The translations under genes were made by a program, and so were the position numbers. Below are positions 1 to 64,000 of a stretch of 64,000 nt of DNA, piece by piece. Position 1 is the first letter of the stretch; each line of letters starts with the position of its first letter. The notes under the pieces are model-generated. The model saw only the letters and a list, made by a program, of their open reading frames with translations. It did no database searches and was not told where the DNA came from. The DNA lies in assembly GCA_018673215.1 (NCBI GenBank), contig JABHDE010000076.1:56991-120990 (forward strand). The letters run 5' to 3'. The stretch comes from Formosa sp. (GTDB taxonomy: Bacteria > Bacteroidota > Bacteroidia > Flavobacteriales > Flavobacteriaceae).

Positions 1-357
1 GAGAGTTTTATTAAGGAGCTTAGAGACCCCACTCTCAGGAACTTCTTGAATTGAATCTATGGTCATTTTTTGGGCATAACTTAAGTTATTTAAAACATCG
101 GGATCGTTTGGAGCTAACAGCAGTGCCTTTTCGTAATAAAATATACTAGGGCCAATTTCATTCAATTTATAATAACAGTTGGCAAGATTAAAATAGAGTT
201 CAGCAGAGTGCTGATTGGACGCCAATATCGCGTCATACTGACCAATAGCCTCTTTATAATTTCCAGAATTGTAAAGTGCATTAGCCTGCTTAAAAGACAC
301 TGTAGTTTGAGAAAACCCAAGCAAAGACATCAACCAAAAAATAAGAATTTTTTTCAT
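1..357 (-). CDS. batE: TPR-repeat protein, BatE-like (partial, runs off the left edge)
   Basis: Minus-strand reading from ATG at 355-357: MKKILIFWLMSLLGFSQTTVSFKQANALYNSGNYKEAIGQYDAILA...; TPR pattern, directly downstream of batD. Confidence 0.75.
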   Translation of the reverse strand, partial: MKKILIFWLMSLLGFSQTTVSFKQANALYNSGNYKEAIGQYDAILASNQHSAELYFNLANCYYKLNEIGPSIFYYEKALLLAPNDPDVLNNLSYAQKMTIDSIQEVPESGVSKLLNKTL

Positions 358-361
358 TTGT

Positions 362-2125
362 TTAATTTAATTGTTTGTCTAAAGCATTAATGACTCTTCC
401 AGCTTTTTTGTAATCATTTTGCATGTCAACCGTTGAAAGCGGAGTGTATCTTGCTAGTTCACAAGCTGTAAGAAGAGATATAAATCCTATCAAGGTATCG
501 CTGCCTACGTTTTTACCTAAAAGTAATTCCTCGATTTTATCTTTATTAAACTCACTGGTCTCTAAATGTAACTTTGACTTTAAATAATTGTGAAGCGCAC
601 GTTCAAGGGCATTATAAAACTGTTCCTTTTTCCCCAGTGATTTTCTTGCTTCACTTAAATATTTTCTTGCTAATCGGTTTGTTTTTCGGATTTTATTTCC
701 AGTTACATCTAAGGCGCGAATCATTCGCCTTTTAACCAACAACATGATAAATGGAATAAACAAAAAGGGAGCTAACAACAAGATCCAAAACAAGTTGGAA
801 TTAAAAAAGGGCTCAGTAGTAATTAACTGAAAGTCTGTAGTTGTTTTGAAAGAGCTAAATTGATTTGAGTTGGGTGAAATCACATTTTCAGCAACAAGTC
901 CTGAGGGTGTGCTATTTGGGCTTACGGTGTTCTTTGGTCCTTCATCAACCTCGATAATAAGTCGTTCTGAGTTTATTGTTTTGTATTGTTTTGTTTTTAA
1001 ATCAAAGTATGAAAAAGAGACAACAGGAATAGGATAACTCCCTTGGTAATTTGGCACCACCGTATAAGTGTCATTGATGCTTCCTTGCATGCCTGTAGCT
1101 TTCGTATTTACTTTTTCGGAGTGCTTTGGCTCATAAACTTCAAGCGCACTAGGCAGCACCAACCTTGGAAGTCTAAATAGCTTTAAATTACCTTTTCCAG
1201 AAACGCTGACTTTAAATTCAAGGGCCTCAGTAGCTTTTAAACTCTGTTTGTTGGTGGTTACTTCAAAATCGAAACTCCCAACAGCCCCAGAAAAGTCTTC
1301 AGGTTTTCCGTTTTCGGGAAGGGGTTTTACGATAATGGTTCTATTTCTACTTGAGACTGTTCGATTTACTGTACTCATAAAGCTTCTGCCAAAAACATCC
1401 CGCCTTTGTGAAGGAACTTCAACAGTCACATCAAGAGATAGCGGTTCAATGCTGAGTTTCCCTGTTTTTTGGGGATATAAAACAGTTTTTCTTAGAACAA
1501 CATAGCGGTAATCTTCTCCTTTGTAAGTGCCTTCCTGAACATTTACGCTTTTTACATCAATATTTTGACTCCAAAAGTCACTGTATCTCGGGTTGTCTAT
1601 TTCGCGCCAGTTTCGAACACCAGTATTTTGAGCGACATATAATTTATAAACAACAGTAATTGCTTCGTTTAAAAAAGGGTTGGTATTAGAAATTTCAGCA
1701 ACCAAGTGAATTTTTTCTGAAGCAATATAATCGGGATCATTAGGGTCTTTTGGCTTATCAATCGCAGCAGTGACGGTTATTTTTATTGGAAGGGTTTTAT
1801 AGGTTTCTCCTTCAATCTCAATACTCGCCTGGCCAATCGTAAATCCACCTCTTTTTTTGGGTGCCAAAAAATAGCTGTAGCTTTTAGAAAATGAACGCGT
1901 TCCATTTATCCATGAATTATTGATCGATTGGCTTGGGCCTCCAACGACTGTAAAGTTTTCAAAACTTGGAGGCTCAAAATTATCCCCATCGGTATTCATT
2001 GTAAAATCGACCCTAAGACGTTCGTTGATTCCAAGCTGCTTTTTGCTCACTTTAGCATCAAAAGACACTTGTGCCGAAAGGAATCCAGACAGTATAAAAG
2101 TAAGTAAAAGTATCTTTTTCTTCAT
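362..2125 (-). CDS. batD: BatD, oxygen-tolerance family membrane protein
   Basis: 587 aa ORF with signal peptide, BatD-type N-terminus (SFDAKVSKKQLGINERLRVDFTMN) and C-terminal TM; position in the bat cluster. Confidence 0.85.
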   Translation of the reverse strand: MKKKILLLTFILSGFLSAQVSFDAKVSKKQLGINERLRVDFTMNTDGDNFEPPSFENFTVVGGPSQSINNSWINGTRSFSKSYSYFLAPKKRGGFTIGQASIEIEGETYKTLPIKITVTAAIDKPKDPNDPDYIASEKIHLVAEISNTNPFLNEAITVVYKLYVAQNTGVRNWREIDNPRYSDFWSQNIDVKSVNVQEGTYKGEDYRYVVLRKTVLYPQKTGKLSIEPLSLDVTVEVPSQRRDVFGRSFMSTVNRTVSSRNRTIIVKPLPENGKPEDFSGAVGSFDFEVTTNKQSLKATEALEFKVSVSGKGNLKLFRLPRLVLPSALEVYEPKHSEKVNTKATGMQGSINDTYTVVPNYQGSYPIPVVSFSYFDLKTKQYKTINSERLIIEVDEGPKNTVSPNSTPSGLVAENVISPNSNQFSSFKTTTDFQLITTEPFFNSNLFWILLLAPFLFIPFIMLLVKRRMIRALDVTGNKIRKTNRLARKYLSEARKSLGKKEQFYNALERALHNYLKSKLHLETSEFNKDKIEELLLGKNVGSDTLIGFISLLTACELARYTPLSTVDMQNDYKKAGRVINALDKQLN

Positions 2126-2128
2126 TGC

Positions 2129-3013
2129 CTACCAGTCTTTATCTGTTTTAACTTTGATACCTTTTGTTTTGGATGCGTTCATTTTTTCTTGCACTTTTTT
2201 CTCTTCATTATTCATCGCTTCAAGTAAATTTTTTACTTGTTGTGGCGACAGCTTTCCAGGCTGTTGCTGCGGCTGACCCTTGTCGTCTTTAGGGTCTTTA
2301 TTTTTTTGGTCTCCTTTTTCGTCTTTGGGTTTTCCGTCTTCATCCTCCTTATCATCTCCGTTGTCTTTGTCTTCGTCTTCATCCCCTTTATCTTTGTTCT
2401 TCTCCTCTTTATCCTTTTTATCGTCGCTATCGTCTTTCTCGTCTTTGTTCTCGTCCTGATCTTTATCCTTGTCTTCGTCGTCACCATCACCATCACCCTC
2501 GCCTTGTTCTTTAGCACATTCTTGAGCAAGGGCCAAATTATATCGACTTTCGTCGTCCGAAGGGTTGTTCCTCAACGCATTTTTAAAGGCTGAAACAGCT
2601 TTTTTACACTGTTTTTTTTGCATTAAAATATTTCCAATATTATGAAATGCCTTGTGTTTTTCGGATTTTGAATTACTATTGTCCACAGCCTCTAAATGAC
2701 GTAACAATGCTTCATCATATAGTTTAGAATTGTAATAGGCATTTCCTAAATTAAAAGACCCCATAGCGTTATTTTGCTTTGTTGAAACTGCCAATCGGTA
2801 TTTTTTTTCGGCTGCAATAAAATCTTTTTCTACTATTAAGTTTCCTTCAAAAATATAATTGTTAGAGTCAGATAATTGGGGGTCTATTTTTTGAGCTTGA
2901 CCAAGAAAGGGAATTAAAAAAAACAAAAATAGACAAGCGAAAGAACATCTAAAGTATGCTAATTGGCGGGCTTCAAGCCCTAAATTTTTAAGGATGTCAG
3001 TTATGTGCTTCAT
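2129..3013 (-). CDS. batC: BatC-like TPR protein with Asp/Glu/Lys-rich low-complexity tail
   Basis: TPR units (FNLGNAYYNSKLYDEAL; HNIGNILMQKKQCKKAVSAFKNALRNNPSDDESRYNLALA) followed by a D/E/K tract; bat operon position. Confidence 0.8.
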   Translation of the reverse strand: MKHITDILKNLGLEARQLAYFRCSFACLFLFFLIPFLGQAQKIDPQLSDSNNYIFEGNLIVEKDFIAAEKKYRLAVSTKQNNAMGSFNLGNAYYNSKLYDEALLRHLEAVDNSNSKSEKHKAFHNIGNILMQKKQCKKAVSAFKNALRNNPSDDESRYNLALAQECAKEQGEGDGDGDDEDKDKDQDENKDEKDDSDDKKDKEEKNKDKGDEDEDKDNGDDKEDEDGKPKDEKGDQKNKDPKDDKGQPQQQPGKLSPQQVKNLLEAMNNEEKKVQEKMNASKTKGIKVKTDKDW

Positions 3014-4047
3014 AGGTTTTCGTTAAATAAATTCAGACGTTTTAGCCAAGCAGTTTTTCGTTCTAAAAATAAAATATCTAGAATCAAAAAGAACAACCCT
3101 AGACCTAAAAACCACTGGAATTGATCTTTATATTCTGCAAATTCTTTAGCTTCAAATTCTTTTTTATCCATTCGATTTAAAATCTCTCGAATTTGTTCGA
3201 CCACTTCAGCGGTCGAATTTCCGTCTATATATTTTCCCTTTGCCTCTGAAGCAATTTGCTTTAGAGTTTCTGTGTTAAGCTTCGTGATAACCGTCTCGTT
3301 GTTCTTATTCTTTTTATAGCTCATCACGACTCCATTTCGTTTCAACGGAATGGGACCCCCTTTTTCACTTCCTACTCCAATGGTATATATTTTAATACCC
3401 TCTTCTGAAGCTGCTTCAGCAACCTCAACGCTGAGGTCGTTATGATCCTCTCCATCCGAAATGATGACTAATACTCTATTGGTTTGTTGGGCATCATCAA
3501 AATAATTTCGTGACAGCTGAATGGCTTCATCTATAGCGGTTCCTTGTGAGGATAGCATATCGGTGTTTATGCTTTGTAAAAACATTTTTGCCGTTCCATA
3601 GTCCGTTGTAATTGGCAGCTGTGGAAATGCTTTGCCAGCGTAAGCAATAATCCCGACTCGATCACTTGCTAAATTATTTATAATTTGAGTTACCAACTGT
3701 TTGGATTTCTCCAACCGATTGGGCGACACATCTTCCGCAAGCATACTTTTTGAAACGTCAATGGCAAAAACAATATCCACACCTTCTCTTTTAATTGTCT
3801 CAAGTTTTGTGCCAATTTTCGGATTCACTAATGCGATAATAAAACAGCTTATAGACAGAGACAAAACAGAAAATTTAAGGATCGATTTGAATACGGATTG
3901 ATCTGGGCTGAGTCGTTTTAGAGTACTAATGCTTCCAAATTTTTTTTGAATGCGTTTTTTCCAGAGGAGCGTCCACAAGAATACCACTAACATCACGGGG
4001 ATGATGAGCAGCAGCCAAAACCATATTTTTTCTTCTAATTGATACAT
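3010..4047 (-). CDS. batB: BatB, VWA-domain membrane protein
   Basis: VWA MIDAS motif DVSKSM (VFAIDVSKSMLAEDVSPNRLEKSKQ), flanking TMs. Confidence 0.88.
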   Translation of the reverse strand: MYQLEEKIWFWLLLIIPVMLVVFLWTLLWKKRIQKKFGSISTLKRLSPDQSVFKSILKFSVLSLSISCFIIALVNPKIGTKLETIKREGVDIVFAIDVSKSMLAEDVSPNRLEKSKQLVTQIINNLASDRVGIIAYAGKAFPQLPITTDYGTAKMFLQSINTDMLSSQGTAIDEAIQLSRNYFDDAQQTNRVLVIISDGEDHNDLSVEVAEAASEEGIKIYTIGVGSEKGGPIPLKRNGVVMSYKKNKNNETVITKLNTETLKQIASEAKGKYIDGNSTAEVVEQIREILNRMDKKEFEAKEFAEYKDQFQWFLGLGLFFLILDILFLERKTAWLKRLNLFNENL

Positions 4048-5046
4048 CTAAATAAAACTTCTAAATATTGTAAAACGCAATAAAAATTCAAACAACAATA
4101 GACCCAAAGCGATCCAAACTAAAGGTCTAAATTTTTCTTCATAATTATAAAACTTAAACTCTTCAACTTCCGTTTTTTCGAGTTTGTCAATCTCTTTATA
4201 GATTTCCTTTAATTTACGATTATTAGTTGCTCTAAAGTATTTTCCACCAGTAACCTCAGCAATTTCTTTTAAGAGGTTTTCGTCAATTTCCACTTGAATT
4301 TTACCGTACTGAAACACCCCATTTCTAATAGCAATTGGCGACAAGGCCATACCGTTGGTGCCCAATCCGATGGTGTATGTTTTAATTCCGTATTCTACGG
4401 CTAATTCACTTGCCGTTTGAGGGTCTATAAACCCAGCATTATTTACCCCATCAGTCAAAAGGATAATAATTTTACTTTTTGCCTTGCTGTCCTTGACACG
4501 ATTCACGGCGGTTGCAAGTCCCATTCCAATGGCGGTTCCGCCCGTGATAATAGAATTGTATTTTATGTCCTTTAACGATTGGAGTACAATGCTTTTATCG
4601 CTTGTAATCGGAGTTTTCGTATAACTTTCACCAGCATACTCTACAAGCCCAATTCGATCGTTGGGACGCCCTTTGATAAAATCAGCAGCCACATTTTTTA
4701 AGGCTTCAAGGCGGTTGGGTTTGAGATCTTTTGCCAACATGCTCGCGGAAACATCTATAGCGATGACAATGTCAATCCCACGGGTTGTTTTGGTTTTGGA
4801 AGAAACATCAACCGTTTGAGGACGTGCAAGCGCCAACACCACTAAAACAATCGCCGTCATTCGGAGTCCAAGCAGAGCATGTTTTAGCTTGCTCCAAAGA
4901 GAGTTTTTTTTAAACCCCTGTACACTCGAAATACTTAATTGCGCCGTCTGCTTTTTAAGTTTTAACACATACCAAAACACCAATAAAGGCACCACTAACA
5001 GCAGCCACAAAAATTCTTTTTGAGTAAAATCGATTCCGTCAAACAT
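4048..5046 (-). CDS. batA: BatA, VWA-domain membrane protein
   Basis: VIAIDVSASMLAKDLKPNRLEALK MIDAS; TM segments; adjacent to batB. Confidence 0.88.
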   Translation of the reverse strand: MFDGIDFTQKEFLWLLLVVPLLVFWYVLKLKKQTAQLSISSVQGFKKNSLWSKLKHALLGLRMTAIVLVVLALARPQTVDVSSKTKTTRGIDIVIAIDVSASMLAKDLKPNRLEALKNVAADFIKGRPNDRIGLVEYAGESYTKTPITSDKSIVLQSLKDIKYNSIITGGTAIGMGLATAVNRVKDSKAKSKIIILLTDGVNNAGFIDPQTASELAVEYGIKTYTIGLGTNGMALSPIAIRNGVFQYGKIQVEIDENLLKEIAEVTGGKYFRATNNRKLKEIYKEIDKLEKTEVEEFKFYNYEEKFRPLVWIALGLLLFEFLLRFTIFRSFI

Positions 5047-6731
5047 TACTTTTCGTCTTCTGTTAGTTTAATGAGTTCTATAGAATTTAAAATACGTTCT
5101 ATCATCTGATCGGCATATATGTCTTCTTCCTTCCATGTTAAAATAACTTGTTGCAATAAATTAGGGGTCGAAAACCCTAAAATGATGTATTTTCCTTTTA
5201 TTGGCCTGTCTTCTACTAAAAAATCTGCCGTTCCAAACGTCTTAATACCCTCTTGCCCGTTAGGCGTTATAAACTGTTCGTTGCGTGATATAATATTTGT
5301 AGTACCCTTTTCTTCAAAAGTATCTAGGACCCCTTCAGCCACTTGTAGGACATCAATAGGGGTTTCTTTTGCTTCGCCACTTTCATCTGTTTCAGCAACA
5401 AATTTAGAGCTGTTTATAACGATATCAATCGGTGTCTCGATCCCAGCGTATGTAAAAGAAACCGTTTGTACCTTGCCTTTCATTTTTTCAGGAACCACAA
5501 CATTTTGACGCTCCAAAACGATTGGCGTTGATATGGTAACTCCCGGTGCGCCATACTCACTTGTTACCCATGGTTTTTTTTCTAACAATAATTTGCTAGG
5601 GTTTCTCAGTACGGTGTCTTTAACTTCTGTGAATCCAGAGTGGATTACAAAGCCTGTGAAGGTGATTAAAATGACCCCAACAACGATTGCTGCAATTTGC
5701 TTAATTCTTTTCCGTTTTTGTTGTTTCGCTAGGGCCTCTCGATAAGCTAAATCTTGCAATAATTCTTCTTCGGTGGGTTCTGGAAGGCCTTCTTTTACAT
5801 GATCAATTTCTAGCTCGACCGTGTTTTTATCGAGTTTTGCAAGTTGATAATCAGGTTTAGATTTGGCAAATTTCACCAAATCAGCACGTTTCAAAATCGT
5901 TTCAATATTTAGAATGGTCTCTTTGCTGAGCTTAATTTGATTGGCTGCTTTAAGAGTGTTTAGTCGGGTTATCAATTCGTCTGTGGTACTTTCTAACGAC
6001 TGCTCGTACACCTTTTCATCAAGATATTGTCTCAAAATCAATGTCAAATCGGAATAATAGGTTTTAATTTCCTCATTTTCAAAATAGTGATCTTCATCTA
6101 ATTTTTCAAGCGCTAGTTTGGCACGTTCATAAGGTGGAAGTGCCGCAATTTTTTCAGCTTCGGTCAACGGTTTTTTGCGCCAAAAAAACCAATATAATAT
6201 ACCACTTATAAGTAAGGAAATAATTAAAATGATGCCTAGAATATTCCAGATTCCAGAACGTTTTTTCTCAATCTGGATAAGCGGTTTTATGTCAAATAGC
6301 TTTTGTTTGGTGGTATCTACTACCACTGGATTCACTTGTACTTCTAATGAATCTGTAAAAAAGATCTTGTCCCCAATAATTATTTTTTGTTTTGGAATCG
6401 TATAAACTCCCGAATCAAATTGGGTCAGGCCGTAGGTTTTAGTGAGTTGATAATATCCCTCTTTTGTAGTGGTATCAATCGCGTAGCTATTGATCATTTC
6501 AAGTGGCTGAAACGTTTGTTCTTCAGAGAATACCACGAGCGCAGTGGTGTCTGCTTTTACTTGGATTTTATAAAACAATTCGGCCCCAATTTTAATAGCA
6601 GTCGAGTCGATACTAGAGGACACTTGTCCATAGCCCACAAGAGATAGGAGCATACAACAAACACTCAAAAGTATGTTTTGAGTGAGGAAGGATTTTATGC
6701 TGATATTTATCTTCATGTATTGTTTATCCAC
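5046..6731 (-). CDS. Bat-cluster membrane protein of unknown function
   Basis: 561 aa, signal peptide plus central TM, between DUF58 and batA genes. Confidence 0.7.
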   Translation of the reverse strand: MDKQYMKINISIKSFLTQNILLSVCCMLLSLVGYGQVSSSIDSTAIKIGAELFYKIQVKADTTALVVFSEEQTFQPLEMINSYAIDTTTKEGYYQLTKTYGLTQFDSGVYTIPKQKIIIGDKIFFTDSLEVQVNPVVVDTTKQKLFDIKPLIQIEKKRSGIWNILGIILIISLLISGILYWFFWRKKPLTEAEKIAALPPYERAKLALEKLDEDHYFENEEIKTYYSDLTLILRQYLDEKVYEQSLESTTDELITRLNTLKAANQIKLSKETILNIETILKRADLVKFAKSKPDYQLAKLDKNTVELEIDHVKEGLPEPTEEELLQDLAYREALAKQQKRKRIKQIAAIVVGVILITFTGFVIHSGFTEVKDTVLRNPSKLLLEKKPWVTSEYGAPGVTISTPIVLERQNVVVPEKMKGKVQTVSFTYAGIETPIDIVINSSKFVAETDESGEAKETPIDVLQVAEGVLDTFEEKGTTNIISRNEQFITPNGQEGIKTFGTADFLVEDRPIKGKYIILGFSTPNLLQQVILTWKEEDIYADQMIERILNSIELIKLTEDEK

Positions 6732-7590
6732 GTTGTTTAAAATAGCCTAATAGTTTTTTTACATAACTTTCATCCACTCTGCAATCCAGTGCGCCCGCGC
6801 CCGACTTTTTAAAACTATCGGAAAAATAATGAAGCTTGTTTTGGTAATTCGCTTGGTAGTTTTTACGCACGGTTTTTGAAGCGGTATTGACTAAAAACGA
6901 GGCACCCGTTTCTTGGTCTTCCATCTGTACCATTCCCAAATTTGGAATTTCAGCTTCGTATTTGTCATAAATGCGGATTCCAGTAATATCGTGTTTTCCT
7001 GAAGCAATTTTTAAATTGTGTTGGTATTCTTCCGTCATGAAATCAGAAAGCAAAAATACAATGGCTTTCTTTTTCATCACATTGGACAGAAACTTTAAGG
7101 CTTCCGCGATGTTTGTAAGTTTACTTTTAGGTTCAAATTCAATCAGTTCTCTAATGATTCTCAACACATGAGAACGCCCTTTTTTGGGAGGGATGTACAA
7201 TTCAATTCCATCGGAAAATAAAATCAATCCAATTTTGTCGTTGTTTTGTGTGGCCGAAAACGCGAGAGTCGCAGCAATTTCAGTAACAATTTCATTTTTA
7301 AATTGCGCTTCGGTTCCAAATAATTTAGACCCAGACACATCAACCATTAACATCATGGTGAGCTCGCGCTCTTCTTCAAATACTTTTATGTGCGGTTCGT
7401 TGCAGCGTGCCGTAACATTCCAGTCAATGTTTCTTACATCGTCACCATACTGATAGGGTCTAACTTCTGAAAAAGTCATACCACGGCCTTTGAAAGTCGA
7501 GTGGTACTCTCCCCCAAACACATGGTCGGACAACCGCCGTGTTTTGATCTCTATTTTCCGAACTTTTTTAAGTAATTCCTTGGTATCCAT
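6724..7590 (-). CDS. DUF58 domain-containing protein
   Basis: FSEVRPYQYGDDVRNIDWNVTAR motif and VWA-like MLMVDVSGS. Confidence 0.9.
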   Translation of the reverse strand: MDTKELLKKVRKIEIKTRRLSDHVFGGEYHSTFKGRGMTFSEVRPYQYGDDVRNIDWNVTARCNEPHIKVFEEERELTMMLMVDVSGSKLFGTEAQFKNEIVTEIAATLAFSATQNNDKIGLILFSDGIELYIPPKKGRSHVLRIIRELIEFEPKSKLTNIAEALKFLSNVMKKKAIVFLLSDFMTEEYQHNLKIASGKHDITGIRIYDKYEAEIPNLGMVQMEDQETGASFLVNTASKTVRKNYQANYQNKLHYFSDSFKKSGAGALDCRVDESYVKKLLGYFKQRG

Positions 7591-7649
7591 TTGATAAGTG
7601 TACTGTTAGGTGTGTGTGATTTATAAATCTCACAAAAAGTCACTACGAA

Positions 7650-8654
7650 TTAAGGCACCTCAATGACATTAACAATTTTACTAATAATATCCTCTGATGT
7701 TACATTTTCAGCTTCAGCTTCATATGTAATTCCTATACGGTGTCTCAATACGTCATATACAACAGCGCGCACGTCTTCGGGAATGACATAGCCACGTCGC
7801 TTGATAAATGCGTAACACTTTGCTGCAGTAGCAAGATTGATACTTCCCCTTGGAGACGCTCCAAAAGAAATTAACGGTTTGAGTTCTGCTAAGCGGTATT
7901 TTTCGGGATAACGAGTAGCAAAAACAATATCTAAAATATATTTTTCAATTTTTTCATCCATATAAACCTCTCTTACGGCGGCTTGTGCACTTAAAATCTG
8001 CTTGACGGTTACGACAGGCTTGATTTTTTCAAAGGCACCTTTTAGATTGGCACGAACAATTTGTTGTTCGTCTTCAATTTTTGGATAGTCAATGATTGTT
8101 TTTAGCATGAAACGATCCACTTGAGCTTCGGGAAGCGGGTAAGTTCCTTCTTGTTCTACAGGGTTTTGAGTTGCCATTACAAGGAAGGGTTTTTCTAAAA
8201 CAAAAGTTTCGTCGCCAATAGTGACTTGTTTTTCTTGCATTGCTTCTAATAATGCGGACTGTACTTTAGCGGGCGCACGGTTGATTTCGTCAGCGAGCAC
8301 AAAGTTGGCAAAAATCGGCCCTTTTTTTATGCTAAAATCATTGGCTTTGATGTTGTAAATCATGGTTCCAACAACATCAGCTGGCAAGAGGTCTGGAGTA
8401 AATTGTATCCTACTAAAAGTTCCAGCAACTGCTTGTGATAAGGTATTGATAGCAAGTGTTTTGGCGAGTCCAGGAACACCTTCCAAAAGAATATGACCCT
8501 GACCTAAAAGTCCTATAAGTAAACGCTCAACCATGTGTTTTTGTCCAACGATCACTTTTCCCATTTCCATGGCAAGCAAATCCACAAAAGCACTTTCTTC
8601 TTCAATTTTTTTATTTATTGACGCAATGTCAACCATTGTTTTATCTTCTTCCAT
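7650..8654 (-). CDS. moxR: MoxR-family AAA+ ATPase
   Basis: Walker A-type GVPGLAKT, Walker B VLADEINRAPAKVQSALLEAMQEKQVT. Confidence 0.93.
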   Translation of the reverse strand: MEEDKTMVDIASINKKIEEESAFVDLLAMEMGKVIVGQKHMVERLLIGLLGQGHILLEGVPGLAKTLAINTLSQAVAGTFSRIQFTPDLLPADVVGTMIYNIKANDFSIKKGPIFANFVLADEINRAPAKVQSALLEAMQEKQVTIGDETFVLEKPFLVMATQNPVEQEGTYPLPEAQVDRFMLKTIIDYPKIEDEQQIVRANLKGAFEKIKPVVTVKQILSAQAAVREVYMDEKIEKYILDIVFATRYPEKYRLAELKPLISFGASPRGSINLATAAKCYAFIKRRGYVIPEDVRAVVYDVLRHRIGITYEAEAENVTSEDIISKIVNVIEVP

Positions 8655-8776
8655 TGTGATAATTTAAGTAATTCTTTTAGGGTGTTTTTTTTGGTTATGC
8701 AATTTGTTAAAATAATTTCGTTCTCCCTGTTAATAATTGGTTAAAAATTAAAGCGGTTTTATGGGATAATGAAAGA

Positions 8777-9685
8777 TTGTTTGTTAATTTTAGACTTCAA
8801 TCTATTGAAATGAATAACAGAAAATTTTCAAAAATTATTGTAGGGACTATGTCTTGGGGTGTTTGGGGTAAAAACTACCGTTTTTCTGAAATGCAACGCC
8901 TGATTGAAACGACCGTTGATTTGGGAATTAGCTCTTTTGACCATGCTGATATTTATGGCGGTTATACCACAGAATCGGCATTTGGAACGGCCTTTTCTAA
9001 AACTAAAATCTCGCGGGCAAATGTTCAATTTATTTCTAAATGTGGAATACAGCTGGTATCTCCAACTCGTCAGAATGAGCTCAAACATTACGATTGTTCG
9101 AAAGAGTATATCATTTCTTCTGCTGAGGCATCTCTTAAGCACTTACAAACAGAGTATCTAGACGTTCTTTTGATTCATAGACCCAGTCCATTGATGCACC
9201 CTCATGAAGTGATGCAGGCAGTTGAACAGTTAAAAAAGGAAGGTAAAATAAATCATTTTGGAGTGTCTAATTTCACTCCTTCACAAATTGAGCTTATTTC
9301 TACCGAAGTGGTTATTGATGTGAATCAAATTGAATTTTCTGCCGTGCACTGCGAAGCCTTGTTCGATGGACGTTTAGACAAGATGCTCACAGAAAACATA
9401 ACCCCGATGGCTTGGGCGCCTTTAGGCAAGATTTTTAGTAAGGAAATGACTCCTCGAAAAAAACGTATTTTAGAACAACTAGAACTGTTGACCACCAAAT
9501 ATAATGCCAGCCCAGATCAGTTGTTATTGGCCTGGATTTTAGAGCACCCTTCAGGAATTCACCCTGTGATTGGCAGTACAAATTTAGAACGTATTAAAGC
9601 GGCTTCAGAGGCAGTATCCATACCTCTAACAACACAAGACTGGTTTAAAATACTGGAGGCAAGCCAAGGGCATGAAGTCCCCTAA
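8777..9685 (+). CDS. Aldo/keto reductase (start more likely at 8810)
   Basis: FDHADIYGGYTTE, SKCGIQ, YLDVLLIHRPSPLMHPHEV motifs. Confidence 0.9.
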   Translation: MFVNFRLQSIEMNNRKFSKIIVGTMSWGVWGKNYRFSEMQRLIETTVDLGISSFDHADIYGGYTTESAFGTAFSKTKISRANVQFISKCGIQLVSPTRQNELKHYDCSKEYIISSAEASLKHLQTEYLDVLLIHRPSPLMHPHEVMQAVEQLKKEGKINHFGVSNFTPSQIELISTEVVIDVNQIEFSAVHCEALFDGRLDKMLTENITPMAWAPLGKIFSKEMTPRKKRILEQLELLTTKYNASPDQLLLAWILEHPSGIHPVIGSTNLERIKAASEAVSIPLTTQDWFKILEASQGHEVP

Positions 9686-10835
9686 AACAAAAAAAATGAT
9701 TAATAAACGACTGCTTATCAAAAATCTACTTGCACATAATGACGAGAGTAGCTTTTATGATAAAAAGTTAAAAATTAATATTGGAAGCAAAGAAGGAAAA
9801 GCGAAGTTTCTAAAACATATTTGTGCATTATCTAATAGCAACCCAAACAACAATTCATACATTGTTATTGGAGTAGACGATCAGTACAGTCATATTGTTG
9901 GCGTTGATTTTTTTGATGACAGTAAAATTCAAAATTTGGTCAATGCTTATTTAAGCCATCCCCCTGTAATCCAATACGAAAACATTCCGTTTCCGCATCT
10001 AAACGATGATAAGGTGGTAGGGCTGGTCACAATCCGACCCAAAGACCCCCAAGAAATTACATCGCTTCGCAAAAATATTTGGAAGTACTATGGAGGCAAT
10101 GTGTTTTTTAGAGAGGGCAGCATGAGCATGCCTAAGGTGTATGACATTGAATTGACGGATTCGAACTCTGAAATTGTGGCATCTATTGAGGCACATTCCC
10201 GAAACAATATAGAATATACTTTGGACGGGGTATTTGATTTTCTGGCGAAACGCAAGGATTACAATCCAACATATAAAGTGTTTAAAGAATATTTTGTGAT
10301 GTGTTGGTCTGGGCAAAAAATGACGATTAAAAACCAAACCTTTTATTCGCGAGTGGATATTGAGTTGATTAACGAGCAGGTACGCTTGTTTTACTCAACT
10401 TTGGATGCGGTTGAAATTTCCTATGACAATGATTCTTTTAAAATTATTGAATATGTAAATCTTGGTCTAAACGGTCAAAACACGTATTTTAAACTAGAGG
10501 AAACCACCATTACTTTTGGAAACAATGCGATTTACAATATTGATTCCCAGCTACTTTTTAAACCGCCCCAATACGATAAAAAAATTCTGCACCATATTTT
10601 TAATGCGAACAATGCACTTATGGGTCGCCTGAAACAGGAAAAACCTCTTACAGCCAGAGAGCTCAAAGATTTGAAAAATGTTCCTGCAACCTATCTTATT
10701 TGTTATTTTAACGGATTTGAAGAAGCCTTAACACAGCTTCAGGCCGCAAAGCCATTATTTTATAAACACAGCGATGAAGTTTATGGGCTCTATAAAGAAA
10801 GTATGCGGATTTTAAGAAAAGCGAAGTATAGTTAG
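9672..10835 (+). CDS. ATP-binding protein with AlbA_2/Schlafen-type domain
   Basis: KAKFLKHICALSNSNPNNNSYIVIGVDD...IVGVDFFDDSKIQNLVNAYLSHPP; overlaps the 3' end of the aldo/keto reductase. Confidence 0.75.
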   Translation: MKSPKTKKMINKRLLIKNLLAHNDESSFYDKKLKINIGSKEGKAKFLKHICALSNSNPNNNSYIVIGVDDQYSHIVGVDFFDDSKIQNLVNAYLSHPPVIQYENIPFPHLNDDKVVGLVTIRPKDPQEITSLRKNIWKYYGGNVFFREGSMSMPKVYDIELTDSNSEIVASIEAHSRNNIEYTLDGVFDFLAKRKDYNPTYKVFKEYFVMCWSGQKMTIKNQTFYSRVDIELINEQVRLFYSTLDAVEISYDNDSFKIIEYVNLGLNGQNTYFKLEETTITFGNNAIYNIDSQLLFKPPQYDKKILHHIFNANNALMGRLKQEKPLTARELKDLKNVPATYLICYFNGFEEALTQLQAAKPLFYKHSDEVYGLYKESMRILRKAKYS

Positions 10836-10921
10836 GTGGGCAGAAATTGCATTTGAAGATTGGATCATCGAGTCTTCTATTTTTTTAATACCAGCCTTTA
10901 TAATACGCAGCGTTAAGCTGC

Positions 10922-12475
10922 TTACAAATCAAACTTAATCCCTTGCGCCAAAGGCAATTCATCCGAATAATTAATGGTATTCGTTTGACGTCGCATATAC
11001 ACTTTCCATGCATCCGAGCCCGACTCGCGTCCGCCACCTGTTTCTTTTTCACCACCAAAAGCACCGCCAATTTCAGCTCCAGAAGTTCCAATATTTACAT
11101 TGGCAATTCCACAGTCAGAACCGGCATAAGACAAGAACTTTTCAGCCTCTTTTAGCTCGTTGGTCATAATCGCAGAAGACAAGCCTTGCGCCACACCATT
11201 TTGTTTTTCGATGGCGTTTTCTACGCCTCCAGAGTATTTCATTAAATATAAAATAGGTGCAAAGGTTTCATGTTGTACAATCTCGTAATGGTTCTCAGCT
11301 TCAATAATGGCAGGTTTTACATAACAGCCACTTTCATAGCCTTCACCTTCTAAAACACCGCCATCAACCAAAACCGTACCACCTTCAGCTTTTGCTTTTT
11401 CAATCGCCGCTAAATAGGTGTTTACAGAATCATGATCGATCAAAGGCCCAATATGGTTTTTTTCATCCAAAGGATTTCCAATGGTCAATTGTCCATAAGC
11501 GCCTACAATTGCATCTCTTACTTTATCGTATACAGACTCGTGAATAATGAGTCGGCGTGTAGAAGTACAACGTTGGCCGCAAGTTCCTACCGCACCAAAA
11601 ATAGCACCAGGCACTACCACTTTTAAATCGGCAGTAGGTGTGATAATAATGGCATTGTTCCCTCCCAATTCTAAAAGAGATTTCCCAAAACGTTGGGCAA
11701 CGGTTGCCCCTACAATTCTTCCCATTCTAGTAGAACCGGTCGCAGAGACTAAAGGCACTCTTGTGTCCGTCGTCATCATTTCTCCAACGGTATAATCGCC
11801 ATTGATGATTGAGGAAATTCCTTCCGGTAAGTTATTTTCTTTTAAAATCTTGGCAATAATATTTTGGCAAGCAATAGAGCATAAAGGGGCTTTTTCAGAC
11901 CCTTTCCACACACATACATCGCCACAGATCCATGCCAAAGCAGTATTCCAAGCCCAAACAGCCACGGGAAAATTAAAGGCAGAAATAATACCCACGACGC
12001 CAATCGGGTGCCATTGCTCTCGCATCACATGACCAGGACGTTCCGAAGGAATGGTTTGCCCATTTAATTGTCGTGACAAACCCACCGCAAAATCACAGAT
12101 GTCAATCATTTCTTGAACCTCTCCATAGCCTTCTTGCAGGGATTTCCCCATTTCATAAGACACTAATTTTCCGAGGGGTTCTTTTAAATCTCTAAGTTTA
12201 TTTCCAAACTGACGTACAATTTCGCCACGTTGAGGAGCAGGCATTGCTCGCCACTCAGGAAACGCTGCTGTAGCTGCTGCCATTACCGCCTCATAATCTT
12301 CTTTAGAAGTGCAAATGACACTCCCAATTTTCTTACCATCTACAGGTGAAAAACTGTCGATACTAGGTCCGTTAGCAAAACTTTTTGACCCCGTTGATGT
12401 TCCTAAATTTATGTCTTTTACTCCAAGAGCGTCCAGTGCTTCTTGGATTTTAAAATTAGTTGAGATTGTATTCAT
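10922..12475 (-). CDS. Aldehyde dehydrogenase, ALDH7 (alpha-aminoadipic semialdehyde dehydrogenase) type
   Basis: LLELGGNNAIII, GTCGQRCTSTRRL active site, NVNIGTSGAEIGGAFGGEKETGGGRESGSDAWK. Confidence 0.9.
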   Translation of the reverse strand: MNTISTNFKIQEALDALGVKDINLGTSTGSKSFANGPSIDSFSPVDGKKIGSVICTSKEDYEAVMAAATAAFPEWRAMPAPQRGEIVRQFGNKLRDLKEPLGKLVSYEMGKSLQEGYGEVQEMIDICDFAVGLSRQLNGQTIPSERPGHVMREQWHPIGVVGIISAFNFPVAVWAWNTALAWICGDVCVWKGSEKAPLCSIACQNIIAKILKENNLPEGISSIINGDYTVGEMMTTDTRVPLVSATGSTRMGRIVGATVAQRFGKSLLELGGNNAIIITPTADLKVVVPGAIFGAVGTCGQRCTSTRRLIIHESVYDKVRDAIVGAYGQLTIGNPLDEKNHIGPLIDHDSVNTYLAAIEKAKAEGGTVLVDGGVLEGEGYESGCYVKPAIIEAENHYEIVQHETFAPILYLMKYSGGVENAIEKQNGVAQGLSSAIMTNELKEAEKFLSYAGSDCGIANVNIGTSGAEIGGAFGGEKETGGGRESGSDAWKVYMRRQTNTINYSDELPLAQGIKFDL

Positions 12476-12547
12476 GTGTATTGTTTTAAAGTCGTTTCAA
12501 GTTGCGAATATAATAATTTTACACCCACTTTAATGATAATTTCTCAA

Positions 12548-13036
12548 TCATTTCCAGTCGCAAACAGGCGAGTTGCTGAGGTTGGAATTATAATATTTTG
12601 CAGTTCCTGTCACTTCTTCTCCGAGCCATTCGGGTTTAGAAAACATCTCGTCTTCTGAGCCAAGCTCAACTTCAGCCATTACCAATCCTTTATTATCTCC
12701 CATAAACTCGTCCACTTCAAATAAGTGAGTTCCTACGGCCACTTCGTACCGAGTTTTGCTAATAATGGTTTTTTCACAAAGTTTTAGAAGTGCTTCCGCA
12801 TCTGTTTTGGAGATTTCTTTTTCCCACTCAAACCTACTGAGCCCACTTTTGTTGCTTTTTCCTTTCACGGTAATAAAACCTGCTTTGTCAGTAAGTCGAA
12901 TCCTTACAGAGCGTTCAGGGTCAGAATTTAGATAGCCTTGAGTCATCGTGATTACTGAGGAAGCTTCTTCACGATAGGCGTCAGAGTTTACCAAAAATTT
13001 GCGTTCGATTTCAATCATAAGAAAATAGATAATCAT
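12548..13036 (-). CDS. CYTH domain-containing protein
   Basis: EIERKFLV N-terminal motif, RIRLTDKAGFITVKG, KTRYEV. Confidence 0.9.
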   Translation of the reverse strand: MIIYFLMIEIERKFLVNSDAYREEASSVITMTQGYLNSDPERSVRIRLTDKAGFITVKGKSNKSGLSRFEWEKEISKTDAEALLKLCEKTIISKTRYEVAVGTHLFEVDEFMGDNKGLVMAEVELGSEDEMFSKPEWLGEEVTGTAKYYNSNLSNSPVCDWK

Positions 13037-13277
13037 TAGAAACCCTAAATTTACAGCAAGTCAAACGATTTATCTATACCAAAATGCAAACAACTTGTTT
13101 AGGATGTGACTTATTAGAAGTGTGAATCGCTAGAAAATATGGAACGATTTCTGGAGTTTCTTAAGATTTCACCCTGATAAGAGAGGCAATATATAGATAT
13201 TCGTAAAAATCACAGCATCATAGACGAGTATTGGCAATGCTTTAGTAATTTTGAATGCACAAAAATGTATTTAATTA

Positions 13278-15857
13278 ATGTCTACACAGCCAAAAATTAC
13301 CAGGTTCAATCAAAATGTATTATCAAAATATCAAATATACAACAGTATATTCATGACCCTACCGTTTGATTCTATCACTAAAACGGGTGCGTTATTACCC
13401 CTTTTTTTTGAGACTTGTCAAAAAGGATTTGCCAATAATGAAGATCCAACAGCTATTGTGAATTCATTTTTCAAGAAATACCAAGCCAGACGCTCTCCAA
13501 AGAGTCAGATTAATTTATTATTTCGTTTTATTCAGTACATCGAGCGTCAAGTGGTTTTATTTGACGCTATTGAAGATGCAGCCTTTCCTATTGTAAACAA
13601 TATGGATGGGATCGGAACTTTGAGAAGTTTAAAGGAAAAAGCGACCGCTGAAAATAAATTAGAAATACTTCAAAAATACCTGGAAGAATTTAAAGTGCGC
13701 ATTGTGCTCACGGCGCATCCAACACAATTTTACCCTGGTTCTGTATTAGGGATTATTACTGATTTGACAGAAGCCATTCGTGAAAATGATTTGTTTCGCA
13801 TCAATGAGCTGTTAGCCCAGCTCGGAAAGACACCGTTCTTTAAACAAAACAAGCCCACTCCTTATGATGAGGCAGTGAGTTTGATATGGTATTTAGAGCA
13901 TGTGTTTTATAAATCTTTTGGGACGGTCTATGATTATATCCAACAGAACATCTTTGACGGAAAGCATATCGAAAATGATATTATCAATATTGGCTTTTGG
14001 CCTGGAGGTGATAGAGACGGGAACCCGTTTGTTACACCAGAAATTACCCTTAAAGTAGCAGCAAGGCTTCGTGAAACGATCATAAAAAATTATTACCGCG
14101 ACCTTCGAATGCTTAAAAGAAAATTGTCTTTTGCCGAAGTTGAAGATCGTGTGGCCTCTTTAGAATCAGAGCTTTATAAAATTATTACAAATAAAAAATC
14201 GAGTTTAACCCTCGAACACTTAACGGCAGAGCTGAAAGATATTAAAGAGGTTATTATTGAAAAACATCAGTCACTTTATGTTTCTGAAGTAAACAGTCTT
14301 TTAAACAAAATTCATTTGTTTGGATTTCATTTTTCAACCTTAGACATTCGTCAAGACAGTCGAGAACACGCTAAAGTGTTAAATGACATGGTAGATGTAT
14401 TGATAGAAAGTGGGAGTGACGTATTTCCTGCAAACTACCACAGTTTAGCTGAAGTCGATCAAATTGAAATACTTTCAAAAATAAAAGGCTCTCTTGATTT
14501 GTCGTTGATATCGGACAAAAACACTTTGAAGGCTCTCAAAACAATGGATGCCATTAAAACGATTCAGCATACAAATGGAGAGAAAGCAGCGAACCGCTAC
14601 ATTATAAGTAACAATCAAACAACGCTAAATGTTATGCAGTTATATGCCATGCTTAAGCTGGTTGCATTTCAGGAAGCTTTAACGGTTGATATTGCTCCTC
14701 TTTTTGAGACAATAACAGATTTAGAAAACGCACCTTCTGTAATGGAAGACCTGTATTCGAACCCAAATTACATGGCCCATCTAAAAGCCCGTGGCAACAG
14801 ACAAACCATAATGCTTGGGTTTAGTGACGGCACAAAAGATGGAGGATACCTAATGGCTAATTGGGCTATTTATAAAGCAAAAGAATTGCTCACTGCGATG
14901 TCTAGAAAATACGACATTACTGTGATTTTCTTTGATGGCCGTGGCGGACCACCGGCTAGAGGTGGCGGAAAAACACATAATTTTTATGCTTCATTAGGTC
15001 CTACAATTGAGGACAAAGAGGTACAGCTCACCATTCAAGGACAAACCATCAGCTCAAATTTTGGAACCCTAGACTCTTCACAATACAACCTAGAACAATT
15101 GATCAGTTCAGGAATCCATAACAGTCTTAGTGACAAAGACCTCAGAATGACTCCAGAAAATAGAGAGGTCATGGCACAATTGTCTAAATTGAGTTATGAA
15201 GCCTATGTAGATTTCAAAGCACATCCTAAGTTCATTTCGTACTTAGAGCACATGAGTACTTTGAAGTTTTATGCAAAAACCAATATTGGCAGTCGCCCTT
15301 CCAAACGAGGTAAGGCTGATGGCTTGGTGTTTGAGGATTTACGGGCCATTCCATTTGTAGGGTCTTGGAGTCAGTTAAAACAAAACGTCCCAGGGTTTTT
15401 TGGAGTGGGTACAGCCCTTAAATATTACGAAGATATAGGCGAGTTTGAAAAAGCACAACAGTTATTTCAAACTTCAGATTTTTTCAAAACACTGATTGAA
15501 AACAGTATGATGTCCTTATCTAAATCGTTCTTTGATTTGACAAAATACATGTCTGAAGATCCAGAGTATGGAGAATTTTGGAATGTTATTTATAGCGAAT
15601 ATACTACCACAAAACGACTGCTATTAAAACTAACGGGTTATGATGAATTAATGCAAGAAGAGCCAGCCGGGAAAGCATCTATCTCCGTGAGAGAATCGAT
15701 TGTGCTGCCCTTATTAACAATTCAACAATACGCTTTAAAGAAGATACAGGAACTAGAAAAAGAACGCCCTAGAGATGAGGCTCAAATACAAACGTATGAA
15801 AAAATTGTCATGCGCTCATTATTTGGGAATATCAATGCAAGTCGAAACTCCGCATAA
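13278..15857 (+). CDS. ppc: Phosphoenolpyruvate carboxylase
   Basis: LTAHPTQ, GFWPGGDRDGNPFVT, MLGFSDGTKDGGYL, FFDGRGGPPARGGG motifs. Confidence 0.95.
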   Translation: MSTQPKITRFNQNVLSKYQIYNSIFMTLPFDSITKTGALLPLFFETCQKGFANNEDPTAIVNSFFKKYQARRSPKSQINLLFRFIQYIERQVVLFDAIEDAAFPIVNNMDGIGTLRSLKEKATAENKLEILQKYLEEFKVRIVLTAHPTQFYPGSVLGIITDLTEAIRENDLFRINELLAQLGKTPFFKQNKPTPYDEAVSLIWYLEHVFYKSFGTVYDYIQQNIFDGKHIENDIINIGFWPGGDRDGNPFVTPEITLKVAARLRETIIKNYYRDLRMLKRKLSFAEVEDRVASLESELYKIITNKKSSLTLEHLTAELKDIKEVIIEKHQSLYVSEVNSLLNKIHLFGFHFSTLDIRQDSREHAKVLNDMVDVLIESGSDVFPANYHSLAEVDQIEILSKIKGSLDLSLISDKNTLKALKTMDAIKTIQHTNGEKAANRYIISNNQTTLNVMQLYAMLKLVAFQEALTVDIAPLFETITDLENAPSVMEDLYSNPNYMAHLKARGNRQTIMLGFSDGTKDGGYLMANWAIYKAKELLTAMSRKYDITVIFFDGRGGPPARGGGKTHNFYASLGPTIEDKEVQLTIQGQTISSNFGTLDSSQYNLEQLISSGIHNSLSDKDLRMTPENREVMAQLSKLSYEAYVDFKAHPKFISYLEHMSTLKFYAKTNIGSRPSKRGKADGLVFEDLRAIPFVGSWSQLKQNVPGFFGVGTALKYYEDIGEFEKAQQLFQTSDFFKTLIENSMMSLSKSFFDLTKYMSEDPEYGEFWNVIYSEYTTTKRLLLKLTGYDELMQEEPAGKASISVRESIVLPLLTIQQYALKKIQELEKERPRDEAQIQTYEKIVMRSLFGNINASRNSA

Positions 15858-15877
15858 AGTTAAAAGTTACACTCAAT

Positions 15878-15912
15878 AAAAAAGCCTCTAAAAATATTTT
15901 AGAGGCTTTTTT
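15878..15912. terminator. Rho-independent (bidirectional) terminator between ppc and amt
   Basis: Inverted repeat AAAGCCTCTAAAA-TAT-TTTTAGAGGCTTT with flanking A/T tracts. Confidence 0.85.
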
Positions 15913-15935
15913 GATCACTAATTTAAAATAAACGG

Positions 15936-17177
15936 TTAATGCTCATTTAACCTGAAATCGGGGTAAGCGTCCATTTTATGTTCGTGTGCATCGAGACCTT
16001 CTAGTTCTTCTCTTTCAGAGACTCTGATGCCTATAGTTTTCTTTAATGTATATATAATAATAAAAGAGGTTGAGATACAAAACACAGCGTAACATAACAC
16101 TCCTACAAGTTGAATTAAAAACTGATCAAAGCCAGCTTTGGCTCCAAAAAGTCCAACCGCCAAAGTTCCCCAGGCCCCACAAACAAGGTGTACCGCTATG
16201 GCACCCACAGGGTCATCTAACTTAATTTTATCTACCAAGCTCACGGTAAACACTATAAGTCCTCCGGCAATGGCTCCAATAAGTATCGCATCTCCAGGAC
16301 TCATCTGGTCGGCACCAGCTGTAACACCTACAAGACCTCCTAAAACTCCATTCAGAAACATTGTTAAATCTAAATTTTTGTACAAAAGTGTTGACGTAAT
16401 CATTGCAATGACCCCACCAGCAGCTGCAGCCAAACAGGTTGTAACTAACGTTAGGGAAGTTGCTTCTGGGTTGGCAGAAAGTACAGACCCCCCATTAAAC
16501 CCAAACCATCCTAGCCAAAGTATAAGAACCCCAGCAGTTGCTAACGGAATACTATGCCCTGGAATTGCTTGAGGTTTTCCGTTGTTAAATTTCCCAATTC
16601 GAGACCCTAGAAGGTATACGGCCACTAAAGCTGCCCATCCACCCACAGAGTGTACCAGTGTAGAGCCTGCAAAATCATAAAACCCTTCGGCGTTTCCAAT
16701 AGATAGTGAAGATAAAAACCCACCACCCCATTGCCAAGACCCAGCAATTGGATATACGAATCCTACATAAAAAACAGTGAAGATCATAAAAGCTCCAATT
16801 TTCATGCGCTCTGCAACCGCACCCGAAACAATAGTTGCGGCAGTCGCGGCAAACATTCCTTGGAATAAGAAATCGGTCCAATAGGTGTAACCCTCGTTAT
16901 ATGCTAAGTCCAAAGAGCCATTCGCCAAAGGCGCGTCCAGCCCAAAACCAGCAAACCCAAGAACTCCATTAAAATCGCCTGGATACATTAAGTTAAATCC
17001 GACTATGTAATAGAGTAAAAGCCCGACAGTGATAATAAAGATGTTTTTAAATAAAATATTAATTGTGTTTTTTTGACGCGTGAGTCCGATTTCGAGAAAT
17101 GCAAACCCTGTGTGCATAAAAAATACGAGTGCCGTACAGATCATCATCCATACGTTATTGATTGTAAGTAATTCCAT
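15936..17177 (-). CDS. amt: Ammonium transporter
   Basis: 413 aa; FMHTGFAFLEIGLTRQKNTINILFKN, GSTLVHSVGGWAALVA, HLVCGAWGTLAVGLF. Confidence 0.93.
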   Translation of the reverse strand: MELLTINNVWMMICTALVFFMHTGFAFLEIGLTRQKNTINILFKNIFIITVGLLLYYIVGFNLMYPGDFNGVLGFAGFGLDAPLANGSLDLAYNEGYTYWTDFLFQGMFAATAATIVSGAVAERMKIGAFMIFTVFYVGFVYPIAGSWQWGGGFLSSLSIGNAEGFYDFAGSTLVHSVGGWAALVAVYLLGSRIGKFNNGKPQAIPGHSIPLATAGVLILWLGWFGFNGGSVLSANPEATSLTLVTTCLAAAAGGVIAMITSTLLYKNLDLTMFLNGVLGGLVGVTAGADQMSPGDAILIGAIAGGLIVFTVSLVDKIKLDDPVGAIAVHLVCGAWGTLAVGLFGAKAGFDQFLIQLVGVLCYAVFCISTSFIIIYTLKKTIGIRVSEREELEGLDAHEHKMDAYPDFRLNEH

Positions 17178-17182
17178 TGGTG

Positions 17183-17521
17183 TTATTTTAATGTGTTTCC
17201 GCCTTTTTCGCCGGTTCTAATTCTATATACTTCATCGACCTTTGATACAAAGATTTTACCATCACCAACCTCACCTGTTGATGCGGCTGCCAGAATGGCT
17301 TTGATGGTCACTTCCTCAAAATCATCGTTTACCACAATAGATAGGTAGCGTCTTTGAATATCACTCGTGCTGTAAGAAACACCTCTGTAAACATGACCTT
17401 CTTTTTCATTACCTAGGCCTGTGACGTCCCAGTACGAAAAGAAGTTAACACCGACTTCATGCAGTGCTTTTTTGACAACAGAAAACTTAGATTTTCTGAT
17501 GATTGCTTCTACTTTTTTCAT
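17183..17521 (-). CDS. glnB: PII-family nitrogen regulatory protein
   Basis: MKKVEAIIRKSKFSVVKKALHEVGV...STGEVGDGKIFVSKVDEVYRIRTGEKG. Confidence 0.92.
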   Translation of the reverse strand: MKKVEAIIRKSKFSVVKKALHEVGVNFFSYWDVTGLGNEKEGHVYRGVSYSTSDIQRRYLSIVVNDDFEEVTIKAILAAASTGEVGDGKIFVSKVDEVYRIRTGEKGGNTLK

Positions 17522-17567
17522 TGAATTAACTTTTAGTTTGTTTTCAAAAGTAAATAAAAAACAAAGA

Positions 17568-17587
17568 CCCCCTAAAAAATAGAGGGG
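17568..17587. promoter_or_regulatory. Palindromic element CCCCCTAAAAAATAGAGGGG upstream of glnB-amt
   Basis: Inverted repeat about 47-66 nt upstream of glnB ATG; near-identical element at 20171-20190. Confidence 0.5.
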
Positions 17588-17672
17588 TGTGATAGATATT
17601 TTTGTGATATTAATAAAATTACCCCGCTTATAATAAAGGTATGCTAAGTATTTTGTGTTAAATAATCAAAAA

Positions 17673-17709
17673 TAAAAACCCCAGAAGCATACTGCCCCTA
17701 GGGTTTTTA
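17673..17709. terminator. Probable terminator downstream of the second amt
   Basis: AAAAACCCcAG...CTaGGGTTTTT inverted repeat after the amt stop. Confidence 0.5.
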
Positions 17710-17780
17710 ACACAAACTAAAAATCACAAACTTATTTTTAATTTTATGAGAGCAAATAAATGCTCAATATGAACTTGAAA

Positions 17781-19070
17781 TTAGTCTTGACCTCTTTCTC
17801 TTTTTCCTGGATATGCAATAGATCCGTGTTCAGATATGTCAAGTCCAGCAACTTCTTCTTGTTCTGTAACTCTTAATCCAACAGTTTTCTTAAGGATTCC
17901 AAATACGACAAAGGAAAGGACAACTGCCCAAACAGCGTAAGCAACACCCCCGGTCAATTGTGCAATAAGTTGGTCAGCGCCTCCACCATTAAATAATCCA
18001 ATTTTAGTATCGCCATCTATACCCCAAAGACCAATTACAATTGTTCCCCAGAATCCAACAACTCCGTGTACTGAAGCCGCGCCAATAGCATCGTCAATTT
18101 TAAGTTTCTTTTCGATAATTTCGATAGAGAAGACTACAATGACACCACCAATAAGACCCGCTAACACAGCGCCACCAGCGGTCATGTTACCACAACCTGC
18201 AGTAATACTTACCAAGCCAGCTAGAGCTCCGTTTAATGATTGTGCCAAGTGTGGCTTTCCGTACCAGATCCAAGTGGTGATCAGTGCACCTAATGCACCA
18301 GCAGCCGCAGCTAGGTTGGTGATTAATACGACTGTTGAAGCAGCAACCGCATCGTCTCCACCCCAAGCAAGTTGAGATCCACCATTAAATCCATACCATC
18401 CTAACCAAAGGATAAACACCCCTAAGGTTGCTAATATCTGGTTGTGACCTGGAATAGGCATTACTTTTCCGTTTACAAATTTTCCAATTCTAGGACCTAC
18501 CATATAAGCAGCAACTAAAGCAGCAAAACCACCTACAGCATGCACGATTGACGATCCAGCAAAGTCAATAAAACCTAGCTCTGTCAACCATCCTGACCCT
18601 TGCCATTGCCAGCCCCCTGCAATTGGGTAGATGATAGCGGTCATGACGATTGAAAAGATAACGTACGTTGAGTATTTTGTTCTTCCAGCGATAGCTCCAG
18701 AAACAATTGTTGCAGCCGTTGCGGCAAACATTGTTTGGAAGAATAAATCAGCCCCTTCACCTTGCATGATGCCACTCCAGAAAAACCATCCGTTTGTGGT
18801 GTCACCATACATTAAAGAGTATCCTACAAACCAGTAGGTAAGAGATCCTACAGCAATATCAAGCAAGTTTTTCATTGCGATATTCACTGCATTTTTGGAC
18901 CGTGTCATTCCAGATTCTACTAAAGTAAAGCCTGCTTGCATAAAGAATACTAAGATACCAGATAATAGCATCCACAACATTCCCATGTCGTCCTTGATCG
19001 CTCCAGCAAGACTCTCAACCGCAGCGGCATCCTGTATTACTAGAGGTAAGTTGTTAATTAAATGTGACAT
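17781..19070 (-). CDS. amt: Ammonium transporter
   Basis: 429 aa; FMQAGFTLVESGMTRSKNAVNIAMKN, GSSIVHAVGGFAALVAAY, ASVHGVVGFWGTIVIGLWG. Confidence 0.93.
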   Translation of the reverse strand: MSHLINNLPLVIQDAAAVESLAGAIKDDMGMLWMLLSGILVFFMQAGFTLVESGMTRSKNAVNIAMKNLLDIAVGSLTYWFVGYSLMYGDTTNGWFFWSGIMQGEGADLFFQTMFAATAATIVSGAIAGRTKYSTYVIFSIVMTAIIYPIAGGWQWQGSGWLTELGFIDFAGSSIVHAVGGFAALVAAYMVGPRIGKFVNGKVMPIPGHNQILATLGVFILWLGWYGFNGGSQLAWGGDDAVAASTVVLITNLAAAAGALGALITTWIWYGKPHLAQSLNGALAGLVSITAGCGNMTAGGAVLAGLIGGVIVVFSIEIIEKKLKIDDAIGAASVHGVVGFWGTIVIGLWGIDGDTKIGLFNGGGADQLIAQLTGGVAYAVWAVVLSFVVFGILKKTVGLRVTEQEEVAGLDISEHGSIAYPGKRERGQD

Positions 19071-19107
19071 AAATTATATATTTGGTTGGTTAATATTGTT
19101 ACGCGTA

Positions 19108-20106
19108 CTAGAAAGAATAAACGGCAGCAATCGTAAGCGCTGTTACATTTTTTTCAGTATCTAGTCCGAATCCTTCAATTCGGTAATCATCAGAACTGTC
19201 ATAACGTAATTCTGTGATTAGTTTTAAGTTGTCATCTAATTGTGCGCTTCCAGTAAGAGTCAAGGCTAAAACATCTTCACTGTCATCCGCAGAAGTATAA
19301 GAGAAAAATTCAGGACGTAACCCTAAGGCAAACGTTTCAGAGAACGTGTTTTCTAGGTACAAAGCAGCGCCTTGGTATCCAGCCTCTTCATCGTCAGAGT
19401 ATGCATAAGCAGCATTGATTCCTACGAAGAAAGAGTCAGATAAATCAAATCCACCTGTATAATCTACAAAAACAGCATCTGTTGCGGATGTTTCAGTTAC
19501 GGCTCCATAAATGAAGTTTAGGTATTGTCCTTTATAACCTACTTGAGCACCAAATTGAGTTGCACCGCTTTCGCTTGCATCAGCACTAGAAATGCCATGT
19601 GCATTCGTTACCGCCAATAAGAAAGACAAGTCTTCAGAAGCAGCGTAGTCTAACTTCACACCTGTGTGAGAAAAAGGACCTGCGTTAAATAAATAAGACA
19701 CCGAATAGTTAAAGTTAGCTGCAGGAGAAATTACTTCATATCCTAAGAAGGTATTGAACTGTCCAGCAGTAATTGTAACGGATTCACTTACGTTATAGTA
19801 AGCATACAATTGGTTAATAGCACCTGCCATGTTTGCGTCGTCAGCTCTTGGGCCAAATGCAAGATCGGCTACAACACCAGACTTAGCGCCGTCGTAAGAA
19901 AATACGGTGTTAGCCATTCCTAAACCAAAGCCATTTGCTTTTTCTGGGTTTGCAATTAATAGACCAGGCGTTCCTGTTCCGTCTACTGTGTTGGTTGTTC
20001 CGTATACATCAACTGTACCAGACACTGACAATGTTGGAGTTTCATCTTGTGCGTTCAAAGACAAAGCTCCGATTAAAGCAACAATGCTTAAGGTAATTTT
20101 TTTCAT
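19108..20106 (-). CDS. Putative outer-membrane beta-barrel/porin
   Basis: Signal peptide MKKITLSIVALIGALSLNAQ, alternating beta-strand pattern, C-terminal aromatic AAVYSF; upstream of amt. Confidence 0.75.
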   Translation of the reverse strand: MKKITLSIVALIGALSLNAQDETPTLSVSGTVDVYGTTNTVDGTGTPGLLIANPEKANGFGLGMANTVFSYDGAKSGVVADLAFGPRADDANMAGAINQLYAYYNVSESVTITAGQFNTFLGYEVISPAANFNYSVSYLFNAGPFSHTGVKLDYAASEDLSFLLAVTNAHGISSADASESGATQFGAQVGYKGQYLNFIYGAVTETSATDAVFVDYTGGFDLSDSFFVGINAAYAYSDDEEAGYQGAALYLENTFSETFALGLRPEFFSYTSADDSEDVLALTLTGSAQLDDNLKLITELRYDSSDDYRIEGFGLDTEKNVTALTIAAVYSF

Positions 20107-20170
20107 AATTGTTAATTTTAGTAGTTAATATTTTTAGTTAACGGCTCAAAACTATAAATAATTAACATAC

Positions 20171-20190
20171 ACCCCTAAAAAAATAGGGGT
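20171..20190. promoter_or_regulatory. Palindromic element ACCCCTAAAAAAATAGGGGT upstream of porin-amt
   Basis: Perfect ACCCCTA/TAGGGGT arms; matches the element at 17568-17587. Confidence 0.55.
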
Positions 20191-20506
20191 ATTAATTATG
20201 TTTTTATGTAATAATTATTTTATACCACTTAATTTTTGGGGTATTGTAATTATTTTTGCATTATTTTTAATATTTGACCAGTGCTTTGTTTTTACAGAAC
20301 GACTTTTTGATGTTTAGGACGTTTGTTTGCTAACCACCAATTTGACTGTTGAATATTCGATAGTCTAATATGCCTTTCATTGTTCAAAATGCATTTATAG
20401 GTATTCTAAATTGGAATTTCGAAAAAGTGAATTGGCTTTTTTTTAAATAGACTTTTACCAGTTACCTTTAAAGCTTGTTAAGGTTAAATCAGAAATAATT
20501 TTAAGT

Positions 20507-23500
20507 ATGTTAGAAAAGCAAGGACTTTATTTACCCGAATTTGAGCACGATAATTGTGGCGCAGGATTTATATGTAGTTTAACAGGGAAACGATCCAATG
20601 ACATTATTCATAAAGCATTAGAAATTTTAGTAAAACTAGAACATAGAGGTGCGGTGAGTTCGGATGGTGTAACGGGCGATGGTGCTGGAATTCTTATCGA
20701 TATTCCACACAAATTTTTCAAAACATTTTGTGATTTTGAATTGCCAGATGCTGGACAGTATGCGGTTAGTAATGTGTTTTTACCTCGAAAAGACAATCAA
20801 AGAGCCTATTGTGTTGAAGTGTTTGAAACTGAAATTAAAAAGCAAGGATTGCATATTTTAGGCTGGAGAGAAGTTCCTGTCAACAGTGCTGTTTTAGGAG
20901 AGATTGCCAAAACAACCGAGCCCTTTGTTATGCAGGTCTTTGTAGGAAAATCAGATCCGGAACAATCTGAGTTTGATTTTAATTTAAAATTATTTGCTGC
21001 ACGAAAAATATCTGAACATACTATATATGACTCAAAACTATCAGAGTCCAAATTCTTTTACCTTCCAAGTCTTTCAACCAAAATAATTATTTTTAAAGGT
21101 TTATTGAAACCAGAACATATAAATGAATATTATCTAGACCTTTTTAATTCAGATCTAGACACCCGTTTGGCTTTGGTACACCAGCGTTTTTCAACCAACA
21201 CCTTCCCAACTTGGGATTTGGCTCAGCCTTTTAGATACATATGTCATAACGGAGAAATCAATACCCTTAGAGGAAATGTGTCTCGTATGTTTTCTAGAGA
21301 AGAAATCATAAAAAGTGATGCCTTTGGAGATGATATCAAAAAAATAATTCCAACAATTCTAAAAGGAAAATCCGATTCGGCAACTTTGGATATGGTGGTT
21401 GAATTATTATTAATGACAGGTCGATCGTTACCTGAAGTGATGATGATGTTAGTTCCAGAAGCATGGGAAAAAAACCCAGATATGTCTGATTCCAAAAAGG
21501 CATTTTACGAATACAATTCTTGCTTAATGGAACCATGGGATGGCCCTGCATCCATCCCTTTTACAGATGGAAATTTTATTGGAGCTGTTTTAGACCGAAA
21601 TGGACTGAGACCGTCCCGATATACCGTCACTAAAAATGGAAACGTCATCATGTCTTCTGAAACAGGAGTAGTGGATATTGAGCCAGAAGAAGTAGAATTT
21701 CATGGACGCTTGGAACCAGGAAAAATGTTCCTTGTTGATATGAATGAAGGACGCATCGTAAACGATGAAGAAATAAAAGAAAAAATAGCGGCGAAACAAC
21801 CCTATAGAAAATGGTTGAACGAAAACTTAGTCCACTTAAAAGATATTTCTGCCAAAAAAGGACCTATTAAATATGACGAGGTAGATTTAAAGAAACGTGA
21901 AGTTGCCTTTGGATACACAAAAGAAGACATAAATACCATTATCCGTCCTATGGCCCAATTAGGGAAAGAGCCGATTGGCTCCATGGGAAGTGATACTCCT
22001 ATTGCTATTTTATCCGAACGGCCTCAATTAATTTACAGTTATTTTAAGCAAATATTTGCGCAAGTAACCAACCCTCCTTTGGATGGGATTAGAGAAGAAT
22101 TAATCACAGATATTAGTTTAACACTTGGAAGTGATACCAATATTTTTGATTGTAACTCCGAAGCATGTAAAAAGCTAAAAATTCAAAATCCTGTTATTTC
22201 AAAGCACGATTTAGATAAAATTAGAAACTATGATACTAACCCTAATTTTAAAGTAGAGTCAATTTCTATGCTCTATGAGGTAAATCGCGGGTTAAACGAA
22301 TTAGAAAGCGCCCTCGAAGCCTTAGTTAATAAAGCATCTAAAGCAATAGATAAAGGGGCTAATATTATTATTTTATCCGATCGATTTGTAGATGAAAACC
22401 ACGCACCAATCCCAGCGCTTTTAGCTTGTTCATATGTGAATCATGCGCTGCATAAACTCAACAAACGATCGCAGACTAGTTTGATAATCGAGTCTGCAGA
22501 ACCAAGAGAAGTACATCATTTTGCACTCTTATTTGGTTTTGGAGCAAGCGCAGTGAATCCTTACATTGTCAATGAGATTGTAGAGAAACAAATTAAAGAC
22601 TCAGACATTTCAGATTTAGAATATCTTACCGCTATCAAGAATTACAACAAAGCTATAGGAAAAGGCATCTTGAAAGTGATGAATAAAATCGGAATTTCTA
22701 CACTAAACTCTTACCGAGGGTCTCAATTATTTGAGTGTGTAGGAATTAACACAAACACCGTTGAAAAATACTTTCCAAACACGCCCACTCGAATTCAAGG
22801 AATTGGTTTGATAGAAATTGAAAAAGAAATTGTTAAACGTCATAAAAAAGCTTTCAATCCAAATATTGAATCGGATATTGAAATAGGTGGGGAATACAGA
22901 TGGCGTCGTGGACAGGAAAAACACATGTTTAATCCATTAACGGTCGCAAAACTTCAAGAATCTGTTCGCACCAACAAAGCCTCTACTTTTAAAGAATACT
23001 CAGAGCTAGTTGATGATCAGTCCAAGCGATTAATGACCATAAGAGGCTTGTTTGAATTTGACCAATTTGACCCGATTTCTATTGATGAGGTGGAACCTTG
23101 GACCGAAATTGTAAAACGATTCAAAACAGGTGCCATGTCTTATGGGTCTATCAGCAAAGAAGCCCATGAAAACCTAGCCGTTGCTATGAACAGAATTGGT
23201 GGAAAAAGTAATTCTGGTGAAGGTGGAGAAGATGAAGAGCGTTTTTATAAAAACGCTCAAGGAGATTGGAGAAATTCAGCAATTAAACAGGTCGCATCCG
23301 GACGATTTGGAGTTACCTCCAACTACCTAACGAGCGCCAATGAAATTCAAATAAAAATAGCACAAGGCGCAAAACCTGGCGAAGGAGGGCAATTACCGGG
23401 ACCAAAAGTAAACCGTGAAATTGCAAAAACAAGAAATTCAACTCCTTATGTTGGTTTAATTTCACCACCACCACACCACGATATTTATTCGATTGAAGAT

Positions 23501-25003
23501 TTATCACAACTCATATATGATGTTAAATCAGCCAACAGAGCTGCGAGAGTCAATGTTAAATTGGTGTCAGAAATAGGTGTCGGAACCGTGGCAGCCGGAG
23601 TAGCAAAAGCCAAAGCAGACGTTGTGTTGATCTCTGGTTTTGATGGCGGTACAGGAGCGTCACCATTAACCTCTTTAAAACATGCAGGACTTCCCTGGGA
23701 ATTAGGAATTGCCGAAGCACAACAAACACTGGTGATGAATAATTTGAGAAATCGAATTGTTTTGGAATGTGATGGTCAGTTAAAAACTGGACGTGACGTT
23801 GCGATTGCATGTCTATTAGGAGCAGAAGAGTTTGGTTTTGCTACCGCTCCTTTAGTCGCTTCAGGATGTATTATGATGCGTGTATGTCATTTGAATACAT
23901 GCCCCGTTGGTATTGCAACTCAAAACCCAGAGCTGCGCAAAAAATTCAAAGGCAAGCCAGAACATGTGGTGAATTATATGTATTTTGTCGCACAAGAATT
24001 GCGTGAAATCATGGCGCAATTAGGCTTTAAAACTGTGGATGAAATGGTAGGCCAGGTTCAAAAACTGAATCGAAATAAAGCCATTGAACATTATAAAGCT
24101 TCTGGAATTGATTTAACACCAATTCTTCATAAAGTAGAAGTTGCAGAAGGCGTTAAATTATACAATACTGAGGAGCAAGATCACAACCTCGATGTCCATT
24201 TAGATTTCAAAATCATTAAGCAAGCACATCAAGGAATTTTTAGAAGACAACGCACATATTTGAAGCTTCCAATTACCAACATAGATAGAGCTGTTGGTGC
24301 AATTTTAAGCAACGAAATCTCTAAAATTTATGGAGCAGATGGCTTACCACAAGACACCATAAATATAGATTTTAATGGTTCTGCAGGACAAAGTTTTGGA
24401 GCCTTTACGACTAAAGGTGTGACTATGACAGTTCATGGCAACACAAACGATTATCTCGGAAAAGGATTATCAGGTGCAAAACTCATCATCAAAGTTCCGG
24501 AAACAAGCACTATTGTTCCTGAAGATAATATCATTACAGGAAATGTAACGCTTTATGGCGCGACCTCAGGAGAAGTTTATATTAACGGAAAAGCTGGCGA
24601 ACGTTTTTGTGTTCGTAACTCAGGAGCCAAGGCTGTTGTAGAAGGCATTGGTGACCACGGCTGTGAGTACATGACAGGGGGTATTGCGGTGATTCTAGGA
24701 AGTGTAGGAAGAAACTTTGGAGCGGGAATGAGCGGTGGAGTTGCCTATATATTTGATACTGATAACACATTCACCAACAACTGTAATGCGGAAGACCTAA
24801 ACATCGATCCTGTGGAACTTCAGGAAGATGTGAATCAATTGCGAACATTAATCGAAAATCATTTTGTGGCAACGTCAAGTCCAGTAGCAAAACGCATTTT
24901 AGAAAACTGGGAGGCCACACTTCCTAAATTTAAGAAAGTACTACCGGAAGAATACAGACAGGCATTATTAAGGTTAGAAAAAGAACAACTAGAAACAGTT
25001 TAA
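20507..25003 (+). CDS. gltB: Glutamate synthase large subunit
   Basis: 1498 aa; CGAGFICSL, LALVHQRFSTNTFPTWDLAQPFRYICHNGEINT, GGKSNSGEGGED, GCIMMRVCHLNTCPVGIATQNPELR. Confidence 0.97.
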   Translation: MLEKQGLYLPEFEHDNCGAGFICSLTGKRSNDIIHKALEILVKLEHRGAVSSDGVTGDGAGILIDIPHKFFKTFCDFELPDAGQYAVSNVFLPRKDNQRAYCVEVFETEIKKQGLHILGWREVPVNSAVLGEIAKTTEPFVMQVFVGKSDPEQSEFDFNLKLFAARKISEHTIYDSKLSESKFFYLPSLSTKIIIFKGLLKPEHINEYYLDLFNSDLDTRLALVHQRFSTNTFPTWDLAQPFRYICHNGEINTLRGNVSRMFSREEIIKSDAFGDDIKKIIPTILKGKSDSATLDMVVELLLMTGRSLPEVMMMLVPEAWEKNPDMSDSKKAFYEYNSCLMEPWDGPASIPFTDGNFIGAVLDRNGLRPSRYTVTKNGNVIMSSETGVVDIEPEEVEFHGRLEPGKMFLVDMNEGRIVNDEEIKEKIAAKQPYRKWLNENLVHLKDISAKKGPIKYDEVDLKKREVAFGYTKEDINTIIRPMAQLGKEPIGSMGSDTPIAILSERPQLIYSYFKQIFAQVTNPPLDGIREELITDISLTLGSDTNIFDCNSEACKKLKIQNPVISKHDLDKIRNYDTNPNFKVESISMLYEVNRGLNELESALEALVNKASKAIDKGANIIILSDRFVDENHAPIPALLACSYVNHALHKLNKRSQTSLIIESAEPREVHHFALLFGFGASAVNPYIVNEIVEKQIKDSDISDLEYLTAIKNYNKAIGKGILKVMNKIGISTLNSYRGSQLFECVGINTNTVEKYFPNTPTRIQGIGLIEIEKEIVKRHKKAFNPNIESDIEIGGEYRWRRGQEKHMFNPLTVAKLQESVRTNKASTFKEYSELVDDQSKRLMTIRGLFEFDQFDPISIDEVEPWTEIVKRFKTGAMSYGSISKEAHENLAVAMNRIGGKSNSGEGGEDEERFYKNAQGDWRNSAIKQVASGRFGVTSNYLTSANEIQIKIAQGAKPGEGGQLPGPKVNREIAKTRNSTPYVGLISPPPHHDIYSIEDLSQLIYDVKSANRAARVNVKLVSEIGVGTVAAGVAKAKADVVLISGFDGGTGASPLTSLKHAGLPWELGIAEAQQTLVMNNLRNRIVLECDGQLKTGRDVAIACLLGAEEFGFATAPLVASGCIMMRVCHLNTCPVGIATQNPELRKKFKGKPEHVVNYMYFVAQELREIMAQLGFKTVDEMVGQVQKLNRNKAIEHYKASGIDLTPILHKVEVAEGVKLYNTEEQDHNLDVHLDFKIIKQAHQGIFRRQRTYLKLPITNIDRAVGAILSNEISKIYGADGLPQDTINIDFNGSAGQSFGAFTTKGVTMTVHGNTNDYLGKGLSGAKLIIKVPETSTIVPEDNIITGNVTLYGATSGEVYINGKAGERFCVRNSGAKAVVEGIGDHGCEYMTGGIAVILGSVGRNFGAGMSGGVAYIFDTDNTFTNNCNAEDLNIDPVELQEDVNQLRTLIENHFVATSSPVAKRILENWEATLPKFKKVLPEEYRQALLRLEKEQLETV

Positions 25004-25004
25004 G

Positions 25005-26471
25005 ATGGGAAAGATCACAGGATTTTTAGAGTTTGAGCGTCAGGATGAAACCTATGAAGCGCCAAAAGAAAGAATAAAAAACTATAAGGAATTTACAATT
25101 CCATTAGAAGAGTCTAAATTAAAGGATCAAGGAGCGCGCTGTATGGATTGCGGAATTCCGTTTTGTCATAGCGGCTGTCCTTTAGGAAATTTAATTCCAG
25201 ACTTTAACGATAAAGTTTATAAAGGGAAATGGAAAGAAGCGGCAGAAATTTTGCATTCCACCAATAATTTTCCAGAATTTACAGGTAGGCTATGTCCTGC
25301 ACCCTGTGAAGAAGCTTGTGTTTTAGGGATCAACGAAGACCCTGTAAGTATTGAGAACATAGAAAAAAACATTGTAGAAACTGCTTTTACAGGAGGCTGG
25401 ATTACAGCAAAACCACCAAAAGTAAGAACCGATAAAACAGTAGCTGTTATTGGGTCTGGTCCAGCAGGATTGGCTGCAGCACAACAGTTAAATAGAGCCG
25501 GTCATACTGTTACTGTATTTGAAAGAGATAGTAAAGTCGGTGGACTCTTGCGATATGGAATTCCGGATTTTAAAATGGAGAAAAATGTAATCGACCGTCG
25601 AATTCATGTTTTGGAAGATGAAGGTATCGTATTTAAAACCAACGCCCATGTTGGAAAAAACATAGACGCAAACCAAATAAAATCCGATTTTGACGCCGTA
25701 GTGATGTGTGGAGGAGCTACCGTTAAAAGAAACATTCCAATTCCAGGAGCTGAACTAAAAGGGGTGCACCAAGCGATGGAGTTTTTAAAACTAAACAACC
25801 AATATGTAGATGGGTTGTTAGATTTTAATGACATTCTCTCTGCCAAGGATAAAAAAGTGATAGTCATTGGAGGCGGAGATACTGGCTCAGATTGTATAGG
25901 AACTTCTAACCGTCATGGCGCAACATCGGTCACAAATTTCGAAATTTTATCGAAACCAACCGAAGGACGACCAGCTAATCAACCGTGGCCCTATTGGCCG
26001 ATGAAGTTGAAGACCACCTCTTCTCATCAAGAAGGAGTTGAGCGATTTTTTAGCATTTCCACCAAAGAATTTATTGGAGATGATAAAGGAAACTTAAAAG
26101 CATTAAAAACGGTTGAGGTTGAATGGATTTTTAAGCAGGGTGAACGCCCACAATTAAAAGAAGTTCCAAACTCCGAAAAACTATGGGACTGTGATTTAGT
26201 GTTGTTGGCGTTAGGGTTTACAGGAGCCGAAAAAACATTAGCAGATCAATTTGGTTTAGAAATGGATTTTAGAACGAATATCAAAGCAACCACAAAAGAC
26301 TATGTAACCAATGTCCCTGGTATATTTGCAGCAGGGGACATGCGACGTGGACAATCTTTAATTGTGTGGGCTATCTCCGAAGGAAGACAGGCAGCACACC
26401 ATGTAGACACCTATTTAATGGGCAGTTCTGCATTGCCGTTAAAAGACGACAGTGATTTACCACGAGTTTAA
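25005..26471 (+). CDS. gltD: Glutamate synthase small subunit
   Basis: CMDCGIPFCHSGCPLGNLIPDFND, GRLCPAPCEEACVL, GSGPAGLAAAQQL. Confidence 0.97.
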   Translation: MGKITGFLEFERQDETYEAPKERIKNYKEFTIPLEESKLKDQGARCMDCGIPFCHSGCPLGNLIPDFNDKVYKGKWKEAAEILHSTNNFPEFTGRLCPAPCEEACVLGINEDPVSIENIEKNIVETAFTGGWITAKPPKVRTDKTVAVIGSGPAGLAAAQQLNRAGHTVTVFERDSKVGGLLRYGIPDFKMEKNVIDRRIHVLEDEGIVFKTNAHVGKNIDANQIKSDFDAVVMCGGATVKRNIPIPGAELKGVHQAMEFLKLNNQYVDGLLDFNDILSAKDKKVIVIGGGDTGSDCIGTSNRHGATSVTNFEILSKPTEGRPANQPWPYWPMKLKTTSSHQEGVERFFSISTKEFIGDDKGNLKALKTVEVEWIFKQGERPQLKEVPNSEKLWDCDLVLLALGFTGAEKTLADQFGLEMDFRTNIKATTKDYVTNVPGIFAAGDMRRGQSLIVWAISEGRQAAHHVDTYLMGSSALPLKDDSDLPRV

Positions 26472-26538
26472 TATTATTTTTGCGCACTGAACATCATACA
26501 ATATAAGGGGTAATAACCTAAAATACAATGAATTAACA

Positions 26539-26562
26539 CCAACTCTAAACAGTTGGGTTTAG
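26539..26562 (+). promoter_or_regulatory. Interlocked inverted repeats in the ilvD 5' region
   Basis: CCAACT-CTAAAC-AGTTGG-GTTTAG: two 6-bp stems arranged A-B-A'-B'. Confidence 0.35.
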
Positions 26563-26636
26563 ATCATTTAAAGAGATATTCCTCACGCTAAATATGTAAA
26601 AATATAATTTCGATACTTCTAAGGTATAAATCTATA

Positions 26637-28316
26637 ATGAAACAATTAAATAAATACAGTCGAGCGGTTACTCAAGACCCAACGCAACCAGCAGCACAAG
26701 CAATGCTTCATGCCATAGGGCTTACCAAAGCGGATTTCGAAAAACCTTTGGTAGGAATTGCCAGCACAGGATATGAAGGCAACCCATGTAATATGCATCT
26801 TAACGACTTGGCTAAGCTGGTAAAAAAAGGCACTTTAAACAAAGAAGTTGTAGGCCTTATTTTTAATACAATTGGTGTGAGTGATGGGATTTCAATGGGA
26901 ACCCCAGGAATGCGTTTTTCTTTGCCTTCTCGGGATATCATTGCAGATTCTATGGAAACTGTTGTTCAAGCCATGAGTTATGATGGTTTGATTACAGTTG
27001 TAGGTTGTGATAAAAATATGCCAGGAGCCTTAATGGCAATGATACGGATAGATAAACCGGCTATTTTGGTTTATGGTGGTACGATTGATTCGGGATGCCA
27101 TAATGGAAAAAAATTGGATGTTGTTTCGGCATTTGAAGCTTGGGGAAGTAAAGTAGCAGGTACAATGTCTGAATCTGAATTCGACCAAATTGTAGAAAAA
27201 GCTTGTCCAGGAGCTGGAGCTTGTGGTGGAATGTACACCGCTAATACCATGGCGTCAGCCATTGAGGCCTTAGGAATGACCTTGCCCTTTAACTCTTCTA
27301 ATCCAGCAACGGGTGATGAAAAAAAGGACGAAGCAGTCAAAGCAGGAGAAGCCATGCGCATTCTGCTAGAAAAAGATATAAAGCCATCTGATGTTATCAC
27401 AAAAAAATCCCTTGAAAACGCCATCCGACTTGTAACCATACTTGGAGGCTCTACCAATGCAGTCCTTCATTTTTTGGCGATTGCGAGAGCTGCTCAAATA
27501 AAATTCACCCTTGAAGATTTTCAAAGAATTAGCGATAGCACACCATTTTTGGCCGACTTAAAACCTAGTGGAAAATACTTAATGGAAGACGTACACCATG
27601 TTGGGGGAATTCCAGCGGTGATGAAATACTTGTTAAATAAAGGACTCCTTCACGGAGATTGTTTGACTGTGACAGGAAAAACAATTGCTGAAAACTTAGC
27701 TGAAGTCAAAGACTTAACAGAAGGTCAAGATGTAATTAAAACAATCGAAAAACCCATTAAAACTTCTGGACACTTACGAATGCTTTATGGAAATTTAGCT
27801 TCTGAAGGAAGTGTCGCAAAAATCACAGGAAAAGAAGGGTTGAAATTTAGAGGTCCGGCAAAAGTGTTTGAAGGCGAATATGCTGCTAACGATGGAATCC
27901 GAGATGGTAAAGTTCATAAAGGAGATGTCGTAGTTATTAGATACGAAGGCCCTAAAGGCGGACCTGGAATGCCAGAAATGTTAAAGCCAACCGCTGCCAT
28001 AATGGGCGCCGGTTTAGGAAAAGATGTTGCCTTAATTACTGATGGACGTTTTTCAGGAGGGACACACGGTTTTGTTGTGGGTCATATTACACCAGAAGCA
28101 CAAGAAGGAGGTGCAATTGCTTTAGTGAACGACGGCGATATCATCACTATTGATGCTGAAACAAATTCAATACTTCTAGAAGTTTCTGATGAAGTACTAG
28201 AAGAGCGAAAAGCACAGTGGAATGCACCTGCCTTGAAAGTATCAAGAGGGGTGCTATATAAATATGCAAGAACGGTCTCATCGGCATCTGAAGGGTGTGT
28301 AACCGATGAATTTTAA
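26637..28316 (+). CDS. ilvD: Dihydroxy-acid dehydratase
   Basis: [54 protein letters not shown]. Confidence 0.96.
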
Positions 28317-28325
28317 ATTATAATT

Positions 28326-30059
28326 ATGGAAACACTAACCTCCAAACAAAAGGAATATTTAGAGCAACCGAAAGAACGTATTTCAGGGAGTGAAGCGATT
28401 GTAAGATGTTTATTAGCCGAAGGTGTTGAGGTCTTATACGGCTACCCTGGAGGGGCTATTATGCCAGTGTACGACGAACTCTATAAATATGAAGGTAAAA
28501 TAAATCATGTTCTTACAAGACACGAACAATGTGCCGCTCATGCCGCCCAAGGTTATGCTCGCATTTCTGGAAAAGTAGGTGTAGCCATGGCCACTTCAGG
28601 CCCCGGAGCAACCAACTTAATAACAGGTATAGCCGACGCACAAATAGACTCCACACCTATTGTATGTATTACAGGACAAGTTCCTTCACATTTGTTAGGA
28701 AGTGATGCGTTTCAAGAAACGGATATTGTTGGAATTTCTACACCCGTCACAAAGTGGAATCACCAAATTACGAAAGCGTCTCAAATCCCAGAAATTATTG
28801 CTCGCGCTTTTTATATAGCTAGAAGTGGACGCCCAGGACCAGTTCTTATCGATATCACAAAAGACGCTCAATTTGAGGAATTTGATTTCCAGTACAAAAA
28901 ATGTACAGGTGTTCGCAGTTATAAACCTGTTCCTGAAATAGATGACAATTCGATTTCAGCAGCAGCAGCACTTATCAACTCCGCTAAAAAGCCAATGATC
29001 ATTTGGGGTCAAGGGGTAATTTTGGGCAAGGCCGAGGAAGAACTCAAGGCGGTGATTGAAAAAACAGGCATCCCTTCTGCATGGACTATTTTGGGTGCTT
29101 CGGCGATTCCTACGGGACATCCACTGAACATTGGAATGGTTGGAATGCACGGAAACTATGCCCCCAATGTTCTTACAAATGAATGCGACGTATTAATTGC
29201 GATTGGGATGCGATTTGACGATCGTGTGACAGGAAAATTGGACGAGTATGCAACGCAAGCTAAAATCGTTCATTTTGAAATAGATCCTTCAGAAATTGAT
29301 AAAAATGTCAAAACAGACGTGGCTGTTTTGGGAGATGCTAAAACAAGTTTAACAAAATTGTTGAGTTTATTAACCACGAATTCACATCCAAAATGGCTTC
29401 AAAAATTCAGGGACCTTTATACCGTTGAGTACGATAAAGTCATCAAAAATGATCTACATCCAATTTCTGAAGGCCTTACTATGGGCGAGGTGCTTAAGGA
29501 AATAAACAATCAAACTATGGGCGAGGCAGCCATTGTAACAGATGTCGGCCAACACCAAATGATTGCCTGTCGATATGCTGATTTTAATGTTAGTAAAAGC
29601 AACATAACTTCTGGAGGACTTGGAACGATGGGTTTTGCATTACCTGCAGCAATTGGTGCTAAGATGGCAGCTCCAGATCGTGAAGTTGTTGCTATTATTG
29701 GAGATGGAGGATATCAAATGACCATCCAAGAACTAGGCACTATTTTTCAAAACAAGGTGCCAGTAAAAATTGTTGTCTTAAACAATGAATTTCTAGGAAT
29801 GGTACGCCAGTGGCAACAACTATTTTTTGACAAGCGTTATGCCTCAACCGAAATGGTAAATCCAAACTTTGTAGCTATTGCAAAAGGCTATTATATAGAA
29901 GCTCAAAAAGTAAGCAAACGAGAAGATCTAGCATCGGCAGTAAAAGAAATGATTGCCAGTGACGAGCCTTATTTCTTAGAAGTTTGTGTAGAAAAAGAAA
30001 ACAATGTATTTCCAATGGTTCCTTCGGGAGCTTCGGTTTCAGACATAAGATTAGAATAA
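28326..30059 (+). CDS. ilvB: Acetolactate synthase large subunit
   Basis: YGYPGGAIMPVYDEL, GVAMATSGPGATNLITGIADAQIDSTPIV, TPP motif IGDGGYQMTIQELGTI. Confidence 0.96.
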   Translation: METLTSKQKEYLEQPKERISGSEAIVRCLLAEGVEVLYGYPGGAIMPVYDELYKYEGKINHVLTRHEQCAAHAAQGYARISGKVGVAMATSGPGATNLITGIADAQIDSTPIVCITGQVPSHLLGSDAFQETDIVGISTPVTKWNHQITKASQIPEIIARAFYIARSGRPGPVLIDITKDAQFEEFDFQYKKCTGVRSYKPVPEIDDNSISAAAALINSAKKPMIIWGQGVILGKAEEELKAVIEKTGIPSAWTILGASAIPTGHPLNIGMVGMHGNYAPNVLTNECDVLIAIGMRFDDRVTGKLDEYATQAKIVHFEIDPSEIDKNVKTDVAVLGDAKTSLTKLLSLLTTNSHPKWLQKFRDLYTVEYDKVIKNDLHPISEGLTMGEVLKEINNQTMGEAAIVTDVGQHQMIACRYADFNVSKSNITSGGLGTMGFALPAAIGAKMAAPDREVVAIIGDGGYQMTIQELGTIFQNKVPVKIVVLNNEFLGMVRQWQQLFFDKRYASTEMVNPNFVAIAKGYYIEAQKVSKREDLASAVKEMIASDEPYFLEVCVEKENNVFPMVPSGASVSDIRLE

Positions 30060-30061
30060 GA

Positions 30062-30592
30062 ATGGAAACAGAAAAACAACTTTATACGATATCGATATAT
30101 ACCGAAAACAATATCGGTTTGCTCAATCGAATTTCAGCAATTTTCCAGAGAAGACACATTAATATTGAAAGTCTTAATACATCTGCTTCTGAAATAGAAG
30201 GGGTATCACGCTTTACTATTTTAGTGAGTATGTCTGAAGCTCAAATCAAAAAAATTATTGGTCAGATAGAAAAACAAGTGGAAGTAATAAAAGCCTACTA
30301 CCACACAGAGGAAGATACAATTTATCAAGAATCGTGCTTATTCAAAATCAAATCCGATTTATTATTTGAAGAGCGTCAAATTCAAAATATAATCAAAGAA
30401 AGTAATGCACGAATCGTCACTGTCAATAAAGAGTTTTTTGTACTTGAAAAATCAGGGCGCCGAAGTGAATTAGAACTTTTACACAGAGAATTAAATGCGT
30501 TCGGAATCATGCAATTTGTACGATCAGGACGTATTGCAGTAACTAAAGACAAATTAAAAATAACTGAAATGCTAAAAGCATTCAAAAACTAA
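30062..30592 (+). CDS. ilvN: Acetolactate synthase small subunit (start revised from 29984)
   Basis: [42 protein letters not shown] domain; ATG at 30062. Confidence 0.92.
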
Positions 30593-30597
30593 CTAAA

Positions 30598-32076
30598 ATG
30601 TCAAATTATTTTAACACATTAACATTAAGGGAAAAATTAGAGCAATTAGGAAAGTGTCGTTTAATGGACGCTTCAGAATTTGAAGACGGAGTCACAGCAT
30701 TAAAAGGCAAGAAAATTGTTATTGTAGGCTGTGGAGCTCAAGGTTTAAACCAAGGTTTAAACATGAGAGATTCTGGTTTAGATATTTCTTATACACTGAG
30801 ACAATCTGCGATAGACCAAAAAAGAGACTCGTATGTAAATGCAACGTCAAATAATTTTAAAGTAGGAACTTACGAAGAATTATTGCCAACTGCAGATGTC
30901 GTTATTAACTTAACACCAGATAAGCAACATACAAACGTGGTGAAAACAATTATGCCTTTATTAAAAAAAGGAGCCACCTTATCGTATTCTCATGGTTTTA
31001 ATATTGTTGAAGAGGGGATGCAAATTCGTGAAGATTTAACAGTAATCATGGTAGCGCCAAAATGTCCTGGATCTGAAGTTAGAGAAGAATATAAAAGAGG
31101 ATTTGGGGTGCCTACATTAACTGCGGTACATCCAGAAAATGATCCAGAAGGCAAAGGATGGGCGCAAGCCAAAGCTTATGCAGTTGCCACAGGTGGTCAC
31201 AGAGCAGGTGTATTGGAATCGTCATTTGTTGCCGAAGTTAAAAGTGATTTAATGGGAGAGCAAACTATTTTATGTGGTTTGTTACAAACAGGAGCAATTT
31301 TATCTTTTGATAAAATGGTAGCCGAAGGAATTGATGCGGGTTATGCCGCTAAATTAATTCAGTATGGTTGGGAAACTGTAACCGAAGCGTTAAAGCATGG
31401 TGGAATCACAAATATGATGGACAGATTGTCGAACCCTGCCAAAGTAGAAGCGTTTAGACTTTCTGAGGAATTAAAAGAGATTATGCGTCCATTGTTCCAA
31501 AAACATATGGATGATATTATGACGGGTCATTTTTCTAAAACAATGATGGAAGACTGGGCGAATGACGATAAAAACTTGTTAACTTGGAGAGCAGCTACAG
31601 GTGAAACTGCTTTTGAAAAGCAAACAGTTACAGATCAAGAAATTCCAGAACAAGAATACTTTGACCACGGAACTTTATTAGTTGCTTTTGTTAGATCTGG
31701 TGTTGAATTAGCTTTTGAAGCAATGACAGATTCGGGGATTATAGACGCTTCTGCATACTACGAATCTTTACACGAAACACCATTAATTGCAAATACAATT
31801 GCAAGAATGAAGTTAGCTGAAATGAATCGTGTAATTTCTGATACGGCAGAATATGGTTGTTATTTATTTGACCATGCTTGTAAACCTTTGTTAACAGACT
31901 TTATGAAGGCTGTAAATACTGATGTTATTGGTAAAGCGTTCAGTTCAGAGAACGGAGTTGATAACCAAGAATTAATTAGAATTAATGCGATTATTAGAAA
32001 TCACCCAGTAGAAATAGTAGGAGCAAAATTAAGAGCTTCTATGACAGCGATGAAGGTTATAAAAACAGACGCCTAA
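30598..32076 (+). CDS. ilvC: Ketol-acid reductoisomerase
   Basis: [49 protein letters not shown]. Confidence 0.96.
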
Positions 32077-32081
32077 AACGA

Positions 32082-33344
32082 ATGTCAGAAACACTTCCTT
32101 ATTTTCCAACAATCGAATCAGTTGAATCTGCTGCAAAAAACTTAAAAGGGGTTGCTAAGGTGACGCCTTTAATTCACAATGTACAGTATTCAAAGGAATA
32201 CGATTGTAACATTAGTTTTAAGCGCGAAGATCTGCAAGTTGTTCGTTCCTATAAAATAAGAGGTGCCTATAATAAAATGTCTTCTTTAACAGAGGAACAA
32301 TCGGCTAATGGAGTGGTCTGTGCAAGTGCAGGGAATCACTCCCAAGGAGTTGCCCTTTCTTGTAAATTATTAAAGATACATGGCACCATTTTTATGCCAA
32401 CCACGACACCCAATCAAAAAATTGAGCGCGTCAAAATGTTTGGGGAACACTATGTCAAAATCATCTTGATTGGCGATAGTTTTGATGACGCTTATAACGC
32501 TGCTATGAAAGATTGTACGGAACGCCAGAAAACGTTTATACATCCTTTTAATGACGAAAAAGTAATAGAGGGTCAAGCAACATTAGGTTTGGAGTTGGTC
32601 CATCAAACAACAGCTCCCATTGATTATATTTTTGTAGCTGTTGGCGGCGGTGGACTCGCATCGGGTATGTCCACAGTTTTTAAATTACGATCCCCTAATA
32701 CCAAGATCATTGGTGTGGAGCCAGAAGGCGCTCCGTCCATGAAAACTGCATTTCAAAAAGGGAAAGTAGTAGAACTAGAGTCAATTGATAATTTTGTAGA
32801 CGGTGCAGCAGTCAAGCGTGTAGGCGAAAAAAACTTTGAAATTTGTAAAGAAAACCTTCACGATATGATTACAATTCATGAGGGGAATGCCTGTCAAACC
32901 ATCTTAGATTTGTATAATAAAGAAGCGATTATTGCTGAGCCTGCAGGGGCACTCAGCGTGTCTGCTTTAGAGCAATTCAAAGACGAGATTAAAGGCAAAA
33001 ACGTGGTTTGTATTATAAGCGGCGGCAATAATGATATAACAAGAACTGCGGAAATTAAAGAACGGGCTCTACTTTATTCGAATTTAAAACATTATTTTAT
33101 AGTTACTTTCCCACAACGCGCCGGTGCTTTACGAGAGTTTGTTGTGGATATATTAGGGCCAGATGATGATATCACACATTTTGAGTATACTAAAAAGGTC
33201 AATAGAGAAAATGATGTTGCGGTTGTAGGGATTGAGCTAAAATCTCATAACGATTTAGAACCTTTAATTGCTAAGATGAAAAAAGATAACTTTTATGGAG
33301 ACTACCTAAACGAAAAACCGGAGTTGTTTCAGTTTTTGGTTTAG
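32082..33344 (+). CDS. ilvA: Threonine dehydratase/ammonia-lyase
   Basis: SFKREDLQVVRSYKIRGAYNKM, CASAGNHSQGVA, VGGGGLASG, C-terminal regulatory domain. Confidence 0.94.
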   Translation: MSETLPYFPTIESVESAAKNLKGVAKVTPLIHNVQYSKEYDCNISFKREDLQVVRSYKIRGAYNKMSSLTEEQSANGVVCASAGNHSQGVALSCKLLKIHGTIFMPTTTPNQKIERVKMFGEHYVKIILIGDSFDDAYNAAMKDCTERQKTFIHPFNDEKVIEGQATLGLELVHQTTAPIDYIFVAVGGGGLASGMSTVFKLRSPNTKIIGVEPEGAPSMKTAFQKGKVVELESIDNFVDGAAVKRVGEKNFEICKENLHDMITIHEGNACQTILDLYNKEAIIAEPAGALSVSALEQFKDEIKGKNVVCIISGGNNDITRTAEIKERALLYSNLKHYFIVTFPQRAGALREFVVDILGPDDDITHFEYTKKVNRENDVAVVGIELKSHNDLEPLIAKMKKDNFYGDYLNEKPELFQFLV

Positions 33345-33369
33345 ATAGTTCCTTGTATATATTCCAGAC

Positions 33370-34821
33370 TTACTTTTTAGAATAGTCTTTTACTTCTGAA
33401 ACTCTTAACGTATTAACCATCCCTTTTTCTTTCATTGGCATAGCAGCCAAGCTAATGACCATATCGTCTTTTTCAACGTAGCCCTTATCAAAGGCAATTT
33501 TATTTACATCATTAATCGTTTGGTCTGTTGACGCAAACTTATCATAATGAAATGCACGAACACCCCAGAGTAAATTCAACTGAGAGATGATTCGTTTGTT
33601 TGAAGAAAAAACAAGAATATGAGCATCAGGACGCCAAGCTGAAATTTGGAAGGCCGTATATCCACTATTGGTCAAGGTGGAGATGGCACGCGCATTAATT
33701 TCGTTGGCCATATTTGCAGCATGATAGCAAATAGATTTTGTTATATAACGTTTTGTACGAATGTGCGGAGGATTTTGAGGGACGTTAATTAATTCTGAGT
33801 TTTCGACAGATTTAATAATATCAGACATTTTTTCAATTACTTGAACAGGGTATTGACCCACTGAAGTTTCACCAGAAAGCATCACAGCATCTGCACCGTC
33901 CATTACAGAGTTAGCAACGTCATTCACCTCAGCACGTGATGGTGTAAGGCTATCAATCATAGACTCCATCATTTGAGTCGCTATAATAACAGGAATCCTT
34001 GCTTGCTTGGCTTTTAAGACCAATTGTTTTTGAATTAATGGAACTTGATGTGCTGGAATTTCAACTCCCAAATCTCCTCTAGCAACCATCAACCCATCAC
34101 AATAGGCTACAATTTTATCAATATTTTCTACGGCTTCTGGTTTTTCTATTTTGGCAATAATTGGAATTTTATAAGAACTGTGTTCAGCTATTAAGTCTTG
34201 CAATTCCATTAAATCTTCAGGGTGCCTTACAAATGAAAGTGCCATCCAATCCACTTCTTGTTGGATTGCAAACAAAGCATCTTCTTTATCTTTTTCAGTG
34301 AGTGCTGGCTGTGAAATATCTGTATTGGGTAAATTAACACCTTTCTTAGATTTCAAAGGGCCTCCTTGGATGACTTTGGCTTTGACTTCATCTTTTTGAT
34401 TGGTAGAGACTACTTCAAATAGAAGTTTACCATCGTCCAATAAAATTCGCTCTCCAGGGTTAGTGTCTAAGGGGAAACGCTTATATGTCATATAAACGCG
34501 TTCTTTTGTGCCTTCAAAACGTTCTCCCGTGGCAAATATGATTTCGTCACCTGGATTGACTACCACATCATCTTTCATGACGCCAACACGCAGTTTTGGA
34601 CCTTGTAAATCCGCCAAAATAGAAGCATTATACCCATGCTCTTCATTGATTTCTCTTATATTTTTGATACGGGTTTTTACCTCTTCGTAGTCTGCATGAG
34701 AAAAATTAATCCTAAATACATTGACGCCGGCGGCAACCATTTTTAGGAGCATCTCTTTTGAACTAATTGCAGGGCCTAACGTGGCAACTATTTTTGTTTT
34801 CTTTCTTTTGTGTGACATCAA
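33370..34821 (-). CDS. pyk: Pyruvate kinase
   Basis: KIVATLGPA, VFRINFSHADYE, MVARGDLGVEIP, MESMIDSLTPSRAEVNDVANSVMDGADAVMLSGETS. Confidence 0.97.
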   Translation of the reverse strand: MMSHKRKKTKIVATLGPAISSKEMLLKMVAAGVNVFRINFSHADYEEVKTRIKNIREINEEHGYNASILADLQGPKLRVGVMKDDVVVNPGDEIIFATGERFEGTKERVYMTYKRFPLDTNPGERILLDDGKLLFEVVSTNQKDEVKAKVIQGGPLKSKKGVNLPNTDISQPALTEKDKEDALFAIQQEVDWMALSFVRHPEDLMELQDLIAEHSSYKIPIIAKIEKPEAVENIDKIVAYCDGLMVARGDLGVEIPAHQVPLIQKQLVLKAKQARIPVIIATQMMESMIDSLTPSRAEVNDVANSVMDGADAVMLSGETSVGQYPVQVIEKMSDIIKSVENSELINVPQNPPHIRTKRYITKSICYHAANMANEINARAISTLTNSGYTAFQISAWRPDAHILVFSSNKRIISQLNLLWGVRAFHYDKFASTDQTINDVNKIAFDKGYVEKDDMVISLAAMPMKEKGMVNTLRVSEVKDYSKK

Positions 34822-35303
34822 TTAAATATTAAATGGTCTTTTGATTTTAGTTGTAAAACATCCACACTATAAGCAGTAGATATTTTGGATATGTTTTGAA
34901 TGGTATTCAAAATTTCTTTTTCATTTATGATTCTCCCTCCATTGTTTATCTTTAAAAAATAATCAACAGAAGCGTGTTCTGATAGCAAGGAATGCACTGT
35001 CCATCCATGGTCTTCTTTACTCTCTGCAAATAATCCAGTCAAAATTGGCGCATCATTTTGCACAAGACAATTGTTTTTAATCAGATGCCAAGCTGTTTGT
35101 AAAGGCTTGTTATTCCATTCAAAAACTGAAAACGAAGCGGTAGAATTTGTAAAATCTAAATCTTCCTTTGTACGCACTAAACGCGTTGCTAAACTTTGGT
35201 TTAAATAATATGCCAATCGGTAATCTTCAATATCACAATGTATCGCTAACAGCGAGTAATTCGCATCCTCAAAATCATCAACAAGAAGTTTGTGTACTGC
35301 CAT
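34818..35303 (-). CDS. IPExxxVDY-family protein (start revised from 35345)
   Basis: ISTAYSVDVLQLKS C-terminus and conserved position between rnc and pyk. Confidence 0.7.
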   Translation of the reverse strand: MAVHKLLVDDFEDANYSLLAIHCDIEDYRLAYYLNQSLATRLVRTKEDLDFTNSTASFSVFEWNNKPLQTAWHLIKNNCLVQNDAPILTGLFAESKEDHGWTVHSLLSEHASVDYFLKINNGGRIINEKEILNTIQNISKISTAYSVDVLQLKSKDHLIFN

Positions 35304-35420
35304 GAGTTTTATTAAACATTTTGTAAATATAAGATATTCACACAATAGTTGACTTCGTATTGGTGTTTCTTAGGGGTAAAATATTGCGAAAACGTTATAG
35401 TCAAGGGGGAGATATTTCGA

Positions 35421-36161
35421 TTAAGAACTTTTATCAATCTTTCCTTGTAATGCAAAGTAAGCGCGCTTAGAAACTTTTTCTTCAGCCTTCTTTTTAGAAG
35501 TCGCACGTGCTTTTGCGATAGTTTTTTCATCAATAATAAGTTTTACAGAAAAATGCTTGATAATATCTTGTCCAGCATCTGTTAGGCTTTCAAAATTAAA
35601 ATGTTTTTTTTCTTTCTGACACCATTCTATAATAAGGCTTTTATAGCTGATCACTTTCCCTTCCAAATGATCAATATCCACATGAGGAGTGATGACCCTT
35701 TTGTAAATAAACTTTTCACTAGCAGCATATCCTTTGTCTAAAAAAACGGCTCCAATTAGGGCTTCTAACAAATTACCATGAATGTTGTCTCCAAATTGAG
35801 TGATTGGAATTTTTGTATGTAAAAAAGAAGAAAGTTTGAGTTCTTTTCCTATTTCATTAAGATGTTCTCTACTAACTATTTTTGAACGCATTTTTGTCAG
35901 ATAGCCTTCGTCGGCTTCAAGAACTTTTTCAAACAGAAAATGAGCAATAACTGCACTAAGAATTGCATCTCCCACATATTCTAAACGCTCATAACTTATC
36001 GAGTTCCCAAAAGAATCTTTTTGATTAGTTGAGCCATGGGTAAATGCTTTGGTATAGTAATTTAAATTTTTGGGAGTGTATCCAATAACTTTACTTATTG
36101 AAGCCTTTAATGCAGTGTTTTTAGAAGCGTTAGGCTTGAGTATGTTTCGAAAAGAAATCAA
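35421..36161 (-). CDS. rnc: Ribonuclease III
   Basis: YERLEYVGDAILSAVIAHFLFE, LLEALIGAVFLDKGY, C-terminal dsRBD. Confidence 0.95.
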   Translation of the reverse strand: MISFRNILKPNASKNTALKASISKVIGYTPKNLNYYTKAFTHGSTNQKDSFGNSISYERLEYVGDAILSAVIAHFLFEKVLEADEGYLTKMRSKIVSREHLNEIGKELKLSSFLHTKIPITQFGDNIHGNLLEALIGAVFLDKGYAASEKFIYKRVITPHVDIDHLEGKVISYKSLIIEWCQKEKKHFNFESLTDAGQDIIKHFSVKLIIDEKTIAKARATSKKKAEEKVSKRAYFALQGKIDKSS

Positions 36162-36167
36162 AAGAAA

Positions 36168-37418
36168 TTAATCTAATTTCTTAAAAACAACGCAGGCATT
36201 ATGACCGCCAAAACCAAATGTATTACTCATCGCGATTTTAACATCTCGTTTTTGAGCCTTGTTTAAGGTAAGATTTAGTTCTGGATCAATGTTTTCATCT
36301 GGAGTTACGTGGTTGATTGTTGGAGGGACAATACCATGCTCTATTGATAAAATAGCAGCGATAGCTTCGATGGCTCCAGCGGCACCTAGTAAGTGCCCAG
36401 TCATAGATTTGGTAGAATTTATATTTATGTTTTTGGCATGCGCACCAAAAACTTCCGAGATTGCTTTTAACTCTGCAACGTCACCAAGCGGCGTAGAAGT
36501 CCCATGCGTATTGATAGCATCGACGTCTTCTGGTTTAATTCCCGCATTTTCCAAACAGTTTTTCATGACTGCAATAACGCCAATTCCTTCGGGATGTGGA
36601 GCGGTCATGTGGTATGCATCTGATGAGAGTCCGCCTCCAATAAGTTCTGCGTATATTTTAGCGCCTCTAGCTTTAGCGTGATCGTAATCTTCTAAAACAA
36701 GAGCTCCTGCACCTTCACCCAATACAAAACCATCTCTAGTACCATCAAAAGGTCTTGAAGCAGTTTCAGGGCTTTCATTTCTTGTAGACAACGCATGCAT
36801 TGCGTTAAAACCACCCATCCCTGATTCGTTGACGGTCGCTTCACTTCCGCCGGTGACAATGACATCACAATGCCCAAGACGTATTAAGTTTAATGCATCA
36901 AAAATAGCATTAGCTGAGGAAGCACAAGCAGATACAGTTGTATAATTTGGCCCCATAAAGCCGTTTTTGATAGAGATGTTACCAGGGGCAATATCTGCAA
37001 TCATTTTAGGGATAAAAAAGGGATTAAATCTAGGGGTTCCATTTCCGTTGGCAAAGTTCATTACTTCGTTTTGAAACGTTTCAATTCCTCCAATTCCTGC
37101 CCCCCAAATAACGCCTACTCTAAATTTGTTAATGGCATCCAAATCTAGTTTGGCATCTATGATAGCTTCGTCAGAAGCTACCATAGCATATTGCGCAAAC
37201 CGATCCATTTTACGAGCTTCTTTACGATTTAAGAAGTCCGTCACTTCGAAATTTTTTAATTCACAAGCAAACTTTGTTTTGAAATGTTCAGTATCAAAAT
37301 AAGTCACGGGCGCACAACCACTCTTACCACTTATTAGGGCTTCCCAATAAGCGTCTTTGTTATTGCCTATGGGAGTCAATGCTCCCAAACCGGTTACTAC
37401 AACGCGCTTTAGTTCCAT
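36168..37418 (-). CDS. fabF: 3-oxoacyl-ACP synthase II
   Basis: VVVTGLGALTPIGN, TVSACASSANAI, NTHGTSTPLGDVAE, NTFGFGGHNA. Confidence 0.97.
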   Translation of the reverse strand: MELKRVVVTGLGALTPIGNNKDAYWEALISGKSGCAPVTYFDTEHFKTKFACELKNFEVTDFLNRKEARKMDRFAQYAMVASDEAIIDAKLDLDAINKFRVGVIWGAGIGGIETFQNEVMNFANGNGTPRFNPFFIPKMIADIAPGNISIKNGFMGPNYTTVSACASSANAIFDALNLIRLGHCDVIVTGGSEATVNESGMGGFNAMHALSTRNESPETASRPFDGTRDGFVLGEGAGALVLEDYDHAKARGAKIYAELIGGGLSSDAYHMTAPHPEGIGVIAVMKNCLENAGIKPEDVDAINTHGTSTPLGDVAELKAISEVFGAHAKNININSTKSMTGHLLGAAGAIEAIAAILSIEHGIVPPTINHVTPDENIDPELNLTLNKAQKRDVKIAMSNTFGFGGHNACVVFKKLD

Positions 37419-37434
37419 AAAAAATTAAAAGGTG

Positions 37435-37668
37435 TTATTTTGCAGCTTCAATATATGAAACAGCTTGACCTACAGTCGCTATGTTTTCTGCTTGGTCATC
37501 TGGGATTTGAATGTCAAATTCTTTTTCAAATTCCATTATAAGCTCTACAGTATCTAACGAATCTGCGCCTAGGTCGTTTGTGAAGCTTGCTTCTGTTACC
37601 ACTTCGTTTTCATCAACGCCCAATTTGTCTACAATAATCGCTTTTACTCTTGATGCAATGTCTGACAT
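37435..37668 (-). CDS. acpP: Acyl carrier protein
   Basis: 77 aa; phosphopantetheine site [16 protein letters not shown]. Confidence 0.98.
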
Positions 37669-37848
37669 AATCTTTAATTTTAAGTTTTAATTAGGATGCA
37701 AAAGTAAAAAACTTTATATTAAAAAACATAATTACTTTAAAAATGTGTACTTATTTGTGTACAAATCGACGATGTGTTGTTGTTTTACTTCTAAATGTGA
37801 ATTATTATTCTTTTTTTTGTTGAACAATCCCAACCCAAAAAATTTTTA

Positions 37849-38409
37849 ATGAAACGAATTGCAATTTTTGCTTCCGGATCTGGAACCAACGCCGAAAATA
37901 TCATCACATATTTTCAGAAAAACAGCAAAGCTGAAGTGGCTTTAGTCCTCTCAAATAACCCAAATGCGCTTGTTTTAAAGCGCGCCTCATCCTTGGGTGT
38001 CCCAAAAACAGTATTTGACAAACAACAATTGAACGATTCCAATTGGGCTGATGAGAATTTAAAAAATCTGGATTTAATTGTTTTAGCTGGTTTCTTATGG
38101 AAATTTCCAGAACATTTGTTAGAGAGTTTTAAAAACAAAGTGGTGAATGTGCATCCCGCTTTATTGCCAAAATACGGAGGAAAAGGAATGTATGGTATGC
38201 ACGTGCACAATGCTGTTGTTGAAAATAAAGAATCGGAATCAGGTATTACAATTCATTACGTGAATGAACACTACGATGAAGGTGCCATTATTTTTCAAGC
38301 AGAATGTGCGGTTAACCCCACTGATACCCCAGCCGATGTCGCCGCTAAAATTCATCAACTAGAAATGATACATTTCCCAAAAGTCATTCAACAAATTCTT
38401 TTTGAATAA
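37849..38409 (+). CDS. purN: Phosphoribosylglycinamide formyltransferase
   Basis: IAIFASGSGTNAENI, LAGFLWKFPEHLL, VNVHPALLPKYGGKGMYG. Confidence 0.95.
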   Translation: MKRIAIFASGSGTNAENIITYFQKNSKAEVALVLSNNPNALVLKRASSLGVPKTVFDKQQLNDSNWADENLKNLDLIVLAGFLWKFPEHLLESFKNKVVNVHPALLPKYGGKGMYGMHVHNAVVENKESESGITIHYVNEHYDEGAIIFQAECAVNPTDTPADVAAKIHQLEMIHFPKVIQQILFE

Positions 38410-39050
38410 TGGCTAAACCCAAAAAGAAATACTATACGGTTTGGAAGGGACACCATACGGGCGTTTTTGAAACATGGGACGATTGCAAAGCACAAATTTC
38501 AAATTTTGAAGGTGCCCAATATAAATCGTTTCCAACATTTGAATTGGCAAAAACAGCACTAAAAGGACAATACAAGGACTTCATTGGAAAAACCAAAAAG
38601 TTTTCTAGCAACTTATCGGAAACCAGATTAAAACTCATAGGTCAGCCGAATTACAACTCTATTGCAGTGGATGCCGCTTCCAGTGGAAACCCAGGTATAA
38701 TGGAATACAGAGGCGTAGATACACAGTCCAAAAAACAATTATTTCACAAAGGCCCCTACGCACAAGGGACAAACAATGTTGGTGAGTTTCTAGCGCTTGT
38801 CCATGGTTTAGCATTTTTAAAACAAAACAAAAGCAACCGAATTCTTTATACCGATTCAAGGACCGCCATGAGTTGGGTCAAAAAAAAACAGTGCAACACC
38901 AAATTAGATCGCACAACAACAAATACGGCTTTGTTTGAGCTTGTAGACCGTGCGGTGCTATGGCTTAAAAACAATACATATACAACTGTAATTGTCAAAT
39001 GGGAAACAAAGGCATGGGGTGAAATCCCTGCCGATTTTGGTCGTAAATAA
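38409..39050 (+). CDS. rnhA: Ribonuclease H with N-terminal caulimovirus viroplasmin domain
   Basis: KKKYYTVWKGHHTGVFETWDDCKAQISNFEGAQYKSF; RNase H core AVDAASSGNPG, TNNVGEFLALVHGL, LYTDSRTAMSW. Confidence 0.9.
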   Translation: MAKPKKKYYTVWKGHHTGVFETWDDCKAQISNFEGAQYKSFPTFELAKTALKGQYKDFIGKTKKFSSNLSETRLKLIGQPNYNSIAVDAASSGNPGIMEYRGVDTQSKKQLFHKGPYAQGTNNVGEFLALVHGLAFLKQNKSNRILYTDSRTAMSWVKKKQCNTKLDRTTTNTALFELVDRAVLWLKNNTYTTVIVKWETKAWGEIPADFGRK

Positions 39051-39077
39051 ATTAAGTCATTAGAGCGTATTTTAATG

Positions 39078-39108
39078 TTTTGTAAGGACTAAAAAATATG
39101 TAACTTTG
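39078..39108 (+). promoter_or_regulatory. Bacteroidetes-type promoter for the PfkB kinase gene
   Basis: TTTTG at 39078-39082, 18 nt spacer, TAACTTTG (TAnnTTTG) at 39101-39108. Confidence 0.6.
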
Positions 39109-39133
39109 CTCTTTACATTTTTTAAAACATCGT

Positions 39134-40063
39134 ATGAGTAAATTGGTAATTGTTGGAACTGTTGCATTTGATGCTGTTGAAACCCCTTTTGGAAAAACCG
39201 ATAAAATTCTTGGCGGATCTGCTTCCTATATAGGACTTTCTGCTTCCCAATTTGACGTTGATAGTGCTATTGTTTCCGTTGTAGGTGGCGATTTCCCTCA
39301 GAATTATTTAGATCTTTTTTCAAAGAGAGATATTGATATTTCAAGAATTGAAATAATAAAAGAAGGGAAAACTTTTTTTTGGAGTGGGCGCTATCACAAT
39401 GACATGAATACCCGTGACACCTTGGCAACTGAACTGAATGTATTAGAAAACTTTCAACCCAAAGTTCCTGAAGCCTATAAAGATGCGAAGATTTTAGTTT
39501 TAGGAAATTTACACCCGCTGGTTCAATCCAGTGTTTTAGATCAAATGTCAAATGCTTCAACGTTGGTCATTTTAGATACAATGAATTTTTGGATGGACCA
39601 TACTCTCAAGGACCTGTTGGAAGTTATAAAACGCGTGAATGTTATTACTATTAACGACGAAGAAGCTCGCCAACTTACAGGAGAACACTCTTTAGTAACA
39701 GCAGCAAAAAAAATACATGAGATGGGGCCTGAATATGTAGTTATCAAAAAAGGTGAACATGGGGCATTATTATTTAATGGCACAAATGTATTTTTTGCAC
39801 CAGCATTGCCATTAGAATCCGTTTTTGATCCAACAGGAGCGGGAGATACTTTTGCAGGAGGATTTGCAGGGTTTTTAGCGCAAACAGAAAACATCTCTTT
39901 CAAAAATATGAAAAAAGCGGTTATTTATGGATCTACACTCGCATCGTTTTGTGTAGAAAAGTTTGGTACCGAACGCTTAGAGTCTTTAAAGTCTGAAGAG
40001 GTTAGAACACGTCTCCAGGCTTTTAAAGATCTGACAAGATTTGAAATAGAATTAACAACCTAA
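39134..40063 (+). CDS. PfkB-family carbohydrate kinase
   Basis: LGGSASYIGLSASQF, DPTGAGDTFAGGFAGFLA. Confidence 0.93.
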   Translation: MSKLVIVGTVAFDAVETPFGKTDKILGGSASYIGLSASQFDVDSAIVSVVGGDFPQNYLDLFSKRDIDISRIEIIKEGKTFFWSGRYHNDMNTRDTLATELNVLENFQPKVPEAYKDAKILVLGNLHPLVQSSVLDQMSNASTLVILDTMNFWMDHTLKDLLEVIKRVNVITINDEEARQLTGEHSLVTAAKKIHEMGPEYVVIKKGEHGALLFNGTNVFFAPALPLESVFDPTGAGDTFAGGFAGFLAQTENISFKNMKKAVIYGSTLASFCVEKFGTERLESLKSEEVRTRLQAFKDLTRFEIELTT

Positions 40064-40092
40064 GAAAACGCGCCAACTTGGCGCGTTTTCTT
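40064..40092. terminator. Rho-independent terminator after the PfkB kinase
   Basis: GAAAACGCGCCAA-C-TTGGCGCGTTTTC followed by TTTT. Confidence 0.9.
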
Positions 40093-40126
40093 TTAAGAAT
40101 ATTAAATTTTTTAACAGGACATTTAA

Positions 40127-42025
40127 ATGAGCGATGCTATAAAACACGAATGTGGAATTGCACACATTAGACTTTTAAAACCATTAGAGTTTTATAAAAA
40201 GAAATACGGAACAGCTTTTTATGGGATCAATAAGATGTACCTTATTATGGAAAAGCAACACAACCGTGGACAAGATGGCGCGGGTTTTGCGAGTATCAAA
40301 TTGGACATGCAACCTGGAGAGCGTTATATCAGTCGGGTTCGTTCGATCGCACAACAGCCAATTCAGGATATTTTTGCTCAGATCAACAATAGAATAAACG
40401 ATGTATTGGCAGAACAACCCGAAGTAGCTAATGATGCGGAGGCACAAAAAAAGGCAGTTCCTTATCTGGGAGAGGTGATGTTGGGCCATGTTCGCTATGG
40501 AACGTTTGGGAAAAACAGTGTTGAGAGTGTACATCCTTTTTTGAGACAGAACAATTGGATGCACCGAAATGTGATTTTAGCAGGAAATTTTAATATGACT
40601 AACGTTAAAAGTTTATTTAAAAACCTTGTTGAAATTGGACAGCACCCTAAAGAGTACACAGACACCATTACAATCATGGAGAAGATTGGACATTTTTTGG
40701 ATGATGCTGTTTCGAAACTGTACAAGAAACTCAAAAAGGAAGGGTATACCAAAATGGAGTGTTCGCCATTGATTGCAGAACGTTTGAATCTAAAAAAAAT
40801 ATTAAAAAAAGCTGCTAAAAGCTGGGACGGAGGTTATGCTATGGCGGGGCTTTTAGGTCATGGGGATTCCTTTGTTTTAAGAGATCCTTCTGGAATTCGT
40901 CCAGCCTATTATTACATGGATGACGAAGTAGTGGTTGTCGCTTCTGAGCGCCCTGTAATTCAAACTGTTTTTAATGTTGATTATGATGCGGTTCATGAGT
41001 TGCCACCAGGTAGTGCTATTATTACCAAAACGTCGGGAGAAACATCGATCAATCAAATTTTGGAGCCTTTAGAGCGTATGGCGTGCTCCTTTGAACGTAT
41101 ATATTTTTCAAGAGGAAGTGATGCTGAAATTTATCAAGAGCGCAAACTACTAGGAAAACTGATTGTTCCAGAAGTTTTGAAGCATGTAGATTATGACATT
41201 AAAAGCACGGTATTTTCTTACATACCGAATACAGCAGAAACCTCTTTTTTTGGAATGATTGAAAATGTAGAAGAGTATTTGAATAAGAAGAAAACCACGC
41301 AAATATTAAAAGGGACACGCTCTCTTTCTGCAGAAAAAGTAACTCAAATCCTTTCGGAACATACACGTGTCGAAAAAATCGCAATTAAAGATGTTAAACT
41401 TAGAACATTCATTACTGAAGATAGCAGTCGTGATGATTTAGTAGCCCATGTGTACGACGTGACTTATGGAGTTATTAAACCAGAAGACAACCTTGTCATT
41501 ATAGACGATAGTATTGTTCGAGGGACAACTTTAAAGAAAAGTATTCTAAAAATGGTGGATCGATTGAAACCTAAACGTATTGTAGTGGTCTCTTCAGCTC
41601 CGCAAATTCGTTATCCAGATTGTTACGGGATAGACATGGCTAACCTTGAGGGGTTGGTAGCGTTTAGAGCAGCACTAGAATTGTTGAAAGACGCAAATAT
41701 GTACCATATTGTTGAAGAAATTTATACACGCTGTAAGGCACAAGAAAATTTAAAAGATACGGAGGTTAAGAACTTTGTAAAAGAAATTTATGCACCATTT
41801 ACTCCTCAACAAGTGTCAGATAAAATTGCAGAGTTGTTGAGTGAAGAAGGGATCAATGCTGAGGTCAAAATCATATTTCAATCTATAGAAAACTTACACA
41901 CCGCCTGCCCAAAAAATTTAGGGGACTGGTATTTTACAGGAAATTATCCTACACCTGGTGGCAATCGAGTTGTGAATCGGGCTTATATTAACTTTTTTGA
42001 AGAGAACAATGAAAGAGCTTACTAG
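40127..42025 (+). CDS. purF: Amidophosphoribosyltransferase (PurF-like)
   Basis: ECGIAHIR, KQHNRGQDGAGFAS, PRTase motif LVIIDDSIVRGTTLK. Confidence 0.9.
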   Translation: MSDAIKHECGIAHIRLLKPLEFYKKKYGTAFYGINKMYLIMEKQHNRGQDGAGFASIKLDMQPGERYISRVRSIAQQPIQDIFAQINNRINDVLAEQPEVANDAEAQKKAVPYLGEVMLGHVRYGTFGKNSVESVHPFLRQNNWMHRNVILAGNFNMTNVKSLFKNLVEIGQHPKEYTDTITIMEKIGHFLDDAVSKLYKKLKKEGYTKMECSPLIAERLNLKKILKKAAKSWDGGYAMAGLLGHGDSFVLRDPSGIRPAYYYMDDEVVVVASERPVIQTVFNVDYDAVHELPPGSAIITKTSGETSINQILEPLERMACSFERIYFSRGSDAEIYQERKLLGKLIVPEVLKHVDYDIKSTVFSYIPNTAETSFFGMIENVEEYLNKKKTTQILKGTRSLSAEKVTQILSEHTRVEKIAIKDVKLRTFITEDSSRDDLVAHVYDVTYGVIKPEDNLVIIDDSIVRGTTLKKSILKMVDRLKPKRIVVVSSAPQIRYPDCYGIDMANLEGLVAFRAALELLKDANMYHIVEEIYTRCKAQENLKDTEVKNFVKEIYAPFTPQQVSDKIAELLSEEGINAEVKIIFQSIENLHTACPKNLGDWYFTGNYPTPGGNRVVNRAYINFFEENNERAY

Positions 42026-42033
42026 ATCAAAGA

Positions 42034-42066
42034 GCAGTTCGTCTAATAAATACGCAGTTCGTCTAA
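42034..42066 (+). promoter_or_regulatory. Tandem direct repeat GCAGTTCGTCTAA x2 (LytTR-like operator)
   Basis: Copies at 42034-42046 and 42054-42066, 20-bp period, upstream of a promoter-like sequence. Confidence 0.6.
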
Positions 42067-42072
42067 AATATG

Positions 42073-42102
42073 TTTGTACTATATATTAAACTTATATATT
42101 TG
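42073..42102 (+). promoter_or_regulatory. Bacteroidetes-type promoter
   Basis: TTTG at 42073-42076, 18 nt spacer, TATATTTG (TAnnTTTG) at 42095-42102. Confidence 0.6.
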
Positions 42103-42107
42103 AGTAA

Positions 42108-42178
42108 CCATAACATAAGTAGGTTAAGTTCATGGTAGATTTGGGGCAAAAAAGGTGAACGCAAGTTCACCTTTTTTA
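42108..42178 (+). ncRNA. Candidate small RNA (about 70 nt) ending in an intrinsic terminator
   Basis: Operator plus promoter upstream, terminator AAAAAAGGTGAAC-GCAA-GTTCACCTTTTTT downstream, no sizeable ORF between. Confidence 0.5.
42149..42178. terminator. Intrinsic terminator between purF and sod
   Basis: GGTGAAC-GCAA-GTTCACC stem-loop with A6/T6 flanks. Confidence 0.9.
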
Positions 42179-42199
42179 TTTTCTATTGTTTTCTAAAAC

Positions 42200-42808
42200 T
42201 TATTTTGCAGCCAAAAATCGCTTTTCAACTTCTTTCCAGTTAATCACATTAAAGAATGCTTCAATATAATCCGGACGACGGTTTTGGTAGTTTAAGTAAT
42301 AGGCGTGTTCCCAAACATCTAAGCCCAAAATTGGAGTCCCTTCACAAGAAACACCTGGCATTAATGGATTATCTTGATTAGGAGTAGAACACACTTCTAC
42401 CTTACCGCCTTTATGAACACATAACCAAGCCCATCCAGATCCAAACTGTGTAGCCGCTGCCTTACTGAATGCGGTTTTAAAATCTTCGAAAGCACCATAA
42501 GCGGCTAGGATTGCTTCTTTAAGCTCGCCAGAAAGGGCTTCTTTCCCCTCAGGATTCATAACCTCCCAAAACAAAGAATGGTTGTAAAACCCGCCTCCAT
42601 TATTACGAACTGCCTTATTAGACATATCCAAGTCTCCAAGGATTGTTTCAATTGATTTGTTTTCTAAATCAGTTCCTGCAATTGCAGCATTTAGATTGTT
42701 TGTATACCCATTATGATGTTTAGAGTGGTGGATTTCCATTGTTCGTGCATCAATATTAGGCTCGAGCGCATCGTAAGCATAATTTAATTTTGGTAATTCA
42801 AAAGCCAT
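42200..42808 (-). CDS. sod: Superoxide dismutase [Fe/Mn]
   Basis: [57 protein letters not shown]. Confidence 0.96.
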
Positions 42809-42917
42809 AAGAATTTATTTTTAAGTGTTTAAATAATTAGTTCAAATTTACAATATTCAAATAAAAATTACGAGCATAAGTAATTAAGATTGTTTATTTT
42901 GGTATAAATTTTATTTA

Positions 42918-45900
42918 GTGAGCGAATCAACATTCAATATCTACAACGCTTCGGCTGGAAGTGGGAAGACATTTACCTTAGTCAAAGACTATTTAAAAAT
43001 AGTCCTGACTTCTAAAGAGTTTTTGCCGCATCGTCATGTTTTAGCCATTACTTTTACTAACAAAGCTGTAGACGAAATGAAGACGCGTATTATTGAAGCG
43101 TTAATGGCATTTGCCGCACCGTCTATTTTAGTTCAATCAGACCCTTTGTTTGATCAAGTTGTGAGTGAACTGGGGAGCTCTCCTAAAGAAATTCATTTTA
43201 AATCTAAAAAATTACTCAGTAAGATATTGCATAATTATGCTGCTTTTGATATATCTACGATTGACAAGTTTACTCAAAAGCTGATTCGCACTTTTGCATT
43301 TGATTTAAAACTTCCAATGAATTTTGAAGTTGAATTAGATACAAATTTTTTACTACAAAAAGCAGTCAGTCGTTTACTGTCTAAAGCAGGAATAAACAAG
43401 GCGCTTACAAAATTATTGGTTGAGTTTGCTATTGAAAAAGCAGATGATGATAAGAGTTGGAATATTACTTTGGATTTAGTTAAAACAGCTAAGCTTTTAA
43501 CAACAGAGTCAGATGCTCCTTTTTTAGAGGAGCTTGCGCAACGTTCGTTACATGATTTTAGCAGGTTAAAATCTACTTTAATAAAACATATTAGCGACAC
43601 AGAAATACAAGTTGTGAAGCAGTCCACCCAAATTTTAGAGTTGATCACAGCTAGAGGTATTGAGTTTTCAGATTTTTCCAGAGGATCTGTACCGAAGTAT
43701 TTTAAATCGTTAGGCTCAAAAAAATTCGACCTAAGTTTTACAGCTCAATGGCAACAATCTATAGAAACAACTTCGCTATACCCTAAAAAAACACTACCAC
43801 ACATTGCGAGCGCTATTGATGATTTACGCCCACAACTTGTAGAAGTATTCCACAAAACAAAAGAAGCCGTTTATCAAATACGGTATTTAAAAAACATCCT
43901 AAAAAACACCACCCCCCTTTCGGTATTGAATTTGATAAACCAAGAGTTAAAAACAATTAAAGACGAAGAAAACTTGTTGATGATTTCTGAATTTAATTCC
44001 ATTATAAGTCAGCAAATAAAAGATCAGCCTGCTCCCTTTATATATGAACGTATTGGCGAAAAATTCAATCATTTTTTCATTGATGAGTTTCAGGACACTT
44101 CCGAATTACAATGGCAAAACTTGGTTCCCCTATTGACAAACACCTTAGCAGAAGAACACGGGAGTGCTATGTTGGTAGGAGATGCTAAACAAGCCATTTA
44201 TCGTTGGAGAGGCGGAAAGGCGGAGCAATTCATCAATTTATCTAACAACTCAACCCCTTTTCCTTTCAAAGCAACCCTTTCTCACCTTCCAACAAACTAT
44301 AGAAGTTCCAGGCAGGTTGTAGATTTTAATAATAAATTTTTTAAACATCTATCGACGGTTGTATTTTCAAACGACGTTTATAAATCTTTATATCAATCGC
44401 CTGCCCAATTAGAGCATAACGACAAAACTGGTTATGTAAATATTTCCTTTCTAGAGTTTGAAAAAAGCGATGATAAATCGCTTAAATATGCCGAAAAAGT
44501 TCTAGAAATCATTAGAACTTACTTAGACTCAAACAAAAAGGCAGCCCTAAGGGATATATGTGTGTTGGTTCGAAAACGAAAAGAAGGGGTTGCTGTAGCA
44601 AATCTGTTAAGTCAATCTAAAATTAATATTATTTCTAGTGAAACCCTTTTGGTTGCTCAGTCTCTTGAAGTAAAACATATTATGAGTGTGTTAGAATATG
44701 TACATGAACCGTCGAATATGGAGGCAAAACTTCAGGTGATTAATTATATAGCCTCTAATACTGAGGTAGGTGACCCCCACTTATTTCGTTTAAAGTGTAT
44801 CCCATTAAATCGAGGAGCTTTTTTTCAAGCACTTCAGCCTTTTGGATTTTTTTTCTCTTCTAGAATCGCGTTACAACTTTCTTTATATGAATCGGTAGAG
44901 TATATCATTAGTAGCTTTAAACTTACAAAAGCCTCAAACGCTTACATTCAATTTTTCTTAGATTTTGTGGTTGAATTCACTCAAAAAACAACTTCAAGTA
45001 TACATCAATTTATAGATCATTATAATTTGAAAAAGGAGAGCTTAAGTATTGTAACTCCTAAAGGAATAAATGCTGTTCAAATTATGACAGTTCACAAATC
45101 TAAAGGCTTAGAATTTCCAGTGGTAATTTTTCCATTTGCAGAGCTGGATATTTATAAAGAATTGGAACCGAAAGAATGGATGCCCATGGAATCTTCTTAT
45201 GCTCCCTTTGCGTATTTTTTATTAAACTACAACAAAGACTTTGAGTTTTTTGGTGCTGAAGGAGCCTCTGTTTTTAAGGATCACCAATCAAAACTAGAGT
45301 TGGATAACATCAATTTACTGTATGTAGCACTCACTAGGGCAGTTGAGCAATTATATATTGTTGGGAATGCATCGGTTTCTAAAAACGGAGCAGAAAACCT
45401 TAAAACATATTCAGGGCTTCTCATCAATTATCTAAAATCTTTAGGGCAGTGGAAAGATGGAACAACAGAATATGAGTTTGGAGCTTTCGAAAATATAGAC
45501 CTTCCAAAGCCTGCAAAATATCCAACAGTATTTCAACGGCAATTTATATCAACTCCAAAGGAGCAACTAAACGTATCTATGGCTACAAACGCAGGATATT
45601 TATGGGATACCACACAGAAAGAATCGATTGAAAAAGGGAACTTGATTCATTTACTTCTATCAAAAATTTATACCAAAGTTGATGTTGAAATTACACTGAA
45701 TAATTTTTTTAATGCTGGCATTATATCATCCGCTCAAAGTCTTGAGCTTTTAGGCACATTAGAAGCAATCGTTAGCCATCCATTATTAGCCTTTTATTTT
45801 AGCTCCGAAGTAGAGGTTTATAATGAAAGAGAAATTATGACATCTGGCGGAACTATAATTATTCCAGATCGATTGGTGGTTTCCAAAGACTCAACCGCTG

Positions 45901-46049
45901 TTATTATTGATTACAAGACCGGAGACCCTCATGAAAAAAACATAGCTCAGCTCGAAAATTATTCAGACGTTATTGAAGAAATGGGTTATCGGGTCTCCAA
46001 GAAAATACTGGTGTATATAAATGACGTTTTACAGGTTAATATTCTCTAG
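42918..46049 (+). CDS. UvrD/AddA-type exodeoxyribonuclease V subunit (helicase-nuclease)
   Basis: NASAGSGKTFTLVKDYL, FIDEFQDTSELQWQNLVPLL, VGDAKQAIYRWRGG, C-terminal nuclease VIIDYKTG. Confidence 0.92.
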   Translation: MSESTFNIYNASAGSGKTFTLVKDYLKIVLTSKEFLPHRHVLAITFTNKAVDEMKTRIIEALMAFAAPSILVQSDPLFDQVVSELGSSPKEIHFKSKKLLSKILHNYAAFDISTIDKFTQKLIRTFAFDLKLPMNFEVELDTNFLLQKAVSRLLSKAGINKALTKLLVEFAIEKADDDKSWNITLDLVKTAKLLTTESDAPFLEELAQRSLHDFSRLKSTLIKHISDTEIQVVKQSTQILELITARGIEFSDFSRGSVPKYFKSLGSKKFDLSFTAQWQQSIETTSLYPKKTLPHIASAIDDLRPQLVEVFHKTKEAVYQIRYLKNILKNTTPLSVLNLINQELKTIKDEENLLMISEFNSIISQQIKDQPAPFIYERIGEKFNHFFIDEFQDTSELQWQNLVPLLTNTLAEEHGSAMLVGDAKQAIYRWRGGKAEQFINLSNNSTPFPFKATLSHLPTNYRSSRQVVDFNNKFFKHLSTVVFSNDVYKSLYQSPAQLEHNDKTGYVNISFLEFEKSDDKSLKYAEKVLEIIRTYLDSNKKAALRDICVLVRKRKEGVAVANLLSQSKINIISSETLLVAQSLEVKHIMSVLEYVHEPSNMEAKLQVINYIASNTEVGDPHLFRLKCIPLNRGAFFQALQPFGFFFSSRIALQLSLYESVEYIISSFKLTKASNAYIQFFLDFVVEFTQKTTSSIHQFIDHYNLKKESLSIVTPKGINAVQIMTVHKSKGLEFPVVIFPFAELDIYKELEPKEWMPMESSYAPFAYFLLNYNKDFEFFGAEGASVFKDHQSKLELDNINLLYVALTRAVEQLYIVGNASVSKNGAENLKTYSGLLINYLKSLGQWKDGTTEYEFGAFENIDLPKPAKYPTVFQRQFISTPKEQLNVSMATNAGYLWDTTQKESIEKGNLIHLLLSKIYTKVDVEITLNNFFNAGIISSAQSLELLGTLEAIVSHPLLAFYFSSEVEVYNEREIMTSGGTIIIPDRLVVSKDSTAVIIDYKTGDPHEKNIAQLENYSDVIEEMGYRVSKKILVYINDVLQVNIL

Positions 46050-46127
46050 AATTTACATATTTTAAAAAAAAGTCAATTTTAGTGTGCAGATTTTTTGGAA
46101 ATTAATATCGTTTTTTTATGAAGAATG

Positions 46128-46158
46128 TTTGTTTTATAGAATTAACATCTTACTTTTG
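46128..46158 (+). promoter_or_regulatory. Consensus Bacteroidetes promoter of the OmpA-family gene
   Basis: TTTG 46128-46131, N19, TACTTTTG 46151-46158. Confidence 0.75.
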
Positions 46159-46192
46159 CAGTTAATTAGCTTGACAATTAAAAATTTCAAAT

Positions 46193-47623
46193 ATGAAAAA
46201 TCTTAACAGATTAATTCTTACAACATTACTGGTTTTAGCGATTGGAAATGTAAATGCACAAGATGAAAATAATCCATGGAAAATTACACTTGGTGTAAAT
46301 GCTGTAGATGTATTTCCTGTTGGCGAAGACGCTCCACAAGGAGATTATTTCCAGGAATTCTACAACGTAGAGGACAACTGGAATATTATTCCATCCATTT
46401 CTTTAGTTTCAGTGCAAAAATATATAGAAGATGGTTTCTCTATAGGGATCTCAGCATCTATTAACAGAATTGATAAATGGGGAAAAACTCAAGAAGGAAC
46501 ACCTGTTTCTGTGAGCAGCCTTATGTATTATGCAGTTGATGGTAATGTGAATTACAGCCTTTCGGGCTTATTAAAAACTAAAAAACTGGAACCTTTTGTT
46601 GGTTTTGGTGGTGGATATACTTGGATTGAAGAAGGTCCTTACAACACTCCTGCCGATGGTGGAGGGTCTGCTTTAGTTGGAGCTGGAACTTTAAATGGAA
46701 CAGTTGGCTTATCATATTGGTTTTCTGACAACATTGGAATTACAGCACAATCTACCTACAAGCATTCTTTTAAAGACTACCTAACAAAGCATTTCCAGCA
46801 CTCTGTAGGAGTAGCTTTCAAATTTGGAGGAACTGATACAGATGGAGATGGTATATACGATAAACACGATCTTTGTCCAGAAGTACCTGGATTAGAAGAA
46901 TTCAACGGCTGTCCTGATACAGATGGAGACGGCATTGAAGATTCGAAAGATGCATGTCCTGAATTAGCTGGTTTAGCTGAGTTTGACGGTTGTCCTGATA
47001 CAGATGGAGACGGTGTATCTGACAACAAAGACACATGTCCAAATGAAGCGGGCTTGGTAGCATTAGCTGGATGTCCAGATGCAGATGCAGATGGCATTGC
47101 AAATGCTCAAGATGAATGTCCAAACGAGGCAGGTCCTGTAGCTAACAACGGTTGCCCATGGAAAGATGGTGACAGCGATGGTGTTTTAGATAAAGATGAT
47201 AACTGTCCTAACGAAGCAGGAACTGTAGCAAACAATGGCTGCCCTGAAGTTGTGATCCCATCTCAAGAAGATCAAAATCAGCTTATTAACTACTCTAGAA
47301 CAATTAACTTTTCACTTGGAAAGTCAAGCTTTAAGGCGGATGCTTACCCAACTTTACAAGCAATTACAGCGATCTTAAAAGAGTATCCAAAAGCTAACTT
47401 TGTTGTTGAAGGACATACAGACAGTACAGGAACTAACAACAACTTTAACCAATTACTCTCCGAAAGAAGAGCTCAGAAAGTTGTGGATTATTTAGTAGAA
47501 AATGGTATTTCAGCTGAAAGACTTACCTCTGCTGGTTTCGGTGAAAACAATCCAATTGAATCTAACATGACTGCTGCAGGAAGATCTGCAAACAGACGTG
47601 TAGAAGTTAAATTGGCTGATTAG
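46193..47623 (+). CDS. OmpA-family outer-membrane protein with thrombospondin type 3 repeats
   Basis: Beta-barrel N-terminus, repeated DTDGDGxxDxxDxCP, OmpA domain VVEGHTDSTGTNNNFNQLLSERRAQKVVDYL. Confidence 0.95.
   Translation: MKNLNRLILTTLLVLAIGNVNAQDENNPWKITLGVNAVDVFPVGEDAPQGDYFQEFYNVEDNWNIIPSISLVSVQKYIEDGFSIGISASINRIDKWGKTQEGTPVSVSSLMYYAVDGNVNYSLSGLLKTKKLEPFVGFGGGYTWIEEGPYNTPADGGGSALVGAGTLNGTVGLSYWFSDNIGITAQSTYKHSFKDYLTKHFQHSVGVAFKFGGTDTDGDGIYDKHDLCPEVPGLEEFNGCPDTDGDGIEDSKDACPELAGLAEFDGCPDTDGDGVSDNKDTCPNEAGLVALAGCPDADADGIANAQDECPNEAGPVANNGCPWKDGDSDGVLDKDDNCPNEAGTVANNGCPEVVIPSQEDQNQLINYSRTINFSLGKSSFKADAYPTLQAITAILKEYPKANFVVEGHTDSTGTNNNFNQLLSERRAQKVVDYLVENGISAERLTSAGFGENNPIESNMTAAGRSANRRVEVKLAD
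46837..47248 (+). repeat. In-gene tandem TSP type 3 (Ca-binding) repeats
   Basis: Five or more iterations of GATACAGATGGAGACGG...TGTCC-type units. Confidence 0.85.
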
Positions 47624-47656
47624 TATTAGTTTTTACTAATTCATAATAAAAAGCTT

Positions 47657-47687
47657 AAAACGCTTCGCAATTGCGAAGCGTTTTTTT
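47657..47687. terminator. Intrinsic terminator after the OmpA-family gene
   Basis: AAAACGCTTCGCAATTGCGAAGCGTTTTTTT perfect palindrome. Confidence 0.93.
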
Positions 47688-47698
47688 ATTTTTATAAC

Positions 47699-50455
47699 AT
47701 GACAAGTTTTATTTATGACGTTCTAAAAGATTTGGACATCCATTCGAAAGATGTTTCCAAAGTCAGCCTCATACTTCCCAACAAGCGTGCTGGGATATTT
47801 CTTAAAAAAGAATGGTCTAAATTAAATAAAACAACCGGCTTTTTACCTCAAATAATTGCCATTGAATCTTTTATAGAGGAATTATCTCAATTAAGACTTC
47901 TTAGTAACACCGAACTAATCTTTGAGTTTTATGAGGTTTATCTAGAGCTGACACATGAAAATGAAAGAGATTCATTTGATAGTTTTTCGAAATGGGCTCC
48001 AATTGTCATTCAAGATTTTAATGAAATTGACCGCTATTTAATTCCTCAGAATCAAATTTTCGGATATTTATCCGCAATTCAGGAAATTAATCACTGGTCT
48101 TTAGAGCCAAATTCAACACCTCTTATCAAAGGCTATTTATCGTTTTGGAGAAAGGTAGACCGCTATTATACAAAATTTACGGAACAACTTCTTCAAAAGG
48201 GCGTGGGGTATCAAGGCTTAATTTATAGGGAGGCCGTCGAAAATTTAGAGTCTTATATTCAAAATCATCCCGATAAGTCACATGTCTTTTTAGGGTTTAA
48301 TGCTTTAAATGCTTCCGAATCTTCGATTATTCAGGAATTATTACAACAAGATCAAGCAACAATTTATTGGGATATAGACCAAGTGTTTTTAGACGCCCCC
48401 CATCACGATGCTGGATATTTTATAAGGCAACATCAAAAAAACTGGAATTACTTTACCTCACATCCTTTTAAGTGGGTTTCTAATTATTATACCAAACCCA
48501 AAAACATTTCAGTTGTTGGAACTCCAAAAAATATAGGTCAAGTTAAGTATGTTGGGGAGTTGCTCCAACAATTGCAAAAGGAACATAAACTCCATAATAC
48601 AGCTCTAGTTTTAGGAAATGAAGACTTACTAATTCCGATATTAAACTCTATTCCGAGCAGTATAGAAGATATTAACATTACTATGGGGTTGCCTTTAAAA
48701 CAAATACCGTTTTCAGCTTTTATCGATCAGTGGTTCCAGCTTCACAAAGAATCGTCCGCATCTTATTATTATCAAGATGTGATTGGAATATTATCTCATC
48801 AATTTGTTCGCCCCTTATTTCAAACGAAAAATCAAGATGCCGCTCAATTAATTATTACAACGATCAAACACCAAAACCGAACCAGCCTTTCTAAAGATCA
48901 AATCCTTGCCATTGCACCTGATCACAGAGAAAATTTAGAGCTTTTGTTTGAGTCTTGGAACGACCAACCAAAGAAAGCAATTAATAGTGTACTGATGCTT
49001 ATTTTTAAATTGAAGGATCATTATACAAAATCAAAAAACAACAATCTTTTAGCTTTAGAATATTTATATCGATTCTCAGAAATTTTTAATCACTTAAATC
49101 GTCTTAATACCAACTATAGTTACATTAGCAGTATCAGAGTTTTACAAAGTCTTTATAAAGAACTTTTAAGTCTTGAAACCTTGGACTTTAAAGGCCAACC
49201 ACTAAAAGGACTTCAGATAATGGGGATGCTGGAGTCGCGTGTTTTAGATTTTGAAACTGTCATTATTGTGTCAGTAAATGAGGGAGTCTTGCCCGCGGGT
49301 AAGACCAATAATTCCTTTATCCCTTTTGATGTTAAAATTGAAAACGGACTGCCCACTTACAAAGAAAAAGATGCTGTTTACACCTATCATTTTTATCGAT
49401 TGCTTCAGCGCGCTAAGAATGCGCATATTATTTATAATACTGAGCCCGATTTATTAAGTGGAGGAGAACGAAGTCGTTTTATAACTCAACTAGAGTTTGA
49501 GGCGCACCACCAACTCGATCATAAAATAGTAATTCCCGAGACCCCACAAATCACACCCCAGTTATTAAGTGTAAAAAAGACTCCTGAAATCATCTCAAAA
49601 CTCAGAAGTATAGCTGAAAAAGGCTTTTCACCTTCCTCTCTGACACAATACATTCGCAATCCGATCGACTTTTATAATCAGAAAATTTTAGGAGTCAAAG
49701 TAGACGACTTATTAGAAAAAACGGTTGCTGCCAACACATTTGGAAGTATTATTCACAACACATTGGAAGCATTTTATAAGCCTTTAATTGGACTTACTTT
49801 GGAAGCATCAATGTTGACAGCGTTAGAGCCTAAAATAGATGCAACTGTCAGCTACTATTTTAAAGAACTCTATAAGGAGGGTGACATCACTCAAGGGCTT
49901 AATCTTATCAGTTTTGAAATTGCCAAACGGTATGTCTCAAATTTTTTATCCTATGAGCTTTCGTGTATTCATAGGGGCGACGAAGTCACAATAGAAGCGA
50001 TCGAATCTAAAATGGCGGTTACCATTGATATCCCCGAACTTCAAACTCCGATTCAATTGATTGGAACGATAGATCGAATTGATGTATGCAATGGAACACG
50101 TAGAATTATTGACTACAAAACTTCTCAGGTGTCTCAATCGGAAATGGAGTTGGTACATTGGGACGATATCACAAGCGACTATAAGACTCACAGTAAAAGC
50201 TTTCAGATCATGACCTATGCGTATATGCTATATACTGAAACCTCTTTTACAACGCCTGTTGAAGCGGGGATTATTTCCTTCAAAAACTTAAAATCTGGAT
50301 TGTTAAAGTTTGCTAAGAAAGATAAGCCTGGGGCGTATGCTCAAAAAACAAGCTTAGTGTCTCCAGACTTTTTAGCTCGTTACGAACACGAACTCAAAAC
50401 ACTCATCTTAGAGCTTTTTAATCCGGATATAGATATTGTCGAAAAAGAAGTTTAA
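47699..50455 (+). CDS. PD-(D/E)XK nuclease family protein, AddB-like
   Basis: VSLILPNKRAGIFLKKEW; C-terminal nuclease IRNPIDFYNQKILGV...RRIIDYKTSQVS. Confidence 0.88.
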   Translation: MTSFIYDVLKDLDIHSKDVSKVSLILPNKRAGIFLKKEWSKLNKTTGFLPQIIAIESFIEELSQLRLLSNTELIFEFYEVYLELTHENERDSFDSFSKWAPIVIQDFNEIDRYLIPQNQIFGYLSAIQEINHWSLEPNSTPLIKGYLSFWRKVDRYYTKFTEQLLQKGVGYQGLIYREAVENLESYIQNHPDKSHVFLGFNALNASESSIIQELLQQDQATIYWDIDQVFLDAPHHDAGYFIRQHQKNWNYFTSHPFKWVSNYYTKPKNISVVGTPKNIGQVKYVGELLQQLQKEHKLHNTALVLGNEDLLIPILNSIPSSIEDINITMGLPLKQIPFSAFIDQWFQLHKESSASYYYQDVIGILSHQFVRPLFQTKNQDAAQLIITTIKHQNRTSLSKDQILAIAPDHRENLELLFESWNDQPKKAINSVLMLIFKLKDHYTKSKNNNLLALEYLYRFSEIFNHLNRLNTNYSYISSIRVLQSLYKELLSLETLDFKGQPLKGLQIMGMLESRVLDFETVIIVSVNEGVLPAGKTNNSFIPFDVKIENGLPTYKEKDAVYTYHFYRLLQRAKNAHIIYNTEPDLLSGGERSRFITQLEFEAHHQLDHKIVIPETPQITPQLLSVKKTPEIISKLRSIAEKGFSPSSLTQYIRNPIDFYNQKILGVKVDDLLEKTVAANTFGSIIHNTLEAFYKPLIGLTLEASMLTALEPKIDATVSYYFKELYKEGDITQGLNLISFEIAKRYVSNFLSYELSCIHRGDEVTIEAIESKMAVTIDIPELQTPIQLIGTIDRIDVCNGTRRIIDYKTSQVSQSEMELVHWDDITSDYKTHSKSFQIMTYAYMLYTETSFTTPVEAGIISFKNLKSGLLKFAKKDKPGAYAQKTSLVSPDFLARYEHELKTLILELFNPDIDIVEKEV

Positions 50456-51307
50456 ATGGTCGTTAAAGAGCTAAATAAAGTTATTACAGGGTCACATGGT
50501 TTGCCAATTCTCTTAGATGTTTTTTATAATAATAATGTAGCGCATGCGCCACTCATCATTTTTTGCCATGGCTATAAAGGTTTCAAAGACTGGGGCGCAT
50601 GGAATTTACTTTCAGAAACCTTTTCGGATAAAGGAGTGGCCGTTATGAAATTCAATTTTTCTCACAATGGCGGTACCATTGAGCAGCCTATTGATTTTCC
50701 AGATCTTGAAGCGTTTGGAAATAATAATTATACAATTGAATTGGAGGATTTGAATCAGGTATTGAATTGGGTAGAATCAAACTATGCAAAACATCCCTAT
50801 ATAGACATCTCTAATATTATTCTAGTTGGTCACAGTCGTGGCGGTGGTATTGTTACCATAAAGGCAGCCGAAGACCTCCGAATTAAAAAACTTGTGAGTC
50901 TTGCTGGAGTTTCGGATTTCAAATCAAGATTTCCTAAAGGGTTGGATCTTGAGACATGGGAATCTAATGGGGTACGATTTGTTATGAATGGGCGGACTAA
51001 GCAACAGATGCCTCATTACTATCAGTTTTATGAAAATTTTATAGCGAATGAAACCAGACTTACAATTCAAGTTGCTGCAGAAAGTCTAAAGTTGCCCCAT
51101 TTAATTATTCATGGAGATGCTGACACAAGTGTGGATGTAAAAGAGGCGTTAGTATTACACACATGGCATTCAGAGAGCCAACTGGTGTTACTAGAAGGTG
51201 CGAACCACGTATTTGGAAGCAGTCATCCGTGGACATCTAACGAATTACCCCTGTATTTACAGCAAATTCATTTAAAAATTAGTCATTTTATTAACAATTT
51301 ACATTAG
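50456..51307 (+). CDS. Alpha/beta hydrolase
   Basis: IIFCHGYKGFKDWG, nucleophile elbow LVGHSRGGG, LIIHGDADTSVDVKEA. Confidence 0.9.
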   Translation: MVVKELNKVITGSHGLPILLDVFYNNNVAHAPLIIFCHGYKGFKDWGAWNLLSETFSDKGVAVMKFNFSHNGGTIEQPIDFPDLEAFGNNNYTIELEDLNQVLNWVESNYAKHPYIDISNIILVGHSRGGGIVTIKAAEDLRIKKLVSLAGVSDFKSRFPKGLDLETWESNGVRFVMNGRTKQQMPHYYQFYENFIANETRLTIQVAAESLKLPHLIIHGDADTSVDVKEALVLHTWHSESQLVLLEGANHVFGSSHPWTSNELPLYLQQIHLKISHFINNLH

Positions 51308-51393
51308 TTCTTAAAAAAAAGAGCATTTATCTGATATTTTTTTTGGAAAGAATAAACTAATTTTTGTAATTTGGACTAAATTAAATATATATT

Positions 51394-51588
51394 ATGGGAT
51401 ATTCATTCAAAAATAGTAAAGGAAAGACGTATTTTTTACACACTAAAGATGTAATTCTTAAAGGTGGTAGAGAACAAACTATCTATTATTTCGCTAAAGA
51501 TGAGCGTGATAATACATGTGATCTTCCTGCTGGGAAAAAGATTGTTGAAAATGAAAAAACAGGATTACCTTTTGTGAAAAAGGCTTAA
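51394..51588 (+). CDS. Small conserved-type protein, unknown function
   Basis: 64 aa MGYSFKNSKGKTYFLHTKDVILKGGREQTIYYFAKDERDNTCDLPAGKK..., with its own downstream terminator. Confidence 0.7.
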   Translation: MGYSFKNSKGKTYFLHTKDVILKGGREQTIYYFAKDERDNTCDLPAGKKIVENEKTGLPFVKKA

Positions 51589-51612
51589 TAAGTTTTTCAA
51601 TCTTTAAAATTT

Positions 51613-51641
51613 AAAGCCCGCTCTATGAGTGGGCTTTTTTT
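51613..51641. terminator. Intrinsic terminator
   Basis: AAAGCCCGCTCtatGAGTGGGCTTTTTTT. Confidence 0.9.
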
Positions 51642-51993
51642 ATACAATGAATACAATATTTACATAATTGCTCATTACTACAATCAAACTAAAAACCAAT
51701 AAGTCATTCCTACTAATCACACAAAAGTGAAGATGCATTGTGGGAGAAGCCTATTTACTCCATAGAATCAATCTAAGAGATCAATTATATTTCTAATCAG
51801 CTCTCTTTTTGTAGTTCATTGACAAGCACTGTAAATCACATTTTAAAAATGTAAAAACAAACGAAATATTCGAAGCTTAAAAAACCATGTTAGGGATTAT
51901 AGACAACGAAGATAGAAAGCCATTTTAACACTATTTTGGAGGCTCTTCAGGTTTTTGCCTCAGACTACTTTGCCGATTTTGCCTCTATAGCAA

Positions 51994-52452
51994 TTACACC
52001 CTTTTTTCTGGTCTTATAACAGAATAAAGCATGATTAAGCAAATAGCAAAATGCATATACCCAAAATGACGAGGGACATTAATATCTTCTATTAAAACTA
52101 GAATTCCTTGACAAACATTTGCTGTTATAATTCCATATCCAATTTTTCGATTCAGGGCAACCACTAGGCTGTTTCTATCACTATCATAAGCTCTTATTGG
52201 TAGGGTGATAACCACTTGTACTATAAATACCATTATAATAACTAGATGAAATATATTACTATCTTCTGCATAGTTAAATAGCTCCCCCATTATTGGTAAT
52301 GTGCTGAAAAAGCAAACGCCAAAGAGTAAGACTTCCCTTTTTTGTTTTATAGCACCATATAAAGCTACTAAGATAAGTATGAAACAAATAAACGTTGCTC
52401 CAATTTCAATACTAGGATTCATGAGAGGCTTAGTAGACGGGTTTAAATACAT
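51994..52452 (-). CDS. Hypothetical multi-pass membrane protein
   Basis: 152 aa, about four hydrophobic segments; start may be the internal MNPSIEIG. Confidence 0.55.
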   Translation of the reverse strand: MYLNPSTKPLMNPSIEIGATFICFILILVALYGAIKQKREVLLFGVCFFSTLPIMGELFNYAEDSNIFHLVIIMVFIVQVVITLPIRAYDSDRNSLVVALNRKIGYGIITANVCQGILVLIEDINVPRHFGYMHFAICLIMLYSVIRPEKRV

Positions 52453-52653
52453 TTAATTAAAATATAATACAATTTTTAATGCTTATAATCAAATTAAATT
52501 TCATCCTATGCTAAGAGCTATAAATTAAATAAGTTGTTATCGAAAAGTAGTTCATTGTCGCCCTTTGATTTAAGTTTTGTATTTTTATAAAAACTTAATT
52601 TTTTTTATAAGGATTTAAAAAAATCCATTTTAAAGAACGCTTATAAAACGATC

Positions 52654-53520
52654 ATGAAACGAATCCAAAAGTTATTTTTTGCGTCATTATTTTTAGCGCT
52701 TTACTTTGGTTGTTCAAAAGACAATCCAGAAGAACAAACGCAAATAACGGACCCAGAAATAGTGGATGCTTACGAAGCTTTAAATGTTTCTTATGGTCCG
52801 GATGAAAATCAAGTTTTTGATATTTACCTCCCAGAAAATAGAACCCATACCACTAAAATTCTTATTTTGATTCATGGTGGTAGTTGGATTTCAGGTGATA
52901 AAATGGATATGAATGCCATCAAGGTGTTTGTCTCAGATCTTCACCCAAATGTGGGGATTATTAACATGAACTACACTTTAGCAGATGTGAACAACCCTCC
53001 AATCCCTATGCAGACAGATGATATTTCGGCGGTAGTTGATTATATTTCTACCAATAAATCTTCACTTATTGTAAGCGAGGATATTGGTTTTATAGGAGTG
53101 AGTGCGGGTGCTCATTTATCAATGCTCTGGAGTTATGCTTATGATGACAATAACCAAGTTGATATGGTTTGTAGTATTGTTGGCCCAGCGAACTTTACAG
53201 ACCCTGCTTATTATGACAACCTTTTATATCAGCCAATCTACCAGTTGTTTGGAAATCCATCTATCGAATTTTTAGAGTCTGCGAGCCCTTATCATAGAGC
53301 GACTATAACTTCGCCACCAACTTTGTTGTTTTATGGTGGGGTGGATCCTTTAGTCCCAACCTCCCAAGGCTTTGACATGGATGCAAAACTTACATCCCTA
53401 GGGGTTACTCATGAGTTTCATTTTTATCCAGAAGAAGGCCACGGCTGGGATGGAGATAATTTGACTGATACAACCTCAAAAATCTCAACCTACATTGATA
53501 CCTTCATCGATACTGAATAA
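52654..53520 (+). CDS. Alpha/beta hydrolase (esterase) lipoprotein
   Basis: Lipobox LYFGCSKD; ILIHGGSWISGDK oxyanion motif; IGFIGVSAGAHLSML. Confidence 0.9.
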   Translation: MKRIQKLFFASLFLALYFGCSKDNPEEQTQITDPEIVDAYEALNVSYGPDENQVFDIYLPENRTHTTKILILIHGGSWISGDKMDMNAIKVFVSDLHPNVGIINMNYTLADVNNPPIPMQTDDISAVVDYISTNKSSLIVSEDIGFIGVSAGAHLSMLWSYAYDDNNQVDMVCSIVGPANFTDPAYYDNLLYQPIYQLFGNPSIEFLESASPYHRATITSPPTLLFYGGVDPLVPTSQGFDMDAKLTSLGVTHEFHFYPEEGHGWDGDNLTDTTSKISTYIDTFIDTE

Positions 53521-53731
53521 TTTTACATATAACCAAGCCCTAAATTGAGATCTCTAAAATAATTACATGCTCATTTTTTTAAATTAACAATCCTCTATTT
53601 TTGATTAATTCAACTAAATTTATTGAGGTAAAACATCCGTTTTACTGGATTTGTGATACATACATTTTTATAGTTTTATTTATTTCATAATTTATTCATA
53701 CATTTAAGCATAATATTAAAATTTAAATTTT

Positions 53732-54076
53732 ATGGAAACTATCTCAATTTTGGCACAACTTATTGTTGCATTGTCAGTAATTATTGTATGGGTTTTTAGG
53801 TATGAAAATATTGTTTTAGAATTTAAACAATATGGCTTGTCTAGTTTGGTAAGAAATGCAGTTGGTGCTTCAAAAATTGCGTTGGCTACAGTCTTAATTT
53901 TAGGGTTATGGTATCAAGAATTTTTAATTCCTGCCTCTCTTTTAATGGCGTTTTTAATGCTTAGCGCCCAATATTTCCATATGAAAGTAAAAAATCCTTT
54001 TGTGAAATTCATCCCATCTTTTGCACTATTAGTTTTGTGCTTATTTATTGCGGCCTTTAATTACGGTTTATTATAA
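53732..54076 (+). CDS. DoxX-like family membrane protein
   Basis: 114 aa, 4 TM, VRNAVGASKIALATVLILGL. Confidence 0.75.
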   Translation: METISILAQLIVALSVIIVWVFRYENIVLEFKQYGLSSLVRNAVGASKIALATVLILGLWYQEFLIPASLLMAFLMLSAQYFHMKVKNPFVKFIPSFALLVLCLFIAAFNYGLL

Positions 54077-54079
54077 ATA

Positions 54080-54418
54080 ATGGATTTAAACCTTAGTATC
54101 CTTTTATTTTCGGCAATTTCGTTTTTGTTTTATGGTATAACCTCTTTTTTCTCAAAGAGAATGTTGTCCGAATATGCCCGCTGGGGCTATAAAGATTATC
54201 GGATTTTGTTAGGGTGTTTACAATTCTTAGGAGGAATTGGTTTACTTGTAGGAATAGTCAATTCAACATTGCTTACTGTAGCTTCCTTTTTGTTAACCTT
54301 TATGATGATCACGGCTGTTTTTGTGAGAATCAAAATCAAAGACAGTATCACGCAGATGTTTCCAGCTATTTTATATACAGTATTAAATTTTATAATTTTA
54401 TATAAATCAATGGCTTAA
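54080..54418 (+). CDS. DoxX-like family membrane protein
   Basis: 112 aa, 4 TM, SEYARWGYKDYRILLGCLQFLGGIGLLVGI. Confidence 0.75.
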   Translation: MDLNLSILLFSAISFLFYGITSFFSKRMLSEYARWGYKDYRILLGCLQFLGGIGLLVGIVNSTLLTVASFLLTFMMITAVFVRIKIKDSITQMFPAILYTVLNFIILYKSMA

Positions 54419-54447
54419 CTTAGCGTCAATAAAATTAACTATAAACG

Positions 54448-54627
54448 TTATTTTGACTTATCGATGGGAAATCTGCCTTGATTTCCGATGCCATCCATGT
54501 CAAGTTCATCGTAAGCATTTTGATGTTCATTGCGTTGTATTTTATGTTGTCTCGAAATAATCGTAAGCAAAAAATAAACGTACACTATAAAGATAATAAA
54601 CCCGAAAATAAATATTAGTAAATTCAT
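54448..54627 (-). CDS. Small membrane protein (start revised)
   Basis: MNLLIFIFGFIIFIVYVYFLLTIISRQHKIQ..., ATGA overlap with upstream gene. Confidence 0.55.
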   Translation of the reverse strand: MNLLIFIFGFIIFIVYVYFLLTIISRQHKIQRNEHQNAYDELDMDGIGNQGRFPIDKSK

Positions 54628-54794
54628 TTTTTTCTTCTTTGTCTTATGGCAATGGAAAGTGATAAAATCGACGGAACCCAAATTCCTACAAAAATCCCTT
54701 CTAGTTTATTTCCAGTAAACCAAAGTGTAACAGACATCAAAAAAGAGATGAATGCAAGTATGATAGGATAGTAGGTTTCAATAAAATCTTTCAT
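54624..54794 (-). CDS. Small membrane protein (start revised)
   Basis: MKDFIETYYPIILAFISFLMSVTLWFTGNKLEGIFVGIWVPSILSLSIAIRQRRKK. Confidence 0.55.
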   Translation of the reverse strand: MKDFIETYYPIILAFISFLMSVTLWFTGNKLEGIFVGIWVPSILSLSIAIRQRRKK

Positions 54795-55042
54795 TGTTTT
54801 TTTCTCAAAAATAAGTAAGATTAAGTGTAAATGTGTTACAAAACTCATAAAATTTTAATGGATATGTTAAAATTAACCTTTAATTATTAAGTTTTTATCA
54901 GAAATTAAATCAGGGTTTTTCCTGACTTTATAAATGTTAAATTGGGGCAGACTTCTTATTAAAAAAAAGTTCTCGCTGGTCGGTTTCCAACCGATTGAAT
55001 GTAAAAAATACTTAGTATTAAGTTTTTGTGATCGCTTTTGAA

Positions 55043-55546
55043 TTATGAAAACCCACCACTTGCAGCAGCGTTTTCAGAAAGTTGTTGTTGTTTCATTGAG
55101 AACAATGCACAAATCAAAAGAACACAGTCAGTACTGTCTTTATCTTTAAACTCTACTTCTATATGTTCCTTCCATTTTTTTAAAGCGTAATGGATTGTTA
55201 AAACTTGAGTTTCGCCATTTTCACAAAGGATATAGTCTCGTTCTGACCCATACCATTTTCCAACTTTTTCTTTTTTTAACCAATACTGAAGTTGTGATGA
55301 ATGGTGCTTAAGAGTTATTTTAAAGCCGGACTTAAAGCTCTAGCAGATGTCTCCAATCTGCCGTCCACTTTCCAAAACAATAAAGGAGGTGCTCCAAAAC
55401 TTTTTCTTTTTTATTTCGTAGGTTTTGTTGTTGTGAAAGAAACGTATTTCAGAAGAATACCATTTTGGACGAATCCCTTTTACAAGGACTTTGTCACCAT
55501 CAATGATTTGAAATTTCTTATAGTTTTTTTCAGTTTCAACTTGCAT
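55043..55546 (-). pseudogene. Hypothetical protein interrupted by an in-frame TAG
   Basis: Frame continues without shift: MQVETEKNYKKFQIIDG...GRQIGDIC[TAG 55340-55342]SFKSGFKITLKHHSSQLQYWLKKEKVGKWYGSERDYILCENGETQVLTIHYALKKWKEHIEVEFKDKDSTDCVLLICALFSMKQQQLSENAAASGGFS*. Confidence 0.7.
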
Positions 55547-55590
55547 AGGATTAAAAGGAGATCTGTAAGTGTTTTAAAATGTAAAAAAGT

Positions 55591-56019
55591 TTAATTGCAG
55601 TCAGATCCTAACCTTACTAAATTATGTCTGTCGGCATGCTCTGGATCTTGAAAGTTAATTCGATCCCCATCACATTCAAATATAAGCGGTAGAATTTGAA
55701 CATTGCCAAAATTCAAATCAATAGTAAGGGTATCATTTTGAAATGTGTATTCATGAGTTCCAGGTATTGCATCAGCAGTATTTAAGGATTCCCAAAACTC
55801 TACACTGTAATCTTCTGAATCGTTGTAATAGGTATATCTTGTACCGTCCATAAACTCGTACATCGTATTAGGCAAATTTGCCGTTACATCATATAACCAT
55901 TTCCCTTCAACTGTGGGAGCTAATAATGGAGTTTCGTCAGAACTTTGATCCTCATCGGAATTGCTTTCACAGCCCATAAGAGCAAATAGAACGAAACTTA
56001 GTAAAAGTAATTTTTTCAT
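55591..56019 (-). CDS. Lipoprotein, paralogue of the two array lipoproteins
   Basis: Lipobox LMGCESN; VEGKWL, TMYEFMDGTRYTYY, LTIDLNFGN, FECDG, ...SDCN* shared with 62235..62636 and 62754..63149. Confidence 0.8.
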   Translation of the reverse strand: MKKLLLLSFVLFALMGCESNSDEDQSSDETPLLAPTVEGKWLYDVTANLPNTMYEFMDGTRYTYYNDSEDYSVEFWESLNTADAIPGTHEYTFQNDTLTIDLNFGNVQILPLIFECDGDRINFQDPEHADRHNLVRLGSDCN

Positions 56020-56251
56020 AACATCTTATTAAGTCTCGAAGATACCAAAAATGAATTATATGAAAAATATTTAGTAATTAGGCGAAATAAGCTTAGAAAA
56101 CAGCTTTTTCCCAAAGCGTCCTCTGTTAAGAAAAACATGCTAATTTGCATAAGGAAAATTATACATTAAGTGTAAAAGACAAAATAATTAAATCAACTTT
56201 CACTAACTTTAGCCAATGGTTCAAACATTTGTAAACAAACACTCTAAAGGG

Positions 56252-56770
56252 ATGACAAAATATTTAATAATAATTTTAATGATTCTCGGGTTTCAATCGT
56301 GTGTTGGTGCTCAGAAAGACAGCGAATTATTTACTATTTATTTAGTTAGACATTCAGAAAAAGATCTCACATCGAATAACCCATCAGACCCTCCACTTTC
56401 CCAATGTGGTGAACAAAGATCAGAGAATCTAAGTAATTTTCTTAGAGACGTAAATCTTGATGTCATATACAGTTCTAATTATATCCGGACTCAAAACACG
56501 GCACTGCCAACGGCGCAGTCTAAGGGATTGGAGGTTGCTGAATACAATCCTCAAGAACTTGAAGATTTTTCACAATTATTAATTGCTAATAAACAAGATG
56601 CGCTTGTAGTTGGGCATAGTAACACCACAGGGGTTTTAGCGGGGTTATTGGTTGGCGAAGAAATCGGTGCATTTGATTTAGATATTTATGATCGTGTTTA
56701 TCAAGTATTAATTTACAAAAATAGCGGTCGGTTTCAGTTATTACATACCTCCTTTGATTGCAGGGATTAA
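56252..56770 (+). CDS. Histidine phosphatase (phosphoglycerate mutase-like) family protein
   Basis: YLVRHSEKDLTSNNPSDPPLSQCGEQRSENL; VVGHSNTTG; signal/lipobox FQSCVG. Confidence 0.85.
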   Translation: MTKYLIIILMILGFQSCVGAQKDSELFTIYLVRHSEKDLTSNNPSDPPLSQCGEQRSENLSNFLRDVNLDVIYSSNYIRTQNTALPTAQSKGLEVAEYNPQELEDFSQLLIANKQDALVVGHSNTTGVLAGLLVGEEIGAFDLDIYDRVYQVLIYKNSGRFQLLHTSFDCRD

Positions 56771-57020
56771 GCACACAGATTGCGGGTAAACTACAACTTT
56801 TAAGGATTAATTTTGTTTAATCTTTTAATAAATAATTAAACAAAATATTCCAAAAAAACGTTTTTTCATTGTTTTTAAGAATTGCCGTATTCCTTAGTTT
56901 TCTTCTTATTTAGATATATCTTTTTGGTTTTCAGCTATAAAATATTTGTGGACGGTTCGATTAAAGGTTAAACATTTGTATATTTAAACTTTACAACTGA
57001 ATTAACCAAACTTTTTTTCA

Positions 57021-60000
57021 ATGCCAAAGAATTTTATAAGCTCACTTATTTGTTTATTTTCTTTTTGTAGTTTTTGTTATGCTCAACCCGTCACAATCGA
57101 CAACTATTCTGTGAATGGTCTCGGGCAAGTACAATTATCAATTGAAGCTCAAGCAAGCAAATATTATGTGCTTCATGCACAGCACAGTTCAACCTATAAT
57201 TGGGCCGTTTCAATGACTCTAGGCGTGAATGGAACCATGATCATCTCTGAGTCCCTTTCAGCATATCCATTAGAAAACTATTCTATCACAGCCCACGACA
57301 TTTCGGCACCCGATGATTATGATGGAGATGGAATAAACGACATTATAGAATTCAACAATATGCCTACGGATTCGCCTTTTAATTTTGCAGAACCTATTGC
57401 AATTAATGATGGAGCCACCTCAATTCCGGATGCGGATACCTTTTTGGAGTTGGCCACCGTAAATAATGTGGGTTGGGCACCATTTCTTGACGATCAATTG
57501 TATGTGAAGTTTGGTATTCTTAATAGAGACACAGACAATCCGCAGGTCTATTTTATAAATAGCAATACCTACACCATTCACGCAAGCTTTTGGAGTGGAA
57601 TTGGAGCCTCAGTCACAGGGGATGATGGCTCCGGAGAGATTGTTTTTAATCCAAACGACATCCTTCCAAACGGCGTTATTGGCAGTTATTCTTTCAATTT
57701 TTCTTTTGGAGATGCCTATAATTTTGAAGCGACCCAAAGAACCTATGAATTATTGGCAGCTAGTATGCCTTTTCTTCAAAATAACATGAACCACTTTATT
57801 GGACAGTCCGACGAAAACGACCACATCAATAATTATGCAGATGATTTTGTGGGCACGAGAGTTGAGGTTGTTTTAGAATCGGATGTTTTCGCGGAAATTA
57901 ATTACATCCCTTTCCACGAAGCTGAAGGCTACGGGTTCTTTAAACACATGACGGATCTTAATGAAACTCCTGGTAGTCGAGACATTGTTCTTTATGATGC
58001 CTTACCAAATTCATTGCCAAGAGTTGGAGGAATTATAACTTCTGTTATACAAACCCCTTTATCACATGTTAATTTAAGAGCGATTCAAGATAATGTTCCC
58101 AATGCATATATTGCAAACCCGTTATTGAATGACGATATCGCAAATCTACTAGGGGGCTATGTTTATTATAAAGTAGAAAACGAGCAGTACGAAATTCGAG
58201 AAGCCACTTTAACCGAAGTAAATAACTGGTATGAAGATCTAAGACCAACCGAACCGCAAATCCCAATTAGAGATTTGAGCATCACCGAAATCATGCCTTT
58301 AGATGATATTAGTTTTGAAATGTCAACCGCGTTTGGAGCAAAGTGTTCCAATGTTGCTACCATGAGATCCTTTGACCTTCCTTCGGGAACAATTCCCGAT
58401 GGTTTTGGAATTCCATTTTACTACTATGATGAATTTATGAAGTTCAATAACTTTTATCAGGAAGTACAAGTCATGATAGACAATCCTACATTTCAAACGG
58501 ATTTAAACTTTCGTATTGACCGTCTCAAAGACCTTAGAAGAGCCATTAAAGACGCTCCAATGCCGCAATGGATGATGGATGATCTACAAGCCATGCATGA
58601 TGCTTTTCCTGTTGGGACAGCCGTTAGGTGTCGATCGAGCACGAACAATGAGGATTTACCCGGATTTAGTGGTGCTGGACTATACACCTCTAAAACCCAA
58701 TACCTAGACGAAGGCCATATCTCTAAATCGATTAAACAGGTCTATGCTAGTATGTGGAATTTTAGAGCCTATGAAGAAAGGGATTTTTATCGAGTAGATC
58801 ATTTTGTAGCCGCAATGGGCCTGTTGTGTCACCCCAATTTTCAAGGAGAACAATCCAATGGAGTTGGAATTAGTATCGATCCAATCTACGAGACAGAAGG
58901 CACCTTTTATCTAAACACCCAAGTCGGAGAGTCCTTGATTACAAATCCCGACCCGAATTCGGTCCCAGAAGAACTTTTAATATATGAAGATCCCGAACAA
59001 GGGGGAGGGTATCTCGTGCTCAGGCTGTCCAACTTAGTCAACCCAGGCGAATTGGTAATGGATCAAGTTTATATCGATCAAATGAGAGAATTTCTCAGTG
59101 TTATTCATGATGGGTTTGAAATACTTTATAACGTTGTAGGCGCAGAAGGTTTTGGAGTAGATATCGAATATAAGGTTACAGCACAAGATCAATTGATCAT
59201 AAAACAAGCAAGGCCATGGGTTTCGTTTTGGGCAAATATTAATGCCGATAACGACTTGGGGGTTATTGCAATTGTCGAGCCTCAGTCATCCTCTAGTCTC
59301 GGAAATAGCGAGCTTGTCACAGCTACGATTGCCAATCAAGGTTTAAATGCCATGAGTAATTTTGATATCGAGCTTGTTGTAGACGGTCAATCGATGGAAA
59401 CAATTACGATACCGCAAGCAATTCAACCTTTTAGTGAAGCAGATTTTCAGTTTTCAGTCCCGCAAGATTTTTCAGCTATTGGAGAATATAATGTCACAGC
59501 AATTGTGAGCCATCCAGATGATGAATACGAAAATAATGATACTTTAAATGTTGTTTTAAGTAAAGTTCATGAATTAGACGGCGCGATTTCAGTTGGAGAG
59601 ATTGCAGTTGTTTGTGATGAGGTCGTCGAAGTGGACGCAATCGTTACCAACAATGGAGCATCAACCATCTCCGAGTTACAAATTGAGGTTGTCGTTAATG
59701 GTTCAGTTGTAGAGGTTATAAATACCTCTGTGGACATTGCATTCCAAGAGCAAGAAACGGTAACAGTTGTGATTGATGACAACCTTCAACAAAACAACAA
59801 CATTACACTAAACGTATTAAACATCAACACTCAAGAAGATCAAGATTTAACCAATAATTCGGTTTCTACAACGACAAGCCTTGACTCTAACTATGATACA
59901 ATCACGTTAGTGATCAATGCGGATAATTATGCTGGAGAAACATCCTGGAAGCTTCTGGACGAAGCGAACGAAATTATATCCACAGGCGCTTTAAGTTCCA

Positions 60001-61397
60001 ACGATTCTAACTCGGTATATAGTGAAGACATTTGTGTGGATTATACGTCCTGCTTCTCTTTGTATTTTTACGACTCTTATGGAGATGGAATTTGCTGTGC
60101 TTATGGCGAAGGGAATTTTCAGGTCTTGGATGCTTCAGGAAACACAATTCTTACAAATGACGGTGAATTTGACAACTTTGCAAAAGAAGTCTTTTGTCTT
60201 GATGAATCGGGATGTGAGATTACAGCGGAGGTTAATGTAACGCACGCAACGTCTTCTTCTGCTAATGATGCTGTGATCACAATAAATACAAGTACTGGGA
60301 TGAGTCCTTTCCAATATAGCATTGATGGAGGAGAAACTCTCTCCGATTCAAATACCTTTGTTAATTTACCACCAGGAGATTATAATGTATTTGTTCTGGG
60401 TGCTACGGGACTTTGCTCTTTTCAGGAAATCGTTTCGGTTGAAGCCTGTGATTTTTCTTCAGTCGATATCGAAGCGACTTCAGTTTCTTCTGTGGTTTCA
60501 ACAAACGGCTCTATAGTCATTACTCCAACTTCAGGAGAGGGTCCTTATCAATACAGTATTGATGGAGGTCAAACTTTTAGCCAAAACAATGTGTTTTCCA
60601 ACTTAGCTGTAGGCGACTATAATGTTGTTGTAAAAGATATTGCAGACATCTGTATATATGAAGTAGGGGTGCCTATTGAAGTTGAAGGATTGGTCATTAA
60701 TGAAATTAATTACAGCTCAAGTACTGCTTTTAACGCTGGTGATTGGATTGAATTATACAACCCAAAAGCAATAACCATTGACATTTCAAATTGGCAAATA
60801 AAAGACGACAATAACACTCATGTATTTATCATTCCAGAGGGAACTCAAATAGCTGGAAATGGATTTTTGGTCATCGTCAAAGATGCGGCTGCTTTTAGTA
60901 GTGTCTTTCCAAACATTCCTTATATAGGGGAGTTGGACTTTGGATTTGGAGGGTCGGATGCCGTTAGAGTGTACAATTCCGACAGTAAACTCATGGACGA
61001 TGTGTTCTACGATTCCATAGCACCTTGGCCAATCTGTGCCGATGAAACTGGTAACACCTTGGAGTTGATGTCACCAGATTTAGACAATGCGTTGCCAGGG
61101 AGTTGGAGTTGTATTAATGACAATGGAAGCCCTAATGCCGTCAATAGTCCAGGACTTTCTGTTGAAGTCGTGGACTCAAATTCGATTGCACTGTATCCAA
61201 ACCCTGTTAAAAACACGCTATACATTAAAGGAAATTCAGGAAGTTACGACATTGAAGTGTATTCAATCCTCGGACAGCGCGTTATGACTGCTTTCGATGT
61301 TAATGAAATAGATGTAAGGTCGTTTAATGAAGGTATTTACTTGATACGTGTAAGTACTAAAAACGGAACTACTGTAAAACGCTTTATCAAGTTTTGA
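57021..61397 (+). CDS. Secreted multidomain protein: swivelling-His-like segment, PPDK_N (PEP/pyruvate-binding) domain, CARDB-like domains, two SprB-like repeats, lamin-tail domain, T9SS type A sorting domain
   Basis: Signal peptide; TPLSHVNLRAIQDNVPNAYI; AVRCRSSTNNEDLPGFSGAGLYTSKT; GFGVDIEYKV...IIKQARPW; PFQYSIDGG / PYQYSIDGG; VINEINYSSS...DWIELYNP; LYPNPVKNTLYIKG...VKRFIKF*. Confidence 0.82.
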   Translation: MPKNFISSLICLFSFCSFCYAQPVTIDNYSVNGLGQVQLSIEAQASKYYVLHAQHSSTYNWAVSMTLGVNGTMIISESLSAYPLENYSITAHDISAPDDYDGDGINDIIEFNNMPTDSPFNFAEPIAINDGATSIPDADTFLELATVNNVGWAPFLDDQLYVKFGILNRDTDNPQVYFINSNTYTIHASFWSGIGASVTGDDGSGEIVFNPNDILPNGVIGSYSFNFSFGDAYNFEATQRTYELLAASMPFLQNNMNHFIGQSDENDHINNYADDFVGTRVEVVLESDVFAEINYIPFHEAEGYGFFKHMTDLNETPGSRDIVLYDALPNSLPRVGGIITSVIQTPLSHVNLRAIQDNVPNAYIANPLLNDDIANLLGGYVYYKVENEQYEIREATLTEVNNWYEDLRPTEPQIPIRDLSITEIMPLDDISFEMSTAFGAKCSNVATMRSFDLPSGTIPDGFGIPFYYYDEFMKFNNFYQEVQVMIDNPTFQTDLNFRIDRLKDLRRAIKDAPMPQWMMDDLQAMHDAFPVGTAVRCRSSTNNEDLPGFSGAGLYTSKTQYLDEGHISKSIKQVYASMWNFRAYEERDFYRVDHFVAAMGLLCHPNFQGEQSNGVGISIDPIYETEGTFYLNTQVGESLITNPDPNSVPEELLIYEDPEQGGGYLVLRLSNLVNPGELVMDQVYIDQMREFLSVIHDGFEILYNVVGAEGFGVDIEYKVTAQDQLIIKQARPWVSFWANINADNDLGVIAIVEPQSSSSLGNSELVTATIANQGLNAMSNFDIELVVDGQSMETITIPQAIQPFSEADFQFSVPQDFSAIGEYNVTAIVSHPDDEYENNDTLNVVLSKVHELDGAISVGEIAVVCDEVVEVDAIVTNNGASTISELQIEVVVNGSVVEVINTSVDIAFQEQETVTVVIDDNLQQNNNITLNVLNINTQEDQDLTNNSVSTTTSLDSNYDTITLVINADNYAGETSWKLLDEANEIISTGALSSNDSNSVYSEDICVDYTSCFSLYFYDSYGDGICCAYGEGNFQVLDASGNTILTNDGEFDNFAKEVFCLDESGCEITAEVNVTHATSSSANDAVITINTSTGMSPFQYSIDGGETLSDSNTFVNLPPGDYNVFVLGATGLCSFQEIVSVEACDFSSVDIEATSVSSVVSTNGSIVITPTSGEGPYQYSIDGGQTFSQNNVFSNLAVGDYNVVVKDIADICIYEVGVPIEVEGLVINEINYSSSTAFNAGDWIELYNPKAITIDISNWQIKDDNNTHVFIIPEGTQIAGNGFLVIVKDAAAFSSVFPNIPYIGELDFGFGGSDAVRVYNSDSKLMDDVFYDSIAPWPICADETGNTLELMSPDLDNALPGSWSCINDNGSPNAVNSPGLSVEVVDSNSIALYPNPVKNTLYIKGNSGSYDIEVYSILGQRVMTAFDVNEIDVRSFNEGIYLIRVSTKNGTTVKRFIKF

Positions 61398-61415
61398 TAT
61401 AAAACTTGATAAAGC
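61381..61415. terminator. 15-bp perfect hairpin overlapping the 3' end of the CDS
   Basis: GCTTTATCAAGTTTT-GATAT-AAAACTTGATAAAGC followed by ATTTAATTTTT. Confidence 0.8.
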
Positions 61416-61432
61416 ATTTAATTTTTAAATGA

Positions 61433-61480
61433 GGTTTAGAGCTCACTGAATTAAAGGAAGAAGATATGTCTATGGGTTAA
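61433..61480 (+). repeat. Recombinase-tail repeat R1 (GLELTELKEEDMSMG*)
   Basis: GGTTTAGAGCTCACTGAATTAAAGGAAGAAGATATGTCTATGGGTTAA, homologous to the integrase 3' end at 62191-62238. Confidence 0.85.
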
Positions 61481-61530
61481 GCCAATTTTTTGTTTTCGAA
61501 CATCACTGCCTTAATATTATACACCCATCA

Positions 61531-61755
61531 TTAATCACAAGGCCCCTCTTCATATGCTATAACACCGCTCCAATTCATAGCCTTACAACTGTTATCGAAT
61601 GTTACTCCATCACACCCACAAACAGGTTCAAAAATCTCTATACACACCATTTCTAAATCAATCAGAAATTCATCAACACACATATTGGGTGTGTATTCAT
61701 TATCATCCCTACTAGAGTAAGCAAAGATGAGTAAAGCCGAGAGTAAGAGTTTTTT
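61531..61755 (-). pseudogene. Decayed Kazal-type protease-inhibitor lipoprotein (array cargo)
   Basis: KKLLLSALLIFAYSSRDDNEYTPNMCVDEFLIDLEMVCIEIFEPVCGCDGVTFDNSCKAMNWSGVIAYEEGPCD*; no usable start (ATG CTA TAA AAA AAA CTC), lipobox Cys replaced by Tyr. Confidence 0.75.
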
Positions 61756-61801
61756 TTATAGCATAAAGTTTTTTAGAATAAACCACTACAGATTTTTTCA
61801 T

Positions 61802-61927
61802 TTAGTTACAGGGGTCTGTAAGTGATGTTCTTAAATAGGTTTCTGGATAATCTGGATCATCTGAATACTCAACAGTTAGGTTGTTCCCATTATTTGAAGC
61901 TGTTACTGTTACAACCAATGACTGTGC
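61802..61927 (-). pseudogene. C-terminal remnant of a second cargo gene
   Basis: AQSLVVTVTASNNGNNLTVEYSDDPDYPETYLRTSLTDPCN*; 5' part replaced by recombinase sequence at about 61928; same TTTAGTTACA end as intact units. Confidence 0.55.
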
Positions 61928-62238
61928 CTAGTTTTATCAAATCTCACCTACATAAAAAAAGTTTAAATGACAATGTTTTTACTGGAGATCAAAGCAGTAG
62001 AAACCCAGATTATTTTAAAACACTGTGGAGCAGATACAAGAAACAAACTAAGCTTTTGAAGGAAGGACAAACATTGTACTCATTTAGACACTCTGGGGCT
62101 ATAGAAATCTTTAAGAGAACAGGCTCTATAACCAAGCTACAGAAAGCAATGGGGCATTCATCTATAAATGTAAGTTTAACCTATTTAAGGGGTTTAGAAA
62201 TAGCTGAACTGAAGGAAGAGGATATGCCTATGGTTTAG
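61928..62238 (+). pseudogene. 3' fragment of a tyrosine recombinase/integrase (catalytic C-terminus)
   Basis: SFIKSHLHKKSLNDNVFTGDQSSRNPDYFKTLWSRYKKQTKLLKEGQTLYSFRHSGAIEIFKRTGSITKLQKAMGHSSINVSLTYLRGLEIAELKEEDMPMV*; RH, GH and Tyr motifs present, N-terminal half missing. Confidence 0.85.
62191..62238 (+). repeat. Recombinase-tail repeat R2 (still attached to the recombinase fragment)
   Basis: GGTTTAGAAATAGCTGAACTGAAGGAAGAGGATATGCCTATGGTTTAG. Confidence 0.9.
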
Positions 62239-62636
62239 TTACACTCAGAATTTAATCTAAACAAACTGTATCCAGGTGTTTCAAAGTATGCCTCTCCACC
62301 ATCACATTCAAATTTAATTGTAGTAACTAATTCATTACCAAAATTTAAATCAACCGTTAGGACCTCATTTTCATATGTATAATTAAGAGGGTTCGGAATA
62401 TGATTTCCATCATTTGCTTCATAGGAGTTAAATAACGCATTACAATCACCTTCAACACAATAATAAGTGTATCGTAACCCATCTTTATAAAGATACATTG
62501 TATTTCCCTCTGGTATCATTCCTTCGATAAGCCATTTACCTTCAATTGAATAATCTGGTACTGGCAAACTTTCTGAATCATTTTCACAACTCATAATGAG
62601 AAAAGCAAATAATAATGGTAATAATAATTTTTTCAT
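62235..62636 (-). CDS. Lipoprotein (array cargo)
   Basis: Lipobox FLIMSCEND; VEGK-type family shared with 55591..56019; stop TAA overlaps the recombinase stop TAG. Confidence 0.85.
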   Translation of the reverse strand: MKKLLLPLLFAFLIMSCENDSESLPVPDYSIEGKWLIEGMIPEGNTMYLYKDGLRYTYYCVEGDCNALFNSYEANDGNHIPNPLNYTYENEVLTVDLNFGNELVTTIKFECDGGEAYFETPGYSLFRLNSECN

Positions 62637-62706
62637 AATTTAATGTGTTTTTAAAAATAAATAAGTTGCAATTTACAACAAATGTCCGTTAAATAATCTC
62701 TATTTA
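62622..62706. repeat. 85-bp perfect direct repeat, copy 1
   Basis: taataattttttcataatttaatgtg...ttaaataatctctattta identical to 63136-63220; includes the first codons of the cargo gene, its 5' region and the join to the tail. Confidence 0.9.
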
Positions 62707-62709
62707 TGT

Positions 62710-62757
62710 GGTTTAGAAATAGCTGAATTGAAAGAGGAGGATATGCCTATGGTTTAG
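62710..62757 (+). repeat. Recombinase-tail repeat R3 (GLEIAELKEEDMPMV*)
   Basis: GGTTTAGAAATAGCTGAATTGAAAGAGGAGGATATGCCTATGGTTTAG; preceded by TATTTATGT (Y L C). Confidence 0.9.
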
Positions 62758-63149
62758 TTACAGTCAGAGCTTAACCTCCAAAGTTTACCACTATTTTCAA
62801 AATATATTTTACCCCCATCACATTCAAATGTAACTATCTCTTGTATTCCATCTATGATTACAGTATATCCATCATATGTATAAGAATCGGTACCTGGGAT
62901 TCTATCTGAACTATCTAATGAGTTCCAAAATGCATCAGTACAAGGATTAACCCCATTACAGTCTCCGTAATATGTGTATCTTTTTCCATCTAAATATTCA
63001 TACATTGTATTTGCATCTGTTCTATTTTCAGATGGCGACCATAGCCATTTACCTTCAACTGTATAAGCTGGTAATGGGTTGTCTTCTGAATCGTTTTCAC
63101 AACCCATAACAAAAAGAGCAAAGAATAATGGTGCTAATAATTTTTTCAT
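62754..63149 (-). CDS. Lipoprotein (array cargo), paralogue of 62235..62636
   Basis: Lipobox FVMGCEND; YTVEGKWLWS...TMYEYLDGKRYTYYGDCN...WRLSSDCN*; stop overlaps R3. Confidence 0.85.
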   Translation of the reverse strand: MKKLLAPLFFALFVMGCENDSEDNPLPAYTVEGKWLWSPSENRTDANTMYEYLDGKRYTYYGDCNGVNPCTDAFWNSLDSSDRIPGTDSYTYDGYTVIIDGIQEIVTFECDGGKIYFENSGKLWRLSSDCN

Positions 63150-63220
63150 AATTTAATGTGTTTTTAAAAATAAATAAGTTGCAATTTACAACAAATGTCC
63201 GTTAAATAATCTCTATTTAC
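63136..63220. repeat. 85-bp perfect direct repeat, copy 2
   Basis: Identical to 62622-62706, offset 514 bp. Confidence 0.9.
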
Positions 63221-63223
63221 GAG

Positions 63224-63270
63224 GTTTAGAACTCCCTGAATTGAAGGAGGAGGATATGCCTATTTTTTAG
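63224..63270 (+). repeat. Recombinase-tail repeat R4 (1-nt deletion)
   Basis: GGTTTAGAACTCCCTGATTGAAGGAGGAGGATATGCCTATTTTTTAG; preceded by TATTTACGA (Y L R). Confidence 0.88.
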
Positions 63271-63427
63271 GTTTTAAGGACTCAAGCCAAACAAGTATAG
63301 TAGCTACTATAATACCTGCCCAAATAAACAGCTCAGCTATACTAATATCATAAACTCTCCAAATAATAAATGACAGGGTGCTTATTGTCAAGGATGTGAT
63401 ACAAGCAATCTTATATGATTTTTTCAT
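63260..63427 (-). CDS. 55-aa membrane micro-protein (array cargo)
   Basis: MKKSYKIACITSLTISTLSFIIWRVYDISIAELFIWAGIIVATILVWLESLKPKK*; two hydrophobic segments; stop lies inside R4. Confidence 0.6.
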   Translation of the reverse strand: MKKSYKIACITSLTISTLSFIIWRVYDISIAELFIWAGIIVATILVWLESLKPKK

Positions 63428-63469
63428 ATTCTAAATATAGTAATTAATTTAATTTTAACCTGTTTAAGA

Positions 63470-63514
63470 TATTTAGAACTCCCTGAATTGAAGGAAGATA
63501 TGCCTATGGTTTAG
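63470..63514 (+). repeat. Recombinase-tail repeat R5 (one codon shorter)
   Basis: TATTTAGAACTCCCTGAATTGAAGGAAGATATGCCTATGGTTTAG, encodes (LR)YLELPELKEDMPMV*. Confidence 0.88.
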
Positions 63515-63654
63515 TCCCCTAAAAGAATTGTACCAACAATCATTGATATAAAAATTAAACCAGAAATAAAAAGAACTATTTTAGTTATCTTTTTTTGTTT
63601 TTCACTCCCAGCGTCCTCGACACCATATCTATCATAATCGTTAAAACCATTCAT
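63511..63654 (-). CDS. 47-aa membrane micro-protein (array cargo)
   Basis: MNGFNDYDRYGVEDAGSEKQKKITKIVLFISGLIFISMIVGTILLGD*; one TM; stop TAA overlaps the R5 TAG. Confidence 0.6.
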   Translation of the reverse strand: MNGFNDYDRYGVEDAGSEKQKKITKIVLFISGLIFISMIVGTILLGD

Positions 63655-63698
63655 ACTTTTTTATCAAATATAATAAAAGTAAACAAACCAAATTAAGA

Positions 63699-63743
63699 GG
63701 TTTAGAAATAACTGAACTGAAAGAGAAAAATATGCCTATGGTT
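63699..63743 (+). repeat. Recombinase-tail repeat R6 (stop lost)
   Basis: GGTTTAGAAATAACTGAACTGAAAGAGAAAAATATGCCTATGGTT (GLEITELKEKNMPMV) followed by CAAG. Confidence 0.85.
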
Positions 63744-63776
63744 CAAGTATGCGTAATATTATATACTTGTGGTTTA

Positions 63777-64000
63777 TCACAACGCTGTTCCTGCCAATAG
63801 CACTCCAATCGCAAGAGCTCCAATTGCGAACGAAAGATATGTACGTCCAGCTGTTTTCCAAATTGAAAACTTTCTAACTTTCACTTCGTTAATTTCATCC
63901 ACAGAAATTTCTTGTAGTTGCCCATTAGTATCTACAGTCAATGTTTGCTCATTTTTAGAAACTAAGGTTCCTTTAACATTTATTCCTCCAATACCCTTTA
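63777..64000 (-). CDS. Small protein with C-terminal TM (array cargo, partial, runs off the right edge)
   Basis: ...KGIGGINVKGTLVSKNEQTLTVDTNGQLQEISVDEINEVKVRKFSIWKTAGRTYLSFAIGALAIGVLLAGTAL*. Confidence 0.6.
   Translation of the reverse strand, partial: KGIGGINVKGTLVSKNEQTLTVDTNGQLQEISVDEINEVKVRKFSIWKTAGRTYLSFAIGALAIGVLLAGTAL

Follow-up and report, generated by a model that had tools for sequence, protein, structure and literature searches.

A conserved predicted small RNA gene between purF and sod in Flavobacteriaceae, with LytTR-like boxes and a complementary small-ORF partner

In the window, that is, the whole 64-kb stretch of DNA analysed here, purF (40127–42025, forward strand) is followed by the convergent superoxide dismutase gene sod (42200–42808, reverse strand), and both are conserved neighbours of the locus by synteny. 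The question is whether the gap between them holds a regulated small RNA (sRNA) gene, as the first-pass annotation had proposed, or just a terminator, and, if there is such an RNA, what it may act on.

The gene and its conservation in the family

The gap opens with two LytTR-like direct repeats, GCAGTTCGTCTAA at 42034–42046 and again at 42054–42066 on the forward strand, whose centres lie at about −67 and −47 from the inferred transcription start. They have the 20-bp period that was originally read from the sequence, and their spacing proved to be fixed family-wide. Downstream lies the −7 promoter element TATATTTG (TAnnTTTG; 42095–42102, forward strand), which occupies a fixed position relative to CCAT throughout the family and from which the 5′ end of the sRNA (42107) was inferred. 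Based on the covariance-model match and on conservation, the predicted sRNA, with putative ends, spans 42107–42177 on the forward strand, which revises the earlier length of ~70 nt to ~71 nt. It comprises a 5′ hairpin (42107–42136), supported by folding and pair counts and holding the seed CAUAAGUAGGUU (42114–42125) in and beside its loop, a second, single-stranded seed AGAUUUGGGGC (42137–42147) with an unpaired probability of ~1 in the fold, and an intrinsic terminator (42148–42177), all on the same strand. The terminator has 13 pairs, a GCAA loop and T6; it lies, like the boxes, the −7 element and the short transcribed stretch, where it was initially described.

Within the window, the pair of GCAGTTCGTCTAA copies are the sole matches at up to two mismatches; two such matches also arose in 39 of 100 shuffles, so that they are not rare by chance. 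Taken together, the candidate stretch folds with a modest z-score (−2.0). As chance alone could yield two near box matches, the case for the locus rests on conservation.

Flavobacteriaceae are very common marine and soil bacteria, and most of those tested carry this predicted small RNA gene. In a DNA search of 57 relatives, each of the 18 congeneric genomes proved to have the purF–sod gap, with a single sRNA copy; in other genera of the family, the matches were restricted to the RNA and its terminator, often with several per genome. The first ~40 nt of the sRNA are nearly invariant across Flavobacteriaceae, with the core CCATARCATAAGTAGGTTAAGTTCATGGTA(A)GATTTGGGG, and Flavobacterium versions carry CATTAG and TTTATGG. 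A strict pattern was present in 104 of 199 genera of the family, a count that leaves out the insertion-bearing type of Zobellia and its relatives. In the Zobellia/Maribacter group, a 1-nt insertion converts TAGATTTG into TAAGATTTG and breaks the frame of MVDLGQKR, the 8-codon ORF listed in the first-pass annotation. This ORF is therefore not conserved, and a peptide-coding reading of it was rejected.

The covariance search that had been suggested for this RNA gave 60–100 bits only in Flavobacteriaceae (99.8 bits for the window copy, at 42108–42178) and at most 35 bits in other families, the samples outside the family being 292 genomes of the order and 248 of the phylum. Among the matches listed, those with names were Flavobacteriaceae or MAGs labelled only Flavobacteriia or Bacteroidetes/Bacteroidota. 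Genomes carry 1–6 copies, usually in tandem, the order being purF, then the sRNA copies on the same strand, facing sod; purF and/or sod adjoin the sRNA in 76 of 80 named loci, and copies outside this gap occur at L035, L037, L038, L043 and L044. Tandem copies are mostly 175–250 bp apart, and each has its own boxes and −7 element. Divergent sRNA-like copies (L273, L281, L282) keep CCATAA...TTATGGTAGATTTGGGG with loops that are changed or very long. The viral contigs and plasmids searched held no match to the sRNA, and phage records matched its terminator part only; the gene thus looks chromosomal and vertically inherited.

Folding of the alignment together with pair counts supported both the 5′ hairpin and the terminator. 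In the terminator, both partners had changed in 11 of 12 pairs, more than in any shuffle or slide, while support for the 5′ hairpin is weaker because it hardly varies and covariation barely tests its pairs. One relative (L018) keeps the 5′ hairpin with other loop and stem letters, CCATGTTG...AACATGG.

These data bear directly on the simplest rival reading, in which the hairpin is merely the terminator of purF, or of purF and sod, preceded by chance boxes. The hairpin does make a good terminator, which, owing to the A-tract on its other side, can also serve the convergent sod; however, it is preceded by a 40-nt invariant stretch and by promoter elements in fixed positions, the unit is duplicated in tandem, and copies stand at other loci, which makes this reading extremely improbable. 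Boxes, promoter and RNA, whose lack of conservation would have spoken against the original proposal, are all conserved at fixed spacing, and a regulated sRNA gene is clearly the best reading of the locus. The first-pass annotation missed two things: the predicted RNA is family-wide and multicopy, and an mRNA encoded elsewhere is strongly complementary to it.

Predicted promoter architecture and the LytTR-like boxes

Across 234 non-redundant upstream regions, the box core TTNRTC recurs at −50/−51 and −70/−71 from CCAT, with a lag of 20 in 128 instances and of 21 in 27 (8 and 7, respectively, on the reverse strand), and TAnnTTTG is fixed at −13 to −6 across the family. The promoter had at first been described as TTTG-N18 followed by the downstream element; the window does have a TTTG 18 nt ahead of the −7 element, but this is not conserved family-wide: outside Flavobacterium, 20% of the upstream regions have a TTTG in the corresponding segment. 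None of the positions around −33 carries a conserved element in the 234 regions, which suggests a promoter of the activated type.

The sites of LytTR response regulators consist of two repeats of 9–11 nt separated by 11–13 nt, and one such regulator, YpdB, binds GGCATTTCAT (PMC4847170). The window repeats, GCAGTTCGT, an 11-nt spacer and GCAGTTCGT, fit this repeat and spacing rule (PMC4847170). The window box is a variant, GCAGTTCGTC, of the family consensus box GCATTTCATC, which holds nine of the ten bases of the YpdB repeat, the first G being missing. In E. coli, the YpdB/yhjX promoter (PMC4847170) is likewise preceded by two GCATTTCAT-type direct repeats spaced by 11 nt; here, in contrast, the boxes precede a predicted sRNA promoter, have a 20-bp period and belong to a Bacteroidota host.

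Almost the only paired boxes of this pattern in the window's genus are those of the sRNA, and each of the 18 genomes has 1–5 LytTR genes (three in G000). The predicted LytTR assignment made originally is strengthened by the consensus box, the repeat length, the spacing and the presence of these genes, and a LytTR-type regulator probably activates the sRNA. A LytTR match spanning profile positions 5–97 occurs in nearly all genomes of the genus. In the two loci read (L437, L438), it corresponds to a response regulator near priA and rpsF, which would be the prime candidate activator. The 3-kb loci of this regulator contain no histidine kinase gene.

Paired LytTR-like boxes (CATTTYATCGA...) were also seen in other genera before short non-coding or unassigned stretches (L207, L210, L227, L228, L233), and those at L211 turned out to be the promoter of a small ORF.

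A complementary small ORF beside scoB and its possible roles

When the complement of the 3′ seed was searched for, matches in four genera fell in the intergenic region that separates scoB from a convergent ABC ATPase gene; a pattern search for this partner site extended the distribution to ~40 genera. In 30 loci from the pattern search, scoB lay beside the site in 17 and the ABC ATPase gene in one more (L297). The partner loci (L286–L289 and L290–L331), in the scoB/ABC-ATPase gap of many Flavobacteriaceae, contain an unannotated ORF of 33–49 aa that, according to the reading frames, mostly ends in TKK(I/L)FML. This ORF had no match in Pfam or NCBIfam and is constrained as a protein, with differences by codon position of 2213:1299:2906; the idea of a pure sponge RNA at scoB was dropped, given an ORF with protein-level conservation. 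The boxes that precede the sRNA recur, at lag 20, in the promoter of this ORF.

The sRNA complements fall at two sites, the first just upstream of the partner start codon, often ending in CTTATG, and the second over codons ~4–12 (NLPExPT). The 5′ seed CAUAAGUAGGUU is the complement of AACCTACTTATG, the start-codon context of the partner ORF, and the complement of AGAUUUGGGGC at this ORF is CCCCAAATCT. In the pattern-found loci, the sRNA–partner duplex has a mean energy of −40 kcal/mol (z −7), and the best duplex among 363 control start regions reached −33.5 kcal/mol. Since those loci had been selected for the seed, the test was repeated on regions found by scoB alone: z was below −4 in 7 of the 11 sRNA-bearing genera outside the window's genus, and ranged from −2.4 to +1.7 in genera without the sRNA, in outgroups, in Flavobacterium and in the window's genus. 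For the Zobellia group, the predicted pairing is weak. Leucine is encoded by CTA in 21 of 22 cases in the partner, against a local use of 10%, a bias that indicates selection on the nucleotides. The sRNA is present in 36 of 38 partner-bearing genera and in 69 of 162 other genera (p 8e-10; tallied by hand from two tables). On the basis of this complementarity between sRNA and partner mRNA, translational repression is predicted.

Both the window's genus and Flavobacterium keep the sRNA but lack the small ORF in the scoB gap, and further targets must therefore exist. In the window's genus, searches with seed complements revealed no conserved strong target: the 13 non-sRNA sites read for exact ACCTACTTATG included none conserved as a start site genus-wide, and the full-seed complement CCCAAATCTACC found essentially the sRNA itself only, extra matches in G017 (L274, L275) lying opposite long ORFs. 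A possible second target is the gene of a 147-aa protein in two genera (L056, 1387–944, and L057, 1389–946, reverse strand), divergent from a LamB/YcsF-type gene. It has the same boxes, and its product has two CxxC-type cysteines near the N-terminus and is without a match in Pfam. At −29 to −31 kcal/mol, the complementarity of its leader does not exceed the upper tail of the control energies, which makes this gene a lead only. In some Flavobacterium genomes (L448, L450, L456, L458, at ~2370–2530), the same boxes precede, in the gap downstream of scoB, a secreted-protein gene encoding a signal peptide, HEKFQLYEQGIKVEFANYTLHS..., and possibly a metalloprotease propeptide; in L458, CCCCAAATCGATTATG stands at its start.

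Taken together, we consider it likely that this is a family-wide, often multicopy trans-acting sRNA that is activated by a LytTR-type regulator, blocks translation of the partner in many genera and acts on other targets in the window's genus. A LytTR-type response regulator would bind the two direct repeats and activate a promoter devoid of a conserved −33 element; the resulting ~71-nt RNA would end at its own terminator and present two linked seeds, CAUAAGUAGGUU in the hairpin loop region and the single-stranded AGAUUUGGGGC. Over 20–40 bp, this RNA would in many genera pair with the start region of the 33–49-aa ORF, just upstream of the start codon, often reaching it, and over the first codons, and so would block translation; in the window's genus, where the partner is missing at scoB, the RNA would act on other mRNAs. 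A bolder version, which we hold only tentatively and at rather less than even odds, is a two-part module in which LytTR drives both the sRNA and an amphipathic-peptide mRNA with tandem sRNA complements in its leader and first codons, the N-terminal NLPExPT segment of the peptide being dictated by pairing with the RNA; this would be a new feed-forward or toxin–antitoxin-like switch.

Alternatively, the small-ORF mRNA might mainly serve as a decoy, drawing the sRNA off its other targets, which do exist if the RNA persists in genomes that lack this mRNA. In favour of this are the two to three complementary sites in one short transcript and the boxes shared by both genes. However, a conserved protein is encoded downstream and the sites lie on the translation start, as expected for a target; the two roles are compatible, and a mainly sponge-like function appears unlikely.

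In type I toxin–antitoxin systems with a trans-encoded RNA antitoxin, a small-peptide mRNA is countered by an RNA complementary to its start region. A small-peptide ORF with long antisense complementarity to an RNA is also what is found here, and the peptide could be membrane-active, the multicopy sRNA serving as its trans-encoded antitoxin and persisting in peptide-less genomes as a relic or for other uses. The C-terminus of the peptide is cationic and amphipathic (mean hydrophobic moment 0.42, net charge +2 to +5), the complementarity across the start region is very long, and the co-occurrence is one-way, the ORF being almost never found without the RNA and the RNA often without the ORF; these features keep such a reading in play. 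Nevertheless, the toxicity is putative, the hydrophobic moment of single sequences is not clearly above that of shuffles, and mean hydrophobicity is below that expected of a transmembrane toxin. The mRNA and the RNA, moreover, share a box type, and the RNA is strictly conserved where the peptide ORF is missing, as a relic antitoxin would not be. We therefore regard a toxin–antitoxin-like pair as rather unlikely, a little more so than the decoy, and keep the activated, target-blocking sRNA as the preferred reading.

Relation to described sRNAs and significance

No Rfam family matched at threshold, and weak matches such as STnc40 and sraA were rejected as terminator-driven. With 1–6 paralogous copies that share a conserved seed, the RNA has the make-up of a multicopy base-pairing sRNA. 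The nearest described family in concept is FopS/GibS of Bacteroides, Rfam RF04319 (PMC11697453, PMC7366714), which likewise comprises multicopy base-pairing Bacteroidota sRNAs with start-codon pairing, an intrinsic terminator and a short shared UUCAUGG..AGAUUU stretch. FopS sRNAs also bind RbpB, an RRM-1 protein. Distant homology with this family, with action on SusC-type transporters, might be argued from the copy number, from the aligned stretch UUCAUGGUAUUAGAUUU versus UUCAUGG---UAGAUUU and from the binding of FopS at start codons (PMC11697453). Against it, the RF04319 score is 21.7 bits for a gathering threshold of 56, the partial match of the FopS R1 seed to the sRNA gave a targeted shuffle p of only 0.005–0.045, and strong intermediates were absent outside Flavobacteriaceae among the 292 order and 248 phylum genomes. 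In addition, the FopS model has no 5′ hairpin, whereas a 5′ hairpin and LytTR-like boxes are present here; FopS was described from Bacteroidaceae, with canonical sigma-ABfr promoters, and its known targets differ from the target predicted here. Such homology is improbable, and the seed similarity is suggestive only.

Rfp18 of Flavobacterium psychrophilum is an sRNA conserved within its genus, where the present sRNA family occurs as well; in contrast to the RNA presented here, it is described with a third stem-loop and metalloprotease targets (PMC9723704). This comparison is by description, and the two RNAs are possibly identical. No published description of the present RNA was found in a literature search of openly readable main texts.

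Few base-pairing sRNAs have been characterised in Bacteroidota, and the described ones that were found come from Bacteroides and one Flavobacterium pathogen. The sRNA presented here hardly varies throughout a very large family of marine and soil bacteria, and its regulator class, its promoter architecture and a two-site partner mRNA can be predicted. The partner ORF (NLPExPT ... TKKIFML) is of interest on its own. If the proposed reading is true, an unannotated small protein would come to light, LytTR signalling would be linked to sRNA control, and a conserved sRNA–mRNA pair would allow the study of translational repression in a phylum that seldom uses Shine–Dalgarno pairing.
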